This document shows, in pieces, positions 1 through 64,000 of a stretch of DNA of 64,000 bases (positions within the stretch are counted from its first letter, which is position 1; every line of letters begins with the position of its first letter). The translations under genes were made by a program, and so were the position numbers. Origin of the DNA: Candidatus Kapaibacterium sp. (GTDB taxonomy: Bacteria; Bacteroidota; Ignavibacteria; Kapaibacteriales; UBA2268). The stretch covers positions 1-64,000 of the forward strand of contig JAPLFL010000104.1 of assembly GCA_026390695.1 (NCBI GenBank). The letters run 5' to 3'. A model generated the notes under the pieces. That model had not been told where the DNA came from and searched no databases. It saw only the letters and a list, made by a program, of their open reading frames with translations.

Positions 1-213
1 GAAGAATGGAAGAAGTTGGAGCTGAAGAACATCCACACTGCCCCCATTTTTCAAAGGGGGGATGAAGAATGGATGAAGTTGGAGCTGAAGAACATCCACA
101 CTGCCCCCATTTTTCAAAGGGGGGATGAAGAATGGATGAAGTTGGAGCTGAAGAACATCCACACTGCCCCCATTTTTCAAAGGGGGGATAAAGAAAGGAA
201 GAAGTTGGAGCTG
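1..213. repeat. 63-bp tandem repeat array (three units plus a partial fourth)
   Basis: Units begin at 1, 64 and 127 and are nearly identical; a degenerate partial fourth runs to about 213. Each unit holds a short hairpin made of a C-run and a G-run around TTTTTCAAA. Because 63 is a multiple of three, one frame stays open and would give a repeated peptide, but I see no ribosome-binding site or protein character, so I treat it as non-coding. The array may continue left of the window. The same hairpin family recurs at 1054-1353. Confidence 0.85.
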
Positions 214-280
214 TCATTCCTGCGTATGCAGGAATCCCCAAAGGGTATGAAAAGGGAATTCCCGCCTGCGCTGGAATGAC
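213..280. repeat. REP-like palindromic element
   Basis: A left arm starting GTCATTCCTGCG with a small CCTGC...GCAGG stem and ending in CCCC is followed about 20 bp later by a partly complementary arm ending GGAATGAC. It belongs to the same palindrome family as the elements at 43005-43074, 55641-55709 and 57382-57586. The right arm is somewhat diverged. It directly abuts the 63-bp repeat array. Confidence 0.75.
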
Positions 281-416
281 AGAAGGATATTTTTCTTAAA
301 GTCAGAGCTTCGATTTGGCTTTAGTACCCTTCAAAAAGAATTTCTGAATGGAGGGGAAAATAAATTTGTTATTTTATCGTTGATAAATTAAATTATTAGA
401 ATTATCGGGGTTTTAT

Positions 417-617
417 ATGGATACTTTACTGCTTGAAAAAATTGATTCTCTGCCCGAATCTTTGATATCGGAAGTTGATATTTTTGTTGATTATCTTTTA
501 TTCAAAACATCAATAAAAAATGAAGAGCCTCAGAGAACACCCGGATTCCTAAAAGGAAAAGTATGGATGGCAGATGATTTTGATGAACCTTTAGAAGAGT
601 TTAAGGAATATATGTAA
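417..617 (+). CDS. VapB-type antitoxin, DUF2281-like
   Basis: A 66-residue acidic protein that fits the DUF2281 antitoxin family: a short N-terminal helical segment (LLEKIDSLPESLISEVDIFVDYLL) followed by a disordered, acidic C-terminal tail (GFLKGKVWMADDFDEPLEEF) of the kind that wraps a PIN toxin. Its stop codon overlaps the start of the downstream toxin by one base, as in translationally coupled toxin-antitoxin operons. A GGGG stretch lies just upstream of the ATG. Family knowledge suggests it neutralises the toxin and represses the operon. The cognate toxin is judged from adjacency and sequence type. Confidence 0.8.
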   Translation: MDTLLLEKIDSLPESLISEVDIFVDYLLFKTSIKNEEPQRTPGFLKGKVWMADDFDEPLEEFKEYM

Positions 618-1000
618 TGGATTTTCTTCTTGATACTCATACTGTAATCTGGTTTAGCGAAAACAATTCTATTTTATCCGAAAGAGCAAGAGAAATCATC
701 TCAAATCCTCGGAATAACTGCTATATGAGTGTTGTGTCTTACTGGGAAATGGCTATTAAAATTAAAATAAAAAAGTTAAACCTTGGGATAAATTTGTTTG
801 ATTTGGAAAAAGAATTGATTCAAAGAGGATTTGTAATTCTCCCAATTAAAATAGAACATGTGATTAAAACAATCGATTTGGAATTGCATCATAGTGATCC
901 ATTTGACAGACTCTTGATTTCACAGGCTATAATTGAGAAAAAACAAATTATTTCAAGAGATAATATTTTTGATAAATATGGGCAAATCCGAATTTGGTGA
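617..1000 (+). CDS. PIN-domain toxin (VapC-type ribonuclease)
   Basis: A 127-residue PIN domain with the usual acidic residues in order: D6 in FLLDTHTVIWF, E44 in SYWEMAIK, D97 in HSDPFDRLL and D115 in SRDNIFDKY. These would coordinate Mg/Mn for RNA cleavage. Full length for the family and apparently intact. It starts one base inside the antitoxin stop codon, so the pair is almost certainly co-translated. The pair sits between two arrays of mobile-looking hairpin repeats, suggesting an acquired module. The target RNA cannot be inferred. Confidence 0.88.
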   Translation: MDFLLDTHTVIWFSENNSILSERAREIISNPRNNCYMSVVSYWEMAIKIKIKKLNLGINLFDLEKELIQRGFVILPIKIEHVIKTIDLELHHSDPFDRLLISQAIIEKKQIISRDNIFDKYGQIRIW

Positions 1001-1053
1001 TTTTTCATTATTCATCATGTATTTTTTTTATAATAATTAATTTTTCAATCTGG

Positions 1054-1353
1054 CTTTGGGACTGAGCGGAGGGAATTTGTGAGTGGAGGGGAAATCTCCC
1101 CTACCCCTCTTTTTCAAAGAGGGGATGAAGAATGGAAGAAGTTGGAGCTGAAGAAAATCTCCCCTACCCCTCTTTTTCAAAGAGGGGATGAAGAAATCCT
1201 AAAGTTAGAGTTTCGATTTGGCTTTGGGACTGAGCGGAGGGAATTTGTGAGTGGAGGGGAAATCTCCCCTGCCCACCTTTTTCAAAGGGGGGATGAAGAA
1301 ATCCTAAAGTCAGCTTTTTAATCTGGCTTTGGGACTGAGCGGAGGGAATTTGT
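1054..1353. repeat. Composite hairpin repeat array
   Basis: A 27-bp segment beginning CTTTGGGACTGAGCGG occurs at 1054-1080, 1222-1248 and 1327-1353. Between the copies are three hairpins of the form CCCCTCTTT-TTC-AAAGAGGGG or close variants (near 1105, 1170 and 1280) followed by GATGAAGAA. The third hairpin has compensating changes (CCACC...GGGGGG-like), so the stem appears to matter more than the exact sequence. The region contains a long open frame that I regard as repeat-derived. From 1354 to the next gene at 1578 I see only AT-rich sequence plus a TATTTTTG (1539-1546) that could be a -7 box for that gene. Confidence 0.8.
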
Positions 1354-1577
1354 AAATAGTGTGGCGAAGATTCTGACGGGAGAAAGGTTGATGAATCAAG
1401 CCAGTCATTAAGAAATTCTAAGTGGAATTAATGTACTATGAGAGCGTCAGTTGAAATAACTATGGGAAACTGATTTTGCAGCTAATTTTTTTTCTTTGAT
1501 ATTATTATTATTTGTTATTAAACTCAGTTAAATTCTGTTATTTTTGTTAATTGTGTAAATTGAAAATGGAGGATTAA

Positions 1578-2144
1578 ATGAAAGTATCGATCGAAAAAAA
1601 AGGAACTTTGTTCGTACACCCGGTTTTTATAGTTGGTTCATATAATGAGAATAAAGTACCTAATATCTGTGCTGTATCCTGGGGAGGAATGTGCTGCAGC
1701 GAACCTCCGAGTGTAGGCATTTCTTTGCGTCCAGTCAGACATTCATATAAAAACATAATCAATAGTGGAGCATTCACGATCAATATTCCATCGGTTGATC
1801 AAATTGATGCAGCGGATTATAGCGGAGTATATTCGGGTAGGAATGAGAATAAATTTGAAACACTTGGATTAACGGCTGTGGATGCAGGTGTTGTAAATGC
1901 ACCTTACGTAGCGGAATTTCCAATGGCTTTGCTTTGTAAATTATATAAAACGATCGAACTTGGGGTGCACGTTCAATTAATCGGAGAAATTATAGATGTA
2001 ATTGCAGAAGAAAATGTGCTAAACAGTAACGGATTACCTGATATAAATCAAGTTAAACCGTTTATCTATGATTCGGCAACCAGAGCATATTTTGCAACAG
2101 GAGATTACTTGGGTGAAGCATATCGAAATGTTAAAAAGGTATAA
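1578..2144 (+). CDS. Flavin reductase-like / flavoredoxin family protein
   Basis: A 188-residue protein of the flavin-reductase-like, FMN-binding split-barrel family. The N-terminal half has typical features: a proline/valine strand (HPVFIVGS), a segment reading NICAVSWGG, and EPPSVGISLRPVRHSYKNI where the flavin phosphate is usually bound, then GAFTINIPS. Family members bind FMN and act as NAD(P)H:flavin oxidoreductases or electron carriers; the partner is not evident here. GGAGG lies 7 bases before the ATG. It stands alone, flanked upstream by the repeat island and downstream by a giant secreted-protein gene. Confidence 0.82.
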   Translation: MKVSIEKKGTLFVHPVFIVGSYNENKVPNICAVSWGGMCCSEPPSVGISLRPVRHSYKNIINSGAFTINIPSVDQIDAADYSGVYSGRNENKFETLGLTAVDAGVVNAPYVAEFPMALLCKLYKTIELGVHVQLIGEIIDVIAEENVLNSNGLPDINQVKPFIYDSATRAYFATGDYLGEAYRNVKKV

Positions 2145-2199
2145 CTTTTAACCGTTTAATGTGTTATTACAGAATTGAAATAATTTATAAAAGAAGAGA

Positions 2200-5100
2200 A
2201 TGCTAAATAGAAGAAAATGGAGTTTGAGGAAATCGAATCTAATATTTGATTTAAGGACTATATCCCCTTCTAAAGCAGCGTTTGAGAATTTATTATATAA
2301 AATATCTTTGAATAAATCAATTATTAAACAATTCATTTCTATTCCGATTATATTATTTTTATCAATTATTTATTTTAATAACTCCGCTTCAGTTCTTCTT
2401 TCCAACAATTTTGAGCAAATAGAAAATTCGGAAATTAAATATTCGGCATATATTAGAGATGCAGTAATACTGATGAAACATAATTCCGTAGTTTTTTCAT
2501 TCCCAAATAATTATATGGGAAATAATATGGAACTGCGCTTTAATGGCTGTAATCCGATGTGTGAGATTATTAAGGAAACGAAGCGGGATTTAACCATTTC
2601 AGCAGTAATTTATAAAGATATTTATAAGGGAATAGATGCAAGATTTTACTTTAATCAGCAAACAAATTGTTTAAAATATGATTTGATAATAAATCCCGGA
2701 TCTGAGCCATCAGATATAGAATTGGAGTGGATCGGCGCTAATCATCTTTTGTTATCAGAAAATGGGAAATCAATCGATATCCAAGGTGATTTGATGAGAT
2801 TTCGAGAGCAGGATTTATATGTCTATCAAAATTCAGATAAATCGAACGAGAGTATAAGTATTGCCGCAAGTTTCAAATTATCTTCAAATAAAGTAAAATT
2901 TAATATCGGACACTTCAACAGATCACAGAAGCTGATCATCGACCCAAATGTTTTCTGGTCCACATATTATGGAGGCAATGACGGTGATCATGGAATTACA
3001 GTAACATCAGATCATAAAAACGATATTATTTGCACCGGAAACACCTTGAGTTATGACTATCCGGTAAGTGCCGGAGCATACAGCACCAAACGAGGTAATA
3101 GCGGCTTTGATGGCTTTTTATCAAAATTTGACGCTTCAGGAGTACCAATTTGGTCAACCTATTTCGGTGGAACCGGAACTGATTATGGAATCAGAATAAT
3201 TAATGATCGCACAAATAATCTTTATTTAACGGGATTATCATGGAGCAATGATTTTCCTACAACTCCTAACGCTTTCCAAATTAGCTATGGAGGCGGACAA
3301 AATGATGCTTTTGTATCTAAATTTGATCGACTGGGACAATTAATCTGGTCAAGCTATCTTGGTGGTGACAAAGGTGAACATGGCTTGGGAATTGCCATAG
3401 ATTCAACCTCAAACCTTGCAGTAACCGGATGGACGATCAGCGAAAACTTTCCTGTATCGGTAAATTCATTTCAAAATACTCTTCATAATAAAGATGATGC
3501 TTTTCTTGTTCTGATGGATACTAACGGAGTTTATCAGTGGGGTACTTATTTCGGCGGTGACAGTACCGAATGGGGATTGTCAGTTGCATTTGACAGATCG
3601 GATAATGTTCTGCTTGGTGGATGGACAACCAGCCCGAATTTCCCCACAAAACGGGATACACTGGAAAAATCTAAAGCTGCCGAAAAAGATGGCTATATTG
3701 CTAAATTTGATATAACAGGGAACCTGATTTATTCAAAACTTATAGGTGGATCTGATCTGGACGATGTTACAAGCATTGCCACGGATAATCTTAACCGGAT
3801 ATATACTGTCGGCTCAACCGGAAGCAAAAATTTCCCTATAGCTGGAAATACTTTCCAAAAGAAATTAGCAGGACGGCTGGATGGTTTTTTAGCTGTTTTG
3901 GATTCTGACTTCTTTTTCGTTTTCTCAACATATTACGGTGGCAGCTTAGATGATGTTTTCAAAGATGTTGCCCTTGACAATAAAAAAAATATCTTAGTAG
4001 TTGGCCATACATATAGTACCGATTTCCCAACAACAGAAGCCTCGCTTCAAGAACATTTTAATGGAGGTGTCGATGCTGTGGTTGTAAAATTCAACCCCGA
4101 TGCCAAATCAGTTTTCTGGTCAAGTTATCTTGGTGGCAGCGCCGGAGACTGGAGTGGAGGTATTGCAGCAGATGATAGCATTGGAGTTATTGTAGTTGGT
4201 GAAACGCAGGGTGCCGACTTCCCTGTCAGCACAATTGCTGCACAGAAGAATTTTGGCGGAATTGTAGATGTTTTCTTGGCAAAGTTCTGTGCAACCTGCC
4301 CTAATCCAAAAATATTGAAGTCCGGTACAACTTCCTTCTGTTCGGGTGATAGTGTAATTTTGAGCCTTAGTCAGGATTATATTCATTATTATTGGTCTGA
4401 CGGTGAGACGAGTAAATCTATAACAGTAAAATCGAGTGGTACTTTCACGGCAATGGTAGTTGATTCGGTAGGATGTTCAAATACCGCTAAACCTGTGTCA
4501 GTAATTGTTTTCCCTAATCCAAAACCTGAGATTATTGGTAATGACAGCTTTTGTGATGGAGATTCGGTCGTCCTTAAACTCAGATTAAAGTATTCGAGTT
4601 ATTTATGGTCAAACATGGCTATGACTGATTCAATTGTTGTTAAAAATGAGGGCAATTATTTAGTAGGTGTAAGGGATTCAAATGGATGCACCGGCTTTAC
4701 TCAGTTTTTTGTTAAAGCACTTAGACGGCCTAAACCTGTAATTAATGGCAGAAAGAGCGTTTGTCCTTTTACAAAAACATCGAAATATGCAACTGAAGTA
4801 AATGATTATGCTGATTACCAGTGGCATGTGAACGGATCTGCTACTATTTCAAATTATACGGACGCAAGTACAGCCTACTTTGATTTTGGTAAAAGCGGAT
4901 CTGCTACTATTTATGTTACGGAAATAGATAGAACGACAAAATGCTCTGCTTCTTCTAATACGATAGTGGTCAATATTTCAAACTCTCTCACTCCTAATAT
5001 TTCTACTAATAAACCTGATCTGAAGTTCTGTCCGGATGATTCTATTACTTTATTTACCGATGAAGATTATTCAAAATATCAGTGGTCAAGCGGAGAAACG

Positions 5101-6561
5101 AGTAAATCAATAACTGTTAAGCAAGCAGGAATGTATATAGTATCTGTAAAAGACGATCAAGGATGTTCCGGCTCTGATACTATTAATGTTTCTAATTATT
5201 CTCTGCCTGTTTCTTCAATTTCTGGTGAGAATTTAACTTGTTTCGGAAATGTAGGTTTATATAAATCTGATAATAACAAAGGACTTTCTTATCTATGGAC
5301 TGTTTCAGGAGGGAAATTATTAAATAAATCCGATAGTAATGCAGTTTTCATACTATGGAATTCTCTTCCCGCAGGAACCCTTACATTAATAGCTACTGAT
5401 AAGCTAACCGGCTGTACTTCTTTACCCATAAAATATTTAGTTAATATTTCAGCAGTTCCGATTGTGAAATTAAAAGCATTAAGCAAAACCGATTTTTGTG
5501 ATGGTGATAGTGTTTATATAGAATCCAAATCTCCATATATGTCTTATTTGTGGTCAACAAAAGAGACAAATCAACGAATTAGTGTAAAAAATTCAGGATT
5601 ATATTGGGTAAATATCATCGATTCAAATAATTGTATAGGAACTTCCGATACAATACAAATCAAAGTTCATCCAATACCACCAAAACCTAATATTTCAATT
5701 TCAGGTGATACGCTAATAAGTGATTCTGCTTATTATTATCAATGGATTAAAGACGGAATTAATATTAATGGTGAAAATAGAAGAAGATTAATTTCCCAAG
5801 GTGTTGGTAAATACCGAGTAAGAATAAATAATGAGTTTTCTTGTGAGAATATTTCAGACATTTACGAAATAATAAAACTTAAAGCAAGTGCAACTATATC
5901 TTTACCTGATACAATATTAACTGAAACTGATAAAATAATTACATTACCTCTCGCAATAATAAAGCAAAAAAATCTTACAAAAGCTCTTGCAAAGGATTTT
6001 GATGCGTTTTTCACTTATAATAATTCTATTTTACTCCCACTGGAGCCTTTCACGAACATTTCTACTTCCAAATATATATCCAAGATAAAAATTAGATCAA
6101 CCGCAACTGATACTATCGGAAAATTTGCTGAATTTAGTTTTCAAACTGCTTGGGGAAATACTGAATGTTCTGAACTCAAATTAGATTCATTAAGTTTTTT
6201 AAATCCCGACATTGAAATAAGTATTATTAATAATAGTGTTATATGTATAACTAACTTATGTAAAGCCGGTGGTATTACACGCCTTTTTTATTCCAGTCCG
6301 GTAAATCTATATTTTCAGGTTAGCCCTAACCCAGCTGAAGAATCACTTAAAATCAATTTTTCTTCAATTGTTAATGGGGAAGGAAATATTTTTTTAAGGG
6401 ATATGATAGGGAATAAATTAATAACAATCTTCACTGGACAACTTGAGCAGGGTATTTATGAAATCAATCATGATTTATGGAATATTCCAAACGGGCAATT
6501 CCTTCTAATTTATCAAACTCCAGATACACAGATAGTTAGACTAATTCAAATTATTAAATAA
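2200..6561 (+). CDS. Giant secreted SBBP-repeat / Ig-like protein with T9SS sorting domain
   Basis: A 1453-residue exported protein. A hydrophobic signal segment lies at about 42-62, unusually far in; a TTG at 2308 would give a conventional signal peptide (NKSIIKQFISIPIILFL) and is a possible alternative start. After a beta-rich N-terminal region (about 65-245) come repeated blades of the SBBP type (about 250-690; each has a W-S-T/S-Y-x-G-G-x-x-x-D motif). Several Ig/PKD-like repeats follow (about 700-1190), marked by FC-x-GDSV and Y-x-W-S-x-GETSKSI. The C-terminal about 80 residues (VSPNPAEESLKINF ... QFLLIYQT) match a type A T9SS sorting domain. Likely a cell-surface or released protein; ligand unknown. 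Its stop abuts the stop of the convergent gene. Confidence 0.85.
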   Translation: MLNRRKWSLRKSNLIFDLRTISPSKAAFENLLYKISLNKSIIKQFISIPIILFLSIIYFNNSASVLLSNNFEQIENSEIKYSAYIRDAVILMKHNSVVFSFPNNYMGNNMELRFNGCNPMCEIIKETKRDLTISAVIYKDIYKGIDARFYFNQQTNCLKYDLIINPGSEPSDIELEWIGANHLLLSENGKSIDIQGDLMRFREQDLYVYQNSDKSNESISIAASFKLSSNKVKFNIGHFNRSQKLIIDPNVFWSTYYGGNDGDHGITVTSDHKNDIICTGNTLSYDYPVSAGAYSTKRGNSGFDGFLSKFDASGVPIWSTYFGGTGTDYGIRIINDRTNNLYLTGLSWSNDFPTTPNAFQISYGGGQNDAFVSKFDRLGQLIWSSYLGGDKGEHGLGIAIDSTSNLAVTGWTISENFPVSVNSFQNTLHNKDDAFLVLMDTNGVYQWGTYFGGDSTEWGLSVAFDRSDNVLLGGWTTSPNFPTKRDTLEKSKAAEKDGYIAKFDITGNLIYSKLIGGSDLDDVTSIATDNLNRIYTVGSTGSKNFPIAGNTFQKKLAGRLDGFLAVLDSDFFFVFSTYYGGSLDDVFKDVALDNKKNILVVGHTYSTDFPTTEASLQEHFNGGVDAVVVKFNPDAKSVFWSSYLGGSAGDWSGGIAADDSIGVIVVGETQGADFPVSTIAAQKNFGGIVDVFLAKFCATCPNPKILKSGTTSFCSGDSVILSLSQDYIHYYWSDGETSKSITVKSSGTFTAMVVDSVGCSNTAKPVSVIVFPNPKPEIIGNDSFCDGDSVVLKLRLKYSSYLWSNMAMTDSIVVKNEGNYLVGVRDSNGCTGFTQFFVKALRRPKPVINGRKSVCPFTKTSKYATEVNDYADYQWHVNGSATISNYTDASTAYFDFGKSGSATIYVTEIDRTTKCSASSNTIVVNISNSLTPNISTNKPDLKFCPDDSITLFTDEDYSKYQWSSGETSKSITVKQAGMYIVSVKDDQGCSGSDTINVSNYSLPVSSISGENLTCFGNVGLYKSDNNKGLSYLWTVSGGKLLNKSDSNAVFILWNSLPAGTLTLIATDKLTGCTSLPIKYLVNISAVPIVKLKALSKTDFCDGDSVYIESKSPYMSYLWSTKETNQRISVKNSGLYWVNIIDSNNCIGTSDTIQIKVHPIPPKPNISISGDTLISDSAYYYQWIKDGININGENRRRLISQGVGKYRVRINNEFSCENISDIYEIIKLKASATISLPDTILTETDKIITLPLAIIKQKNLTKALAKDFDAFFTYNNSILLPLEPFTNISTSKYISKIKIRSTATDTIGKFAEFSFQTAWGNTECSELKLDSLSFLNPDIEISIINNSVICITNLCKAGGITRLFYSSPVNLYFQVSPNPAEESLKINFSSIVNGEGNIFLRDMIGNKLITIFTGQLEQGIYEINHDLWNIPNGQFLLIYQTPDTQIVRLIQIIK

Positions 6562-8712
6562 TCAAGGAATTAAAAATTTATGTGAAAATAATTTTGTTCC
6601 TGATTTGACATTACAAATATAAATCCCGCTTTGAAATTCATGCAACGGAAGATTCTTAACATCGTTACAAGTCAATATCTTTATGCCGATTATATTATAT
6701 ATTTCACATTTAATATTTAATAAATCCGTGCAAATATTAAGTATTTCATTTTGTTGATCGTATTTAACCGAGCATTCTTCATGTTGGTCTATTTCAGTGT
6801 TATCAATAACATCATCAATATTGAAATCAGCTAATTTTGCTTTATAAATTCCTTTTATTATTCCGGCATAAATATCTGTTCCATTTATTTTTAAAGCTCT
6901 CACAACAGGAACTATTTTATCAGGAAGCCCTTGATTGATTGTTTTCCAAGAAGAGCCATAATTTCGTGTGAGAAAAATTTCATTGTAAGTGCCAGCAAAT
7001 ATATTATTTTTATAAGGTGCAACAGAATAAACATAACCCTTACTTAGATTACCATTAATCGGAGCCCAATAATTAGCTTTTGTATCCATTTTAAAAATTC
7101 CATTACCAGTGCCAGCATATAAATTATCAGCATCAATCTCTAAACTACGTATATAAAAATTTTCAAGCCCAATATTCAAGGGTTGCCAAATAGTATCTTT
7201 TTTATCTAAAAAATAAATTCCATTTCCCCAAGTTCCGGTGAAAATTCCATGCTCATTTTGTACAAGCGAATAAATATATTTATTATCCAATCCATTGCTT
7301 AGGTTAGACCAGTTTGCTCCTTTATCAGAAGAAAAAAATACCCCGTCTCCATAAGTTGCTGCATATAAATCATTGCCACTGACAAGGATTGAATTTATTA
7401 ATAAATTGGTTAATCCTTTATTAACTGTTGTCCATGTTTTTCCGTTATCATACGATCTAAGGATACCTCCGTTATCTAATCCAATGTATAATTCATTATT
7501 CCTCTTAGCTATTGCATTAACTTTTAAATTTTGATTTTTATCGCTAATTGATTTCCAACTTGATCCTTTATTTGATGAATAAAACAAACCTGCACCGTTT
7601 GTTCCGGCATAAATGTTATTTTTTTCTGTTAATATTGATAAAATAAGCATATTGTTCAGACGATAATCGAAAATATCCCAATCAGTACCATTATTGGTTG
7701 AAATGTACATTCCATCTGAAGTTCCTGAAAAAATATAATCGTCTGAATAAAATAAAGAATTAAAATTATAATGATAATTACCATCTACAATTGTATCCCA
7801 TGTTTTTCCATTATCGGCAGAACTAAATATCCCGTTATCAGAGCTTGCATAAATTTTATTTTTAATTTGAATAAGTGTGAAAATATTGGTAGTATCGGTA
7901 TCCGCGAAAATTCTTGACCAATTCGATCCATCATCAATCGATTTATAAATTCCTTTTGAGCTTCCGGCTAATAATTGATTTCCATCAGATATTATAGAAT
8001 ACACGGGAAGTTCATTCAAAACACTTTTGCAAGTATCCCACTTTTTATTTGAATCCGTAAAATACCAGACTCCCCTATTGGTACCAACCAGGAGGTCTTT
8101 ATTTTTAACATATATCGAAAAGAAATTAAGCTGAGTGTGCTCAACACCTAAAATTGTCCATTCAGAGCCATTATTGGTAGAAATATAAACCCCATTTTCA
8201 TTAGCACCGGCATAAATATTATTCCCATCTTTCTGAAGTGAAAATATTTTACCATAAACAATACCATTATTTATCCTCAACCAGCTTGAGCCATTATCTT
8301 TTGATATATAAACTCCATTATCCGTTCCAGCATATATATTTGCACCTTGTACAAGTAAAGAGTAAACGGATTTCCCATCTATATCAGAGGATGGTTTATT
8401 CCAGAAGTTTCCATAATCGGTTGAGTTCCATACTCCATAATATTCCGTTCCACAGAAAATCGTGTTATCTTTAACCACCACACATTTAATATTTTTACCT
8501 TGAAGACCGCTGCTGCACAACTCCCACTGGGATACAACAATCTTAGGGTTAAATAACTCAAAAGAAATACACAAAAATAAAATGAGCAGTCTATTAATAT
8601 TAAATACATTCCTAATGTAAGAATCAAAGCCATATTCGGTAGGTCTTATTATAAATTGAAAGAAAATAAAAATACTTCGATTTAATATTTTCTTGATATT
8701 CCAGTTTCCCAT
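6562..8712 (-). CDS. Secreted BNR/sortilin-like beta-propeller protein, probable T9SS cargo
   Basis: A 716-residue exported protein. A hydrophobic stretch (LLILFLCISFELF) near residues 42-54 is the likely signal, preceded by a long basic N-region. From about 60 to 620 it consists of some twelve to fourteen repeats of the form NNIYAGT-x-NGV-x-x-S-x-DNG-x-SW, the pattern of BNR/Asp-box and VPS10/sortilin-like propellers, probably forming one or two propellers. The C-terminal about 70 residues (INGTDIY... then a beta-rich tail ending GTKLFSHKFLIP) are consistent with a T9SS sorting domain. It faces the preceding giant gene, and the two stop codons are directly adjacent. Substrate or ligand unknown. 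Confidence 0.82.
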   Translation of the reverse strand: MGNWNIKKILNRSIFIFFQFIIRPTEYGFDSYIRNVFNINRLLILFLCISFELFNPKIVVSQWELCSSGLQGKNIKCVVVKDNTIFCGTEYYGVWNSTDYGNFWNKPSSDIDGKSVYSLLVQGANIYAGTDNGVYISKDNGSSWLRINNGIVYGKIFSLQKDGNNIYAGANENGVYISTNNGSEWTILGVEHTQLNFFSIYVKNKDLLVGTNRGVWYFTDSNKKWDTCKSVLNELPVYSIISDGNQLLAGSSKGIYKSIDDGSNWSRIFADTDTTNIFTLIQIKNKIYASSDNGIFSSADNGKTWDTIVDGNYHYNFNSLFYSDDYIFSGTSDGMYISTNNGTDWDIFDYRLNNMLILSILTEKNNIYAGTNGAGLFYSSNKGSSWKSISDKNQNLKVNAIAKRNNELYIGLDNGGILRSYDNGKTWTTVNKGLTNLLINSILVSGNDLYAATYGDGVFFSSDKGANWSNLSNGLDNKYIYSLVQNEHGIFTGTWGNGIYFLDKKDTIWQPLNIGLENFYIRSLEIDADNLYAGTGNGIFKMDTKANYWAPINGNLSKGYVYSVAPYKNNIFAGTYNEIFLTRNYGSSWKTINQGLPDKIVPVVRALKINGTDIYAGIIKGIYKAKLADFNIDDVIDNTEIDQHEECSVKYDQQNEILNICTDLLNIKCEIYNIIGIKILTCNDVKNLPLHEFQSGIYICNVKSGTKLFSHKFLIP

Positions 8713-8816
8713 TTTTAATTAATCCGAATAAATGCTCAAATTCAAAGTTCTATTAATAAATTTCATATAAAAACGGATAGAAATTCAAAATATTTTATGA
8801 AAAAGTGAATTATTTT

Positions 8817-8848
8817 TTTGTTTAATTCGAAAAATATCCTTAATTTTG
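8817..8848 (+). promoter_or_regulatory. Bacteroidota-type promoter of the tRNA gene
   Basis: TTTG at 8817-8820 and TAATTTTG at 8841-8848, separated by 20 nt, match the primary-sigma consensus of Bacteroidota (-33 TTTG, -7 TAnnTTTG). The predicted start near 8855 is about 27 nt before the mature tRNA. Confidence 0.75.
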
Positions 8849-8881
8849 TATTCTGTATTGATTAGCAGTACGGAAACATTC

Positions 8882-8955
8882 GGGCCCTTAGCTCAACTGG
8901 TTAGAGCGTCGGACTCATAATCCGCAGGCTGGGGGTTCAAGTCCCTCAGGGCCCA
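8882..8955 (+). tRNA. tRNA with CAU anticodon (tRNA-Ile2 or elongator tRNA-Met)
   Basis: A complete cloverleaf can be drawn. The 7-bp acceptor is GGGCCCT with AGGGCCC, the D stem is GCTC/GAGC, the anticodon loop CTCATAA has CAT at 8916-8918, and the T stem closes a TTCAAGT loop. The discriminator base is A and no CCA is encoded. The anticodon stem has a T-C mismatch at its first pair (8909/8925). A CAU anticodon fits elongator Met or the lysidine-modified minor Ile tRNA. The C-rich acceptor resembles E. coli ileX, so I lean to Ile2 but cannot settle it; D-loop length and the lack of initiator features argue against fMet. Confidence 0.93.
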
Positions 8956-8957
8956 CA

Positions 8958-8988
8958 AAAAAAGCCAAACTTCAAATTTGGCTTTTTT
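8958..8988 (+). terminator. Rho-independent terminator after the tRNA
   Basis: GCCAAA (8964-8969) pairs with TTTGGC (8977-8982) around a 7-nt loop, and the stem extends through flanking A- and T-runs, giving a T-tract on either strand. It can serve both the tRNA and the convergent lipoprotein gene ending at 9008. Confidence 0.85.
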
Positions 8989-9007
8989 AATTAGAAATTT
9001 AATGAAT

Positions 9008-9373
9008 CTATTTATCTTCAAATTTCTTCCATGCAATCTCCCCTATTTTATTAATCATCTCATCTTTGTGACGACCAAATTCATAAGGATAGCCCCAATA
9101 AACAAGTTTATCATCGACATAAGCAATAAAATAAAACGAAGTGTGTGCTCCATTGGACATTGGATAAACATCAACAACAACTTTTTTGTTTGGGATTTCA
9201 CTGATTTCGATAGTTTCCTTTGGATCCATTCTATCACCTAAGGTTTGACGACTTTCTGTGAGTGGCATGTGTTTCTTCAGCGGAGTCAGATCTGTTAATA
9301 AAAGTGCTGACTTGCAGCTTGGGAGTAAAAGAACCAAGCAAAGAGAAAATAATACAAGAGTTAATTTTTTCAT
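9008..9373 (-). CDS. Small putative lipoprotein, paralogue of the upstream gene
   Basis: A 121-residue protein with a lipoprotein signal peptide: a hydrophobic N-terminus ending in LLPSC, with the lipidated Cys at about residue 20. The mature part opens with DLTPLKKHMPLTESRQTLG, a pattern reminiscent of SmpA/OmlA (BamE)-like domains in which an early segment sets up a helix and a following strand. The next gene upstream has the same DL-x-PLKK-x-M start, so the two are paralogues. The gap between them is 8 bp and they are surely co-transcribed. TAGGT precedes the ATG. Function unknown. Confidence 0.72.
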   Translation of the reverse strand: MKKLTLVLFSLCLVLLLPSCKSALLLTDLTPLKKHMPLTESRQTLGDRMDPKETIEISEIPNKKVVVDVYPMSNGAHTSFYFIAYVDDKLVYWGYPYEFGRHKDEMINKIGEIAWKKFEDK

Positions 9374-9381
9374 AAAAATAC

Positions 9382-9807
9382 CTAATCTTTATTGTTTGTA
9401 AAATCTTTAATTTCTTGAGCAAGATCAACAATGAAGTCGTCCTCATTTTTTGAAATATCGTATAGAAAATCTGAAGTATAATATGATCCATCAACAAAAA
9501 TCATATAAAATAGATTTTTACTGAAAGTTGTAGTTGTGGTAGTTCTAGCGACTCCACCAAACCGTGAAGTTGAAGAAGATTTTTTTGATGCAGTAGTTAA
9601 CAGATAAGCATAAACGTCAATTTTTTTTGAGTTACGTTTAAGTTCAAAGTCATATAACGCCTTTTGCGGAAGTATTTCCTCAACTTCGGAATATTTCATT
9701 CCTTTCTTGAGTGGCGCCAAATCATTAAACCTCATTTGTGCTGGCCCGCAAGACATCATCAAAGCAGCTAAAGCAGTGATAATCGAGTAGAGCAGTGATC
9801 GTTTCAT
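9382..9807 (-). CDS. Small putative lipoprotein with DLxPLKKxM motif
   Basis: A 141-residue lipoprotein candidate: the signal segment ends in LMMSC (Cys about residue 20), followed by FNDLAPLKKGMKYSEVEEILP, which resembles the SmpA/OmlA-type motif in which G-M-x-x-x-x-V is followed by a short helix. A serine/threonine-rich low-complexity stretch (SSSTSR, then six consecutive T) lies near residues 76-93 and probably forms a loop between strands. A strong AAGGAG sits 7 bases before the ATG. First gene of a two-gene operon with its shorter paralogue downstream. Likely periplasmic-facing and outer-membrane anchored; specific role unknown. Confidence 0.72.
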   Translation of the reverse strand: MKRSLLYSIITALAALMMSCGPAQMRFNDLAPLKKGMKYSEVEEILPQKALYDFELKRNSKKIDVYAYLLTTASKKSSSTSRFGGVARTTTTTTFSKNLFYMIFVDGSYYTSDFLYDISKNEDDFIVDLAQEIKDFTNNKD

Positions 9808-10090
9808 AAAGTCTCCTTATATATGTAAAACAAATAATTGGCTAAACAAAGATCAGAAATTAAAATTAATAAAAATTTCGTTAAATACCAAATTAATTTA
9901 ATAATTCTCAATAAATTTGTGGATAATTCAATAAAAAATATTTGAAATCTGTGCTTATAACGAATTAGAGTATGTGAAACCCTCAAATCCGCCCCGCTGA
10001 GGCTTAGATTAACTCTTCGCTTTTTCAGAAGACTCAGCATGGACCTAATTAAAACCTAAAAATATCAACTAAAGTTGCACTAAATGCTAC

Positions 10091-10729
10091 TTAGGGCGCT
10101 TTCACGGCATTTTTTTTTAATGCTTTCAGCTCTTGTTTAATATCTTCTAATTCTTTGGTTTTGGCTGCACAAAGTTCTTTTAAGAGATTAAGCTCCTGCA
10201 CTGCATTTCGGCGTTCTTCAATTTCTTTCTGCAATTTCTTATTGATCTCTGCCAATACAATTTTATCCTCAAGATTGCTTGCCAGGGCTTCGCTATAAGA
10301 TTTGTAAAACTCTAATTCATCTTTTTCACGATATTCTGATTTCTGTAATTTCCCAGATTTAAAATCTTCTAAAACTTCGGCAATGATGCCGATGAATTCA
10401 TCAGGATCGGTCGATTTGGAAATGAATTGATCCACACCGAGACTATGAGCAAGTTCACGGGATTTTATTTCAGAAAATATTGCAGAATAGAAAACAAAAG
10501 GAATAAGCCTTAGCAATGGGTCTTTTTGGCATTCACGGCAAAGAGTGAATCCATCCATTTTCGGCATTTGAATGTCAGAAATAATAAGAATAGGACGGTT
10601 TAAACGTGCAAGAACCATTGCATCGAATCCATTACTTGCATAGAGAGTTTCAAAGCCGTGGGCCCTGAATATAATCTCAAAACTTGAAACTAATGTATCG
10701 TTATCATCAACGATTAATATTTTTTCCAT
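10091..10729 (-). CDS. Response regulator: receiver domain plus coiled-coil tail
   Basis: A 212-residue protein. Residues 1-125 form a CheY-like receiver: acidic pair D8/D9 (LIVDDND), phospho-acceptor D52 (ISDIQMP), S82 in the switch position and conserved K105 (FISKST). No DNA-binding or enzymatic output domain follows. Instead residues about 140-205 are a charged heptad-like coiled coil (EINKKLQKEIEERRNAVQEL). It may act by dimerisation or by contacting a partner kinase. AGAGG precedes the ATG. No histidine kinase is adjacent; the only other signalling protein nearby in the window is the PAS protein at 59.3 kb, and no link is shown. Confidence 0.85.
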   Translation of the reverse strand: MEKILIVDDNDTLVSSFEIIFRAHGFETLYASNGFDAMVLARLNRPILIISDIQMPKMDGFTLCRECQKDPLLRLIPFVFYSAIFSEIKSRELAHSLGVDQFISKSTDPDEFIGIIAEVLEDFKSGKLQKSEYREKDELEFYKSYSEALASNLEDKIVLAEINKKLQKEIEERRNAVQELNLLKELCAAKTKELEDIKQELKALKKNAVKAP

Positions 10730-11093
10730 AATAGCCTCTACTGTATGTTATCTTCAAACTAATTATCATTCATTTGGTTGATTCCTTATAGCGTATTATA
10801 TAATTTCTTTCCAAAATCAGCTCTGATTCACTAATTGAGGGAAAATTGAAAAATTATACTTGTAATCCAAAAATCCTAAATCTATTCATTATAGTAAAAT
10901 TCAAAATTAATACATCTTTTTATAAAAGTCAAGTTTTTTTTTAATATTAAACATATTTTATTGATAATTGAAGTTAAATCACTTTTTTCTTTTGACAGCA
11001 CATTGATAATTCATATATTTGTCGGACTGTCGTGAAATTAGAGCATGAGACATTTTTGACATAAATTTTGAATAAAATATATTGAGATTAATT
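10730..11093. other. 364-bp AT-rich divergent intergenic region
   Basis: It separates the response-regulator gene (minus) from the beta-helix gene (plus). No open frame with coding character is seen. It holds the promoter for the plus-strand gene (10991-11021). No comparable promoter could be assigned to the minus-strand gene. Confidence 0.5.
10991..11021 (+). promoter_or_regulatory. Bacteroidota-type promoter for the beta-helix protein gene
   Basis: TTTG at 10991-10994 and TATATTTG at 11014-11021 are separated by exactly 19 nt, the consensus spacing. The predicted start near 11028 gives a leader of about 65 nt to the ATG at 11094. Confidence 0.75.
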
Positions 11094-13349
11094 ATGAAAC
11101 TTTTAATAGTCATCATTATTGTACTGATAAATGCTTTTTTAACATCAATCAAGATTTTCTCGGTTGACAAACCCAATTTACCCAATACATCAGATGTTAT
11201 TTCTTGCTTCCCCGATACGAGCAATTATAAAAAAATTAGTGTTGGGCCTGTTGGCAGAGATTTTACAGATCTTCAGGCAGCAATTAATTCTGCAAGCCAT
11301 GGAACTATCATCCGTATTGATGCAGGTATTACTTTATCAGGAGGATTTATTCTTCCCAGAAAAGCATCTTCAACTGAATGGATTATTCTAACTTCATCCA
11401 GAATGGATCTTTTGCCTAAAGATGAAGAAAGAATAAACCCAAGTGCAGCCACAGGAGATATTGATTTCCCAACTCAAGCATCAGCTATGCCAAAAATAAT
11501 AACAACAAATTTATCAGGCATTCCTTGCTTTGTTACACAGGCTAATTCTCATCATTACAGACTTGTGGGACTTGAAATAACCGCAGCATCAAATGTTGTC
11601 AATAGTTACGGACTGGTTAATCTTGGAGATGGATCTTCAGCACAAAGTTCACTGAGTCAGGTTCCGGATCATTTTGTAATTGACCGATGCTTTATTCATG
11701 GCCACACAAATGCAACAATTATGAAATACGGTATAGCGCTTAATTGTGCAAATGCAGCAATTATCGATTCTTATATTTCAGATTTTCATAGTGTTGGTTA
11801 CGATGCACAGGCAATTTCGGGAATAAACGGGCCAGGCCCATTCAAAATAATAAATAATTACTTAGAAGCATCAGGTGAGAATATTATGTTTGGAGGTGCT
11901 GCAGCATCAATTCAGGGACTTGTACCTTCAGATATAGAAGTCAGAAATAATTATTTATATAAACCTTATTCATGGCGATTAGGTCATCCGCTTTACGCTG
12001 GAAAACATTGGACAATTAAAAATTTATTTGAATTAAAAACCGGCATGAGAGTACTGCTTGATGGAAATATTTTAGAAAATTCCTGGGCTGATTTACCAAT
12101 AGGTCAGAGCGGGTATGCTATTCTTTTAACAATCAGAACCGAAGCCGGAGGATCACCACAGGCAGAGGTTAGTGACATTACTATAAGCAATAATGTAATA
12201 AGACATGCTGGAGCTGGAATAACCTTATCCGGCAGAGATGATGGCAGTACAGGCCAAAGATCAAAAAGAATCAGTATTTATAATAATCTTTTCGAAGACA
12301 TTAACGGCCCTTTGCATGGTGATATGAATATCAATGGACCTAATGATGGTACTTTTATTAAAATCGGAGAGCCTGAAGATGTTGTTATTGATCATAATAC
12401 AATTTTTCAGACTGGTTCAATTACCTGGGCTATTTATCCAATGAATGGCTTTGTGTTTACAAATAATATTTGCAATAGTTTCATATCGGCTGCTGGCTAT
12501 CAGGGAATTTATGGACCGGGTTATCAACAAGGTAATAGCACAATTTCGCACTTTTTCCCTGATGTGACTGACGCAAATCAACATATTCACAAAAATGTTC
12601 TTATTTCGGGTGATGTTGTAAAATACACTAATTTCAATACTATTAGTAAAGATTATTTCCCAAAAACCGTTACTGATGTTGGTTTTGTAAATTATTCAAG
12701 TGGAACATTTGACTATCATAATTATACATTATTAAGTTCAAGTCAATTTTATAAAAATTCAATTGATTCTAAAAGTATTGGTATAGACATTATTCTTTTG
12801 GACTCTGCAATGAAAACTGATCGTGGTTGCCCCAAAAATTCAGAAATTAAAGTTACTTCTGTTAGTTTAGTTAATAAAAGCATTAAATTAATAATTCAGG
12901 ATAACTGGCAATTAGTAGCTATTATTTCACCTGGCAATGCAAAGAATAAAAATCTAACATGGAGCTCTTCAGATGATAAAATTGCAATTGTTTCATCAAA
13001 TGGTTTTGTGTTGGCAAAATCAAAAGGTAGTGCATTAATATTTGTTAAAACCGAAGATGGTGGCTTCACAGATACATGTACGGTTTTAGTCGAAAATCAA
13101 TCAGGAGTTATTGAACCTTCAAAATCAGAGTTGTTCAATCTTTCGCCAAATCCTGCGAATGATGAAATTTTTATCAGATTATCGAATAATGATCCTTTTC
13201 ACATTGAGGTATCAAATTTATTAGGAATTGTAGTTGTTAAAGCAGATAATAAAACTTTAATAAATATTTCACATTTACAAAGCGGAATTTATTTTATAAA
13301 ATTATATCAAGGGATTGAAACATCTATAAAAGTATTTACAAAGTTATGA
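11094..13349 (+). CDS. Secreted right-handed beta-helix protein with Big_2-like and T9SS domains
   Basis: About 751 residues from the ATG at 11094; an in-frame TTG at 11082 lies four codons upstream. A signal peptide covers residues 1-22. Residues about 45-560 resemble a pectate-lyase-like parallel beta-helix: FTDLQAAINSA-type start, then many N-N-x-I/L-Y and I-x-N-N ladder motifs. Proteins of this fold often bind or cleave polysaccharide, but no catalytic set is recognisable, so enzymatic activity is uncertain. Residues about 590-665 look like a bacterial Ig-like (Big_2) domain (LTWSSSDDKIAIVSSNGFV). The last about 75 residues (LSPNPANDEIFIRL ... GIYFIKLYQG) are a T9SS sorting domain. Confidence 0.85.
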   Translation: MKLLIVIIIVLINAFLTSIKIFSVDKPNLPNTSDVISCFPDTSNYKKISVGPVGRDFTDLQAAINSASHGTIIRIDAGITLSGGFILPRKASSTEWIILTSSRMDLLPKDEERINPSAATGDIDFPTQASAMPKIITTNLSGIPCFVTQANSHHYRLVGLEITAASNVVNSYGLVNLGDGSSAQSSLSQVPDHFVIDRCFIHGHTNATIMKYGIALNCANAAIIDSYISDFHSVGYDAQAISGINGPGPFKIINNYLEASGENIMFGGAAASIQGLVPSDIEVRNNYLYKPYSWRLGHPLYAGKHWTIKNLFELKTGMRVLLDGNILENSWADLPIGQSGYAILLTIRTEAGGSPQAEVSDITISNNVIRHAGAGITLSGRDDGSTGQRSKRISIYNNLFEDINGPLHGDMNINGPNDGTFIKIGEPEDVVIDHNTIFQTGSITWAIYPMNGFVFTNNICNSFISAAGYQGIYGPGYQQGNSTISHFFPDVTDANQHIHKNVLISGDVVKYTNFNTISKDYFPKTVTDVGFVNYSSGTFDYHNYTLLSSSQFYKNSIDSKSIGIDIILLDSAMKTDRGCPKNSEIKVTSVSLVNKSIKLIIQDNWQLVAIISPGNAKNKNLTWSSSDDKIAIVSSNGFVLAKSKGSALIFVKTEDGGFTDTCTVLVENQSGVIEPSKSELFNLSPNPANDEIFIRLSNNDPFHIEVSNLLGIVVVKADNKTLINISHLQSGIYFIKLYQGIETSIKVFTKL

Positions 13350-13430
13350 TAAATCCATATTAATATTATGAATAGGGTCTATTTAAAAGTAGAGCTTTTT
13401 CAATAATGTCATTCTTCCGATAATACTTTA

Positions 13431-13451
13431 GGCTGTCTCAGAAGTCACTTT
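13431..13451. repeat. Isolated end of a miniature element (GGCTGTCTCA terminus)
   Basis: The sequence begins GGCTGTCTCAGAAGT and matches the ends of the outer elements at 42896-43156 and 57350-57610. A GTCATTCTTCC just upstream may be a relic of the internal palindrome. It lies between the convergent genes ending at 13349 and 13496. Confidence 0.45.
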
Positions 13452-13495
13452 ATATTAAATTCTATTTTCTTCCATTATTCATTAACCATTTACCA

Positions 13496-14398
13496 TTATT
13501 TAATATTCTTTAATATAAAGAAGTCACCATATACTTCCGAAGATGAACAGAAAGTTCCTATACCATTTTTTATATTTGAATAGTGGGAATCATAATCTCC
13601 GTTTCTTTGGAATTGGAGATACCATTTTAAAAGGTTCTCATCAGGAGCTATGATGGTAACTCTATGTTTCCCATACCATTTAAGGCTCATCCAAACTAAG
13701 GGAGCATTTGGATTTGGAATAGGTCCACCCCATCTTGTTAGATCATGATAAGTCGAAGCATCTACCGGCTCAAAATTTTGATTATTCCGACGGTTTTTTT
13801 CTTGTGTTACAGGTTCTAAATATTTGCCATATTCAATTGTGTCAAGACAGGTAACTTTAAGCAAATAGTAATTCACATTTGGTATATTGGTCCAAGATAT
13901 TGAATATGATGGATCAGTCGGTAAATTCAAAGAATCTTTCGGATAGTAGATCCATTTTTTGGGACCATTTACCCACGAAACTTGTTCAGGACTTGTTGTT
14001 TCTGCACTGATGCTTGTTCCATCTTTAAGAATTATACTTAATTTATAATTTGTATTAGGCTTTACCTTATAATTTGTGTCTGGATAAAAATAGCCCATCG
14101 GTTTATCCTGATAGATGAGTTTATATTCTTTATTTTCAGAAATAATTCTGACATCTGCATCCTTTATCTGACCTTTTGAATTATCTAATGAGTCATTCAT
14201 GGCTATTGAGTGCATTAATACAACTTTTTGAACCGGCATACCTACAATCAGATTGGCTTCGACATAATTTCTCGGTATATAACCCGTTGTTGGAGCATCA
14301 CCGCAAGAAGTTAATAAAGTTAAAATCATGACAAATGGAACAACAAAAATGGATAATGTCCGGAAATTTTGAGTAATGTAATTTTTGATATTTTTCAT
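13496..14398 (-). CDS. DUF4249-type outer-membrane lipoprotein
   Basis: About 300 residues from the ATG at 14398, which gives a compact lipoprotein signal ending in LLTSC (Cys about 31). An in-frame ATG at 14527, with AAGG upstream and only 13 bp from the preceding stop, would add 43 hydrophilic residues before the signal and is the alternative start. The mature region has the DUF4249 pattern: an early VEANLIVGMPVQKVVLMHS strand pair, DADVRIISENKEYKLIYQ, then Y-x-x-x-x-N-Y-K-V-K-P-N-T-x-Y-x-L. DUF4249 proteins are usually encoded next to TonB-dependent receptors, as here, and are thought to be surface-exposed partners. Cargo unknown. Confidence 0.78.
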   Translation of the reverse strand: MKNIKNYITQNFRTLSIFVVPFVMILTLLTSCGDAPTTGYIPRNYVEANLIVGMPVQKVVLMHSIAMNDSLDNSKGQIKDADVRIISENKEYKLIYQDKPMGYFYPDTNYKVKPNTNYKLSIILKDGTSISAETTSPEQVSWVNGPKKWIYYPKDSLNLPTDPSYSISWTNIPNVNYYLLKVTCLDTIEYGKYLEPVTQEKNRRNNQNFEPVDASTYHDLTRWGGPIPNPNAPLVWMSLKWYGKHRVTIIAPDENLLKWYLQFQRNGDYDSHYSNIKNGIGTFCSSSEVYGDFFILKNIK

Positions 14399-14540
14399 AA
14401 CTAATATTTTATTGTTTAGAATTTGATGAGGTTTATTTTGAATTGATTCAGTATTGATTAATTGGTATCTACGACCGCTATTAATCTCCAAAATCAGACG
14501 ATTGTTGTTATTTGAATTTGTTTTCATCGTTTTACCTTAA

Positions 14541-16847
14541 TTATAATTTGACTTCAAATGAAATTGTTGGGATTATAGGAAGAAGTTTAACATCCTGCAT
14601 TGTAGTTTTCCCATTTTTAGTATCCGCATACCTGAACCAAATATCCCGACGATTATAAACATTATAAATATCCAATATTATTTTCCCTTGTAAACCCCAA
14701 ACTAATCCAAAAGTATAACTTGCGTTTAAATTTAACTGATGCGATGGAGGAAGCCGTAAGCCATTATATTTGGAAGCAACTGTAATAGTTTTCCTTGAAC
14801 CGTCACTATCAAAGATTCCTTGCTCGAATCTGGATGAAAAAGCAGTATAAGATTGTCCTGTCTGAAATGTAAACTGTCCCCCGATTTCCCAGCTATCATT
14901 TATTTTATATTGAGCAACAATTTTCAGGTCATGTCGTCTGTCATATTTTGGATAAAATTCTTCGCCATTATCAATATCAGGAAATTTCGCTTTGACCCAA
15001 CCAATCGAATAGCCCACCCATCCATAGAAATTACCGTATTTCTTTTGAAGGAACATTTCAGCACCATAAGCATGCCCGGAACCGGTATAAAATATTCCTT
15101 TAACATTATCAGCGGATAGAATCGTCTGATTCATTTCAGTAATATTCATTAAATCTTTATAATAAACATCAACATTAAAGTTCAACCCTTCGGCTGGTTT
15201 TGTCTCTAAACTCAAAATATAATGATTAGCTTGTGCTGGAGCTATTGTATTATCAGTCGGCAACCAAGTATCAAAAAATGAAAAATCCGGTTGAGCTGAC
15301 AAATGTAAATACTGATGATAGATTCCCCATGCTGCTTTGAGTGTATAATTATCATTAATTTTGAAGTTCAAAGCAATTCTGGGATCGTAGGAAAAAATAT
15401 TTGAAAATTTCCAATAATTAACTCTTAATCCTGTTTGAGTTGATAACTGATCTGTAATATGGTAATTGGCTTGAGCAAAAAGTGCATGAGTCCAGTCCGG
15501 TGCTTTAATATCAATATTTGACGGATTAGTTGCGGGAGATCCTGAATCACTTTTAAAAGTCTGCAAATATTCAAAATTATATTTAATTAATTCATATCCG
15601 AATTTAAAATTCACATTTTCATTGGCATACCACTCTGTGCTTGCTTTTAAAGTATAATCATTAATTGAATTATCTACTTTCATTAAAAATCCGTTTTGAT
15701 CTAAAGAGAACTGATTGGTGTAATTACTGGCAGATAAATTAACAATAGTAAATAACCCATCGGAGAAAACATGATTCCAGCGTAATGCGCCAGTTTTATT
15801 TTTGATACCTAAACCAAGATTTAATCCTAAATTTGAGTAATTTAAATTATCGGAACTCATAAATCCACTGGCAGATAATTTATCATTCTGACCAATTTTC
15901 TGAGTGATTTTAGCGTTAAAATCATAGAAATTGAAATCCGGTAAGGGATTAGCCGGATCGTTTGATAATAATGATTTAATTAGTTCAAAATATGTCCTGC
16001 GTCCACCTATAAACCATGTTCCACCTTCATCGAACGGTATTGGCCCCTCAAGGGATAAACGAGAAGAAATAGCGCCTAAAGAGCCTGTTCCTTCAATTTT
16101 ATTATTGTTCCCATCTTTTTGAGTAAGATTTAAAACAGCAGACAATCTTCCACCATATTCTGCAGGAAATCCTCCTTTTATAATCTCAACATCCTTTACG
16201 GCATCAGGATTAAAAGTTGATATAAATCCAAACAAATGGGAAGGATTATAGACTGTTGATCCGTCTATTTGAACTAAGTTCTGATCGGGTGAACCACCTC
16301 GAACATATAGTCCACTTGAAATCTGAGAAGATGTCAATATTCCCGGCATATACTGCAAAGCTCTGAATATATCGGATTCGCCACCAATTCTTATTTGTTT
16401 AAGTGTCTTAACCGGAACATCGATTCTGCTCAATGTGATCTCATGTTTATCCGATTCTCTGTCCACCTCTACAAGCAGTTCTTTACCGGTTACGGACGCC
16501 ATAGACAATTTAAATGAAACTTGTTTATTTTCAGATTTTTCAAAACTTATGGGTTGTTCAATTTTTTTATAACCTAAAATATTTACAATCAAAGTATATG
16601 TCCCTGCAGGAATACCTGCGATTGTATAAAACCCTTCTTTATTAGTATGGGCGCCATATTTAGTATTTTTTAATGCGACGGTTGCGCCGATAACCGTTTC
16701 TCCGTTTAATGAATCACTTACAAAACCTGTTAAAGTTGCATTTTCCGACATAAGTGGAGCCGGTGCAGCCTCAAGAATTTTATATCCCAGAATCAATACA
16801 AAAAGTGCTAAATAACAAAGCACTGAAAACCTTTTTAATAATTTCAT
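14541..16847 (-). CDS. TonB-dependent outer-membrane receptor with carboxypeptidase-D-like N-terminus
   Basis: A 768-residue receptor. Signal peptide 1-27; a CarboxypepD_reg-like beta-sandwich at about 36-115 (LTGFVSDSLNGETVIGATV ... YTIAGIPAGTYTLIV); plug domain at about 140-250 (IGGESDIFRALQYMPGI, YVRGGSPDQNLVQIDG, VEIIKGGFPAEYGGRLSAV); then a 22-strand-type barrel ending in a hydrophobic C-terminal strand. No N-terminal STN signalling domain is seen, so it is unlikely to signal to a sigma factor by the FecA route. It is followed 13-142 bp downstream by the DUF4249 lipoprotein gene, a common receptor/lipoprotein pair. Substrate cannot be read from sequence. Confidence 0.9.
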   Translation of the reverse strand: MKLLKRFSVLCYLALFVLILGYKILEAAPAPLMSENATLTGFVSDSLNGETVIGATVALKNTKYGAHTNKEGFYTIAGIPAGTYTLIVNILGYKKIEQPISFEKSENKQVSFKLSMASVTGKELLVEVDRESDKHEITLSRIDVPVKTLKQIRIGGESDIFRALQYMPGILTSSQISSGLYVRGGSPDQNLVQIDGSTVYNPSHLFGFISTFNPDAVKDVEIIKGGFPAEYGGRLSAVLNLTQKDGNNNKIEGTGSLGAISSRLSLEGPIPFDEGGTWFIGGRRTYFELIKSLLSNDPANPLPDFNFYDFNAKITQKIGQNDKLSASGFMSSDNLNYSNLGLNLGLGIKNKTGALRWNHVFSDGLFTIVNLSASNYTNQFSLDQNGFLMKVDNSINDYTLKASTEWYANENVNFKFGYELIKYNFEYLQTFKSDSGSPATNPSNIDIKAPDWTHALFAQANYHITDQLSTQTGLRVNYWKFSNIFSYDPRIALNFKINDNYTLKAAWGIYHQYLHLSAQPDFSFFDTWLPTDNTIAPAQANHYILSLETKPAEGLNFNVDVYYKDLMNITEMNQTILSADNVKGIFYTGSGHAYGAEMFLQKKYGNFYGWVGYSIGWVKAKFPDIDNGEEFYPKYDRRHDLKIVAQYKINDSWEIGGQFTFQTGQSYTAFSSRFEQGIFDSDGSRKTITVASKYNGLRLPPSHQLNLNASYTFGLVWGLQGKIILDIYNVYNRRDIWFRYADTKNGKTTMQDVKLLPIIPTISFEVKL

Positions 16848-17031
16848 AATTACACAATAATGAATTCAACATCAATTTTTTTTCATTTGCACTTAAATAA
16901 AATTCAGTACATGTTCATATACGATAACTAATCGAAAAGGTTTCAACCAAATAAAAAAATATTTCAGAATCGGATTCAATTAATGAACGATGATTAGTTT
17001 CTGAATTGCTGTTTATGCTTAAAAATTATTC

Positions 17032-17065
17032 AAAAAAAAGGGCTTAGAAATCTAAACCCTTTTTA
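17032..17065 (-). terminator. Rho-independent terminator after the PorV-like gene
   Basis: On the minus strand a stem AGGGTTTAGA / TCTAAGCCCT (one mismatch) is followed by a long T-run. It lies about 20 bp beyond the stop codon at 17084. Confidence 0.8.
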
Positions 17066-17083
17066 TAAAGAAAATCAACAAAT

Positions 17084-18145
17084 TTATTTGAATTGCATTT
17101 GCAGACTCAGTCTGTTTATATAGCCCATTGTTGATGATGGTGAAAATGAATAATCAAGAATTCCACCAAAACCACTTGTAAAGTATCTGAAACCAATACC
17201 ACAAGAAGCATTAAACTGATCGTGACCTATAATATAACCTCCACGTAATGAGATAAGTTCATTCCATGTATATTCTGCACCGAAACAATAATTCTCAGGA
17301 ACATCAGAGTGAGTTACAAAGTCAATTGCGGCAAGAACAACATGTTCACCTGATTTATAAACTTCGGACGACGCTCCGATAGTGAAAATCAATGGTATTG
17401 AAAATGGATTTGCAAGGTACTCCACATCAATAGGAGCTGCATCCATTGCATCATTATATTTTTTTAAACTTCTAAGATCGACACCAGAATACGTTTCTTG
17501 TGTACCAAGATTTTTTAAGGTAAATCCTAATTTAATCCCTTGAAGTCCGGTATCATAAATAGTTCCAATATCGAATGCAATACCAGAAGCATTAACTGAC
17601 GAAAAAGTATTTACAATATATTTTGCAGTTATTCCGAAAGCAAATTGATCAGTTAGATTACCTGCGAAAGAAAGTCCGACACAATAATCGCTCACTTTAT
17701 AATGAGATCCGGTACCATTTGAATTTTCCAATGTAGTGAGCTCAATATCACCACTATTAAAAGAGGTTAGCTGGACAGCTCCCATAAATCTTTCACCAAC
17801 CGGAAGGCAAGCTGCAGCATAATTATGCGAAAAACTTGCGAACCAATTTGTATAAGAAAAGAAGGCTCCATAAGCATGAATATCAGCTATGGAAGCAGGA
17901 TTCCAGTAAACAGCACTTAAATCATTTGAAATTGCCGAATAAGCACCTGCCAAAGCATTTGCCCTGCCACCAACTCCAATTTTAAGAAACTGAGCACCAG
18001 CACCTCCGACTTTAGTAAACTCACCGGAGGAAGCACCACTAATATTGTTTGCATCTGCAAAAACAGAAGTAGTGGAAAATAGCAACAGTAACGAAACTGA
18101 GTATAAAGTTACTAACATTTTTATCTTTAAACATTGTTTTTTCAT
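17084..18145 (-). CDS. PorV/PorQ-family outer-membrane barrel protein
   Basis: About 353 residues from the ATG at 18145; the upstream ATG at 18157 overlaps the GGAG that serves as ribosome-binding site. Signal peptide to about residue 31. The signature G-x-G-x-R-x-x-A-L-A-G-A-Y-S-A-I-S-N-D-x-S-A-x-Y-W-N-P-A (about residues 57-85) is that of PorV/PorQ-like and UPF0164 proteins, FadL-type barrels. PorV is the outer-membrane shuttle protein of T9SS, and paralogues are common next to secreted cargo in Ignavibacteria-like genomes. It sits between a giant secreted protein and a TonB receptor. Own transcription unit is suggested by terminators on both sides. Confidence 0.83.
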   Translation of the reverse strand: MKKQCLKIKMLVTLYSVSLLLLFSTTSVFADANNISGASSGEFTKVGGAGAQFLKIGVGGRANALAGAYSAISNDLSAVYWNPASIADIHAYGAFFSYTNWFASFSHNYAAACLPVGERFMGAVQLTSFNSGDIELTTLENSNGTGSHYKVSDYCVGLSFAGNLTDQFAFGITAKYIVNTFSSVNASGIAFDIGTIYDTGLQGIKLGFTLKNLGTQETYSGVDLRSLKKYNDAMDAAPIDVEYLANPFSIPLIFTIGASSEVYKSGEHVVLAAIDFVTHSDVPENYCFGAEYTWNELISLRGGYIIGHDQFNASCGIGFRYFTSGFGGILDYSFSPSSTMGYINRLSLQMQFK

Positions 18146-18178
18146 TTTTTTCTCCATTATTAATTAAGTTTCAAAAAT

Positions 18179-18212
18179 TGTCCCTTTTATTATTTTATTA
18201 ATAAAAGGGACA
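18179..18212 (-). terminator. Strong intergenic hairpin, probable terminator
   Basis: A perfect 14-bp inverted repeat (TGTCCCTTTTATTA at 18179-18192 with its complement at 18199-18212) encloses a 6-nt loop. On the minus strand it is followed by a short T-run. It lies just after the giant gene ending at 18221 and before the PorV-like gene. Confidence 0.8.
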
Positions 18213-18220
18213 AAATCAAA

Positions 18221-21200
18221 TTACTGAGTTATCCTAAATCCACCTACAACTATTGAGAATTCTTTTACGGTTGTAGCGTTAGCAGTTTTAATTACTGCAA
18301 TATAAGCTGAACTTTCAACCCTTTGGTTATTCTGAGAAAGTAAATCAAAATAATCTACTGAGACTTGATTTGGATCGCTTGACGAGCCCTCATTATGGTA
18401 AATTGTCTTTACCAAATCGCCTGTGATTGTATAAATACTTATTGAACATGATTTTGGTAATTTTGTAAAATAAATTCTACTATCGTAAGGTGATTTTTGT
18501 ATCTGAGTAGATAGCATGTATGGATTTGGAACAATTTTGATCTGATCCATCATCGCATCTGTATAAGAATTTGTATCTTGAGGAACGGTTTGCTCTAAAA
18601 CTACCTTAACCTGTGCTTTAGGTAGCGGTAATCCGAGAACACCTCCAAAAGTTTTTAGTTCGACTTTATCACCAGCTTTAAAATCAGGTGTATCGTATGA
18701 GAAATTTGCCGAAGGTGTCCAACCGTCGGATCCTTTAGTTCCTTTATTAATATAATCAAACACAAACTGACAGCTTGATCCTACAAATACATTTACAAAG
18801 TCCAAGGTATCAGCACCGTCAATTGTTGTTAAATAATAACGGCCTGATGTTCCAATATCCCCTTGTTTGCCAATAAATGAGTAATTAGCTGAGGATCCGG
18901 GATTATTAGTTGGTCGGGCTGAGGAAGATGCTAATTTGAATTTTGGTTTATATCTTGCACTGATAAAACCAAATGAATGCATATTATATGATGTTAAAAA
19001 GTCACCAAATGATGATTTTAAAGTTGATGGATGTGGCTCATAGATTGGTACATCCGTCGATAAAGGCCTTGGCTCAAGTGGTAAGTGTTTATATTCCATT
19101 GGATATTTAACGGACTTTGTTCCACCGTTTTCTGAAGGTATATCCAAGGATATTTGGTTATGAACTTTCATATTAAGATATTTAACATGGAAAGTTTTGG
19201 TATTGTTATCTGCTTGTCCATCATTTGATCCCCATTTTACAGCCATATCTTCAATACCGCCATCTGTAAACTCAACTATAAAGTCAGCCGGTCCATTATT
19301 AAATGTCTGATAAGTAGGTATATAGCTATCAAGATGAGCGTAAACAGGTTTCTGGAATGTAAAACCTCGGCCATCCAAGACATCTTGGAAAATAATATTA
19401 TCCGAAGGCATTGTAGTAAATATTGCTGAATTATAGCCACTTAAATAATTTCCGAATTGAGTAGTAGCAGTTAATGATTCATCTCCTTTATCAGCATATA
19501 CCCAATTTACAGGAGGTCCATTTGATGTATTTATTTTAATAACTGTGTCAGGTCTATAAACCCCACCCCACTGCTGCAATGCATAGTCAAATGAAAAGCC
19601 TAATGTGTTCAATGCTTCAGGTAAGAAATAACTTGAATAGCAATAATTTGACTGCGAGAAATCTCCTGTTGAAAAATATCCGGTTCTGGACATTTTATCG
19701 CGGTTTTTCGGCATTCCAAATCTTAATGTATCATGGGTTAATGTAGATGACATTGCATAATCTGCATTAACATAAGCTGCAGCATCTTCAGTCCAGTCAT
19801 AAAATCCAAATGAACAAGGAATTGGTTCATACACCGTTGGTGCATCAAAAATATTCTTTTTTAATTTCTGACTGAAAAGACTAATTCTTGTTCTGTAAGT
19901 TCCAACTGTCTTATAACGGAATGTACTACTTGTATCTGTTGTGATGCTGTAATAAGCCATATTTGGAAATGGGTTAAATTCAAGTGTAAGTGTATCTCCA
20001 TCAAATAACTGCTTGCATCTGTCCGGATTTGTTGCATAAAATTTAAAATTATGCATTCCACCGATTCTTGATGAATCAGCCGATATTACATTAAACTGAA
20101 CAGCATTTCCTGCAGGAGCTTCATGTGGATAAACAACGTCAACATTCGAAGATCTATATTGCTTACTTGTAAAGTTAGCATTATTTTCTTTCGATGGTGT
20201 TGGTTGAGTATAATCACCTTCATCATAAGCAACTACTTTATAATAATAATCTACATTATTATACAATTTCTCGGTTTTTTGAATATCAACGTTATTATCG
20301 ATTCTATTATCTTTATTATCATCTCCAACATCAACGAAGATTCTATGATTTGTTAAAGAGTCCATATAAGGTGCAATAACATTATTCCTGATTTCATTAG
20401 TAGATTCAAATTCATTGAACTCAAATTTCTGAATTTTTCCATTTCTGATGAAACTATATACTGAATCAAGCATTTCATTCATAAACACAAGTCTTTCCGT
20501 CAATTCTTTCGATGTTGTACCTGTAAACATTTCAGAAGTATCTCGTGGAATAAGTATATCTATAACTGAATCCTGAGCACCGTTGGTTCCAATCGGTCCA
20601 CCTCGGAAAGTATTTTTAAAGAAAACAGTATCTATAAGACCCTTACGGTTTGTATCGGTACTAAGTTTTAATCCATCAACGGGTAATCCATTTAATAAAC
20701 TTGAATTAAACTTTTTTGTCGAATGTTTATAGAATAATGGATTATATCTTTGAATAGCAGGATTTAATCTCAAAATACCGACACATAATGAATCAAATTT
20801 ACCATAACTCGGATTCTTTTGATCGGAATAATACTTGAGTGGCAAATTGGAAGCCGGGAATAATTTATTATAATAATTTCCCCAAGGTCTGTTTGCAAAT
20901 CCGGTGTCAATACTGTAAAGCACTGGTTTCAGAACATTTTTTGCTCCTTGTAATGGATTGAAAGCATTAGAATGTCCGATATAAGCAGTCTGCATTCCAA
21001 CTCCAAGACGCATTACCTTAATTGCAAAAGGATCAACGATATTCGGATCGTCTGGTTTGCTTGCATAGCCAATCACTGCTAATGAATCAATAAAAGGCAT
21101 TGTAGCATCGCTTTGATCTTTTCCTGCACGAAGAACAGATTTGAGAAATGGTGATTTCATTGAAACAGATCCGATTTGCTTCCAACCGAAAGGACCATCT

Positions 21201-22849
21201 CCCTTTGAGTGTGTTCCGTAAGGTCCAATGATACTTGTATTAAATGTATCAAGATTTGTTACCCTTGCCCGATAAATTTTATATCCCATGAAATCAAGTC
21301 CTCTTTCCCATTTATCGATAGAATTTTCGGAAGAGGAATCAATCCGGATAATAACACCATTTGAAATTGGATATAAATTAATTTTTGCTAAATCAGGTGC
21401 TGCAGGAGCTTGGAAATTATTATCATAAACAATTTGAGCAAATTTATCTTTTGCTACTAATTCAGCTACATCAGCAGTTGTTCCGTCAGCATCTTTACCC
21501 TTAGCAGTATTGGCTAAGATTATACCAACTACAACCCGGCAAGTATCACCCGGTCTCATATTAAAAGGTCCGGTTGCCATCATAAATCTTTTATCTCCGG
21601 GGCCATTATCAGGGTCTTTTAAAGCTGAAGAAATAAAAGCATAACGAGGTTCATCCTGAGATATATCTTCTTCGATTCTCCAGTTTCTATATGTAATTAA
21701 ACCGATTTGTTCGGAATTTGTATAGAATTTTTTATCATGGCGTAAATACCCTGTCTCTTTGGTAATATGTTCATTACCAAGAGAATCTACAACTTTAACA
21801 ATTGCAGGACTTTCAAGAAAATCAAAACCTAAATAACCAAAGCCTTGATTTTGCTCACCACGGTCTCCGTTTGTATATTGGAAAGCAAGGTTAAGGGTTG
21901 TGTCTTCATTATAATATCTGGCACGATCATTGGCAGCGCCAGCAGCAGATGCAGTTGTCAATGCAATGTCAACGTCCATAACAGGAGCCATCCAACATTT
22001 CCTAAGAGTATCTTTCGATTTGTTGATGATGTCGTAACGAATGAAAACAAAATCTTTGTATAGACCAAATCCCCATGAATAAATTGTCTCTTCAAATTGT
22101 AATCTTAATGGATAACCCATATTTTTACGATTTGTAGCTCCACCTTCATAATAACCAAGGTCAGTATCTTTATATGTTGAGAATATATCTTCCCCTGATA
22201 TAAATGCCGGCCCTTTTGTTCCAACACTTGAATTAAGAGATCTCAAGGAATTATCGAATAAATATCTGCCAAAATATCTGTCAAATTTCAAATTCGATTT
22301 TTCTTCAGTATCCCAGATTGGCCATTTGCTATTTTGACCTGCTCCTGACGGATCACCGGTTTGCGGACTAAAATCAGTTGAAAAGCAAACTCTGTATTTA
22401 TCAATTGCTTCAGAAGTATTGATAACTTTGTCTCCGTCATCAATTCTACCCGGAACCATCCAAGATTGTCCTGAATTAGGGTTGTAAGTTAATTCAACAT
22501 ATCTTTTGTAATTTGTATCAATTCCGCTAGTATCCGATGGTGGTCTTTTTTGAGCACCGAACCAGATTCCACCGGCAAAGATGTACTGATTCTTGGAACC
22601 ACGCGGCCAAACTCCACCACCAACTGATCGTGCAATATCAAACCCGAAGATACCGTAATTTGAGTTATAAAACTGAAAATTACTTATAGTATTCAACTGG
22701 TTATCAAAAGCTCTGGTTGCAACGTGGGCTTCTAACTGATTCCCCTTATCCTTTTTTGTTTGTTCCTTAATATTAGCATTTGAAACATATATGCTAATCG
22801 TTAGAAAGAAACAGAAGGAAACTGCCAAAATTCTTTTTAATGAAAACAT
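18221..22849 (-). CDS. Giant secreted protein (about 1542 aa) with C-terminal sorting-like domain
   Basis: The start is placed at 22849, which has GAGG six bases upstream; an in-frame ATG at 22861 is less likely. Signal peptide about 1-27. The N-terminal part (GVWPRGSKNQYIFAGGIWFGAQ, about 80-105) and the body are of a kind common in Ignavibacteria-like genomes but without a named function. The last about 90 residues (IKIVPNPYMLSTQIQ ... SISIYTITGDLVKTIYH ... AYIAVIKTANATTVKEFSIVV) resemble a T9SS/FlgD-type C-terminal domain. It is probably co-transcribed with the TonB receptor upstream (about 53-bp gap) and ends at a strong terminator. Likely surface-attached or released; role unknown. Confidence 0.8.
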   Translation of the reverse strand: MFSLKRILAVSFCFFLTISIYVSNANIKEQTKKDKGNQLEAHVATRAFDNQLNTISNFQFYNSNYGIFGFDIARSVGGGVWPRGSKNQYIFAGGIWFGAQKRPPSDTSGIDTNYKRYVELTYNPNSGQSWMVPGRIDDGDKVINTSEAIDKYRVCFSTDFSPQTGDPSGAGQNSKWPIWDTEEKSNLKFDRYFGRYLFDNSLRSLNSSVGTKGPAFISGEDIFSTYKDTDLGYYEGGATNRKNMGYPLRLQFEETIYSWGFGLYKDFVFIRYDIINKSKDTLRKCWMAPVMDVDIALTTASAAGAANDRARYYNEDTTLNLAFQYTNGDRGEQNQGFGYLGFDFLESPAIVKVVDSLGNEHITKETGYLRHDKKFYTNSEQIGLITYRNWRIEEDISQDEPRYAFISSALKDPDNGPGDKRFMMATGPFNMRPGDTCRVVVGIILANTAKGKDADGTTADVAELVAKDKFAQIVYDNNFQAPAAPDLAKINLYPISNGVIIRIDSSSENSIDKWERGLDFMGYKIYRARVTNLDTFNTSIIGPYGTHSKGDGPFGWKQIGSVSMKSPFLKSVLRAGKDQSDATMPFIDSLAVIGYASKPDDPNIVDPFAIKVMRLGVGMQTAYIGHSNAFNPLQGAKNVLKPVLYSIDTGFANRPWGNYYNKLFPASNLPLKYYSDQKNPSYGKFDSLCVGILRLNPAIQRYNPLFYKHSTKKFNSSLLNGLPVDGLKLSTDTNRKGLIDTVFFKNTFRGGPIGTNGAQDSVIDILIPRDTSEMFTGTTSKELTERLVFMNEMLDSVYSFIRNGKIQKFEFNEFESTNEIRNNVIAPYMDSLTNHRIFVDVGDDNKDNRIDNNVDIQKTEKLYNNVDYYYKVVAYDEGDYTQPTPSKENNANFTSKQYRSSNVDVVYPHEAPAGNAVQFNVISADSSRIGGMHNFKFYATNPDRCKQLFDGDTLTLEFNPFPNMAYYSITTDTSSTFRYKTVGTYRTRISLFSQKLKKNIFDAPTVYEPIPCSFGFYDWTEDAAAYVNADYAMSSTLTHDTLRFGMPKNRDKMSRTGYFSTGDFSQSNYCYSSYFLPEALNTLGFSFDYALQQWGGVYRPDTVIKINTSNGPPVNWVYADKGDESLTATTQFGNYLSGYNSAIFTTMPSDNIIFQDVLDGRGFTFQKPVYAHLDSYIPTYQTFNNGPADFIVEFTDGGIEDMAVKWGSNDGQADNNTKTFHVKYLNMKVHNQISLDIPSENGGTKSVKYPMEYKHLPLEPRPLSTDVPIYEPHPSTLKSSFGDFLTSYNMHSFGFISARYKPKFKLASSSARPTNNPGSSANYSFIGKQGDIGTSGRYYLTTIDGADTLDFVNVFVGSSCQFVFDYINKGTKGSDGWTPSANFSYDTPDFKAGDKVELKTFGGVLGLPLPKAQVKVVLEQTVPQDTNSYTDAMMDQIKIVPNPYMLSTQIQKSPYDSRIYFTKLPKSCSISIYTITGDLVKTIYHNEGSSSDPNQVSVDYFDLLSQNNQRVESSAYIAVIKTANATTVKEFSIVVGGFRITQ

Positions 22850-22902
22850 GTTTAACCTCATATATATTAATTAATTCTTCGCGTTTATTTTATTATTCTT
22901 CA

Positions 22903-25900
22903 TTAATAATTTATCATTATTCCAAGGCTGACCGAACGTGGTCTGATAAAATTAGTCTGACCTTTTAAGATCATTTCTTCTAATTTCAGCCAGGCATTGT
23001 ATTGTTCAATTTGTGTAACTGTTCCACTTTTGTCAAAATCTGCTGCTGCGGAATAATATCTCTTTCCATAAGGATCGAAGTTAGCTTGATCCCAGGAATC
23101 AGGATTAGCAATATTCATTTTATCGTACATTACATTTGAAGGAAAATTACCAATGAGTTTGTTTAGTGTGTAATTATCATTTAAGGGATCACCCGTATTT
23201 GTATAGATTCCTGCATAAGTTGTATTATTCAGTACATTACTTACATCCATAAAAATCTGAACACTCATTTTATTTGAAACCATATCTCCTAAATAATCCG
23301 AAAGATAGAATGATTTATAAATCTTCATATCTGTATTCCAGCTCGATGGACCACGCAAGGCATTTCTTTCACTTATTGCTTTTAAAGCGTCATTAGTTAG
23401 TGTATATGGGGCTCCTGAATTCCATGAATAGGTAAAATTTAAATTAGTTGACTGAAGTGGTTTCATTCCCCATATCTCAGGACCATCATTTTTTGCAAAT
23501 CCAAAATTAATATTTGCATTTACCCTATGCAACCTATCGTAATTTACTGGGAATGGAGCACGTGGGAAAGGAATAAGTCCAGTGTAAACATCAGGATTTA
23601 AACCTACGTTTGAGGCAGCATCAGAAGCTGTAGAAATAGCATTTGATAATGTATAATTCATATCAAAATTTATATTATTTGTCATTCTTTTTCGTATTGA
23701 TAATTCTAATCCTTTGGATGCTCCATATTCTCTGACAGAATATTCAAAATATGGGGTTGGTGTAATCATAACATTAACGGCACCAAGTTTATTATAATCA
23801 TCTTTGTAATAAGCAGAAGCCGTAATAGCCATGTCTTCCGTAAGTTGCAGATCGTAGTCAATTGAATAACTGTTTGTTCTCTGAGCTTCAAGATTAGGAT
23901 TTCCAACAGGAGTACCAGGACGTAATCTGTCCTGACCAAAATTATCATAAAGGTTTACCAATTCAGGAATTTTAAAGAACATGCCGTAAGAAATTATAAT
24001 ATTTGATCTGTCTGTTACAGGATAAGCAACATTGACACGTGGGCTGATCTGAAATTTAGTTGTAGAGTTTGCAAATCCCGTAGGACTTGCTATTGAGATA
24101 AATTCTTCACTTGAAGATTTCACTCTGTAAATAGTATTTGCATTGAAACAATCAAATCTCAAACCTGGGCTAATAATAATTCCAAGATCGGTTTTCTTTG
24201 AATCCTGTGTTTTTATCTGATCCTGAACATAAACAGAAAATCTCCATGGTTTTACAGGTGCAGATGTTCTTTGAATCGCAATGTCAGATTGTGCGTAAAT
24301 ATTACCACCCCACATATCTGTATAAATATCACTAAATGCCTGCCCGTCGTAAGGCATATCGTTATAATGCCTGTCCATTCTTGAAATTCTACCTTCAAAA
24401 CCAGCTTTAAATGTATGATGGAAATTTCCGAATTGTTCAATATTTGTTACAGATCCGTCAAGCTGCCAGTAGGTTCCTTTTCTATAATCAATGATTGAAG
24501 AATTACCATGCATATAATAAGCATAATTAACTCCATAAGGATTATTCATTCCCATATTTGTAGCATTTCCTTCGATATATCCGGTTAAAGGATTAATTGC
24601 CGGAACATTTAAATATAAAGGCTTATAACCCGGTAAAAATCCATCAGGAATCAATACTGTTTGATTTAAAATTGACCATTGATCAACAATATTATCTTTT
24701 CCAGATTTTATTATATCTAAAGATCTATTAGGGTCGATTTGCGTTGTAGATACTATATAATTATCCTGAGGAGTAAGTAAATTATAACCGCTAAAGAAAG
24801 AAGGTCCGTTATAATCAGCTCTTCTGCCCATAAATTCATTATTAGCATTTACTGACAAGGTTACTTCGTAAAATAGCGAATTACTTACAGCATGATTGAA
24901 TCTTGCAAGAAAATTATATATAGTTTCATTTGCCATAATGGCCTTAACAAAATTCTCCTTATACGGGATAATTTGATTATCTTTATATCCAGTATCTGTT
25001 GCATAAGACCAGAAATAATTCCCAAGAGAAATATCTGTTATTCCATAAGTAGCATTAAGCATTAAAGAAGCTCCTTTGGCAATTTCGAATTTCAATAAAG
25101 GAGTAAAATTCTTCATATTCTTTTGTGTGTTTGGAACGCGACTCGGACTCGTTCCCCAAGGATCGGTAACGTCATAAGAAGATACAAGAGATTGAGTTCT
25201 TCCAAAATTTGAATACCCAAAGGATGTTGATCGGTATTGTTCATGATTATAATTTGTAGAAAAATAAAACGTTGAACCTTCAATCATCGGCAGTGGTCCA
25301 CCAACTCCAATATCAGCTATATCAGGTAATGATGACTGTAGCTTTAATCCGGGTCCTGATGCCACTAATTTTTTATTATTTCCATCACTAACGATTTTCA
25401 CTCCATTAGCCTGAGAGCCAAATAAAGCCGGGATATCAGTCTTATAACGCAATAATGCTTCATATTTATCCGTTCTACCTGTCTTTAAGGAACTATTAAC
25501 AATTCCTCCTAAGGCTTCGCCATACTCGGCACTGAAGCCACCTTTTATAACTTGTATTTCTTCAACTGCAAAGTTTGATACCATTGGAAAATTACCATTA
25601 CCGAATGCACCGGTACCACCAATAAATTGATTTCCCATATCAACTCCATTTACACGAACCTGAGTTTCTGTTGCGCGCGATCCGCGGATATTAAAACCGC
25701 TTCCGGCTGCTATAACACCTGATGACAGAGAAACCGTACCAAGAACACTTCTGTTCATATTTACTAATTGTTGTCCGACCCAACTGTTTCCAGAACCGAT
25801 TTTAGTTTTATCAACCATTTCACGGCCACCTTCAACAATCATTACTCTTCCTTGAATCACTTTTTCAAATTGAATTTTGATTTCCTTCTCGGCATCGGCA

Positions 25901-26169
25901 GAAATTCTCACTTCTTGCATTTCTGCTTCACTATTTGCAAATGTTACTCTGATATCATAAGCACCGGCATTAATATCGGATATAGTAAATCTACCGTCTT
26001 TATCAGTTAATGCACCTCGATTTGTACCTTTAACCAAAACCTTAGCGCCCAGCACGGGTTTTCCTGTTTCATCCAGAACTACTCCTCTAAGAATACCATA
26101 GATTCCTGCAAAAACCTGTGCAGAAATGATTAAGGTTAATATAATCAGTATCGGAATTATTTTTTTCAT
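22903..26169 (-). CDS. TonB-dependent outer-membrane receptor with EF-hand-like C-terminal insertion
   Basis: A 1088-residue receptor. Signal peptide 1-21; CarboxypepD_reg-like domain at about 23-100 (LRGVVLDETGKPVLGAKVLV ... RFTISDINAGAYDIRV); plug at about 120-235 (FNIRGSRATETQVRVNGVD, VEEIQVIKGGFSAEYGEALGGIVN); barrel to the C-terminus, ending RSVSLGIMINY. No STN domain. Between the last strands lies D-F-D-K-S-G-T-V-T-Q-I-E (about 1050-1061), a calcium-binding EF-hand/dockerin-like loop, unusual in such a receptor. A strong AGGAG precedes the ATG. It follows the secreted sialidase-like gene by 48 bp and precedes the giant secreted protein, so it is probably the middle gene of a three-gene operon. 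Confidence 0.9.
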   Translation of the reverse strand: MKKIIPILIILTLIISAQVFAGIYGILRGVVLDETGKPVLGAKVLVKGTNRGALTDKDGRFTISDINAGAYDIRVTFANSEAEMQEVRISADAEKEIKIQFEKVIQGRVMIVEGGREMVDKTKIGSGNSWVGQQLVNMNRSVLGTVSLSSGVIAAGSGFNIRGSRATETQVRVNGVDMGNQFIGGTGAFGNGNFPMVSNFAVEEIQVIKGGFSAEYGEALGGIVNSSLKTGRTDKYEALLRYKTDIPALFGSQANGVKIVSDGNNKKLVASGPGLKLQSSLPDIADIGVGGPLPMIEGSTFYFSTNYNHEQYRSTSFGYSNFGRTQSLVSSYDVTDPWGTSPSRVPNTQKNMKNFTPLLKFEIAKGASLMLNATYGITDISLGNYFWSYATDTGYKDNQIIPYKENFVKAIMANETIYNFLARFNHAVSNSLFYEVTLSVNANNEFMGRRADYNGPSFFSGYNLLTPQDNYIVSTTQIDPNRSLDIIKSGKDNIVDQWSILNQTVLIPDGFLPGYKPLYLNVPAINPLTGYIEGNATNMGMNNPYGVNYAYYMHGNSSIIDYRKGTYWQLDGSVTNIEQFGNFHHTFKAGFEGRISRMDRHYNDMPYDGQAFSDIYTDMWGGNIYAQSDIAIQRTSAPVKPWRFSVYVQDQIKTQDSKKTDLGIIISPGLRFDCFNANTIYRVKSSSEEFISIASPTGFANSTTKFQISPRVNVAYPVTDRSNIIISYGMFFKIPELVNLYDNFGQDRLRPGTPVGNPNLEAQRTNSYSIDYDLQLTEDMAITASAYYKDDYNKLGAVNVMITPTPYFEYSVREYGASKGLELSIRKRMTNNINFDMNYTLSNAISTASDAASNVGLNPDVYTGLIPFPRAPFPVNYDRLHRVNANINFGFAKNDGPEIWGMKPLQSTNLNFTYSWNSGAPYTLTNDALKAISERNALRGPSSWNTDMKIYKSFYLSDYLGDMVSNKMSVQIFMDVSNVLNNTTYAGIYTNTGDPLNDNYTLNKLIGNFPSNVMYDKMNIANPDSWDQANFDPYGKRYYSAAADFDKSGTVTQIEQYNAWLKLEEMILKGQTNFIRPRSVSLGIMINY

Positions 26170-26217
26170 TGTTTTCTCCTCGAACCTTAAAAATTGTTTT
26201 TATTTTCTAATTATTTA

Positions 26218-28182
26218 CTATTTTATCACATTAAATTTAATTGAACTTGTCGATCCTGCACCTGTCATGCGGGCTATATAAACTCCATTTGACAAATCAG
26301 AAGTTGTAAACTTGGTGGATTTAATATTTGAATCAAACTGACCATTAAATATATTTTTAACTTTTTTTCCAAATAAATCATAAATGTCAATCGAGCAAAA
26401 ACCATTATCAGTGCCAATAAAATTAACATTGGCAAATCCATCACTTGTCGGATTTGGTGAAATGCTTAAAATTCTGCTCTCATTGCTCAGAACGGGATCA
26501 TCACCAACGGCAAGGAATTTCTGAGCATTAAATTTTCCAGCCATCACATATTGATAATTATCAGCTAAACCGAGCTGCCTGTCGATAGCATCCTGACCGG
26601 TTTCTCCTGCAACTGGTCTTGATTCGACCTTGATGATTGGGATTGCAGTAATATCGTTTGGTAAAATGTCTGGCAACCATGTGATTCTATCATAAATTGG
26701 TGAATTTGTGATATTCCCCATTTTACTCCATTTTGTCGATCCTGCACTTCTGATTGAAATGAAAATATCTGTATTATCAGCATTGGCATTTGCAAAACTA
26801 ACCCATTTAGCAACTATATATTTTCCATCAGCAGTCCGGGAAGCCTGAATTTCATATTGCATCTGGTTATTTGTATCAGGAGTGGTGCTGGAAGCTGATT
26901 GCATGTAGGTTACCCATCCACGTTTCAAATCAGTAATTTTTCTGACTGACCAAGAGGCATCTGTAGCGGATTTAAAAAATTCGAGTAATTGAAAAGCTTG
27001 CTGATCTAAAGATTTATAATCTGGATCACGATTTTCATCGAACCATCCTATAACCGAATTATCACCATTATCAAAATTTACAAAATCCTGACAAGAAAGA
27101 TAAACTTTAGTCACACTATCTGTAATTCCAATTGAAGTGGCATAATCTTCAAGAACCGATCGAGGGATAACGTCAAAATCAGTCCATGTTTTTCCTTTGT
27201 CAGTGGACTTGGATATTCCACTTGTATAGCGATAGGGGCTTTCGTTTGCAAATAATCCGTTCACACAAAGAAAAAGATTATTTTTACTATCATATCTAAA
27301 ATTGACCAAGCTCATTGTGGTAATAAAATTTGCAGATCCGAAAACATTTGGATCTGTAAATAAGCTTGAAGCCCATTGATCAGGTATCGATGTAGTCCAT
27401 GTTTGAAGGTCTGAAGAAACTGACCTAATCCCAGTATTTTGATTATCTACACTTGGTGCTGAGGAGTTGTCCCAGAGATGACCGACTGCAAAAGCATAAG
27501 GATTAGTACTAAAAAAACTTGCCATTCTATTATCAGAACTCCAGGTATAAGTTAGTCCTTGAGCAGATAAGGAAGCAAATGGGCCACCGGTTCCGGGTGT
27601 GAATCCATTAATAGTTCCTACATCCCATTTACCACTTGCATCGTTTGGTACAGGTGCACAGAAGAAGTAGTACATATCCTGACCGTCATAAGTGGCAGTA
27701 ACTGAGGGATAGCGGGCACGCTGCTTAGGTTGATGAACATTATAATTATAGATTAACATTTTATTAGACCAAGCAGTACCTTGGTCAGTTGAAATATGAA
27801 TAAAGAGATTATCTTTACAATCAACCTTGCTACCACCGGGATTTCTTGCCAAATCCTCATAGCCACGCATAATTGTAACTAAAGTATTTGTTCCTGCATG
27901 ATAGACAAAGGGCATCTGATCATTAGAGAAATAAGAATAAGCATTTGCCAGTGAATCTAAGACTTTAAACTGACAATCTCCTTCGGGATAATTTCCAAAA
28001 AGTGAAATTTTTCCACTATTTTTCAAATTATTATAATTTGGTGAAACTTTATATGAAAAATTTCGTATATAGTTTTTATGATTACTTGCAGGTGGCTCGT
28101 CATTTGCTGACCAGGCAAGCGTTGTCCCGGCTATCAAAGCCATGATTGCCACTGTATAAATTATATTTCGTAAAAAACACAT
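26218..28182 (-). CDS. Secreted sialidase/BNR-like protein with T9SS sorting domain
   Basis: Start at 28182 (about 654 residues), preceded by GGAGG; an upstream in-frame ATG at 28236 lacks this. Signal peptide to about residue 24 (MALIAGTTLAW). The central region has Asp-box-like pieces (STDQGTAWSNKM, STDKGKTWTDF, WTTSIPD) and a propeller-type repeat pattern as in sialidase-like folds, but a catalytic sialidase triad is not obvious. The C-terminal about 85 residues (ISPNPTSDGFANVNF ... FGKKVKNIFNG ... NGVYIARMTG) are a clear type A T9SS sorting domain. First gene of the operon with the TonB receptor; the ECF sigma/anti-sigma pair lies immediately upstream on the same strand. Confidence 0.83.
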   Translation of the reverse strand: MCFLRNIIYTVAIMALIAGTTLAWSANDEPPASNHKNYIRNFSYKVSPNYNNLKNSGKISLFGNYPEGDCQFKVLDSLANAYSYFSNDQMPFVYHAGTNTLVTIMRGYEDLARNPGGSKVDCKDNLFIHISTDQGTAWSNKMLIYNYNVHQPKQRARYPSVTATYDGQDMYYFFCAPVPNDASGKWDVGTINGFTPGTGGPFASLSAQGLTYTWSSDNRMASFFSTNPYAFAVGHLWDNSSAPSVDNQNTGIRSVSSDLQTWTTSIPDQWASSLFTDPNVFGSANFITTMSLVNFRYDSKNNLFLCVNGLFANESPYRYTSGISKSTDKGKTWTDFDVIPRSVLEDYATSIGITDSVTKVYLSCQDFVNFDNGDNSVIGWFDENRDPDYKSLDQQAFQLLEFFKSATDASWSVRKITDLKRGWVTYMQSASSTTPDTNNQMQYEIQASRTADGKYIVAKWVSFANANADNTDIFISIRSAGSTKWSKMGNITNSPIYDRITWLPDILPNDITAIPIIKVESRPVAGETGQDAIDRQLGLADNYQYVMAGKFNAQKFLAVGDDPVLSNESRILSISPNPTSDGFANVNFIGTDNGFCSIDIYDLFGKKVKNIFNGQFDSNIKSTKFTTSDLSNGVYIARMTGAGSTSSIKFNVIK

Positions 28183-28377
28183 AAAACCTCCAAATATAAA
28201 AAGAACTGTAATTTTCCGAGTTTCGGCAAACTCCAAAAATAGGAATATTTTCTTATATTTTTTATCTAATTAAGTTTAATTATTTTCAAGTTATTCTTAT
28301 TAAGAGTTTATTAGATTATTAAATAGTTATTATTAAATAAGTTATTGTTTTATGAACTTTTGATTAATAAAAATAAA

Positions 28378-29796
28378 TTATAGCTTTAATTGGAATCCAT
28401 AAATTATCGAAATTGTTTTATTCAAATATATATCCGAATTAGCTGAATTATTTGGAATATTTGATTGAAACAGCTTCATATCCGCTCCTGCTGTGATTCC
28501 TATCCAAGGTAGAATTTCATATTTCCCTAAAATTCTTAAATAACCAATTACTCCGTTTTCATTTGTACCAAAACCAATACGTGAAAATAAATCACTTGAT
28601 GATGAGTTGTACAGCGAGTATTCAAAGAAAGCCGCACCCCAAAACATCTGATTTACGATCTGACTTCGCAACGGTACTCTAATTGTTGTAACAGGATTTT
28701 CTATTGAATTTATCATATTGTCCGGTTTGGCTTGCCTTGTTAAACTTGTGGAGCGTATTGGAATCACAATATATTTTACATCTTCAAAATAATAAGTTGC
28801 AACCCCTATTTCCAGACCGGTTCTTATTCTACTGTTGATGGAATAAGCAAGACTTTGGGAATAATTATTTATGGGAGTTGTTTTTGTTAATTTCATTGCA
28901 CCTCGGTAAACATCGGATCCAACGAAGGAAGACAAATGCACATTAACTTTTGTGGGATAAATTTCATAAGAATTTACAGGATTAAACAATCGGGTGTTTA
29001 ATTGTGAATTTGAATTGATTAAATTTGGGTTAAAGGGAAGCAGTTGAGAATTGTAAATATTTTCCTGCTTATTTTCATTTGATCCGGAAGGAAGCCTGTT
29101 CACATTTTCAAGTATTTTGGATGAATTAATATCGTTAGATTGAGTTCCAATTGTACTGTTCAATTTTTGATCAATTTTTTGATCTGATGATTCAACTTTA
29201 TCAGTTACTTGTAAAATTTTGGAATTTTCAACTTTATTATCATTGTCTTCACTTAAAGGTAAGGCTTGATCATTTTCTTTTAAATTACTAACATCCGAAT
29301 TAGTAATCTCAACTTCAATCAAACGATTATTAATATTCTGTTTCACGGCTTTTGCAGAGCTATTAGGAATTTCTGAACTCTGAACTTTATCAGAAGAAGA
29401 AGATGAAATTAGATTTTTTTCATTGCCCTGTTTGCTATAATTAGTTATTGAAAAATCAGGAAAATTCAAATCATTGATATTAAAAACAAAACTTATGAAG
29501 AAAAAGGCAATTGCCGCAGCCATTGCAGGGAAATAAGTTTTTTTAGGGTAAATTCTGAAGGTTTTCTGTTCAGTTTGTAAAATTGACATCATCACCAAAT
29601 CTTCAACATGACGAGAGAAAGACTCGGGAACACTGATTGAAGCGCTATCTTGCTTTATAGCATGAATTAGATCAATGGAAGCATCAAATTTATCTTTGTA
29701 ACTTTCATCTTCGGCTAATAAAGAGCGAAAAATAGAATCATCTTCTGTATCAAGCTCCCCGTCTAAGTATTTCGATATGTAATCTTCACGATTCAT
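28378..29796 (-). CDS. Anti-sigma-like membrane protein fused to a C-terminal barrel-like domain
   Basis: 472 residues. Residues 1-75 resemble the cytoplasmic N-terminus of anti-sigma factors (SKYLDGELDTEDDSIFRSLLAEDE), without a zinc-finger HxxxCxxC. One transmembrane helix lies at about 88-107 (FPAMAAAIAFFFISFVFNI). Then comes a long Asn/Ser/Glu-rich low-complexity linker (about 115-265), and a C-terminal beta-rich region (about 275-472) with alternating aromatic strands (RTGLEIGVATYYFED, MFWGAAFFEYSLY, GITAGADMKLF) ending in an F-x-L-K-L strand, like an outer-membrane beta-barrel domain. It overlaps the sigma-factor gene by 11 bp and is surely co-translated. The inferred role is to hold the sigma factor inactive; the C-terminal part may sense or contact the outer envelope. 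Confidence 0.78.
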   Translation of the reverse strand: MNREDYISKYLDGELDTEDDSIFRSLLAEDESYKDKFDASIDLIHAIKQDSASISVPESFSRHVEDLVMMSILQTEQKTFRIYPKKTYFPAMAAAIAFFFISFVFNINDLNFPDFSITNYSKQGNEKNLISSSSSDKVQSSEIPNSSAKAVKQNINNRLIEVEITNSDVSNLKENDQALPLSEDNDNKVENSKILQVTDKVESSDQKIDQKLNSTIGTQSNDINSSKILENVNRLPSGSNENKQENIYNSQLLPFNPNLINSNSQLNTRLFNPVNSYEIYPTKVNVHLSSFVGSDVYRGAMKLTKTTPINNYSQSLAYSINSRIRTGLEIGVATYYFEDVKYIVIPIRSTSLTRQAKPDNMINSIENPVTTIRVPLRSQIVNQMFWGAAFFEYSLYNSSSSDLFSRIGFGTNENGVIGYLRILGKYEILPWIGITAGADMKLFQSNIPNNSANSDIYLNKTISIIYGFQLKL

Positions 29797-30355
29797 ATAA
29801 TTCCTTATGTATGGGTTTTAATAATTTTCTTAGAATTAGTCTAGCTCGATAGACTCTGATTTTTGCTAAGGATACGTCTATCTTAAGAATTTCTGCAATT
29901 TCCTGATAACTGTATTCCTGATATTCCCGCAAAACCAAAGCCTCACGAAACGGCAATGGAAGCATAGCAATGGCTTTCCCTATATATTGCTTCAGCCCGA
30001 AGTCATCTTCATTTTCGGTTAATTGAAAATCCTGACTATCTTCAGCAAGACTTGGTCCTGATTCTCTTTTATTGCGAAGAATATTCATACAAGAATTTCT
30101 TGCGATAGTAAAAAGCCAGGCTGCAAAGTTTTTTCCCTGAAAATCAAATCTATGCTCGTAAACATTAATAAAAGTTTCTTGAAAAGCATCTTTTGCCAAT
30201 GCTTCACTATTTAATATTCTCAGACAGTAGCGATAAACTTTATGCTGATAGTTATCATAGAGGATTTTGAAGGCTTCGGCACTACCTTTACGTAGGTTTT
30301 CGGCAGCTTTTCTAAGCTCAATTTCCTCTTTATTATTTTGCCTGTTAAAAAACAT
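29786..30355 (-). CDS. ECF-type RNA polymerase sigma factor
   Basis: A 189-residue sigma-70 family protein with only regions 2 and 4. Region 2 is at about 25-95 (FKILYDNYQHKVYRYCLRIL, DAFQETFINVY, FAAWLFTIARNSCMNILR). Region 4 is at about 125-180 (LPLPFREALVLREYQEYSYQEIAEILKI, then SLAKIRVYRARLILRKLL). Its gene overlaps the anti-sigma-like gene by 11 bp. A CAAACATA at 30392-30399 (TATGTTTG on the gene strand) could be its -7 box, but no matching -33 is seen. Position at the head of the minus-strand transport/secretion block suggests it controls part of that block; direct evidence is lacking. Confidence 0.92.
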   Translation of the reverse strand: MFFNRQNNKEEIELRKAAENLRKGSAEAFKILYDNYQHKVYRYCLRILNSEALAKDAFQETFINVYEHRFDFQGKNFAAWLFTIARNSCMNILRNKRESGPSLAEDSQDFQLTENEDDFGLKQYIGKAIAMLPLPFREALVLREYQEYSYQEIAEILKIDVSLAKIRVYRARLILRKLLKPIHKELYES

Positions 30356-30556
30356 TTTCTTTTACCACATTAACTTAAAACTAAGACACATCAAACATAA
30401 AAAAAGTTACAGTTTGTGTAAGTTTTTTTTCTTTATTTGTTCACAAAATCAAATTTACTTAAATTTAAAGATTATTAAGCAATTAAATTCAATTCTATAT
30501 TAATATATATTGTGTTTGGTTTCAGATTTTTTTCATTTTCAATAGTATTTCAAAAG

Positions 30557-32227
30557 ATGCAGAAAAATTTATTTGAATATTCATATTCTATAAAAAATTT
30601 ATTAAAATTTTTCCGAAAGATGTTGGTACTTTCATTTTATATTTTATTCTTTTCGCAACAACTGGCTCCTGCTCTTGATAAAGTACAGATAGGTAAAATA
30701 AATATTAACCGAAAAAACGTGTTTGATTCAAGTTCAAAGGATTGGTTTTTTGCTGCCAAATTAGCTAACTCTTTACACATTATTACACAAGAATACTTTA
30801 TCACAGATGAGTTATTGTTTTCTGAAGGGGATACTGTTGATACAGATAAATTATATGAAACGGTGAGAAATTTAAGAAAAACAGGATTGTTCTCAGAAGT
30901 TAAAATCGTTCTTGATAGTGCAGATGACGATAAATATGACATTAATGTTCAGACACAAGACGTATGGTCAACAAATCCGGAAATATTATTTGGCAAGGGT
31001 GGGAATTCCTACAATTTCGGTGGAAGAATTGCAGAACTTAATTTAGCAGGAACAGCTACTGCCCTATCTCTGGAAGCATTATTCCGTTCTGAGAATAATA
31101 TAGGTATGCAGGGACGAGGAATTTTACTTTTGCGAAGAGCTTTCAGGTCAGAATATACTCTTTATGCTGATTTAAGGGCAAACAAATATCGCACTGATGG
31201 CGAGTTATTATTTTATAAGCCTTTTAGATCTATCGAAACTGAATACTCTTATGGTCTTGATCTGGTAAATAATTTTGGTCGCGATTTTATTTATTCAATA
31301 ACTAAAGATTCCTTAAATACATTTAGAGAACGCTCTTTGACTACATGGTTTTCCAAATCATGGTTAAAAAAGGATAGAATTTTTATTACAGGTCTTTTCC
31401 AGCTAAACAACGATCTGAGGCTGCAGCATGAATCAATCAGGGCTTTCGATAATTCTGGAATTGTACTTTTAGCTTTTTCTTCCGTAGCTCAGAATTATAC
31501 TTCAGTTAGTAAACTTAATTCTTATCACACTGAAGATTTACCAACTGGTGGCTGGGGAAGCGCAGTTTTAGGGAAAGTATTCCCTTATGGAGATTACAAT
31601 GCATTAAACTCTTGTTATTATCTCGGTGGTCAGGCTGAAGCCTCTTATTTCGACGACCAGCTCTATTTATTCGGTGGTGTCGAAGGAGGAAGTGCATTCA
31701 GAAGCAGCTTATCTTATGATACTTATGCTTCGGTTACAGGACTGGGATTTTATAGATTAGATGGAAGTATGCTGATTGCCTCAAGATTTAAGTCCCAGAG
31801 CGCTTGGAACTGGAGAGGTGAACGCCAGCTTATTCTTGATAATGATTATGGTCTTCGCGGCTATAGATTGAATCGCTTGGCAGGAGATAGTCGTTTGTTA
31901 AACAATCTTGAATTTAGGTATTTTCCTGATTGGAAATTCTGGATTTTAAATTTCTCGGGTGTAGCGTTTTATGACTTGGGAACAGTATGGAAGCAGTCCG
32001 AAAAATTTACAAATTCAAGATTTCATCATTCATTAGGACTTGGTCTCAGAATATATGACGATAAACAAAACGGTACTGCTGCTGTATTTCGTATAGATGT
32101 GGCTTATAATGTTGATGAAAAGCGCATTGCGGAAATTATTTTAACATCAAGTCAGATGTTCAATGTCTTTGGTATTCACGATTTTAAATTACCTCAGATT
32201 TTTGGTAATATTTTTGATCATGAATAA
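30557..32227 (+). CDS. Omp85/BamA-superfamily outer-membrane protein with a POTRA domain
   Basis: About 556 residues from the ATG at 30557; ATG 30620 would give a shorter, more usual signal peptide (MLVLSFYILFFSQQLAPA), and a GTG at 30512 is also in frame. One POTRA-like domain at about 75-140 (YFITDELLFSEGDTVDTDKL, NLRKTGLFSEVKIVLDSADD) is followed by a barrel with the Omp85 loop-6 motif LRGY (YGLRGYRLNRLAGD). BamA normally has five POTRA domains, so this is a smaller relative, perhaps of the surface-antigen (D15)/TamA/FhaC-like type. It would insert or export proteins, or be a porin-like member. Divergent from the ECF sigma gene, with about 200 bp between starts. Confidence 0.82.
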   Translation: MQKNLFEYSYSIKNLLKFFRKMLVLSFYILFFSQQLAPALDKVQIGKININRKNVFDSSSKDWFFAAKLANSLHIITQEYFITDELLFSEGDTVDTDKLYETVRNLRKTGLFSEVKIVLDSADDDKYDINVQTQDVWSTNPEILFGKGGNSYNFGGRIAELNLAGTATALSLEALFRSENNIGMQGRGILLLRRAFRSEYTLYADLRANKYRTDGELLFYKPFRSIETEYSYGLDLVNNFGRDFIYSITKDSLNTFRERSLTTWFSKSWLKKDRIFITGLFQLNNDLRLQHESIRAFDNSGIVLLAFSSVAQNYTSVSKLNSYHTEDLPTGGWGSAVLGKVFPYGDYNALNSCYYLGGQAEASYFDDQLYLFGGVEGGSAFRSSLSYDTYASVTGLGFYRLDGSMLIASRFKSQSAWNWRGERQLILDNDYGLRGYRLNRLAGDSRLLNNLEFRYFPDWKFWILNFSGVAFYDLGTVWKQSEKFTNSRFHHSLGLGLRIYDDKQNGTAAVFRIDVAYNVDEKRIAEIILTSSQMFNVFGIHDFKLPQIFGNIFDHE

Positions 32228-32303
32228 AAATAATTACAAATTTTTAATATTCAATTTTTAGTATTATTTTTATGAATTAGAATTAACAGGAAGAATAATT
32301 ATT

Positions 32304-32978
32304 ATGAAAAAATTTTCAAAATACATTGATGGAACAATTCTCAGGCCAGATGCTACTATCCGTCAAATCCGCAATCTTTGTAACGAGGCTTTGGAATTTG
32401 ATTACGCCAGTGTTTGCGTTAATCCATATTTCGTTAATCTGGCATATAAATTCTTAAAAGGTACACCAGTTAATACTTGTACCGTTATTGGGTTTCCATT
32501 GGGAGCCTCTGCTATTGCAATTAAAAAATTAGAAGCCGGATTGGCTTTGAAAGAAGGTGCTAATGAGCTTGACATGGTGATAAATATATCTGCTCTTAAG
32601 GAGAAAAATTACAATTTTATTGAGCAAGAAATTTCTCAACTCGTAAAAATTGCTCATTCAGGTGGAGCTATTCTAAAGGTTATTATTGAAACATGTCTCC
32701 TAAGTTATAATGAAAAGATTGAAATATCTAAAATTGTGAGTTCCTCCGGTGCTGATTTTATCAAAACATCAACTGGATTTTCTTCTGCTGGTGCCACTAT
32801 AGATGATGTGGAATTATTGAAAACAAATGTGAGTGCGGATGTAAAAGTTAAAGCATCAGGTGGTATTAAAACATATCCTTTTGCAAAACAATTAATTGAT
32901 GCCGGTGCCGATAGATTAGGTACAAGTGCAGGTTCAGTAATTATTGAGGAATATTTGAGAATCAACCAACAGAAATAA
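32304..32978 (+). CDS. deoC: Deoxyribose-phosphate aldolase
   Basis: 224 residues, full length for DeoC. It cleaves 2-deoxyribose 5-phosphate to glyceraldehyde 3-phosphate and acetaldehyde in deoxynucleoside catabolism. The Schiff-base lysine is K154 in DFIKTSTGF; the proton-relay lysine is K183 in VKASGGIKT; D90 in ELDMVIN is the conserved aspartate. The fold is a class I aldolase TIM barrel ending in GADRLGTSAG. AGGAAG lies upstream of the ATG. No other deo genes are adjacent; neighbours are an Omp85-like protein and a caspase-like protein, so it is a stand-alone gene. Confidence 0.95.
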   Translation: MKKFSKYIDGTILRPDATIRQIRNLCNEALEFDYASVCVNPYFVNLAYKFLKGTPVNTCTVIGFPLGASAIAIKKLEAGLALKEGANELDMVINISALKEKNYNFIEQEISQLVKIAHSGGAILKVIIETCLLSYNEKIEISKIVSSSGADFIKTSTGFSSAGATIDDVELLKTNVSADVKVKASGGIKTYPFAKQLIDAGADRLGTSAGSVIIEEYLRINQQK

Positions 32979-33031
32979 AATAATATCATTTTTTTTTGTA
33001 AATTGTACTGTTAAATTTTTTGGTGATTGGA

Positions 33032-34672
33032 ATGAATTGCTTTTTTTATACAGTCTTATTGATTTTAACGACAAATATAAATATCCTATTTGCCGAGAAT
33101 GATGCTAAAATTTCTATAAACTTACCAGATGAAAATGGCAATAATTCTGCACTTTATAGCAAAAGTTATGCTCTTATTATTGGAGTGAGCAATTATTATG
33201 GCGGCTGGCCAAAACTGCCAGGTGTAACCAAAGATATTGAAGCTGTAAAATCAAGTCTTGAAAAGCAACATTTTACATGTGTTGTTGTTGTTGATCCTGA
33301 CAATGTGAAACTTTCAAATGCTTTTAACGACTTTATTTCCAAATATGGTTATGATACCGAGAACAGGCTTCTATTCTATTTTGCGGGTCACGGACACACT
33401 ATAAAATCAAGTTATGGTGAAGAAATGGGATATATTATACCAGCAAATACACCGAATCCTAATAAGAATAAAGAAGGATTTATGTCAACGGCTATGAATA
33501 TGCAAGAAATTGAAGTATTTGCTAAAAAAATTCAGTCAAAGCATGCACTATTCCTGTTTGATGCTTGTTTTTCAGGTTCTATTTTCTCACTTTCAAGAGC
33601 AATACCTGAAAACATCTCTTATAAAACCAGAAAACCTGTTCGACAGTTCATTACATCAGGATCAGCAGAAGAATCCGTACCTGATGAATCAGTCTTTCGT
33701 AAACAATTTATTTCCGGTTTGGATGGTGAAGCAGACGTAAATAAAGATGGTTTTATTACTGGTTCCGAAATTGGGGAATTTTTGCAAGAACGTGTCGTAA
33801 ACTATTCTAACGGAACACAGCACCCACAATATGGTAAAATACGTAATCCAAATCTTGATAAAGGTGATTTTGTTTTTGTTGTAAATAATCAAGAGAATTT
33901 ATTGATTTCCAATTCATCCAAGCTTCCGGCTCCAGTCCAGACAAGATCCGAAAACTCTGCATCAGCTCCAACTACAATTCCAAATAATAATGATGCTAAT
34001 TTTCCAAAACAGATTAGCACTGAACGTCCTGTTCTTCCTGAAAAAAAATCAATTATGAAAGCTCAAAATGAACTTGAAAATTGGTATGTATTTTTAAGTG
34101 TTGCTTTTCCAAAAAATTTCTATCCCACTGTATTGACAACATACATTCAGGATAATATTTCAGCAACATCTCTTCCAATTGCTGGGAGTTGCGCTTTTTA
34201 TTTCCCTCTGAATAACTCATCTTTAATCGGTGGATCAATCGGAGCCACAAATGATGCTTATTATGTAATTGGTCATAATGATCTTGATTCAAGCAATTAT
34301 AACAAGGGCATGGGATTCTCTTTTTATGATTTTTCAATATCCGGCATTTATTATTTCTTTAAGGATATTGGCGATAGCTGGTATGCAAGATTAGATCTCG
34401 GTTTTACAGGTTTAATGGCAAATCATAAAACTCTATGTTTTGACACTACTCCTCCTATTTATGAATCATATAATCTCAAACATTACGGCTATACTACATT
34501 AGCAGGGTTTGGCTATTCTCTGCCGATCAGCTCGGGAACAAGATTTGATTTTTTCTGTCATGCTATTTTCAGAAGTATTTCCGGTGTTAAAACCAGTAGC
34601 TGGACTGAATCCAATTTCATTGAATCTGGCACCTACTCAACTGTTCAATTTGGTGTAGGAATCCTTTTTTAA
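33032..34672 (+). CDS. Caspase-family (C14) protein with C-terminal barrel-like domain
   Basis: About 546 residues from the ATG at 33032 (an in-frame TTG lies at 33020). A probable signal peptide covers 1-21. The caspase/metacaspase fold spans about 43-270: SYALIIGVSNY, catalytic H120 in YFAGHGH, catalytic C179 in LFDACFSGS. Within it D-V-N-K-D-G-F-I-T-G-S-E (about 237-248) is an EF-hand-like calcium loop, as metacaspases are calcium dependent. A Pro/Ser/Asn-rich linker (about 290-340) leads to a C-terminal about 190-residue beta-rich region (FSFYDFSISGIYYFF, SWYARLDLGFTGLMA, TVQFGVGILF) that looks like an outer-membrane barrel. Both catalytic residues are intact. Substrate unknown. Confidence 0.82.
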   Translation: MNCFFYTVLLILTTNINILFAENDAKISINLPDENGNNSALYSKSYALIIGVSNYYGGWPKLPGVTKDIEAVKSSLEKQHFTCVVVVDPDNVKLSNAFNDFISKYGYDTENRLLFYFAGHGHTIKSSYGEEMGYIIPANTPNPNKNKEGFMSTAMNMQEIEVFAKKIQSKHALFLFDACFSGSIFSLSRAIPENISYKTRKPVRQFITSGSAEESVPDESVFRKQFISGLDGEADVNKDGFITGSEIGEFLQERVVNYSNGTQHPQYGKIRNPNLDKGDFVFVVNNQENLLISNSSKLPAPVQTRSENSASAPTTIPNNNDANFPKQISTERPVLPEKKSIMKAQNELENWYVFLSVAFPKNFYPTVLTTYIQDNISATSLPIAGSCAFYFPLNNSSLIGGSIGATNDAYYVIGHNDLDSSNYNKGMGFSFYDFSISGIYYFFKDIGDSWYARLDLGFTGLMANHKTLCFDTTPPIYESYNLKHYGYTTLAGFGYSLPISSGTRFDFFCHAIFRSISGVKTSSWTESNFIESGTYSTVQFGVGILF

Positions 34673-34721
34673 TTACCAATTAGGAATAAGTAATAAATTT
34701 TAATATATTATAAGAAACTAT

Positions 34722-35921
34722 ATGCATAAAATTGAAGCATCAAAATTATTAAAGAAAGTAATGTCCGATCATTTTATCGCTTTCAGTGATAAAAGTAAAA
34801 AAGTAGCATGGTGTACAAGTGTTGGTCCTGCCGAGCTACTGCGGAGTTTTGGATTTGAAGTTTATTTTCCTGAAAATCATGGTGCACTGCTTGGCACATC
34901 ACGTTTATCAACTGAATTTATACCCATTGCTTCTACTGTTGGTTATTCAAGCGAGATTTGCTCATATCTTACCTCTGATATAGGATCATATTTAAGTAAG
35001 AATACTCCATTAACAAAAAATTTCGGTCTTGATGGTGTTCCAAAACCTGATTTATTAGTTTATAATACTAATCAATGTCGTGAAGTTCAGGACTGGCTCT
35101 TATTTTATGCCAAAGAATTTAATTGTCCGATTGTAGGAATTCAATCACCGAGACATCTTGACGAAGTAAAAAAATCAGATATAGATAATGTTGTTGCTCA
35201 AATGAAAGCTATGATTCCGGTTTGTGAGCAAGTCAGCGAAAATAAATTTGACCTTGATAAATTTAAAGAAACTTTAAAACTTAGTAAGGAAGCCACTCTA
35301 TTATGGAAACAATCGTTGGAAACCGCAAAGAATATTCCTGCTCCGATTTCTTTTTTCGATAGTACAATCCACATGGGACCAATAGTTGTTTTACGTGGAA
35401 CTGAAATAGCCAAAACTTACTATGAGACTTTATTGAAAGAATTAAACACTTATGTTGATCAAAAATCCGGAATAATTGAAAATGAACAAACCCGCATCTA
35501 TTGGGAAGGAATGCCAATATGGGGGAAATTGAGAATGACTTCCGAATTATTTGCATCTAAAAATGCTGCTGTAGTAGCTTCTACATATTGTAATAGCTGG
35601 ATATTTGATGATTTTGATGAGAATGAACCATTTGAATCATCGGCTTTAGCATATTCAACAATTTTCATTAATATGAGCGAACCTGTAAAATTTGTTAGGA
35701 TGAAGAAATTAATTGAAGATTATAAAATCAATGGAATTGTTTTCCATGATTCCAAAACTTGCTTCAATAATTCAAATTCACGATTTGGGCTTCCACAGCG
35801 ATTGAAAGATGAAACCGGAGTTGAGGTTTTAACGATTGAAGGTGACTTATGCGATCTTCGCTTTTTTTCTGAGGCTCAGTCAGTTACAAAAATTGAGACT
35901 TTTATTGAACAGATGCTTTGA
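34722..35921 (+). CDS. 2-hydroxyacyl-CoA dehydratase / benzoyl-CoA reductase family subunit
   Basis: 399 residues of the HgdB/BcrC-like family. The early motif VAWCTSVGPAELLRSFGFEV and the following PENHGALLG and GYSSEICSYLTSDIG are characteristic; C-containing segments NTNQCREVQDW and STYCNSW may supply ligands to a [4Fe-4S] cluster. Family enzymes work as two-subunit dehydratases, or reductases, that need an ATP-driven activator (HgdC-type). Neither a second subunit nor an activator gene is in the neighbourhood. The substrate is therefore unknown, and a role outside amino-acid fermentation is possible. The presence of such a protein suggests an anaerobic or facultative lifestyle. Confidence 0.82.
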   Translation: MHKIEASKLLKKVMSDHFIAFSDKSKKVAWCTSVGPAELLRSFGFEVYFPENHGALLGTSRLSTEFIPIASTVGYSSEICSYLTSDIGSYLSKNTPLTKNFGLDGVPKPDLLVYNTNQCREVQDWLLFYAKEFNCPIVGIQSPRHLDEVKKSDIDNVVAQMKAMIPVCEQVSENKFDLDKFKETLKLSKEATLLWKQSLETAKNIPAPISFFDSTIHMGPIVVLRGTEIAKTYYETLLKELNTYVDQKSGIIENEQTRIYWEGMPIWGKLRMTSELFASKNAAVVASTYCNSWIFDDFDENEPFESSALAYSTIFINMSEPVKFVRMKKLIEDYKINGIVFHDSKTCFNNSNSRFGLPQRLKDETGVEVLTIEGDLCDLRFFSEAQSVTKIETFIEQML

Positions 35922-35943
35922 GGAAGGTTTTTAGAGTACAATT

Positions 35944-36801
35944 TTAAATTTGACCAGCTTGAGTTGAAGAGTCGGTCCTGAGGAGACTTGATACTTTATC
36001 TGAAATTAATATATTGAAAAAGCAGAGCATTCTCATTTGAAAATCTCTGTCATCAGCAGAACATACTCGTTTGGAAAAAGGGAACAATCCACCAATGTGA
36101 TTCCATGAGCTTCTTAAAAAGGCGGTCCCAGAAAACGCTAATTTAAAATACCGAATATTATTAATCTTATAAATTTCCTCTTGACAATATATTCGATAAG
36201 ATAGCGGAATTTTTTGTTTATCTGAAATGATTTCTGAATCAGGGACATTTTCATTTCTAAAGCCAATCCCTTGGCCTCCAACCATATATATCGAAGAATT
36301 TTCTTTTAATATATTTAAAGAATATTGTATCCAGTCAGGCAATAGGATATCATCAGCATTCAAAATATAAAAAAGATTGTTTGCAGATAGATTTATCGCT
36401 TTATTGATACTGGCATACTGTAGCAGATTTGTTTCATTGTTAATTAATTTAAAACTATATTTTGATTTTAATTCTTGTATAATTTCAAGAGTGTTATCAG
36501 TCGAAGAATCATTGATTATTGTAATGGAAATATCCTTTGGAATTGACTTTAGAGCTGATTCGAGGAATTTACCGTGATTATAACAAGGGATCAAAACCTC
36601 AGGTAAAAACTCCGATTCTCTCTCAGGTAATGGAATATCTTTATGCCTATGATAAAAGTCAATCAATTTTTTATTAATTGAGGAATCTTTAATCATAACA
36701 CTGAATATCTTTCTTATTTCAGAATAATTCAATTTTCTGGAATTTATTCTATTAAATAACTTCTTCCAATAAGAAAGATTCGACAACTCCCAAATTTCCA
36801 T
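35944..36801 (-). CDS. Family 2 glycosyltransferase
   Basis: 285 residues. After an N-terminal about 60-residue helical extension comes a GT-A fold: FLPEVLIPCYNHGKFLESALKSI (about 64-86), IINDSSTDNTLEII (about 95-108) and the nucleotide-sugar DxD-type motif YILNADDILLPDW (about 142-154). GT2 enzymes transfer sugars to lipid or polysaccharide acceptors. The acceptor is not predictable; no other glycan-assembly genes are adjacent. It converges with the dehydratase-family gene (22-bp gap) and lies 33 bp after the adenylosuccinate lyase stop, so it may be the last gene of the proS-purB unit. Confidence 0.85.
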   Translation of the reverse strand: MEIWELSNLSYWKKLFNRINSRKLNYSEIRKIFSVMIKDSSINKKLIDFYHRHKDIPLPERESEFLPEVLIPCYNHGKFLESALKSIPKDISITIINDSSTDNTLEIIQELKSKYSFKLINNETNLLQYASINKAINLSANNLFYILNADDILLPDWIQYSLNILKENSSIYMVGGQGIGFRNENVPDSEIISDKQKIPLSYRIYCQEEIYKINNIRYFKLAFSGTAFLRSSWNHIGGLFPFSKRVCSADDRDFQMRMLCFFNILISDKVSSLLRTDSSTQAGQI

Positions 36802-36834
36802 AAATACTAATCAAATATCCCAATATAATATTAA

Positions 36835-38127
36835 CTATAAACCAACTCTTTCAAAAATCATATCTACATTTTTAAATAAATTTTCGTAATTAAAAAGAGA
36901 ATCTATTTCAGCTTCCGATAGATTTGTCGCTATTTCCGGGTTATCTGTCAGAGTTTGTCGAAAAGGTATATGATGTTCAAAAGTTTTCATAGCTGATCGC
37001 TGAACGATTTCATAAGCATTCTGGCGCTGGAAGCCTTTCTCAGCTAATTTTAACAATACTTTCTGTGAAAATATCAAACCATGAGTCAAGTCAAGATTTT
37101 CCTGCATTTTCTTCGGATAAATCACAAGATTACTAATAAGCGCTGTAGTTCTTGCTATCAGATAATCCAACGCTATAGTTGAATCGGGAAAAATTATTCT
37201 TTCAACACTTGAATGCGAAATATCTCGTTCATGCCATAATGCATTATTCTCAACGGCAACATGTGCGTTTGAGCGCATCAGACGTGCCATTCCACAAATC
37301 TGTTCCGAGACAATCGGATTACGTTTATGAGGCATGGCAGAACTTCCTTTTTGCCCTTTGGAAAAATATTCTTCTGCTTCATTAACCTCAGTTCTTTGCA
37401 AATGTCTTACTTCCAGCGCTATTTTCTCAAGGAATGAGGCTATCAGAGCCAATTCATTCAAATAATATGCATATCTGTCTCGGCTAATAACCTGCGTAGA
37501 AATTTCGGCAGGCCGAAGTCCAAGCTGAGAACAAACATATTCTTCGACTTCGGGCCCCAGATGCTCAAAAGTGCCGACCGCTCCATTAATTTTTCCTACC
37601 GATACCTCATTTATTGCACTCTTCAATCGCTTAATATTTCTCACACATTCATCAAAAAATAAAGCTATTTTCAAACCGAAAGTTGTTGGTTCAGCATGAA
37701 TTCCATGTGTTCTGCCAATACAAAGCTGATATTTAAATTCCTTGGCTCGCTCTGCCAAAGCATCTGAGAGTAAATTCATATCCCTTAAAAGTAACTCACC
37801 GGCTTGGCGGCATTGCATGGAAAAACATGTATCAAGAACATCACTTGAAGTCATTCCGATATGCAAATATTGCGACAGATGACCAATATGCTCTTCAACA
37901 TTGGTCAAAAAAGCGATAATATCATGTTTTGTTATTTTTTCAATTTCATTAATTTTTTCAGTTGAACATTCTGCTCTTTTACGCATTTCCTGTGCCGCTT
38001 CGATTGGTAAAAATCCAGCATTAGCACGAGCTTCAACTGCTAATAATTCAATTTCCAGCCAAATTGCATATTTATTATCGTCTTCCCATATCTTTGTCAT
38101 TTCTGGGCGGCTATAGCGTGGTATCAT
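36835..38127 (-). CDS. purB: Adenylosuccinate lyase
   Basis: 430 residues, typical bacterial length. It catalyses two beta-eliminations of fumarate in purine synthesis: SAICAR to AICAR, and adenylosuccinate to AMP. The fumarase/aspartase-superfamily signature is present: GSSAMPHKRNP (about residues 262-272) contains the catalytic serine loop, and TSSDVLDTC and GRTHGIHAEPTTFG carry the other active-site histidines and threonines. GGAG precedes the ATG. It lies 17 bp downstream of proS and is very likely in one operon with it. Confidence 0.96.
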   Translation of the reverse strand: MIPRYSRPEMTKIWEDDNKYAIWLEIELLAVEARANAGFLPIEAAQEMRKRAECSTEKINEIEKITKHDIIAFLTNVEEHIGHLSQYLHIGMTSSDVLDTCFSMQCRQAGELLLRDMNLLSDALAERAKEFKYQLCIGRTHGIHAEPTTFGLKIALFFDECVRNIKRLKSAINEVSVGKINGAVGTFEHLGPEVEEYVCSQLGLRPAEISTQVISRDRYAYYLNELALIASFLEKIALEVRHLQRTEVNEAEEYFSKGQKGSSAMPHKRNPIVSEQICGMARLMRSNAHVAVENNALWHERDISHSSVERIIFPDSTIALDYLIARTTALISNLVIYPKKMQENLDLTHGLIFSQKVLLKLAEKGFQRQNAYEIVQRSAMKTFEHHIPFRQTLTDNPEIATNLSEAEIDSLFNYENLFKNVDMIFERVGL

Positions 38128-38144
38128 AATTTCTCCAAACGATA

Positions 38145-39845
38145 TTATTTATAAAATTCACTTAAAATCAACTCTATCTCAGCTTCGTCAACTGTACTTC
38201 TCTCGTTATTATGGCGGATTTTAACTTCCACTTTACCTTGAGAAATATTCTTTGGTCCGCAAATTATTTGCACAGGAATTCCAATCAAATCAGCATCATT
38301 AAATTTTATTCCGGGGGAATCTGTTCTGTCATCGAAAAGTACTTCCCAACCTGCATCAGTCAACCTTTTATAAATCCGCTCACTTACTTCGGCAGTTTCA
38401 GGGCTCTTGGTAAAATTCAATCCGATCAGATGTACCTGAAACGGTGTCAATGCTTTTTTCCAGATTATACCATGATCATCATAGTTCTGCTCAATATAGC
38501 AAGCAATAATTCTTTCGACACCAATTCCATACGAACCCATTATTATTGGATGCTCTGCTCCGGCAGCATCTAAGAAGTGAGCACCAAGTGCTTCAGAATA
38601 TTTTGTACCAAGTTTAAATATATGCCCAAGCTCTATTGCTTTTACTACTCTCAGAGCAGAACCGCATTTACTGCACTTCTCTCCGGCACTTACAGTTCTT
38701 AAATCGTGGTATTCATTAATATTGCAATCACGAATAAAATCAATATTTTTGAAATGGTACCCATCCTTATTAGCCCCGCTTACCAAGCCATTAGCATCTT
38801 TCAGTCTTAAATCAGCAATTACTTTAATTTTTGTTGGTATGTTAATTGGACCTAAAGAACCAGTACTGGCTCCGAAATATTTGACTAATTCATCTGCTTC
38901 GGCAGGTCTAACCTGATTCGTTTTAAATATTGATTGTAACTTTGTTTCATTCATTTCATCATTGCCACGCATGAAAATAAGAACAGGAGCTGAATCTACA
39001 ATATATACTACACTTTTAGCACATTGATCTTCGGTGAGATTAAATTGCACAATTAATTCATTAATTGTTTTTGCATTCGGTGTTGCGAATTCTTCGTAAT
39101 GATCATCGCTTTGGATGCGTCCTACCGGCTCAACATCAGAAGTAGCAATCTCAAAATTAGCAGCATAACCGCAATCATCACAAACCGCACAAGTGTCTTC
39201 GCCAGAATCTGATTCAACCATAAATTCTTCGGACTGGCGGCCACCCATTGCACCACTTGATGCCGAAACAATAAAATATTTCAATCCTATGCTATCAAAT
39301 ATTTTTTGATAAGCTGTCCTATGAAATTCATAACTTTCATTCAATCCTTCGAAGGTCGCATCAAGTGAGTACGAATCCTTCATTGTAAACTGTCTGCCAC
39401 GTAAAACACCTGATTTTGGGCGTGGTTCATTTCGGAATTTATTTTGAATCTGATACCAAATCTGAGGCATATCTCGGTATGATTTCACGTGCTGGCGGGC
39501 ATGATATGTGATTATTTCTTCGTGAGTAGGTGCAAGAACAAGTCCCTCTCTATTTTTTATATGGAACATAACATCTCCCATTGCCTCTACCCTACCTGTT
39601 TGCTCCCATATATCAATCGGATTAAGTGCCGGTAGCAAAAACTCCTGCCCACCTATTGCATCCATTTCGCGGCGTAAAATTTCGATTACTTTCTTCTTGA
39701 TTTTATAACCAAGAGGTAAAAAAGAAAAAATTCCACTTGCTAATTGTCTGACTAATCCAGCTCGTAACATAAGTATGTGTGAAGGGATAAGCGCATCAGA
39801 TGGCGCTTCTTTGAGAGTAGGAATAAAATATTTACTTTGTTTCAT
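38145..39845 (-). CDS. proS: Prolyl-tRNA synthetase (bacterial type)
   Basis: 566 residues, a class II aminoacyl-tRNA synthetase of the bacterial long form. The catalytic core has motif 2-like FRNEPRPKSGVLRGRQFTMKDSYS (about 115-140). The central insertion editing domain (about 225-385) includes the STGSLGP loop, and the anticodon-binding domain runs from about 460. It charges tRNA-Pro, and the editing domain removes mischarged Ala. First gene of a probable proS-purB operon. A CAAAATTA at 39885-39892 (TAATTTTG on the gene strand) is a plausible -7 box. Confidence 0.96.
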   Translation of the reverse strand: MKQSKYFIPTLKEAPSDALIPSHILMLRAGLVRQLASGIFSFLPLGYKIKKKVIEILRREMDAIGGQEFLLPALNPIDIWEQTGRVEAMGDVMFHIKNREGLVLAPTHEEIITYHARQHVKSYRDMPQIWYQIQNKFRNEPRPKSGVLRGRQFTMKDSYSLDATFEGLNESYEFHRTAYQKIFDSIGLKYFIVSASSGAMGGRQSEEFMVESDSGEDTCAVCDDCGYAANFEIATSDVEPVGRIQSDDHYEEFATPNAKTINELIVQFNLTEDQCAKSVVYIVDSAPVLIFMRGNDEMNETKLQSIFKTNQVRPAEADELVKYFGASTGSLGPINIPTKIKVIADLRLKDANGLVSGANKDGYHFKNIDFIRDCNINEYHDLRTVSAGEKCSKCGSALRVVKAIELGHIFKLGTKYSEALGAHFLDAAGAEHPIIMGSYGIGVERIIACYIEQNYDDHGIIWKKALTPFQVHLIGLNFTKSPETAEVSERIYKRLTDAGWEVLFDDRTDSPGIKFNDADLIGIPVQIICGPKNISQGKVEVKIRHNNERSTVDEAEIELILSEFYK

Positions 39846-40044
39846 ACTAATTATCTGTTGTTATTTCTAAAAAATTCGAAAAAACAAAATTAGCTATTTC
39901 TTTATAATTTTAATGCCTATAACAATAAATGAATTAAAATTATTTACAAATCATATTGGATTCATCATTAGCTAACAAAATTGTAAAAGCTGTGTAATTT
40001 ACATTTGAGTTGTCACTAAATAATTTTTTATTTTTAATTTATAC

Positions 40045-40073
40045 TTGTTTTTTAAAAATAATCAATATATTTG
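40045..40073 (+). promoter_or_regulatory. Bacteroidota-type promoter for the CxxCH-barrel cluster
   Basis: TTG at 40045-40047 and TATATTTG at 40066-40073, 18 nt apart, fit the -33/-7 consensus. The predicted start near 40080 is about 30 nt before the ATG at 40110. Confidence 0.7.
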
Positions 40074-40109
40074 TACAAATTACAATTGTTTTAATAAACT
40101 TTGAATTAA

Positions 40110-41321
40110 ATGAAATTATTTATTTTAGTAATTATTATCTGTTTAAGTGCACAAGTAGCATTTTCATTCCCTCAATATACTTTGCTTTCCGGCAATAGGT
40201 GCATCAATTGCCATTTTAATGTACAGGGTGGAGCCTTGCGTAATGATCTGGGTTGGTATTCAGCAAGCGATGAAAGTTTAATTAAACCTGAGTGGATTGG
40301 CTTGGACAGCGTTTTTGGAGCATTTAAAGGAAATACACTATTCAATAAAAAAGTATTCTTAGGTTTCGATACAAGGTTTATTTACAATAATAATGCATAC
40401 CTTGTTAAATATATGGGTGATCAGGTTAAAATGTTCCCAATGGAACTAACTTTATACGGTGGTATAAAAGCTACGGACTGGCTCAGTGCCAATTTCGGAT
40501 TTAATTCCTCATATTTCTTACAGGGTTCGATGTATTCACTTAATTTGAAACAAAGCTGGTCTGCCTCTGTTGAAATGCAGCCTGATAAAGAATATCCTCA
40601 ACTTAGGATGGGATATTTCCAACCATCGACCGGAATCAGATATGAAGATCACACCAATTTAGTCAGACAATTCATTATACCAAGCAAAGGAATGATAAAT
40701 CGCAGACCTATGGTTCCGATTGATTATGCTGACTGGGGTGCAGAAATAAACTACTACTCTGAAAAATGGCTGCAATTGACTGCAGGTGTGCATCGTTCAA
40801 ATAATTTTGCTTTTCAGAACGGATCAATTCGTTTTAAACAAGGATCAAGTTTCAAGTATTTGGATATTATTGATTCTTCTAAAATGGCTTTTCTTGTTAA
40901 AGGAGTTATAAATGAAAAATTACCAGATTATAAGCTTAATGGCATGATAGGCGCTTCACTATTTTCAATTAGCGACTTCTGGATGGCCAATAGTTTTTAT
41001 GGAATTGGCTATGGCGGCATTGTTTCACTCTTAACAGAAGTTTGTACATCCTATAAAAAAGACGTTCAGAAAACAACAAATTATGCTCTGGATCTGAATA
41101 TTGAGGCAAGTGAAGGATTGGTCGGAATTATCGGTTATCAGAAAGGTAATACTCAAATATTCGGTAACGCTCCACTGACAGCAGATTATGCTCAATGGAT
41201 TTTTGGAGTTAAGGCATATCTTTTACCATATATTGAATTCAGGCCAGAATATCGGCTTATTAAACCGGGTGACATGGACTCCTTTAGTCATTATGTTCTT
41301 CAGTTTCATATTTTTTACTAA
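40110..41321 (+). CDS. Outer-membrane barrel protein with an N-terminal c-type haem motif
   Basis: 403 residues. Signal peptide to about residue 19 (AQVAFS). Just after it is a single CxxCH haem-attachment motif (C31, C34, H35 in GNRCINCHFNVQGGALRNDLGW). From about 65 to the C-terminus the protein is beta-rich with amphipathic strands (VFLGFDTRFIYNN, MELTLYGGIKATDWLSANFGF, LRMGYFQPSTGI) and ends in a terminal aromatic strand (YVLQFHIFY), as in porin-like barrels. A mono-haem plug or N-terminal tail on a barrel suggests electron transfer at or across the outer membrane. First gene of a four-gene cluster with a small membrane protein, a YceI protein and a Rieske protein. Specific redox partner unknown. 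Confidence 0.78.
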   Translation: MKLFILVIIICLSAQVAFSFPQYTLLSGNRCINCHFNVQGGALRNDLGWYSASDESLIKPEWIGLDSVFGAFKGNTLFNKKVFLGFDTRFIYNNNAYLVKYMGDQVKMFPMELTLYGGIKATDWLSANFGFNSSYFLQGSMYSLNLKQSWSASVEMQPDKEYPQLRMGYFQPSTGIRYEDHTNLVRQFIIPSKGMINRRPMVPIDYADWGAEINYYSEKWLQLTAGVHRSNNFAFQNGSIRFKQGSSFKYLDIIDSSKMAFLVKGVINEKLPDYKLNGMIGASLFSISDFWMANSFYGIGYGGIVSLLTEVCTSYKKDVQKTTNYALDLNIEASEGLVGIIGYQKGNTQIFGNAPLTADYAQWIFGVKAYLLPYIEFRPEYRLIKPGDMDSFSHYVLQFHIFY

Positions 41322-41401
41322 ACGAGTGTTTTCTATTAAACTAAATAATTTTTTAAAGCGTCGGTATTGTTAATTATTTTTAATTTTTTTGGGAGAGTTT
41401 A

Positions 41402-41659
41402 ATGGTTTGGAAATATTTGAGTATTGCATTTATTGTAATTGCTCTTAGTGTTGGTGGAGTGTGGGTAGCTCATGGAACAAATATCTATACTAAGGATAAA
41501 GTTCCTGTTATCACAAAAGATGAAATGTTCGGGACTGAATCAACCGAATGGAAGCCTGAATTTCATTTAGGTTTAGAGTTTGCAGGCCCAATCATGGCTG
41601 CATCATTAATTATAACTTTCTTTTCTTTTCGTAAATATAAAAAATCTTTGTTAAAATAA
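41402..41659 (+). CDS. Small two-helix membrane protein
   Basis: 85 residues with hydrophobic helices at about 5-24 (YLSIAFIVIALSVGGVWVAH) and about 58-76 (LEFAGPIMAASLIITFFSF), joined by a charged loop and ending in a basic tail (RKYKKSLLK). A clear GGGAGAG precedes the ATG. I do not recognise the family. It lies 13 bp upstream of the YceI gene and is surely in the same operon. It could be a membrane anchor or small subunit for the redox proteins on either side, which is inference from position only. Confidence 0.65.
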   Translation: MVWKYLSIAFIVIALSVGGVWVAHGTNIYTKDKVPVITKDEMFGTESTEWKPEFHLGLEFAGPIMAASLIITFFSFRKYKKSLLK

Positions 41660-41672
41660 TCAGGTGTTCAAA

Positions 41673-42341
41673 ATGTTTCTAAAAAATCTTACAATCACAA
41701 TTTCTATATTTCTAATTGCAACGGTATTTGTTTTAAATGCCGGTACAGGTCTTGGTAATGGTAAATCTGGAGGCAAGAAAATTGCCCTTAATAATAAAGT
41801 TGGATCAAATCAGATAAAATTCTTCAGCAAAGCTCCGGGTGAGGATATTGAGGGTACAGCAAATGGTATATCTGGTAATTTTACTCTCGATCCTTCTAAT
41901 CTTGAAGCAACCAACGGAAGTGTAACCGTTGAGGTTAAATCAATGGAGACTGGTAGCGGTTCACGCGATGCTCACATGTATTCCGAACCTTGGCTAAATG
42001 AAAAAGGGTTCCCAAAAATTACATTACAGATTAAGGGAATGAAAAACGTTAAAAACGTAAAATACGATGCATCTTCAGGTAAAGCCACAGCTAATGCCAC
42101 TGTATTTGGTGACTTTACTTTACATGGCATAACAACACACATGGAAGCTGAAATCACTCTAACTTATATAAATGAATCCGATAAAACTAAAGCACGCGCG
42201 CTCGGAGATTTTGTAATGGTCACAGTTAATTTTAATGTTCATTTATTAGAACATAAAATTTTGGGCAAAGCCGGAGTGGTCGGTGATAAAGTTGCTGAAG
42301 TTGTAAATTTACAGGCTTCATTTTTTGGAAATGTTCAATAA
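41673..42341 (+). CDS. YceI-family periplasmic lipid/isoprenoid-binding protein
   Basis: About 222 residues from the ATG at 41673; the GTG at 41664 overlaps the AGG that acts as ribosome-binding site. Signal peptide to about residue 23. The YceI lipocalin-like fold is clear: NQIKFFSKAPGEDIEGTANGISGNFTLDPSNLEATNGSVTVEV, then the MYSEPWLNEKGFPKITLQIKG segment and a FTLHGITTHMEAEITL strand pair. Family members bind polyisoprenoid or quinone-like lipids in the periplasm. Its place between a membrane protein and a Rieske protein suggests handling a quinone-like molecule for electron transfer, but this is inference. Confidence 0.88.
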   Translation: MFLKNLTITISIFLIATVFVLNAGTGLGNGKSGGKKIALNNKVGSNQIKFFSKAPGEDIEGTANGISGNFTLDPSNLEATNGSVTVEVKSMETGSGSRDAHMYSEPWLNEKGFPKITLQIKGMKNVKNVKYDASSGKATANATVFGDFTLHGITTHMEAEITLTYINESDKTKARALGDFVMVTVNFNVHLLEHKILGKAGVVGDKVAEVVNLQASFFGNVQ

Positions 42342-42371
42342 TTATTTTAAAATTAATTTTGGGGTCTAATT

Positions 42372-42854
42372 ATGACAGAATTAAAGACAATCGAAAGAAG
42401 AGATTTTATTAAGAAATCACTTGTAACAGCAGGAATATTTCTTTGTAGTTCATCACTTGCAACTCTTCTTGATTCATGTTCAAGCACTGCAACTGATCCG
42501 GGTTTATCAACAGTCACTTATGATGTGTCCACCAATGCGGATTTACAAGTAGATGGTGGAGTAGGTAAACCAATAATAACAAATTTTAACAGTGGTAAAC
42601 CTGTAATGATTCTTCGTATAACTTCAACAAGTTATATTGCTTTTTCTGCATCCTGTCCGCATGAAGGGTTTGTTTTAGATGCTCCCGATCCGGCAAATGG
42701 AATTCTAAATATTGTTTGCGGTAAACATTCATCTGAGTATAATGCGGCCACAGGTGCAGTGATTAAACAACCAACAAGTGGGACAACTAAGGCTTTAGTC
42801 AAATTTAATACAAGTTATGATTCAGCAACGCATCTTTTGACTATCTCAAAGTAG
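42372..42854 (+). CDS. Tat-exported Rieske [2Fe-2S] protein
   Basis: 160 residues. The N-terminus carries a twin-arginine motif (ERRDFIKKS, residues 8-16) and a hydrophobic stretch. LLDSC at 32-36 could be a lipidation site. The Rieske cluster ligands are C95-P-H97 and C116-G-K-H119, so the C-x-H...C-x-x-H pattern is complete. The protein is soluble-domain only, like arsenite-oxidase small subunits or cytochrome bc-type Rieske domains, but no oxidase or cytochrome b subunit is adjacent. Last gene of the CxxCH-barrel/YceI cluster; preceded by GGGG before the ATG. Likely a periplasmic electron carrier. Confidence 0.87.
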   Translation: MTELKTIERRDFIKKSLVTAGIFLCSSSLATLLDSCSSTATDPGLSTVTYDVSTNADLQVDGGVGKPIITNFNSGKPVMILRITSTSYIAFSASCPHEGFVLDAPDPANGILNIVCGKHSSEYNAATGAVIKQPTSGTTKALVKFNTSYDSATHLLTISK

Positions 42855-42895
42855 TATTAATTAAACTTAAATTACTTTTTGAAATAAATTAGAAA

Positions 42896-43156
42896 GACTG
42901 CCTCATAAGTTTCGTTTCAGTCATTTCTGAGAATGCAGGAATCCCCAAAAGTGCTACTGGATGGGGATTCCTGTATGTGAGACTGTGTGAAAACTTCAAT
43001 TTCTGTCATTCCTGCGAATGCAGGAATCCCCAAAAGTGCTACTGGATGGGGATTCCCGCATTCGCGGGAACGACATTCCATTGGAATTTCATAGTTTTCA
43101 CACAGTCTCATGCGAGAATGCAATTTTGTCAAATATTCTACATTTGAGGCAGCCTC
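42896..43156. mobile_element. Nested miniature element (outer about 130-bp palindromic element split by a 131-bp insert)
   Basis: The left end GACTGCCTCATAAGTT and the right end GAGGCAGCCTC are inverted relatives of the GGCTGTCTCA-type ends seen at 57350-57610 and 13431. Without the insert at 42979-43109 the outer element is 83 + 47 = 130 bp. It contains a REP-like palindrome with an arm reading GAATGCAGGAATCCCC. No coding capacity. Such short elements with inverted ends are probably mobilised by a transposase encoded elsewhere. Total span 261 bp, the same as at 57350-57610. Confidence 0.7.
42979..43109. mobile_element. 131-bp inserted element with 17-bp inverted ends
   Basis: The ends are GAGACTGTGTGAAAACT (42979-42995) and its exact complement (43093-43109). 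Inside is a REP-like palindrome at 43005-43074 with arms GTCATTCCTGCGAATGC... and ...CATTCGCGGGAACGAC. A second copy of the same length lies at 57397-57527. No open frame. Possible short target duplications (GCAT/ACAT) flank it but are imperfect. Confidence 0.75.
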
Positions 43157-43308
43157 TTTAGTTTTTGACAAGCTTGTCAATAAAACAATGTTAGCTTGAC
43201 GGTTCAAAAACTTTCAAAATATAATATTTTAATTCAATAAAATTCAACCACTAACTTTATAACTTTAAAAACTTTCAACTTGGAACTTATATTTATTCCA
43301 AACTAACT

Positions 43309-44259
43309 TCAAATCCAATTTATCTGCTTTTCTATATATGATAATTTTATTGTGCTTTCGTTCATTGGGGCATTATCGGCATAGACATTCCATAAAATAA
43401 TATTTGAATCCAAAACGCAATTATCAGCAAGCTGAATACTTGCGAATAATCTCTTCAAGCCAGGCAGTAGCGGCGTATTGCGAAAAGATTCAATATTTGA
43501 TTTATCTTTTTCAGTACTATGAGCAGATATATTCAAAAAATTGCTGTTATCACCAGTGAACAGAATATAAGGAATTTCATTAAATTCAATTTTCTTATAA
43601 TTGCTAATTAATTGCTCCGGCAGCATCTTGGCAGGAATTTTAATAAAATAATTAATAAATTTTGCATATACTTTGCCTGAATTGCGGCAATAGACATATA
43701 ATATACGTTTTGTCTCATTGCTATTTGAGAACAGATCAGTCTCTTTTCCTTCACTGATTACAAATTCAAGAAAAATCTTTGGATGAGTGGCTCGATTCAT
43801 TATATCTTTAACCTCATAGTCATCCATTGGAACAGATTCAAAATTATATCGTTTATAATATCGCTTATCTCCAGCCATGAAAGCCGTATCGCCTTTTGGA
43901 ATTTTAACAACATAAACTACATCTGAATCGGAAATTGAAATTGGAGTAATTTGAAGATTAGGAATTTTCGGTTGAATATGAGAAGATATAATTTGTTCGA
44001 GCCATTCTTTTGAAAATTCATTCCTATTGACAGGATCAATCTTTTCAGGGATATATCTCAGTTCTTTGTTATTTGTTTCACGAATTCCATAAATAATTAC
44101 TCCCCCATCGGAATTTGCCATGGCTGACACATCTTTTGAAATTTCTTTTCTTTTGCCATCACTACGAGAAAGCGCTTCAGCAGCCTTATAATCAAGGTGA
44201 AGATTCTCCTCAAATTTATTTGCTATTAAATCTTCAAGATATTTAAAGTCGTATTTCAT
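43309..44259 (-). CDS. AlbA_2 (Schlafen-like) putative nucleic-acid-binding protein
   Basis: 316 residues. Residues about 12-160 form an AlbA_2 domain: FEENLHLDYKAAEAL, then SKDVSAMANSDGGVIIYGI, and a later strand VVYVVKIPKGDTAFMAGDKRYYKR with the usual Y-K-R ending. This domain is found in Schlafen-like proteins and in regulators or defence proteins that bind nucleic acid. The C-terminal about 150 residues are unrecognised. No partner gene is adjacent. A strong promoter is 58 bp upstream (44317-44347). The nested miniature element lies between its 3' end and the Rieske gene. No clear function; defence or regulation are both possible. Confidence 0.8.
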   Translation of the reverse strand: MKYDFKYLEDLIANKFEENLHLDYKAAEALSRSDGKRKEISKDVSAMANSDGGVIIYGIRETNNKELRYIPEKIDPVNRNEFSKEWLEQIISSHIQPKIPNLQITPISISDSDVVYVVKIPKGDTAFMAGDKRYYKRYNFESVPMDDYEVKDIMNRATHPKIFLEFVISEGKETDLFSNSNETKRILYVYCRNSGKVYAKFINYFIKIPAKMLPEQLISNYKKIEFNEIPYILFTGDNSNFLNISAHSTEKDKSNIESFRNTPLLPGLKRLFASIQLADNCVLDSNIILWNVYADNAPMNESTIKLSYIEKQINWI

Positions 44260-44316
44260 AATTCAATAAACTAATGTTTCAATTAATCATTACATTTTAC
44301 AATAATTAACATCATT

Positions 44317-44347
44317 CAAATATATAATAAACAAAAAGAATAACAAA
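44317..44347 (-). promoter_or_regulatory. Bacteroidota-type promoter for the AlbA_2 gene
   Basis: On the minus strand TTTG (44347-44344) and TATATTTG (44324-44317) are 19 nt apart, an exact consensus match. The predicted start near 44310 gives a leader of about 50 nt. Confidence 0.75.
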
Positions 44348-44511
44348 TAATAACAGAAATATAAGTGAAATTGAAAGAACCAAGCCTCAGAAAAACTCTT
44401 TCAAAGAAATCATAGAATTTATACAAAAATAATGATAAAAAAATCCTATTTTTAATCTGATAACTAATTGAAAATCTCAACTATTGATATGCAATTATAA
44501 TTCTATAAATT

Positions 44512-45609
44512 ATGACAGACGAACAAGCAATAAAAAAAACTTTGAATATAGCACTCAAAGGCTCTGGTAATGTCAGCCCAAATCCCAGAGTAGGTGCATT
44601 AATCATGAAAGATGATAAAATTTTATCCGAAGGTGCGCATGAATATTTTGGTGGGCCACATGCTGAGGTTAATGCAATCTCCAAATGTACTGATGATGAA
44701 TTAGAAGGATCTACTATCTATGTTAATCTTGAACCATGCAGTCATCATGGTAAGACACCGCCTTGTACCGATTTGATAATCACTAAAAAGATTGCCAGAG
44801 TTGTCATCGGCACAATAGACCCAAATGAATTAATGGCTGGAAAAAGTATTGAAATTCTTAAAAATGCGGGTATTGAAGTTGAGTCGGGAATCAGTGTAGA
44901 AGCATGTCATTGGGTAAATAGATTTTTCTTTAAATATATACAAACAGGCTTTCCCTATATCATTCTTAAAGTTGCTCAATCTTTAGATGGTGTTATTGCG
45001 TTAAAAAGTGGTGTCTCACAGTGGATTACTTGTAGTGAAAGTCGTCGCAGATCTCATTATTTAAGATCAATTATTGATGCTGTTCTTGTTGGAAAAAATA
45101 CCGTCCTGATGGACAAACCAGCATTGACCGTCAGAGAAACAGAAGGTCGGAATCCAAAACGAGTTATTTTCGACACTAATCTTGAAATTCCTCTTGAAAG
45201 TCCAACATTTCAGATTATTGACAATCAGGAAACTATTGTTTGTTGCAGCCCGGAATCATACAATAGCAGAAAAGCTAATACTTTAAAAATTGCAAAAATC
45301 AAAGTTCAGGCAGTTGACCTCGATTCTGAGGGCAGAATTGATCCAAAGCAAGCAATCAGTCTTCTTGCTAAAAATTTCAACATTTGTTCGATTATGGTAG
45401 AAGGCGGTGCCATACTATATTCTTCTTTTGCAAAGAATGGATTAATTGATGAGCTTCATACATTTATAGCACCAAAAATTATCGGCTCAGGAATAAATGC
45501 TTTTAGCGAACTGAAGATTGATTCGTTAAAGAATTCTGTAAATTTTGAAACAAAATTAATAAGTAAAAGCGGCGAGGATATTCATATAATTTCCGTCCCG
45601 AAAAAATAA
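44512..45609 (+). CDS. ribD: Riboflavin biosynthesis deaminase/reductase
   Basis: 365 residues, full-length bifunctional RibD. The N-terminal cytidine-deaminase-like domain (about 1-145) carries the zinc site: HAEVNAI and PCSHHGKTPPC. The C-terminal reductase domain (about 148-365) has ILKVAQSLDGVIA, VLVGKNTVLMDKPALTVR and IMVEGGAILYSSF. It deaminates and then reduces the pyrimidine intermediate early in riboflavin synthesis. Other rib genes are not nearby. The 252-bp upstream region shows no FMN-riboswitch-like sequence that I can recognise and no clear promoter on this strand. Confidence 0.96.
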   Translation: MTDEQAIKKTLNIALKGSGNVSPNPRVGALIMKDDKILSEGAHEYFGGPHAEVNAISKCTDDELEGSTIYVNLEPCSHHGKTPPCTDLIITKKIARVVIGTIDPNELMAGKSIEILKNAGIEVESGISVEACHWVNRFFFKYIQTGFPYIILKVAQSLDGVIALKSGVSQWITCSESRRRSHYLRSIIDAVLVGKNTVLMDKPALTVRETEGRNPKRVIFDTNLEIPLESPTFQIIDNQETIVCCSPESYNSRKANTLKIAKIKVQAVDLDSEGRIDPKQAISLLAKNFNICSIMVEGGAILYSSFAKNGLIDELHTFIAPKIIGSGINAFSELKIDSLKNSVNFETKLISKSGEDIHIISVPKK

Positions 45610-45633
45610 ACCACTAACTTTATAACTTTTATT

Positions 45634-45987
45634 CTACCATGGTATGTTAACAGGTGTGCTTTTATTTGTTAGTTCTTTAAGTTTAATTTTGGGATTCAGT
45701 TTGTCGTTCAGATAGTTAGCTACTCCTTCTATTTTAAAAGTAGAGAGTTCAACCCAAGTGCAATAAAGCCCGTAATGTGTGAAGGCAGTTATAGCAATAT
45801 TTTTTCTTGCTTTTTTTAGTTCCTCAGCTATATTTCCGGTTCCGACATTTACAACATTTTTGATTCCGTTATTTTCATGCCATATAACGAAAACTCCCTT
45901 TAAATTTTTAAATACATCATGATTCAAGTCGAGTTTATCAAACATGCACCAGATTCCTCCTTTACATCTAAACCAATCAACTTCCAT
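45634..45987 (-). CDS. Uncharacterised small protein
   Basis: 117 residues from the ATG at 45987. An in-frame start at 46065 lies upstream of the predicted transcription start near 46017, so it is rejected. The sequence opens MEVDWFRCKGGIWCMFDKLDL and contains GVFVIWHENNGIKNVVNVGTGNIAEELKKAR and YCTWVELSTFKIEGVANYLND. The pattern of an IWH strand, a VGTG-type turn and a helix resembles some small GIY-YIG-like proteins, but catalytic residues are not secure, so I do not assign nuclease activity. Monocistronic, between the convergent ribD and the divergent engB. Confidence 0.6.
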   Translation of the reverse strand: MEVDWFRCKGGIWCMFDKLDLNHDVFKNLKGVFVIWHENNGIKNVVNVGTGNIAEELKKARKNIAITAFTHYGLYCTWVELSTFKIEGVANYLNDKLNPKIKLKELTNKSTPVNIPW

Positions 45988-46023
45988 AATACAATCTTTA
46001 AATATATTAAAAATATTTTCATT

Positions 46024-46054
46024 CAAATTTAATAATTTAATTGAATAAATCAAA
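46024..46054 (-). promoter_or_regulatory. Bacteroidota-type promoter for the small protein gene
   Basis: On the minus strand TTTG (46054-46051) and TAAATTTG (46031-46024) are 19 nt apart. The predicted start near 46017 lies 30 nt before the ATG at 45987, which decides the gene start. Confidence 0.75.
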
Positions 46055-46141
46055 ACAAAAAACACTCATCACAAAAATTATTCGTCTATTTATTCTATTT
46101 TTAGTTTCATTTTCATATTTTAAAATTATTTTAGGCATCGT

Positions 46142-46732
46142 TTGAAAATATTTACAGTCAATTTTATTACCGGCGCAGCACAATCAAATCAGTTCCCAGA
46201 TGAGAAACTACCAGAAATTGCGTTTTCAGGTCGTTCCAACGTCGGAAAATCATCTTTGCTTAATAACATTGCCCTAAATAAAAACATTGCTAAAATCAGC
46301 TCTTCTCCCGGAAAAACAAGACAAATTAATTTTTTCAATGTGGATAACAAATGGAGGATGGTTGATTTACCGGGTTTTGGATATGCAGCAGTTTCTAAGA
46401 TAGAACGAGAAAAGTTTGAAAAGCTGAATCTTGAATATTTAAAAGGGAGAAAATTCCTGAAATTAGTATGTATTCTTTCAGACAGCCGCCATGATCCTCA
46501 GAAAATTGAATTATCTCTAATAGAACAATCTGAAATTTTGAAAGTTCCATATTTGATAATTTTAACAAAATGCGATAAAATTACAAACAGACTAATAAAT
46601 GAACGTAAAGAACAATGGGAGCAGATTTTATCAGCATGTTCATTTCATCGGGGGCTGATTCCATACTCGGTTGAAACTAATCTCGGAAGAAAGGAACTTG
46701 TTACATTAATTCTTTCGGAACTGACCAACTAA
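46142..46732 (+). CDS. engB: Ribosome-biogenesis GTPase EngB/YsxC
   Basis: 196 residues of the EngB (YihA/YsxC) family, a TrmE-Era-type GTPase needed for large ribosomal subunit assembly. G1 is GRSNVGKSSL (about 30-39), G3 is DLPGFG (about 79-84) and G4 is TKCD (about 145-148). A TTG start at 46142 is used, with AGG about 8 bases upstream; there is no nearby in-frame ATG. Its 3' end overlaps the convergent secreted-protein gene by 4 bp. Confidence 0.94.
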   Translation: MKIFTVNFITGAAQSNQFPDEKLPEIAFSGRSNVGKSSLLNNIALNKNIAKISSSPGKTRQINFFNVDNKWRMVDLPGFGYAAVSKIEREKFEKLNLEYLKGRKFLKLVCILSDSRHDPQKIELSLIEQSEILKVPYLIILTKCDKITNRLINERKEQWEQILSACSFHRGLIPYSVETNLGRKELVTLILSELTN

Positions 46733-48039
46733 TCTACTTTGATGAATGAAACTATCTCTGTCCTTCTTCCAATATTTAACTTTAAATAATAAGTCCCGGA
46801 ACATAAATTTATTTTTTTTAAATCAAGATTAAGAATAGTTTCACCAGTATAAAAAAATGAACTATTCTCAAAGAGTTTATTCATATTCAAATCATATATA
46901 GAATAAATTACATTTGACGAATTTGGGATAAAAAAAGTTATATTGATAATATCAGTGCAAGGATTTGGAAATACAACGAAGTCATTTTTCGGCTGATTTT
47001 CTGACACATTTTCCACAATATTGTAAAAATAAATTGTTAGATTGTTATTAATCAGACTGTCAGCACTGTCAGCAATTTGATAAAGTTCTCTTTGAATCTG
47101 CCTGAAACTGTTATAATTGTAAAAATGTTTATTTTGTAGTTGAAAGTAGCTACCGTTCCATTTGTTCATGGATAATTCACTTAACAAATCGTCCGTATAT
47201 TTATAATCCCATAAATATTGAAAGATAAATATAGATTTTACAGAATCATATCCTGACTTAATAACTTTGATCAGATTTTTATTTGAATCATATTTTTGAT
47301 CATATTTATTTTCAGGGACCCATTTTAAATTAAAATTATAATTGACCAACTGCATTGAAAGCGAATCTGAGTTATATGTATATTCAGTATATCTCGAAGA
47401 TTTCCAATTAGAGCCGTCGAAAAATTCTATCAGATTTTTATTTAAACTATCAACTAAATTATATGTATATGTATATCTTTTTGAGTCATACCATGAGTTT
47501 GAGAGCCAATCAGAATTTATTGTCTGTGTAATTTTATGAGTTAATGAATAATTATTTCGGATAAGAGAATTATTAACCCAATTATTGTTAATCCCAATCT
47601 CAGTCAACACTTCGATAATTGAATTATGGATATTATAAATATAGGTTTTCCTGATACTTTTGAGCCAATCCTGATTAATAAAAGAGAAATACTCTTCGGA
47701 TTTTAATGATTTGTCAGAATAATAAGAATAAGCAGCAGAGTCGCTTTTAATCCATTGGTCGTTAATTTTCAAAAAGACCAAATCTGCACTGAGATTACCC
47801 TGACTATCATAAATATGTTGGGTACGAACAGGTATTGCAGATACATCATTATAAACTTTATAATTTTCCTCAATCATTTGAAAAAAATTATTAAAACTAA
47901 ACTCTGTACTATTTTCAATAGACCAGTCGTTATTTTTCCAAGAGTAGCTTTCTACTTTAGTAAGATTGCATATAAAGTCAGACTGAGCATAACTAAAGCT
48001 CAAAATGAATATTATCAGAACAATTTTAAAAATATCCAT
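46729..48039 (-). CDS. Secreted YD/RHS-like repeat protein with T9SS sorting domain
   Basis: About 436 residues from the ATG at 48039 (in-frame TTG at 48045). Signal peptide to about residue 18 (FILSFSYAQS). The body has repeated segments of the type Y-x-Y-x-x-x-D-S-L-x-x-N-L-x-x-x-F-D-G-S-N-W-K-x-S-x-x-x-x-Y-x-Y, which resemble tyrosine/aspartate-rich repeats. The last about 80 residues (DFVVFPNPCTDIINITFF ... GTYYLKLNIGRRTEIVSFIK) are a T9SS sorting domain. It starts 31 bp after the dnaN stop and may be read through from dnaN. Function unknown. Confidence 0.8.
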   Translation of the reverse strand: MDIFKIVLIIFILSFSYAQSDFICNLTKVESYSWKNNDWSIENSTEFSFNNFFQMIEENYKVYNDVSAIPVRTQHIYDSQGNLSADLVFLKINDQWIKSDSAAYSYYSDKSLKSEEYFSFINQDWLKSIRKTYIYNIHNSIIEVLTEIGINNNWVNNSLIRNNYSLTHKITQTINSDWLSNSWYDSKRYTYTYNLVDSLNKNLIEFFDGSNWKSSRYTEYTYNSDSLSMQLVNYNFNLKWVPENKYDQKYDSNKNLIKVIKSGYDSVKSIFIFQYLWDYKYTDDLLSELSMNKWNGSYFQLQNKHFYNYNSFRQIQRELYQIADSADSLINNNLTIYFYNIVENVSENQPKNDFVVFPNPCTDIINITFFIPNSSNVIYSIYDLNMNKLFENSSFFYTGETILNLDLKKINLCSGTYYLKLNIGRRTEIVSFIKVD

Positions 48040-48070
48040 TCTCAAAAAACTTTTATTTAAATCAAATAAT

Positions 48071-49252
48071 CTATATTCTTACAGGCATAATCAGCATTAC
48101 CAAATCGTCTGAATCCCCATTCGGGATTAGTAAGGCTGGCTTTGTCGGTTCAGAAAAAGTTAAAATTGCTTGATTATCTCTAATACCCTGAATTTCGATA
48201 TGAGAAAAAGCATCTTCAATATATTTATAATTAAATCCGATTTCAAAACGCGGATATGGGAATTCACAGGCTAATTGCTCTTTTGCCGATGTACCACTAT
48301 CTTCATCTTCACCGGTTATTGTAAGTTGATTATCATCAAAAATAAATTGTACTTGTTTGGATTTTTCATTAGCCATTATAGCAGCACGTTTAATAGCTGA
48401 TAAAACGGCACCGTAATCCACAGTAGCTCTAATTGGATTATCTTTTGGCAAAACAGATTCATAAGGTGGGAATTTTTCATTGATGATTCGAGATACAATA
48501 AGTGTCTCTCCGCCAATCTCAAAACGGACATGAGTAATCTTACCTCTTCTTTCAAGAAAAGCCATAAAGACATCATTATCGAGTTTTTTGAGCAAATCGA
48601 CAGTTCTTGCCGGAATAATCACATCTAATTGTTCAGGAAAATTCAACTGTGCAGAATTTATAGTATATTTCACTAATCTATAACTATCAGTTGCGACTGA
48701 ATGGATGCGATTTCCACGGAATTGGAAAAGAACACCTGTCATAGCGGGACGATATTCATCAGTAGAAACTGCAAATGTTGTTTTATTGGCAATACGCATC
48801 AAATCAGCTTTTGCAAAGAATGCCTTATTAGGATTTGAATTATCAGAAAATGTAGTGAATTCATATTTATTATCTTCTTCAAACAATTCAGGAATATCAA
48901 GATATTCCTGTGGGTCAATTCCTTTGATAACATAGCGACCACTGGGAGTTTTAAGAATTATCTCGTAATTATCAAGATTTGCTTCAAATTTAATTTCTCC
49001 TTCGTTACCGAGAGCACGGATAATTTCATTCAAACGTCGCCCTGGCACCAGAATTTCCCCCTCACTCTCGGTTGCAACAAAAATAACAGACATAATTGTA
49101 ACTTCCTGATCAGTTGCTATGACCTGGAGTTTTCCGTTTTTTACGGAAAAGTGCAAATGCTCTAAAACAGGTAGAGTCGATTTTGGAGGTATGACAGGTA
49201 AGGTTTTCTGTAATAATTTTGAAAATTCACTGATTGAGACTGTAAATATCAT
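48071..49252 (-). CDS. dnaN: DNA polymerase III beta sliding clamp
   Basis: 393 residues. The beta clamp forms a ring dimer that tethers the replicative polymerase. The three-repeat clamp fold is evident: KTLPVIPPKSTLPVLEHLHFSV, then the RPAMTGVLFQF and KLDNDVFMAFLERRGKITHVRFEIGGETLIVSRI segments, ending in the typical L-I-M-P-V-R-I C-terminus. It is separated from any dnaA or recF; neighbours are psd (divergent) and a secreted-protein gene. There is therefore no sign of the chromosome origin here. Confidence 0.96.
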   Translation of the reverse strand: MIFTVSISEFSKLLQKTLPVIPPKSTLPVLEHLHFSVKNGKLQVIATDQEVTIMSVIFVATESEGEILVPGRRLNEIIRALGNEGEIKFEANLDNYEIILKTPSGRYVIKGIDPQEYLDIPELFEEDNKYEFTTFSDNSNPNKAFFAKADLMRIANKTTFAVSTDEYRPAMTGVLFQFRGNRIHSVATDSYRLVKYTINSAQLNFPEQLDVIIPARTVDLLKKLDNDVFMAFLERRGKITHVRFEIGGETLIVSRIINEKFPPYESVLPKDNPIRATVDYGAVLSAIKRAAIMANEKSKQVQFIFDDNQLTITGEDEDSGTSAKEQLACEFPYPRFEIGFNYKYIEDAFSHIEIQGIRDNQAILTFSEPTKPALLIPNGDSDDLVMLIMPVRI

Positions 49253-49372
49253 TATTTTTCCTTTTTATTTATGCTATTTTAAAACTATTTCTTATTTTTC
49301 ATTTTGAAACTTCATCAGATATACAAGTTAATAAATTAAGAATGAATCTACAAAATAAAATTAAGGAAAATT

Positions 49373-50032
49373 ATGCTAACAAAATATGGTACTGATAATA
49401 TTTTAGTGATGCTCTTGGTAAGTTTTGTTTTAATGGGATTGGGTCTGTTTGTTTTCAGGCAATTTCCTGCATATATCTTTTTAGGATTAGGTTTAATTAT
49501 TTTTATATTTACAATTTGGTTTTTTCGTGATCCAGACCGTAAACTACCCACAGAAGCCGAAACAAACCCTGCATTGATAATAGCACCTGCCGATGGAAAA
49601 ATTGTAGAAATTAAGGATGTTGAAGAAAATTTATTTCTACATTCTAAAGCAAAACAGATTAGCATTTTTCTTTCACCATTAGACGTACATGTGAATAGAA
49701 TACCTTTTGGAGGGACTGTAAAGTTTTTTAGTTACAATCCGGGAGATTATTTAGTTGCATATCATCCTAAATCTTCAGAGTTAAATGAACAGACCCGTAT
49801 AGGAGTTGAAAATAAAGTTGGAAAAATATTTTTCAAACAAATAACCGGAATATTAGCCAGACGCATTGTTTGGGATATTAAAATCGGGGATACGGTTGCT
49901 ATAGGACAGCGTTTTGGTATGATGAAATTTGGTTCGCGTATGGACATTATGGTTCCTCTGGAAGTCAAAATTTTCGTTAATAAAGGAGATCGTGTAGTAG
50001 CAGGTGAAAGCATTATTGGTTCTTATTATTAA
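49373..50032 (+). CDS. psd: Phosphatidylserine decarboxylase (short PSD-A type)
   Basis: 219 residues. It is a pyruvoyl enzyme converting phosphatidylserine to phosphatidylethanolamine. Two hydrophobic segments near the N-terminus (about 10-50) anchor it in the membrane. LSPLDVHVNRIPFGG carries conserved active-site residues. The self-cleavage site is the GS in MKFGSRMDIMVP near residues 184-185. AAGG precedes the ATG. The usual partner pssA is not adjacent; an ECF sigma gene follows after 19 bp and may be co-transcribed. Confidence 0.93.
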   Translation: MLTKYGTDNILVMLLVSFVLMGLGLFVFRQFPAYIFLGLGLIIFIFTIWFFRDPDRKLPTEAETNPALIIAPADGKIVEIKDVEENLFLHSKAKQISIFLSPLDVHVNRIPFGGTVKFFSYNPGDYLVAYHPKSSELNEQTRIGVENKVGKIFFKQITGILARRIVWDIKIGDTVAIGQRFGMMKFGSRMDIMVPLEVKIFVNKGDRVVAGESIIGSYY

Positions 50033-50051
50033 AAAATACTTATTTTTGTAA

Positions 50052-50681
50052 ATGATTGCAAACAAAATCGATAAAGCAGAACAAATTAAAATATCAAATG
50101 AACAGGATTATGCTGCTGTACGTTTAGTTTTAGAAGGCGATAACTCTGCATTTCAAATTTTACAAAAGAAATACAAAAGAATTCTGGCTTCGCTTATTCG
50201 TAAGATGGTTCGTGACGAAGATGATATTGAAGATTTGCTACAAGAAACCTTCATCAAAGCATACAGATCATTACATACATTTCAGTTCGGTTACTCATTT
50301 TCTTCATGGCTTTATCGTGTAGCTTCAAATAACTGCATTGATTTTTTGCGAAAAAAACGGTTCCAGACAATTTCAATCGACCAAACACTTGATCCAACGG
50401 GCGAAGAAGATACTACTTATGAGATTCGTGACGAATCATATCAGCCGGATTTAAACTACATGAATGAAGAACGAAAGAATGTCCTGATGCGGGCAATCGA
50501 GAATCTTCCTGAAAACTACCGCATAATAATCAAACTACGTCATGAAGAAGATATGGATTATAATCAAATTGGTGAAGCACTAAATCTTCCGATTGGCACT
50601 GTGAAAGCACACATTTTCAGAGCGAGAAAAATTCTGTTGGCTAATCTACAGAGCCAGAGCTATCTGTTTCAGGAGGATTGA
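50052..50681 (+). CDS. ECF/RpoE-like sigma factor
   Basis: 209 residues. Region 2 at about 28-100 (FQILQKKYKRILASLIRKMV, DLLQETFIKAYRSL, FSSWLYRVASNNCIDFLRKKR). Region 4 at about 145-198 (LPENYRIIIKLRHEEDMDYNQIGEALNLPIGTVKAHIFRARKILL). The linker holds an acidic segment. No anti-sigma gene follows on the plus strand; instead a small broken frame lies opposite its 3' end. TATTTTTG at 50041-50048 is too close to the ATG to be a normal -7 box, so transcription probably comes from upstream of psd. Confidence 0.93.
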   Translation: MIANKIDKAEQIKISNEQDYAAVRLVLEGDNSAFQILQKKYKRILASLIRKMVRDEDDIEDLLQETFIKAYRSLHTFQFGYSFSSWLYRVASNNCIDFLRKKRFQTISIDQTLDPTGEEDTTYEIRDESYQPDLNYMNEERKNVLMRAIENLPENYRIIIKLRHEEDMDYNQIGEALNLPIGTVKAHIFRARKILLANLQSQSYLFQED

Positions 50682-50825
50682 GAATTAATTTTTCGATCAC
50701 ATCGACAAACACAAGCATATCTTCGTAATAACTCTCTACGTCAGCCTTTTGAAATTCAACAAAGTCCTCATAATCATTTTCTTGATGTTTATCAAAAGTG
50801 TCTTTTTAAATTCTTCCCAATTCAT
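50641..50825 (-). pseudogene. Small gene broken by a one-base frameshift
   Basis: From ATG 50825 the frame reads MNWEEFK and then, after a run of five A on the gene strand (50807-50803), continues only if one base is added: DTFDKHQENDYEDFVEFQKA, and on to a TAG at 50643-50641. The restored product would have 61 residues and be acidic, and it would overlap the sigma-factor 3' end by 41 bp in antisense. No family is recognised. A lost A in the homopolymer, or a sequencing error, explains the break. Confidence 0.45.
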
Positions 50826-50924
50826 TCTTAACAATCCCGGTACGAATAAAATTGAAATTAAACCATCCCTTCAATTGTTTATACTTCGAAGTTGAGAAAT
50901 TAAACTAACCCAGATTAAATAGTA

Positions 50925-50996
50925 GGGTCACGGCTTGCCGTGCCCTCTTTGTTTAAGATATATCTTTGTAGTGGCGGGTTCTGAACCCGCCACTAC
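50925..50996. repeat. Pair of strong GC-rich hairpins
   Basis: First hairpin 50925-50945: GGG-T-CACGGC pairs with GCCGTG-CCC across TT. Second hairpin 50968-50996: GTAGTGGCGGGTTC (50968-50981) pairs perfectly with 50983-50996 around a single T. These stand out in AT-rich DNA and are not followed by T-runs on either strand. They look like dispersed palindromic repeats rather than terminators. They lie in the 504-bp region between the sigma factor and the nucleotidyltransferase; apart from two gene remnants I see nothing else there. Confidence 0.7.
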
Positions 50997-51088
50997 TGAT
51001 ATTATCAATTGAATATTTTTTCTATTGAATTATTTGGGTTGAACTGAGAGTGCTGAAACAATATGGAATACAGAGAAATAAATTCGAT

Positions 51089-51199
51089 TTAATGCATTTT
51101 CGTGCGATTATTCTCCAAAGCTAATTTTGCATCTTCAATTGTATCCTTAGCCTTTTGAATTCTATAATCGACCAAAGTTTGTTTATCAAGCTGCTTCAT
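51089..51199 (-). pseudogene. Truncated HEPN-domain antitoxin/toxin partner
   Basis: The frame starts at ATG 51199, overlapping the nucleotidyltransferase 3' end by 14 bp, and reads about MKQLDKQTLVDYRIQKAKDT with EDAKLALENNR following, then stops after 36 residues. This matches only the first helix of HEPN-domain proteins, which run about 110-140 residues and include the R-x-x-x-x-H catalytic motif. The rest is absent; the sequence beyond holds hairpins and no recognisable HEPN part. Confidence 0.65.
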
Positions 51200-51512
51200 A
51201 AAAAATTCCTTCATACTTGATATTCTCTCTGAGTGGTGTTATTGGCTCAGTAAGATCAATATTATTTAGGAAAGGATTATCAATTATCACATTATATTTA
51301 ATCATCAATGTGAAAATAATATTCCTAACTTCTCTTTTAAGTTTTTCTTTTAAATTTCGATTAAAAATAATAGCCAAATCATAATCAGAATCTTCTCTAA
51401 AATCGCCACGGGCGCGGGATCCAAAAAGATAAATACCACGGAAATCCGGATATTTCTGCTTTATTTCATCTATTAGTTCGTGAATTATCTTTTCAGTTTT
51501 CTCTTCAACCAT
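51186..51512 (-). CDS. MNT-type nucleotidyltransferase (HEPN/MNT pair)
   Basis: About 108 residues from ATG 51512; ATG 51536 is an alternative. It has the minimal nucleotidyltransferase signature G31-S32-R-A-R-G-D with D43 and D45 in SDYDLAIIF, the metal-binding pair. In HEPN/MNT modules this protein adds AMP groups to the HEPN ribonuclease and so acts as the antitoxin. The neighbouring HEPN frame is truncated, so the pair is probably dead or a relic, although the MNT itself looks intact. Confidence 0.85.
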   Translation of the reverse strand: MVEEKTEKIIHELIDEIKQKYPDFRGIYLFGSRARGDFREDSDYDLAIIFNRNLKEKLKREVRNIIFTLMIKYNVIIDNPFLNNIDLTEPITPLRENIKYEGIFYEAA

Positions 51513-51649
51513 TGTTAATTTATAGAAATAATACAATTATCAATTTAAATTAAGAAAAAAAAACTAATAGTCATAATCTTATATAATTCGTAAATTAGAA
51601 TAATTTTTTAATTCATTTTAAATTGATTATTATTATTATTGGTGATGCT

Positions 51650-54600
51650 ATGAAAAAATTCCTTATATCCCTTCTAACGCTCCTGATGCCATTTATCCTA
51701 ATCGCTACACCTGTTGAAATTAAATATGACAATGGGACATCACGCACGAATTATGATAATCATATTGACCGTGAAGAATCTCTATTTCTGATGCCAGATG
51801 GGCCTTGCAATATTACTGAATTGAAGGTCTATTTCGCCGGAACAGTTGCTCAGGAAGATACGATTTATATCGTTGGGGATCCATCGGAAGGCACGGTCTC
51901 CCCTACTTTTTGGGTTTTATCTTATAATATCAAATATCCGCCAATTGTTGTTCAGTATGACGGGAAGCCGGGATGGCGCAGTTTCCCAATCAACGGTTTA
52001 CGCTCGGATGGATTGGATAGAATTTGTGTGCAGCACCGAGTTAAAGACGGTGGACCATATTTTGGTCAGGATACCAAAGGACAATCCGTTGTTCGGGGTT
52101 TTTATTGCGATACTGATGAAAATAACTCTCTCGGCGGACCTGGAGCTTATAAATTAGCAGTTGGAAATTTTATGATCAGATTAATGGTTGAATATGACCT
52201 GCCTTTTCAAAATACTTCACAACTGCCACCAGCAGCAGTTCTAACAAACGCATCAATTCGACTTGGTATTACAGATTCAAAAGCTAATCTTATCGCAAGC
52301 AGCGATGTTTCCATTGTGGACTGGAATAACGACAATTATGATGATATTGCGATTGGATCATATTTTTTTGAAAATCATAAAGACGGAACTTTTATCAATG
52401 TAAGTGCAAAATTCAATATATCAGCAGGGATGACTTCCTGGGCTGATTTTGATGGAGACGGTTTTCCAGATTGTTATGCTCTTGTTAACGGTGCTTGGCA
52501 GGAAGATAAAAAAATGATGGTTTCAGGTGATGCCATTTATAAGAATAATTCAGGTCAATCATTCTCTAAGCAGATCAGTACTAATTTATTCAAGACACCT
52601 TATCCTAATCCGTCGGATGATTTTAAACTGACAAAAAAATATATAAATGATACTATTTTTAATCCTTATAGTTGCATTACTCCTCTTTGGGGAGATTTTA
52701 ATGGTGATGGCCGTCCCGATTTGTTTCTTGCTAACAACCGGGTGGGAGTGACCGTAAATGGAAATTACTGTGAGCGGTATTTCCCTGATCAGCTCTGGTT
52801 GCAGAATAGCAGTGGACAATTTGAAAATAATTCCTTTACATCTGGTATCCTTGGTTTCGAGAAATATTCTACTGATAACGGTAGTGGATGGTTTGGCTGG
52901 GAAGACTGCTATGGAGCCTCTGCTTCGGATTATAATAAAGATGGAAAAACAGATATTTTTGTTGCAACATATAGATTGGTACGTGACAGATTGTATAGAA
53001 ACGACGGAGCTGGGAAATTCACAGATGTTGGTACTCAGACAGGAGTGTTGGGGAATCCTACCGCTGATCCTAATGCCTTTGGTCACGGAATGGGCTCTGA
53101 ATGGGCTGATATTAACAACGATGGCTTACCTGATTTAACAGTAGGAAATCTCGGCCATCCCGACTGGCGTGGCCAATGGTCAAATCCTTCGCTAATTTTT
53201 ATAAATGGTGGAGCTTCAAAGAATTTTGCATTCACAGAAAATCATCGCAATATGGGACTGAAATTTTTTGAAATGAATGCCGGAGTTTGTTGGGCTGATC
53301 TGGATTTAGACGGGAATCAGGATTTATGGCACGGGCAGATTTCTTATAATGCAGAAGGCTCACAGGGCGAACCCAAGCGTGCTGGTCACTTTTATATGAA
53401 TCAGGGTGCCCCTGATTTTAAACTTAAAGACATGACATGGTATTTCGGTGCATTGGTACACGGTCCATGGTCTGCTGCACGAATTGATTATGATAGGGAC
53501 GGAGACATTGACCTGGTGGTATGCAGTAATTTTGAAGGAGTGAAGGTTTTTAGAAATGATATGCCACATCGGGGTAAATGGATAGAACTAAAACTGAAGG
53601 GCAGTCCCAAAGATAATGTATCAACAGAATGTTTTGGTTGCAAAGCAACGATTTATTCGGGTAATCAAATGTTTTATCGTGATCTGAATGGATCTATTGC
53701 GGGTACACGTACAACACAGAATAGCTTTGACCTACATTTTGGTTTGGGGAATATTTTAAATATTGACAGTATTGTTATCAATTATCCAAACGGTCAGAAA
53801 AACCTAATCAAAAATATCGAAATGAATAATTATTATGTTATTCCGTATATGCAAAGCGCTTCTGCACCGATTCTTTGCACTCCCGCTCTGCAGGATCCTC
53901 CGAATTACTGTATGAATAAAACAATTAATAAACTTGTCTGGAATTCAGTTGCAGGAGCTGTTAAATATGAAATCCAATATTCTTTTTGTTATAATTTCAC
54001 TGGTGTTATACAAGACACATGCTTTGATTTTCATACAGTCACTGTGTTTGGAAAAGGTACTACAGAATTATCTACTACATTTACAGATCAATACAGTTAT
54101 AATTGGAGAGTACGAGCCTTTACAGCCAACGATAGTAGCAACTGGTCAACAGTTTGGTCATTCACTAATGGCAAACCCAAACCTTCGGCTCCTACTCTTG
54201 TTAGCCCTGCTAACAAAACAACCGAAGTACCTGTTACACCACAGTTAGTCTGGTTAGCAGCTTATTATCCAATCTCTGCCAAGATTAATACTGCTTATAA
54301 TGTTCAGATTTCAAAATCCAACACTTTTTCATCATTAATTGTGGATTCAACAAATATTCTTGCTCTGACAGCTAATATTGGAACAATATTAGAGCCACAG
54401 ACTACTTATTACTGGCGCTGCAGAGCAATTAATGCAGACGTTCAAGTTCAGGGTGACTGGTCAAATATTTTTTCGTTTACTACTCTAAATCTTCCATTAA
54501 AAGTAAATTTGAGTTCACCAGCTAACAATGATTCAAACATAGTTGTTCCTATTTCAGTAAAATGGCAGAGTGTAACAAACTCCAATTCATATATCGCTGA

Positions 54601-55072
54601 ATTGGCTACTGATGCTAATTTCTCAAATATTGTTTATACCAAAAATACCATACCTTTTACAAAATTGACTCTGACAGCCAATGAATTAAAACCAAATACA
54701 AAGTATTTTTGGCACGTAAGAGGAACAAATGATGGTGGGAATGGCTCTTGGAGTGATACTTGGAGTTTTAAAACAGGGATATTCGGTTCTGTTGGAAATA
54801 ATCGAATAGAAGGAGTATATTACTTTCAAGATGTTCATCCTAATCCTTCAGATGGAAATTTTAGTATAAATTTATATTTATATAAGCCATCAAATATTAG
54901 CTATAAGATATATAATGAGTCAGGTGAACTTATTTTTGAAAAAGCTGAAATACTTCATAGCACTGGCTCAGTGCAATTAGTATGGGATTCATCTCTTTTC
55001 TCTACAGGTGTTTATTATATAAAAATTTATATTGATAATTATCAAATAAATGAAATTTTAACAAAGATTTAA
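51650..55072 (+). CDS. Giant secreted FG-GAP/ASPIC-UnbV protein with Fn3-like and T9SS domains
   Basis: About 1140 residues from ATG 51650; an in-frame start at 51623 would begin in a TTA/ATT microsatellite. Signal peptide to about residue 19. FG-GAP/VCBS-type calcium-loop repeats (D-x-N-x-D-x-x-D-I, e.g. DWNNDNYDDIAIG, DFDGDGFPDC, DFNGDGRPDLFL, DYNKDGKTDIFVA, DINNDGLPDLTVG) run from about 210 to 640. An ASPIC/UnbV-like domain follows at about 645-735 (GCKATIYSGNQ ... HFGLGN ... VINYPNGQ). Fibronectin-III-like repeats fill about 760-1050 (W-x-S-V-x-x-A-x-x-Y, WRVRAF). The C-terminal about 75 residues (VHPNPSDGNFSINLYL ... TGVYYIKIYIDNY) are a T9SS sorting domain. Likely a surface or released adhesin or propeller protein. 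Confidence 0.88.
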   Translation: MKKFLISLLTLLMPFILIATPVEIKYDNGTSRTNYDNHIDREESLFLMPDGPCNITELKVYFAGTVAQEDTIYIVGDPSEGTVSPTFWVLSYNIKYPPIVVQYDGKPGWRSFPINGLRSDGLDRICVQHRVKDGGPYFGQDTKGQSVVRGFYCDTDENNSLGGPGAYKLAVGNFMIRLMVEYDLPFQNTSQLPPAAVLTNASIRLGITDSKANLIASSDVSIVDWNNDNYDDIAIGSYFFENHKDGTFINVSAKFNISAGMTSWADFDGDGFPDCYALVNGAWQEDKKMMVSGDAIYKNNSGQSFSKQISTNLFKTPYPNPSDDFKLTKKYINDTIFNPYSCITPLWGDFNGDGRPDLFLANNRVGVTVNGNYCERYFPDQLWLQNSSGQFENNSFTSGILGFEKYSTDNGSGWFGWEDCYGASASDYNKDGKTDIFVATYRLVRDRLYRNDGAGKFTDVGTQTGVLGNPTADPNAFGHGMGSEWADINNDGLPDLTVGNLGHPDWRGQWSNPSLIFINGGASKNFAFTENHRNMGLKFFEMNAGVCWADLDLDGNQDLWHGQISYNAEGSQGEPKRAGHFYMNQGAPDFKLKDMTWYFGALVHGPWSAARIDYDRDGDIDLVVCSNFEGVKVFRNDMPHRGKWIELKLKGSPKDNVSTECFGCKATIYSGNQMFYRDLNGSIAGTRTTQNSFDLHFGLGNILNIDSIVINYPNGQKNLIKNIEMNNYYVIPYMQSASAPILCTPALQDPPNYCMNKTINKLVWNSVAGAVKYEIQYSFCYNFTGVIQDTCFDFHTVTVFGKGTTELSTTFTDQYSYNWRVRAFTANDSSNWSTVWSFTNGKPKPSAPTLVSPANKTTEVPVTPQLVWLAAYYPISAKINTAYNVQISKSNTFSSLIVDSTNILALTANIGTILEPQTTYYWRCRAINADVQVQGDWSNIFSFTTLNLPLKVNLSSPANNDSNIVVPISVKWQSVTNSNSYIAELATDANFSNIVYTKNTIPFTKLTLTANELKPNTKYFWHVRGTNDGGNGSWSDTWSFKTGIFGSVGNNRIEGVYYFQDVHPNPSDGNFSINLYLYKPSNISYKIYNESGELIFEKAEILHSTGSVQLVWDSSLFSTGVYYIKIYIDNYQINEILTKI

Positions 55073-55143
55073 TTGCATTTATTAATAAAAATAATTAATT
55101 TACAATTGGAGCAATTCTTTTTTTAAATAATTTCGGGAGTTTT

Positions 55144-55539
55144 ATGATTAAAAAGTTTCTCATTGCAATTGTTGTTGTTTTTGTTGCCATTCAAGTTATG
55201 GACTATGTTCTCCATAGCTTGATTCTTGGGCATATTTACCAACAAAATGCTTCCATTTGGCGCCCAAATATGATGAATCTTATGTGGGCTATGCACCTTT
55301 CTACATTTATTGTAACAGTCTGTTTTGTTTATATTTATTATAAGCTTATACAGAATAAATCTGCTTTCCGGGGTGTTTGGTACGGTATCGTATATGGCAT
55401 TGCCGCTGGAATGGGAATGGGATATTCTACATATTGCATGTTTCCGATTCCATACGTTTTAGCAGTAAGTTGGTTCTTTGGATCAGTAATTATCTATACG
55501 ATTGCAGGACTGATAACGGCTTTGATCATTAAAGAATAG
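55144..55539 (+). CDS. Four-helix integral membrane protein
   Basis: 131 residues with four predicted membrane helices: about 3-23, 46-67, 78-98 and 104-128. No enzymatic motif is visible; conserved-looking glycines line helix three (GIVYGIAAGMGMGY). I do not assign a function. GGGAG precedes the ATG. It is followed by a strong terminator at 55557-55598, so it is probably the end of its transcription unit. The gap from the giant secreted gene is 71 bp, so co-transcription is possible but not needed. Confidence 0.7.
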   Translation: MIKKFLIAIVVVFVAIQVMDYVLHSLILGHIYQQNASIWRPNMMNLMWAMHLSTFIVTVCFVYIYYKLIQNKSAFRGVWYGIVYGIAAGMGMGYSTYCMFPIPYVLAVSWFFGSVIIYTIAGLITALIIKE

Positions 55540-55556
55540 TTTATTGAAAATTTTGA

Positions 55557-55598
55557 AAAGAAAAGCTGGCATTGACATTGGTTTTACCAGCTTTTTTT
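55557..55598 (+). terminator. Rho-independent terminator
   Basis: AAAAGCTGG (55561-55569) pairs with CCAGCTTTT (55587-55595), followed by a T-run. It lies about 20 bp after the membrane-protein stop codon. Confidence 0.85.
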
Positions 55599-55640
55599 AT
55601 TTTTATCATATATTGTAAAATCGTTTCCTACTTGAAGGCT

Positions 55641-55709
55641 GTCATTCCTGCGTATGCAGGAATCCCCTGATTGGCACTGGAAGGAGATTCCCGCATGCTC
55701 GAAAATGAC
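55641..55709. repeat. REP-like palindromic element
   Basis: The arms start GTCATTCCTGCGTATGC and end with a partly diverged complement (GATTCCCGCATGCTCG...AATGAC), about 18 bp apart. It is the same family as the inner palindromes of the nested elements but without the flanking inverted ends, so it is a solitary copy. Confidence 0.75.
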
Positions 55710-55778
55710 AATAATTCCTAATTCATTAAGGAAATGATATAATATTAATAGCTTTTGTTTGTTTTAATGATAGAATTT

Positions 55779-56237
55779 ATGAAAAAAACAATATCTTTGA
55801 ATCTAAAATATCCGCCATCCAAGCCATGTTCCTGCGATATTTGCACAAGTTACTGCCAACGTCCGGGATGGTGGACAATTGAAGAAGCAGAACGTGCTAT
55901 TGATGCCGGATATTCTTCCAGAATGATGCTTGAAATGGCTCCGGATATGACTTTCGGTGTACTGTCTCCCTCATTTTATGGATGTGAAGGTTACTTTGCA
56001 ATGAATTTATTCTCAAAGGAAGGTTGTAATTTTCTTAAAAATGGGTTATGTGAACTTCATGGAACAGACTTTATTCCACTCGAATGCCGCTTCTGCCACC
56101 ATGACCGTGTAGGTGAGGGTAAAAATTGTCACAGCGATTTGGAGAAGATGTGGAACAGTAATGAAGGTCGTACATTAGTGGCAAGATGGTCAAAAATAGT
56201 TGAATTACTAAAAAAAGTCAGTAAAACTAATGGTTAA
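55779..56237 (+). CDS. Cysteine-rich protein, probable metal- or Fe-S-binding
   Basis: About 152 residues from ATG 55779; ATG 55767 is an alternative four codons upstream. Ten cysteines in two groups: C17, C19, C22, C26 (PCSCDICTSYC) and C69, C83, C91, C103, C106, C117 (including LECRFCHHDR). The spacing suggests a zinc or iron-sulfur site similar in style to YkgJ-type zinc/iron-chelating proteins, but the match is not secure. No signal peptide, so cytosolic. Stand-alone gene between a REP element and convergent gpsA. Role unknown. Confidence 0.72.
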   Translation: MKKTISLNLKYPPSKPCSCDICTSYCQRPGWWTIEEAERAIDAGYSSRMMLEMAPDMTFGVLSPSFYGCEGYFAMNLFSKEGCNFLKNGLCELHGTDFIPLECRFCHHDRVGEGKNCHSDLEKMWNSNEGRTLVARWSKIVELLKKVSKTNG

Positions 56238-56304
56238 TGGTTAATTAATCTGGAAAAATACAATTCAACTCCGATATAACTCATAACTCATAATTAAAAT
56301 AGTC

Positions 56305-57312
56305 CTACCACCACCATTCATGCTTTGCTTGTCTATTCATCAGGACTTTGATTGCTTCAAGTGGTTTAACATTGTTAAAAATTATTTCATACATCTGTTC
56401 AGTTATAGGCATTTCGACTCCATGTTTTTTGCCAAGAAAATATGCTGATTCAGTAGTTGATATACCTTCCGCTACCATCTGCATGTGGGTAATAATATCT
56501 TCAACAGACCTGCCCTTACCAATTTGCTCACCAACATATCTGTTACGACTATGAAAACTATTGCATGTAACAACCAGATCACCCAAACCTGATAAACCGG
56601 ACAAAGTCATCTGCTTTCCACCTATGGAGTAGGCCAGTCTTGACATCTCAGCCAATCCACGTGTTATCAAAGCAGCTTTTGTATTATCCCCTAACTCCAG
56701 TCCATCGATTATTCCTGCAGCTATTGCAATAACATTTTTCAAAGCACCACCAATTTCACAACCAACCACGTCGTCAGAATTATAAACTCTGAATGAATTT
56801 GATGTAAATAAATCCTGTACATATTTTGAGGTTAATGGATTATCAGAAGCTGCGACTACTGTGGTTGGAACATTACGAGCTACCTCTTCGGCATGACTTG
56901 GGCCTGTAATCACACAAAAATCATCAGGATTTAAACCTAAATCACTCATTAATTCCGATGGTCGCATCAGACTGTGTTTTTCTATGCCCTTTGAACAGTT
57001 AACAACAATTTTTTCAGTCAAAATAAATTTATACTCTGAAAATACCGGTCTTATAAATTGAGTAGGAATAACCAATATCAAGGCTTCTTTAAACCTCATT
57101 TCTTTTGGATCAATGCTTGCTCTCAATGTTTGAGGAAGTTCAATACCGTTTAAATAAATTTTGTTTGTATGAATAGTATTGATTTCATTCACCACTTCAG
57201 TTTCATGTGACCATAAAGTAACATGGTGCCCGTTATTTACTAATAGTGCAGCCAAAGCCGTACCCCAGCCCCCCGCTCCGATTACACCGATTCTCTTTTT
57301 ATCTTTTTTCAT
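56305..57312 (-). CDS. gpsA: Glycerol-3-phosphate dehydrogenase [NAD(P)+]
   Basis: 335 residues from the ATG at 57312, preceded by GGA; ATG 57324 and a start at 57348 are in frame. It reduces dihydroxyacetone phosphate to sn-glycerol 3-phosphate for phospholipid synthesis. The Rossmann motif GAGGWGTALA is at the N-terminus. VNCSKGIE, GPSHAEEVA and the catalytic lysine region GGALKNVIAIAAGIIDGL with GDNTKAALITRGLAEM are all present. Downstream of plsY on the same strand, with the nested miniature element at 57350-57610 in the gap. Confidence 0.95.
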   Translation of the reverse strand: MKKDKKRIGVIGAGGWGTALAALLVNNGHHVTLWSHETEVVNEINTIHTNKIYLNGIELPQTLRASIDPKEMRFKEALILVIPTQFIRPVFSEYKFILTEKIVVNCSKGIEKHSLMRPSELMSDLGLNPDDFCVITGPSHAEEVARNVPTTVVAASDNPLTSKYVQDLFTSNSFRVYNSDDVVGCEIGGALKNVIAIAAGIIDGLELGDNTKAALITRGLAEMSRLAYSIGGKQMTLSGLSGLGDLVVTCNSFHSRNRYVGEQIGKGRSVEDIITHMQMVAEGISTTESAYFLGKKHGVEMPITEQMYEIIFNNVKPLEAIKVLMNRQAKHEWWW

Positions 57313-57349
57313 ATTTTTTTCCATAATAACAACAATAATAAAAATCAAA

Positions 57350-57610
57350 GCTGTTTTAAAAGTAGAATATTTACCAAAAATGTCATTCCTGCGAATGAGA
57401 CTGTGTGAAAACTACCTTTACTTGTCATTCCTGCGAATGCAGGATTCCCCAATTGCGCCATGGAAGGGGATTCCCGCATTCGCGGGAATGACAGATACGT
57501 GAATATTTCGTGTTTTCACACAGTCTCGCATGCGGGAATCCCCTTTCAGTACCACTTTAGGGGATTCCTGCATTCGCAGGAATGACAGAAAAGTAACTTA
57601 TGAGATAGCC
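57350..57610. mobile_element. Nested miniature element between plsY and gpsA
   Basis: The left end GCTGTTTTAAAAGT and the right end (complement GGCTATCTCATAAGTT) are related inverted ends. With the insert at 57397-57527 removed, the outer element is 47 + 83 = 130 bp. It is the inverse orientation of the outer element at 42896-43156, with the same 47/83 split. It contains a REP-like palindrome whose right arm ends AATGAC at 57586. It separates plsY from gpsA; no open frame. It could act as a processing or attenuation hairpin in the joint transcript. Confidence 0.7.
57397..57527. mobile_element. 131-bp inserted element, second copy
   Basis: The ends are GAGACTGTGTGAAAACT (57397-57413) and its complement with one change (57511-57527). 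The interior palindrome has the arms GTCATTCCTGCGAATGC and CATTCGCGGGAATGAC. It has the same length and same plus-strand orientation as 42979-43109, while the surrounding outer element is inverted relative to that locus. Confidence 0.75.
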
Positions 57611-57660
57611 TTTATTATTTAAACTATTTTTTCTATGTATTCAAAAGCTTTATATTAAGT

Positions 57661-58359
57661 TCAATTTTTTTTACCGAGTTTAATCAATTGAAGCTTATTA
57701 AATTTATTTTCGTTCCCTTTTAATAGTCGGGCTATATTTTGTCTGTGAGTAAAAATAAGGAATACAGATATAAATAATGCAAAGTAAATCAGAACGGGAT
57801 ATTCCGGCATGTTATCGCGAAAAATATTAAATCTGACTAATAAAGATAATGGAAATGCACAACCAGCAATCATAGAACCTAATGAGATATAACCTGAAAA
57901 TATTACAACGAGGATAAAGGCAACAACTGCTATAGACATATCTATCGGGGCAATCCCAATCAACATTCCGGCTAATGTATTTACTCCTTTTCCTCCGCGA
58001 AATCCTGCAAAAACTGTAAACACATGGCCAATAATGGCGAAGAAACCGGCAAAAATTCTTACAAGTATAAGATCATTAAACCAGTTAATATTATTTGGAA
58101 ATACTATATTCAGACCAAAATAGTTTACAACAACAACAACAGGAATTACACCTTTAAGAATATCAATAACTTGAATAAACAAACCCCATTTCCAGCCAAG
58201 TAATCTAAAAGCATTTGTACTTCCCATATTTCCACTGCCTTTTTCTCTAATATCAAAGCCGAAAACCCTTTTACTTACTATTAATGCAGTTGGTATTGAA
58301 CCTATAATATAACTAATCAGTGCGATGATAACTAAGTTCCAATATTGCGATAAATCCAT
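57661..58359 (-). CDS. plsY: Acyl-phosphate:glycerol-3-phosphate acyltransferase
   Basis: 232 residues, an integral membrane enzyme with about five helices. It transfers the acyl group from acyl-phosphate to sn-glycerol 3-phosphate, the first acylation in phospholipid synthesis. The three conserved PlsY loops are present: GSIPTALIVSK, GSGNMGSTNAFRLLG and FAGFRGGKGVNT. It lies upstream of gpsA, which makes its substrate, and the two are probably co-transcribed from the promoter at 58398-58428. Confidence 0.95.
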   Translation of the reverse strand: MDLSQYWNLVIIALISYIIGSIPTALIVSKRVFGFDIREKGSGNMGSTNAFRLLGWKWGLFIQVIDILKGVIPVVVVVNYFGLNIVFPNNINWFNDLILVRIFAGFFAIIGHVFTVFAGFRGGKGVNTLAGMLIGIAPIDMSIAVVAFILVVIFSGYISLGSMIAGCAFPLSLLVRFNIFRDNMPEYPVLIYFALFISVFLIFTHRQNIARLLKGNENKFNKLQLIKLGKKN

Positions 58360-58397
58360 AAATATTTCAAATAATTGATAAACAAAACAACTTACAA

Positions 58398-58428
58398 CAA
58401 ATATATATAAAACATGAATAAAATCAAA
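58398..58428 (-). promoter_or_regulatory. Bacteroidota-type promoter for plsY
   Basis: On the minus strand TTTG (58428-58425) and TATATTTG (58405-58398) are 19 nt apart. The predicted start near 58391 gives a leader of about 32 nt. It begins only 3 bp beyond the stop of the upstream methyltransferase gene. Confidence 0.75.
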
Positions 58429-58430
58429 AT

Positions 58431-59201
58431 TTATTTAAAATTCGTGAAATAATGAAGCGCTATTCCGGCTGCTACTCCAACGTTCAAGGAATCAGTTTTT
58501 CCAGTCCCGCGAATCTTGAACTCCTTAGTTAAAATCTTTTTTACTTTTTCTGATATACCTTCGGATTCATTTCCGAATACGATCCCGAATTTCTTCTGAG
58601 GTGAAATCTTATCTATATAAGTTTTTGCACCAAGTGAAGCACCAAAACATTCAAAATCCTTATAATTTGAACTTATATATTCAGAAAGATTTTCAGTTGT
58701 TACAATTGATGACCGAAAAATTGAACCCATAGTTGCTCTAACAGTTTTTGAATTGTACTTATCAGCAGATTCATTCCCTAATATCACTTGATTTATCCCG
58801 AACCAGTCTGCTGTTCTGATTATAGTACCAACATTACCGGGATCTGAAACACCGTCCAAAACTATGAAAGGTTTATTGAAATTAGGTGTTATTTCTTTGA
58901 TTACTCCAACTGCAATTATACTTTGTGGTGATTTAGTCTCACTCAACTGATCAAAGTGAAGTTTACTTGCAGTATAAATAGCCACACCTTTATTAGCATA
59001 CGTATCAGCAAGAGCTAATGCTTCTTGCGACGGATGATCGCGTAAGACTAAAAGCTCAACTTCAAAATCGCTGTTAAGTAATTCATTGCACAATTTTTCT
59101 CCTTCGACCAGAAATAACCCATTCTGCTCACGCATAGGTTTCTTGTGAAGAGAACGAATTAATTTACTTAGTCTCTGTGAAATTTGTACACTAAAATGCA
59201 T
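58431..59201 (-). CDS. SpoU/TrmH-family RNA methyltransferase
   Basis: 256 residues. An N-terminal substrate-binding domain (about 10-95; LFLVEGEKLCNELL) is followed by the SPOUT catalytic domain. The three TrmH motifs are FVLDGVSDPGNVGTIIRTADWFG (motif 1, with N and R), IVFGNESEGIS (motif 2) and SLNVGVAAGIALHYF (motif 3). It would methylate a ribose 2'-OH in rRNA or tRNA with S-adenosylmethionine. The exact target, as for RlmB or TsnR relatives, cannot be decided. TAATTTTG at 59259-59252 on the gene strand is a plausible -7 box. Confidence 0.9.
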   Translation of the reverse strand: MHFSVQISQRLSKLIRSLHKKPMREQNGLFLVEGEKLCNELLNSDFEVELLVLRDHPSQEALALADTYANKGVAIYTASKLHFDQLSETKSPQSIIAVGVIKEITPNFNKPFIVLDGVSDPGNVGTIIRTADWFGINQVILGNESADKYNSKTVRATMGSIFRSSIVTTENLSEYISSNYKDFECFGASLGAKTYIDKISPQKKFGIVFGNESEGISEKVKKILTKEFKIRGTGKTDSLNVGVAAGIALHYFTNFK

Positions 59202-59323
59202 AATCGAATTTAATAGTTTATATAATTTTCTAAAGAATCATTGATTCAAATCAAAATTAATAAAACTCAACTACAATTGCACTATAAAAGTAGTCTGATT
59301 CAAAATTATTTCTAAAATATAAA

Positions 59324-60718
59324 TTATTCGGATTTTAATTCATTAGCTATGATAAAAGCACCGCTTATGATATTTGTAGTAAATATTGGTGTCATTACAG
59401 CATTGAATTTTCTGTTTATCAATCCTAAAGCAGATCCACTAAATGTAAATGATTGCATTTCAGATGACATTAACAATTTATCGAATTTATCTTTAATTAA
59501 TTTAGCTTCAATTCCCTCAAACAATTCAAAAAAAGTTAAATCGCTAAAATTCACACCAGTACTTGAGTTTTGGTTAAAGTAGAGAATTTTTCCATCAACA
59601 TCCAGATTAAGGATCATACTTGGTATATGCTCAAAAATATAGTCCAGCACTAATTTATTTTCATTCAGCTGCATTAGTGTTTTCTTTTGACCGGTATGAT
59701 CTGTAATTAGTCCGACTAATCCTCCGACAGCCCCATCTATATCAGTAAATGGAGTTTTATAAAATATTATATTATAATTTTTCTCATCTACATTACGATA
59801 TTCAGCTTCGTAAACCTGCATCCCTCCCTTTGAAAGCAATTCACTGTCATATTTGGAAAAGATATCATCAGTATTATTAGGAAAAGTTTCTATCTCATGA
59901 TAAGAAATAATTTTATCTTTACATTGACTCGTAAATGATTCAAAAGCCTTATTACATCCAATATATAAAAGCTCTTTATTCTTGAAGAAAATCGGAAAAG
60001 GAATCGCATCGATTATTTCCTGAAGTAAATATGCCTGATAACGATGATGAGTCTTACTTTCTTGTAAAGCCGCTACAGTTCTCTGATGTTCTGAAATTTC
60101 AAGTTGTAAATTTAATGTTCTTTCCTGAACAAGCTGTTCCAAACGAGTACGAAATTCTTTTAATTCACCTTCATATACTTTTTTTTGGGTCACATCGGTT
60201 AATGTGATATATGCATAGTCATTACCGGATATTTTATCTTTAAATTTTCGGCTATCAAGACGAATAAACAAATCCTCATTGTTCAGATTCATCTCAAGTT
60301 CACATGTTATATTTCTGTCATTTTCAAACAATGTATCAATGAATCCAAAAAATTTATTCTTATTATTATTTCTGACAAACCTGAACAGAAGCCGACCAAG
60401 CAAGCGTTTCTTTTCCATTCCGAACATTGAACAGGCAGTAAAATTTGCATCAAGAATAAGGCCTTTATCATCAATTGTTAAATAACCAATTGGTGCTGAA
60501 TTATAAAGTTCAGCATATTTCTTTTTATCGTCATTAATATCTTTATTCGATCGCCTTAAAGCTTTATTTTGAATTTCAAGTTCTTTCTTTTCATTGTAAA
60601 TTTGAGTTAGAATTTCTAATTTATCTTCAATGCTAAAAGAGTCAAAGTCTGCACTGGAAAAGCTATTTGAGTTAATTTCAAATTGCTTGACATTCCCATT
60701 TTCTTTTATGTTTTTCAA
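59324..60718 (-). CDS. Multi-PAS sensory protein without an output domain
   Basis: 464 residues. An N-terminal coiled coil (about 28-70) leads to PAS domain 1 (about 72-185; YNSAPIGYLTIDDKGLILDANFTACSMFG). A second coiled coil follows (about 188-222; LEQLVQERTLNLQLEISEHQ). PAS domain 2 (about 230-345; IPFPIFFKNKELLYIGCNKAFESF) and a third PAS-like segment (about 350-460; IPSMILNLDVDGKILYFNQNS) complete it. No HisKA/HATPase, GGDEF or other output is present and the frame ends cleanly. Cytosolic. It may relay to a separate partner through the coiled coils. It stands alone between a methyltransferase and pgi. Confidence 0.85.
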   Translation of the reverse strand: MKNIKENGNVKQFEINSNSFSSADFDSFSIEDKLEILTQIYNEKKELEIQNKALRRSNKDINDDKKKYAELYNSAPIGYLTIDDKGLILDANFTACSMFGMEKKRLLGRLLFRFVRNNNKNKFFGFIDTLFENDRNITCELEMNLNNEDLFIRLDSRKFKDKISGNDYAYITLTDVTQKKVYEGELKEFRTRLEQLVQERTLNLQLEISEHQRTVAALQESKTHHRYQAYLLQEIIDAIPFPIFFKNKELLYIGCNKAFESFTSQCKDKIISYHEIETFPNNTDDIFSKYDSELLSKGGMQVYEAEYRNVDEKNYNIIFYKTPFTDIDGAVGGLVGLITDHTGQKKTLMQLNENKLVLDYIFEHIPSMILNLDVDGKILYFNQNSSTGVNFSDLTFFELFEGIEAKLIKDKFDKLLMSSEMQSFTFSGSALGLINRKFNAVMTPIFTTNIISGAFIIANELKSE

Positions 60719-60843
60719 TTATACTCCGAACTATTTTGCTTGACTTGACTTTATGAACTGGATTTTATCTGATTTTGTAAATTTTTATTATCGAACTTAA
60801 TGAATAAATAATTTATTGAAAAGTAATTTAAAAAATTTCGGTT

Positions 60844-62514
60844 TTAATCATTAGTATTCTTATTAGTCTTATAAAAATTGATCAGATTATTTGTAGAGCA
60901 ATCATGAGAATTTACTTTGTTATCTGATTTAAGTTCAGGGAGAATAATCCCCGCAAGCTGCTTTCCAAGCTCAACTCCCCATTGATCGAAAGGATTAACA
61001 TTCCAGATGATACCTTGTACTAAAACTTTATGTTCATAAAAAGCTATAAGAGTTCCCAAATTACGTGGGTTTAAATTTTTAATTAAAATTGAATTTGACG
61101 GTTTGTTTCCGGCAAAGATTTTATGATATTTTATCTCATTGATTTCATCATCGGATTTACCCTGATTTCTAAGCTCGGCTGTTATTTCCGATTCTGTCTT
61201 TCCACGCATCAGTGCTTCAGTTTGAGCAAAAAAGTTTGATAATAATTTTTCATGATGATCAATAAAATCAGAAAAATTTTCATTGCCAAGATTATGAACA
61301 AAGGCAATAAAATCGCTTGCTATTTTTTGAGTACTTTGATGAATAAGTTGGAAAAAAGAATGTTGAGAATTTGTGCCTGCAGATCCCCATATCACCGGTC
61401 CAGTCTGATATTCTACTGATAATGAATTTTTATCGGTACATTTTCCATTGCTTTCCATATCCAATTGTTGTAGAAATTCGGGCAGCTTTGATAGATACTG
61501 GCTGTATGGAATAATTGCATAAGTTGGAATATCAAGAAAATTTCTATACCAAATCCCTATCAGAGCCATTATCACGGGTATATTATGGTTAAATTGTTCA
61601 TTACGGAAATGAATATCGGCATCATAAGCGCCTTTAAGTAATTCCTCGAAATTATTATAACCGATAAATAAAGAAATTGACAGTCCTATGGCTGACCACA
61701 ACGAATAACGCCCACCGACCCAATCCCAAAATTCAAACATATTTTCTAAATTGATCCCAAACCTTTGAACTGCATCTTTATTGGTTGATAAAGCAACAAA
61801 ATGCTTGGAAATATCGTCTTGACTTGTGTTAGAGTGCGACAGGAACCAATTCTTAGCCGTTTGAGCATTCGTCATGGTTTCCTGTGTGGTAAAAGTTTTT
61901 GATGCAATGATAAAAAGTGTTGTTTCGTAGTTAAGTCTTTTCAGAGTTTCACTAATGTGCGCTCCATCAACGTTTGACACAAAATGAACCTTTAAATCCG
62001 GGATAGCATAGTGTTTCAGGGCTTCGCAGACCATTGCCGGTCCAAGATCGGAACCACCTATTCCAATATTAACAATATCTGTAAACTTCTTTCCATTAAA
62101 ACCTGAAATTTCCGCAGAATGGAATTTATCAGTGAAAATTTTAATCTTCTCCAAAATTCTCTTTATTTCAGGCATTACGTTGAAATTATCAACCAAAACG
62201 GGCTCGGTACCAAAATTACGTAATGCAGTGTGAAGAACAGCTCTATGCTCGGTATTATTAATTTTAATACCTGTAAACATCTGTTCGATTTTATCTTTTA
62301 AACCGGCTTCAGAAGCAAGCGAGTATAATTCTTCAATAATATTTTCATTTATTAGATTCTTTGAATAGTCGAAAAGAAAATCCTTGAACAAAACATGAAA
62401 TTTATCAAATCTGGATTGATCCGATTCAAATTCATGACGTAAACTCATGGTCTTTGCATCATCGGCTAATTTGAGCAACTGAGCCCATGGAGCAGTTTTA
62501 TTTATTACTTCCAT
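60844..62514 (-). CDS. pgi: Glucose-6-phosphate isomerase
   Basis: About 556 residues from ATG 62514, which overlaps the TlpA-like gene by 17 bp; the in-frame start at 62553 is too far inside that gene. It interconverts glucose 6-phosphate and fructose 6-phosphate in glycolysis and gluconeogenesis. Family motifs include VNIGIGGSDLGPAMV, SKTFTTQETMTNA, VGGRYSLWSAIGLS and VIWGSAGTNSQHSFFQLIHQ. The C-terminal part with QWGVELGKQLA is intact. Translationally coupled to the thioredoxin-like gene upstream. Confidence 0.95.
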   Translation of the reverse strand: MEVINKTAPWAQLLKLADDAKTMSLRHEFESDQSRFDKFHVLFKDFLFDYSKNLINENIIEELYSLASEAGLKDKIEQMFTGIKINNTEHRAVLHTALRNFGTEPVLVDNFNVMPEIKRILEKIKIFTDKFHSAEISGFNGKKFTDIVNIGIGGSDLGPAMVCEALKHYAIPDLKVHFVSNVDGAHISETLKRLNYETTLFIIASKTFTTQETMTNAQTAKNWFLSHSNTSQDDISKHFVALSTNKDAVQRFGINLENMFEFWDWVGGRYSLWSAIGLSISLFIGYNNFEELLKGAYDADIHFRNEQFNHNIPVIMALIGIWYRNFLDIPTYAIIPYSQYLSKLPEFLQQLDMESNGKCTDKNSLSVEYQTGPVIWGSAGTNSQHSFFQLIHQSTQKIASDFIAFVHNLGNENFSDFIDHHEKLLSNFFAQTEALMRGKTESEITAELRNQGKSDDEINEIKYHKIFAGNKPSNSILIKNLNPRNLGTLIAFYEHKVLVQGIIWNVNPFDQWGVELGKQLAGIILPELKSDNKVNSHDCSTNNLINFYKTNKNTND

Positions 62515-63097
62515 TGTACATTTCACTCTTAATTGCATTCTGTAATGCATCAATAAATACTTGTTTAGTCTTCATTCCAACAAATTTTTGTGCAATATTC
62601 CCATGTGAATCAATGATAAAAGTGGTTGGTACACCGGTTATGCCGCCGTAAGTTTCTTCAAGTGCGGGGTTACTAATAAATAATCTGTATGGGATACCAA
62701 TTTTCTCTGCAAAAGATTTGACTGTTTCAGTGGCAGTAGCGGGATCTCTTTCCATATTAACACCGATTACAATTATTTGTTCTTTAAAATAAAGTTTACT
62801 GATCTGGATAATATCAGGTAATTCAGCTCTGCAAGGCGGACACCATGTGCCCCAGAAGTTCAATAGTACCACTTTTCCTTTTGTGATTTCTGAAAATGAA
62901 CTTTCCTTGCCATTTTCAACAAATCTGAAATCTGTAGCTTTATTTTTACCGTTAGATTTCACAGCATCTATTTTATAAATTCTTGGTACAATTTTTTCAT
63001 CAGTTTGACCTTCATTCTTTTTTGAAGAACATTCAAAAATCGTAATGGCAAGTAATATAAAGGCAACAACTAAAGTAAAACGCTGAAATAATCTCAT
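62498..63097 (-). CDS. TlpA/ResA-like thioredoxin, probably membrane anchored
   Basis: About 199 residues from ATG 63097, which has GGAG seven bases upstream; the start at 63109 is less likely. The N-terminal hydrophobic segment (about 8-22) is followed by FECSS, so the protein is either a lipoprotein (Cys about 23, with a non-standard -1 Glu) or an anchored thioredoxin. The thioredoxin fold follows, with the redox motif W-C-P-P-C (C86, C89) and the cis-proline region GVPTTFIID. TlpA-like proteins reduce disulfides in the periplasm, for example for cytochrome c maturation. Its link to pgi by overlap is not functionally explained. Confidence 0.88.
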   Translation of the reverse strand: MRLFQRFTLVVAFILLAITIFECSSKKNEGQTDEKIVPRIYKIDAVKSNGKNKATDFRFVENGKESSFSEITKGKVVLLNFWGTWCPPCRAELPDIIQISKLYFKEQIIVIGVNMERDPATATETVKSFAEKIGIPYRLFISNPALEETYGGITGVPTTFIIDSHGNIAQKFVGMKTKQVFIDALQNAIKSEMYNGSNK

Positions 63098-63261
63098 AAA
63101 TAACTCCAATAATAAAATATTTAATTTATTGACGGATAAATTTTTAAATAATTGTTAATTTAAAAAATGTAATGTTTCATTTTTTGGAACGAATTTTACT
63201 TGCATTAATTACAAAGTTCATTAATTTGATTTTTTAGTTTTAATAAGGATTATAATTCAAA

Positions 63262-64000
63262 ATGTTTAAAAATAAAAGTTCACTCTCAGTTTGCATCATT
63301 GCAAAAAATGAAGAAAACAATTTAAGAGATTGCCTCGAATCAGTTAGAACCATTGCCGAAGAAATCATTTTGGTCGATACCGGATCAACAGATTCAACAA
63401 TCGAAATTGCAAGAGAATACGGTGCAAAAATAATTGAATCTCCGTGGTGTGACGATTTTTCATATTCACGGAATATTTCAATTGAAAATGCGAGTTGCAA
63501 ATATATACTAATTATTGATGCAGATGAAAGATTAATAAATCCTGATCTTTTAATAGAAGCCATCACAAATAGCAAGCAGGAAATCGGTGCTTGGCTGATT
63601 GAGGTATGTTCAGAGGCAAGAAGAGCAGATGGAGGCACCGACAAATTCAAAACAAGTTTACTTCGCTTATTTATTAACCATCCCGAAGTTAGATTTTCAG
63701 GAATTATACATGAACAAATCATAGAGCCACTTATCTCAATCGGAAAAAAAATTGAAAATACCCAAATACAGTTCTTTCATCTCGGATACTCTTTAACAAT
63801 TGAACAGATGAGGAAAAAAAATGAAAGAAACCTTCATTTACTTCAAAAAGCTTTATTGAAACAACCGGCTAATGCTCATAATTTATACCATCTTTCAAAA
63901 ACATATCTGGCACTTGGAGATTTGAAAAATGCAGCAATAAATATTGAAAAATCTATAAAATTTGCAAATACAAATAGTGCGATTTACCCTCAATCCCTGA
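63262..64000 (+). CDS. Family 2 glycosyltransferase with TPR-like tail (cut by the window end)
   Basis: At least 246 residues; the frame is open at the right edge. The GT-A core starts LSVCIIAKNEENNLRDCLESV, then IILVDTGSTDSTIEIAREYGA, and a metal-binding DAD in LIIDADERL (about 91-93). After about residue 185 the sequence becomes helical with a TPR-like pair (NLYHLSKTYLALGDLKNAAINIEKSI), as in the SunS/GT2-TPR type. This family often glycosylates peptides or cell-surface glycans, but the acceptor is unknown. Start at ATG 63262; a purine-rich TAATAAGGA lies upstream. Confidence 0.88.
   Translation, partial: MFKNKSSLSVCIIAKNEENNLRDCLESVRTIAEEIILVDTGSTDSTIEIAREYGAKIIESPWCDDFSYSRNISIENASCKYILIIDADERLINPDLLIEAITNSKQEIGAWLIEVCSEARRADGGTDKFKTSLLRLFINHPEVRFSGIIHEQIIEPLISIGKKIENTQIQFFHLGYSLTIEQMRKKNERNLHLLQKALLKQPANAHNLYHLSKTYLALGDLKNAAINIEKSIKFANTNSAIYPQSL

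Follow-up and report, generated by a model that had tools for sequence, protein, structure and literature searches.

We describe a four-gene operon of Candidatus Kapaibacterium sp. that probably acts as an electron gate in the outer membrane, built on a fused cytochrome-porin resembling Cyc2, with the haem of this barrel protein exchanging electrons with a Rieske protein of the same operon. The operon lies in a 64,000-nucleotide stretch of DNA (positions 1 to 64,000 of contig JAPLFL010000104.1, NCBI GenBank assembly GCA_026390695.1; hereafter ‘the window’). The gene set is real and conserved and, as a unit, apparently undescribed: searches of the literature on extracellular electron transfer in Kapabacteria, or on YceI and Rieske proteins in Ignavibacteria, returned no account of it. 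Attachment of the haem, electron exchange between the barrel and Rieske proteins, and the direction of electron flow are what we infer.

The operon and its conservation

The four genes follow one another on the plus strand with intergenic gaps of 80, 13, and 30 bp. They encode a predicted fused single-CxxCH cytochrome-porin (BAR, ‘the barrel protein’; 40110..41321, 403 aa), a small two-helix membrane protein (SMP; 41402..41659, 85 aa), a YceI-family, lipocalin-like periplasmic protein with an N-terminal signal peptide (41673..42341), and a Rieske [2Fe-2S] protein (42372..42854, 160 aa). The start of the YceI gene is the ATG at 41673, with a GTG at 41664 as a possible alternative. A preliminary description of this DNA, made from the sequence alone, had reported the same four genes and gaps, and the ORF coordinates agree with it.

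That description had also placed the genes behind one promoter. The region of 264 bp upstream of the barrel gene holds two sites of the form TAnnTTTG, at 40000 and 40066, against an expectation of 0.25 from base shuffling; of these, TATATTTG (40066..40073, plus strand) is a promoter-like site of the Bacteroidota -7 type located 36 bp 5' of the barrel start codon. Such sites alone are no proof of promoter function. They lend the idea of a single promoter some slight weight, to which a scan for sigma-70 promoters and terminators added nothing decisive, there being no notable sigma-70 site upstream of the operon.

The set is complete and in the same order (barrel, SMP, YceI, Rieske) in 14 of the 20 mapped loci of this type, the window included (the others being L022, L025, L029, L032, L033, L037, L038, L039, L041, L042, L043, L054, and L055). 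These loci span seven families (f1, f3, f5, f7, f8, f9, and f10) of the window's order, which comprises little-studied Kapabacteria/Ignavibacteria relatives (Bacteroidota relatives), and their proteins are 24–54% identical to those of the window. The remaining six loci are incomplete, missing one or two members: YceI is absent from L023 and L052, the Rieske protein from L024 and L026, L027 has SMP only, and the SMP of L051 is located elsewhere in the same genome. Across the order, the barrel family is present in 102 of 119 genomes and SMP in 70 genomes; 59 of 79 SMP genes follow a barrel gene of the same orientation at a distance of 11–318 bp. Sampling across the phylum shows the barrel almost exclusively in the window's class, and the named genomes that carry it are those of Kapabacteria, Ignavibacteria, and one Latescibacteria metagenome-assembled genome.

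By comparison, all 17 other window ORFs of at least 85 aa between about 33 and 50 kb are without a counterpart in the same 40 loci. Because the four genes are kept together elsewhere while the flanking genes of the window are not conserved, they are more than chance neighbours, and we reject a chance neighbourhood. The check for co-occurrence across relatives that the preliminary description had called for has thereby been made, and its claim that the set forms a unit is borne out by the conserved gene order and by the position of most SMP genes downstream of the barrel.

The barrel protein

The barrel protein begins with a hydrophobic signal peptide (residues ~1–18), carries one haem-attachment motif shortly after it (CINCH, residues 31–35; codons 40200..40214, plus strand), and continues as a barrel over residues ~82–403; the single haem motif just past the signal peptide (C31-I-N-C34-H35) is thus as the preliminary description had it. 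Among 41 barrel sequences, the invariant columns include C31, C34, H35, R44, G48, R89, D180, and Q398, and M111, H181, and H400 are nearly invariant. No Pfam or NCBIfam family, cytochrome models included, matches the protein (Pfam matches are scattered and below cut-off), and a sequence search against solved structures returned no match. The protein stands on a long branch of the family tree (1.49 changes per site).

An AlphaFold2 (AF2) model (pLDDT 83.0, pTM 0.82) predicts 16 long barrel strands and two short loop hairpins; the strand count, which was read from the strand list, leaves these hairpins out. Residues 21–50, which hold the haem motif, are modelled at low confidence (pLDDT ~50–70). 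The closest solved structures are OprP (Z 25.0) and OprO (Z 24.9), with an rmsd of 2.6 over 286 residues, and the remaining porins score Z 22.6 or lower. There is no Mtr-type barrel among the matches listed in this structural comparison, which says nothing against kinship. Together, the invariant CxxCH, the OprP/OprO-like predicted barrel, and an N-terminus in register with that of Cyc2 (see below) support the interpretation of the protein as cytochrome-porin-like, with a predicted haem.

A second conserved site may lie in the lumen. The near-invariant motif E179-D180-H181-T182 (codons 40644..40655, plus strand) is located in the long loop between strands 5 and 6, with D180 found in 100% and H181 in 90% of the 41 sequences. 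The loop after strand 5 that carries D180-H181-T182 corresponds in place to L3, the constriction loop of porins, and the motif may provide a haem ligand or bind a metal.

Barrel paralogues

Of the genomic evidence, the contexts of related barrels speak most strongly for a role of this family in electron transfer. Thirteen barrels form one clade (100/100 support), including two from the window's own genome (contig C15, locus L021), and this clade is nested in the tree among window-family barrels of the four-gene operon type. Most of its loci have a gene for a 5- to 6-haem lipoprotein nearby (the one such protein tested has an MtrC/MtrF domain above the Pfam cut-off), often together with a Rieske protein, small monohaem cytochromes, a 13-haem cytochrome, and a cytochrome b561–NapC fusion. 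Judged by gene content, these loci are clusters of the extracellular-electron-transfer type. In a second clade of paralogues (100/100), a cytochrome c gene precedes the barrel gene (PF00034 in the one tested), and Planctomycete-type (PSCyt1) cytochromes recur near barrels. Since paralogues adjoin MtrC-like, 13-haem, and cytochrome b561/NapC genes, the barrel may well be involved in electron transfer, as had been suggested for the operon as a whole. The multihaem paralogue clusters look outward in flow, unlike the direction towards which we lean for the window operon.

The Rieske protein

The fourth gene product matches PF00355 (E 5.9e-9; 36.2 versus a cut-off of 20.3 bits), and its ligands (C95-P-H97 and C116-G-K-H119) and twin-arginine motif (RRDFIKKS) were found intact, as previously noted. 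A feature missing from the earlier account is a lipobox, LLDSC36. The lipobox cysteine and all four Rieske ligands are invariant in 28 of 28 aligned members, and with the twin-arginine motif this makes a Tat-exported lipoprotein the most likely identity of the protein. AioB and the Rieske protein of proteobacterial bc1 complexes are likewise exported by Tat. Both disulfide cysteines, a pair kept in 14 of the 28 aligned members, are missing from the window's protein, which has F at position 100 and K at position 118; its redox potential is therefore uncertain and may differ from the family norm.

The best Foldseek matches are periplasmic Rieske proteins: those of bc and b6f complexes, that of Chlorobaculum (8hn2), and arsenite oxidase AioB. 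We reject the protein as a bc-complex Rieske subunit, given a TIGR01416 score of 14.5 versus a cut-off of 97.4 bits and a separate Rieske gene that adjoins cytochrome b in the genome.

SMP and YceI

The YceI assignment, like that of the Rieske protein, holds at the level of Pfam (PF04264; E 2.8e-19; 70.4 versus a cut-off of 23.7 bits). SMP belongs to no Pfam family, its matches being scattered and below cut-off. Its invariant residues are W21, G57, and L58 only, with D40, F43, and G44 nearly so, and a typical redox ligand is absent from the conserved residues, among which there is no histidine and no ligand for haem b or quinone. Therefore, SMP is rejected as an electron carrier.

The distribution of SMP also ties it to YceI. 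Outside the window's order (families f12, f17, and f18), SMP adjoins YceI without a barrel in six of the nine loci examined (L167, L168, L169, L173, L174, and L175), and extra barrel-free SMP–YceI copies occur within the order (L098, L099, and L101). Because the pair recurs without a barrel, SMP is better regarded as a partner of YceI than of the barrel, and some of the operon may have a function other than electron transfer. The preliminary description had counted SMP as a member of an electron-transfer module; having no invariant redox residue and travelling with YceI, not with the barrel, it does not keep that place. The operon thus looks modular, with a putative electron path formed by the barrel and Rieske proteins and a lipid- or quinone-handling SMP–YceI pair attached to it.

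Proposed function and alternatives

In the arrangement that we consider probable, the barrel would be an outer-membrane protein whose short N-terminal segment plugs the 16-stranded pore at its periplasmic opening and holds one c-type haem. This haem would exchange electrons with a small redox partner, either extracellular or entering the pore, and, on the inner side, with the Rieske lipoprotein, which would be exported folded by the Tat pathway and anchored by its lipid in the envelope. From there, the Rieske protein could link on to periplasmic cytochromes, a bc-type complex, and oxidases; the genome encodes two cytochrome c assembly proteins, a separate Rieske–cytochrome b–multihaem complex, and two haem-copper oxidase subunits (COX1). 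YceI and its small inner-membrane partner would be a pair with a general role in handling lipids or quinones, placed in the operon by the window's order. A more specific version, in which the lipid-anchored Rieske protein takes the place of a cytochrome or copper protein as the direct partner of the single-haem cytochrome-porin throughout the order and YceI ferries a quinone-like lipid between the inner and outer membranes to feed or drain it, commands little of our confidence. We lean slightly towards inward flow, i.e. oxidation of an outside donor, because a quinol dehydrogenase gene is missing from the operon and two haem-copper oxidases are encoded in the genome.

The same gate could instead pass respiratory electrons outward to a soluble shuttle or a mineral. 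This is a sub-case of the gate, so that its likelihood overlaps with that given above, and taken by itself it is possible, though we would not expect it. The clade of paralogues with MtrC-like, 13-haem, and cytochrome b561–NapC neighbours, nested among barrels of the operon type, speaks for such a direction, as do anode-dwelling relatives in the Ignavibacteria that possess porin-cytochrome complexes (PMC7399161), but this operon type is without a quinol dehydrogenase or multihaem gene and one haem alone cannot span the membrane. The paralogues bear differently on a role in lipid protection, in which YceI would take an isoprenoid quinone in its reduced form to the outer membrane to quench lipid radicals there, with the Rieske and barrel proteins either maintaining this carrier in its reduced state or removing oxidants. 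Octaprenyl compounds or ubiquinone-8 are ligands of YceI proteins, and in Burkholderia the YceI lipocalin BcnA and the cytochrome b561 LcoA protect against lipid peroxyl radicals (PMC9113575); moreover, the SMP–YceI pair stands on its own in other families. However, barrels without YceI beside MtrC-like and 13-haem cytochromes fit respiration better, and the lack of conserved haem-b or quinone ligands in SMP further makes lipid protection unlikely as the function of the operon.

Finally, the CxxCH could be a disulfide or metal site rather than a haem-attachment site; the barrel would then be an ordinary substrate porin, the operon would take up or sense a small molecule, and the Rieske protein would serve an unrelated redox enzyme. 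OprP and OprO are anion porins, the barrel matches none of the cytochrome models of Pfam or NCBIfam, and its N-terminal module is also found in temptin-like secreted proteins, its CxxCH-GGGxRNxxG stretch resembling that of temptin-like proteins sorted by the T9SS (PF24784 in L133), so the CxxCH might serve another use. Against this, the motif shows no variation among 41 diverged barrels, CxxCH is the motif of covalent haem attachment in a genome that has cytochrome c assembly genes, and the N-terminus matches the register of Cyc2, whose haem has been demonstrated (PMC8406198). We therefore regard a substrate porin as distinctly improbable and retain the outer-membrane electron gate as the preferred reading.

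Significance

Cyc2, which serves as a marker of iron oxidation, is the main form in which single-haem cytochrome-porins are known. The barrel family described here would be a second, sequence-distinct family of this kind (its haem being predicted), near-universal in one order, with no Pfam or NCBIfam model and with partners that have not been described for Cyc2. It offers a system in which to test how one haem in a narrow pore passes electrons across the outer membrane and what role the widespread YceI proteins have in redox settings; additionally, the nested multihaem paralogues allow a test of how a multihaem conduit could develop from a simple gate.

Comparison with known systems

The SMP–YceI pair resembles LcoA–BcnA in that the YceI gene directly follows the gene of a membrane partner, but the partner in the window is a two-helix protein of 85 aa without conserved haem ligands or histidines, not a cytochrome b561. 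The Rieske protein shares its fold and Cys2His2 ligands with periplasmic Rieske proteins and differs from them as a lipoprotein whose operon has no cytochrome b or molybdenum partner. With the porin-cytochrome complexes MtrCAB, MtoAB, and Geobacter OmbB–OmaB–OmcB, the operon would have in common barrel-based electron transfer across the outer membrane, and the paralogue clusters contain an MtrC/MtrF-like cytochrome. The Mtr barrel, however, is made of 26 strands with a decahaem cytochrome threaded through it, whereas the window's barrel is smaller and has one haem motif; a multihaem cytochrome gene beside the barrel is absent from the window operon and present only in the paralogue clade.

The closest named system is Cyc2, the fused single-haem cytochrome-porin of iron-oxidising bacteria (PMC8406198; PMC7029218), which has 16 strands and for which OprO and OprP are reported homologues (Keffer et al., PMC8406198). 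Both proteins have a single CxxCH directly past the signal peptide, fused to a barrel in a chain of at least 365 aa (403 aa in the window), a 16-stranded OprO/OprP-like barrel is predicted for the window's protein, and the pattern A-x-P-x-[FY]-x3-T-G-x2-CxxCH is in exact register with the N-terminus of the barrel family. The Cyc2 motif AXPXFAR[Q/K][T/Y] before CxxCH is absent, however (SFPQYTLLS in the window; family consensus AxPQYSLLT), as is PXL four residues past CxxCH, where the window has CHFNVQGGALRN and the family CHxNxQGGGxRN; the barrel family has QGGGxRNxLGWY in place of PxL. Further differences are that the barrel part is not alignable by sequence and that the operon partners are SMP, YceI, and the Rieske protein.

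For direct comparison, we used six plasmid proteins fetched with the published Cyc2 motif as probe, three with the exact AxPxFARQT and three with a close variant. The barrel profile matched these at the N-terminus, in the register given above but not over the barrel, with HMMER E-values down to 2.6e-6 (in a search of six sequences), and hhalign gave a probability of 80% over 34 columns, the signal peptide among them. A c-type cytochrome gene lies near all six Cyc2-signature genes, and likewise near many of the barrel paralogues. Strict identity with Cyc2 is rejected, as both signature motifs (AR[QK][TY] and PxL) fail. The preliminary description, which knew of no named system with this gene set, had overlooked Cyc2 as a system of the same architecture, and its statement stands for the gene set itself, which seems to be undescribed. 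Because the two signature motifs are absent, the barrel protein is best viewed as an architectural relative of Cyc2 and not as Cyc2 itself.

Related loci in the same genome

Besides the operon of the window, the same genome carries two more pairs of genes encoding the predicted single-CxxCH cytochrome-porin (the barrel) and a Rieske protein, located on contig C15 of assembly GCA_026390695.1 (locus L021, 15000-33000). There, the two pairs are interleaved with genes for three collagen-linked lipoprotein cytochromes of five to six haems each, and we regard the locus as a candidate for extracellular electron transfer. In the window itself, the Rieske gene is closely followed by a dispersed hairpin repeat (42895-43056), which returned 107 matches in a search of the window's own genome and whose RNA hairpin has a folding energy of -29.2 kcal/mol (z -5.95); this repeat may form the end of the operon transcript.

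Barrel genes and barrel-like sequences elsewhere

Barrel genes also occur under other taxon labels. A contig assigned to Latescibacteria (OY282377.1, L086) holds three barrel copies, of which one is long and the other two are truncated, with a repeated gene between copies; the gene for the small two-helix membrane protein comes after them, and horizontal transfer and local duplication are the probable origin of these copies. The barrel-YceI locus of a contig labelled Aquificales (JALWWX010000028.1, L089) has a gene layout nearly identical to that of a Kapaibacterium MAG (L066), and the contig probably represents a mis-binned or mislabelled MAG. Furthermore, the stretch CxNCHxxxQGGGxRNxFG is common to the N-terminus of the barrel and to secreted proteins of about 230 aa (L133, 6725-7399; L131, 6620-7306; and L134), which combine a temptin-like domain with a type IX sorting tail and are encoded adjacent to a barrel gene.

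Other Rieske genes

Three orphan relatives of the operon Rieske protein (L164, 5381-5863; L165, 5341-5721; L166, 5057-5482) are encoded at other sites in the window's genome, with neither barrel nor YceI genes adjoining. On contig C41 of that genome (L163, 5387-11499), genes for a Rieske protein, cytochrome b, and an 11-haem cytochrome are consecutive. Next come the genes for a ferredoxin-like subunit and an NrfD-like protein, after which a gene for a molybdopterin-type oxidoreductase begins (all names assigned by reading the sequences); as predicted from these genes, the locus encodes a bc-type complex in uncommon gene surroundings.
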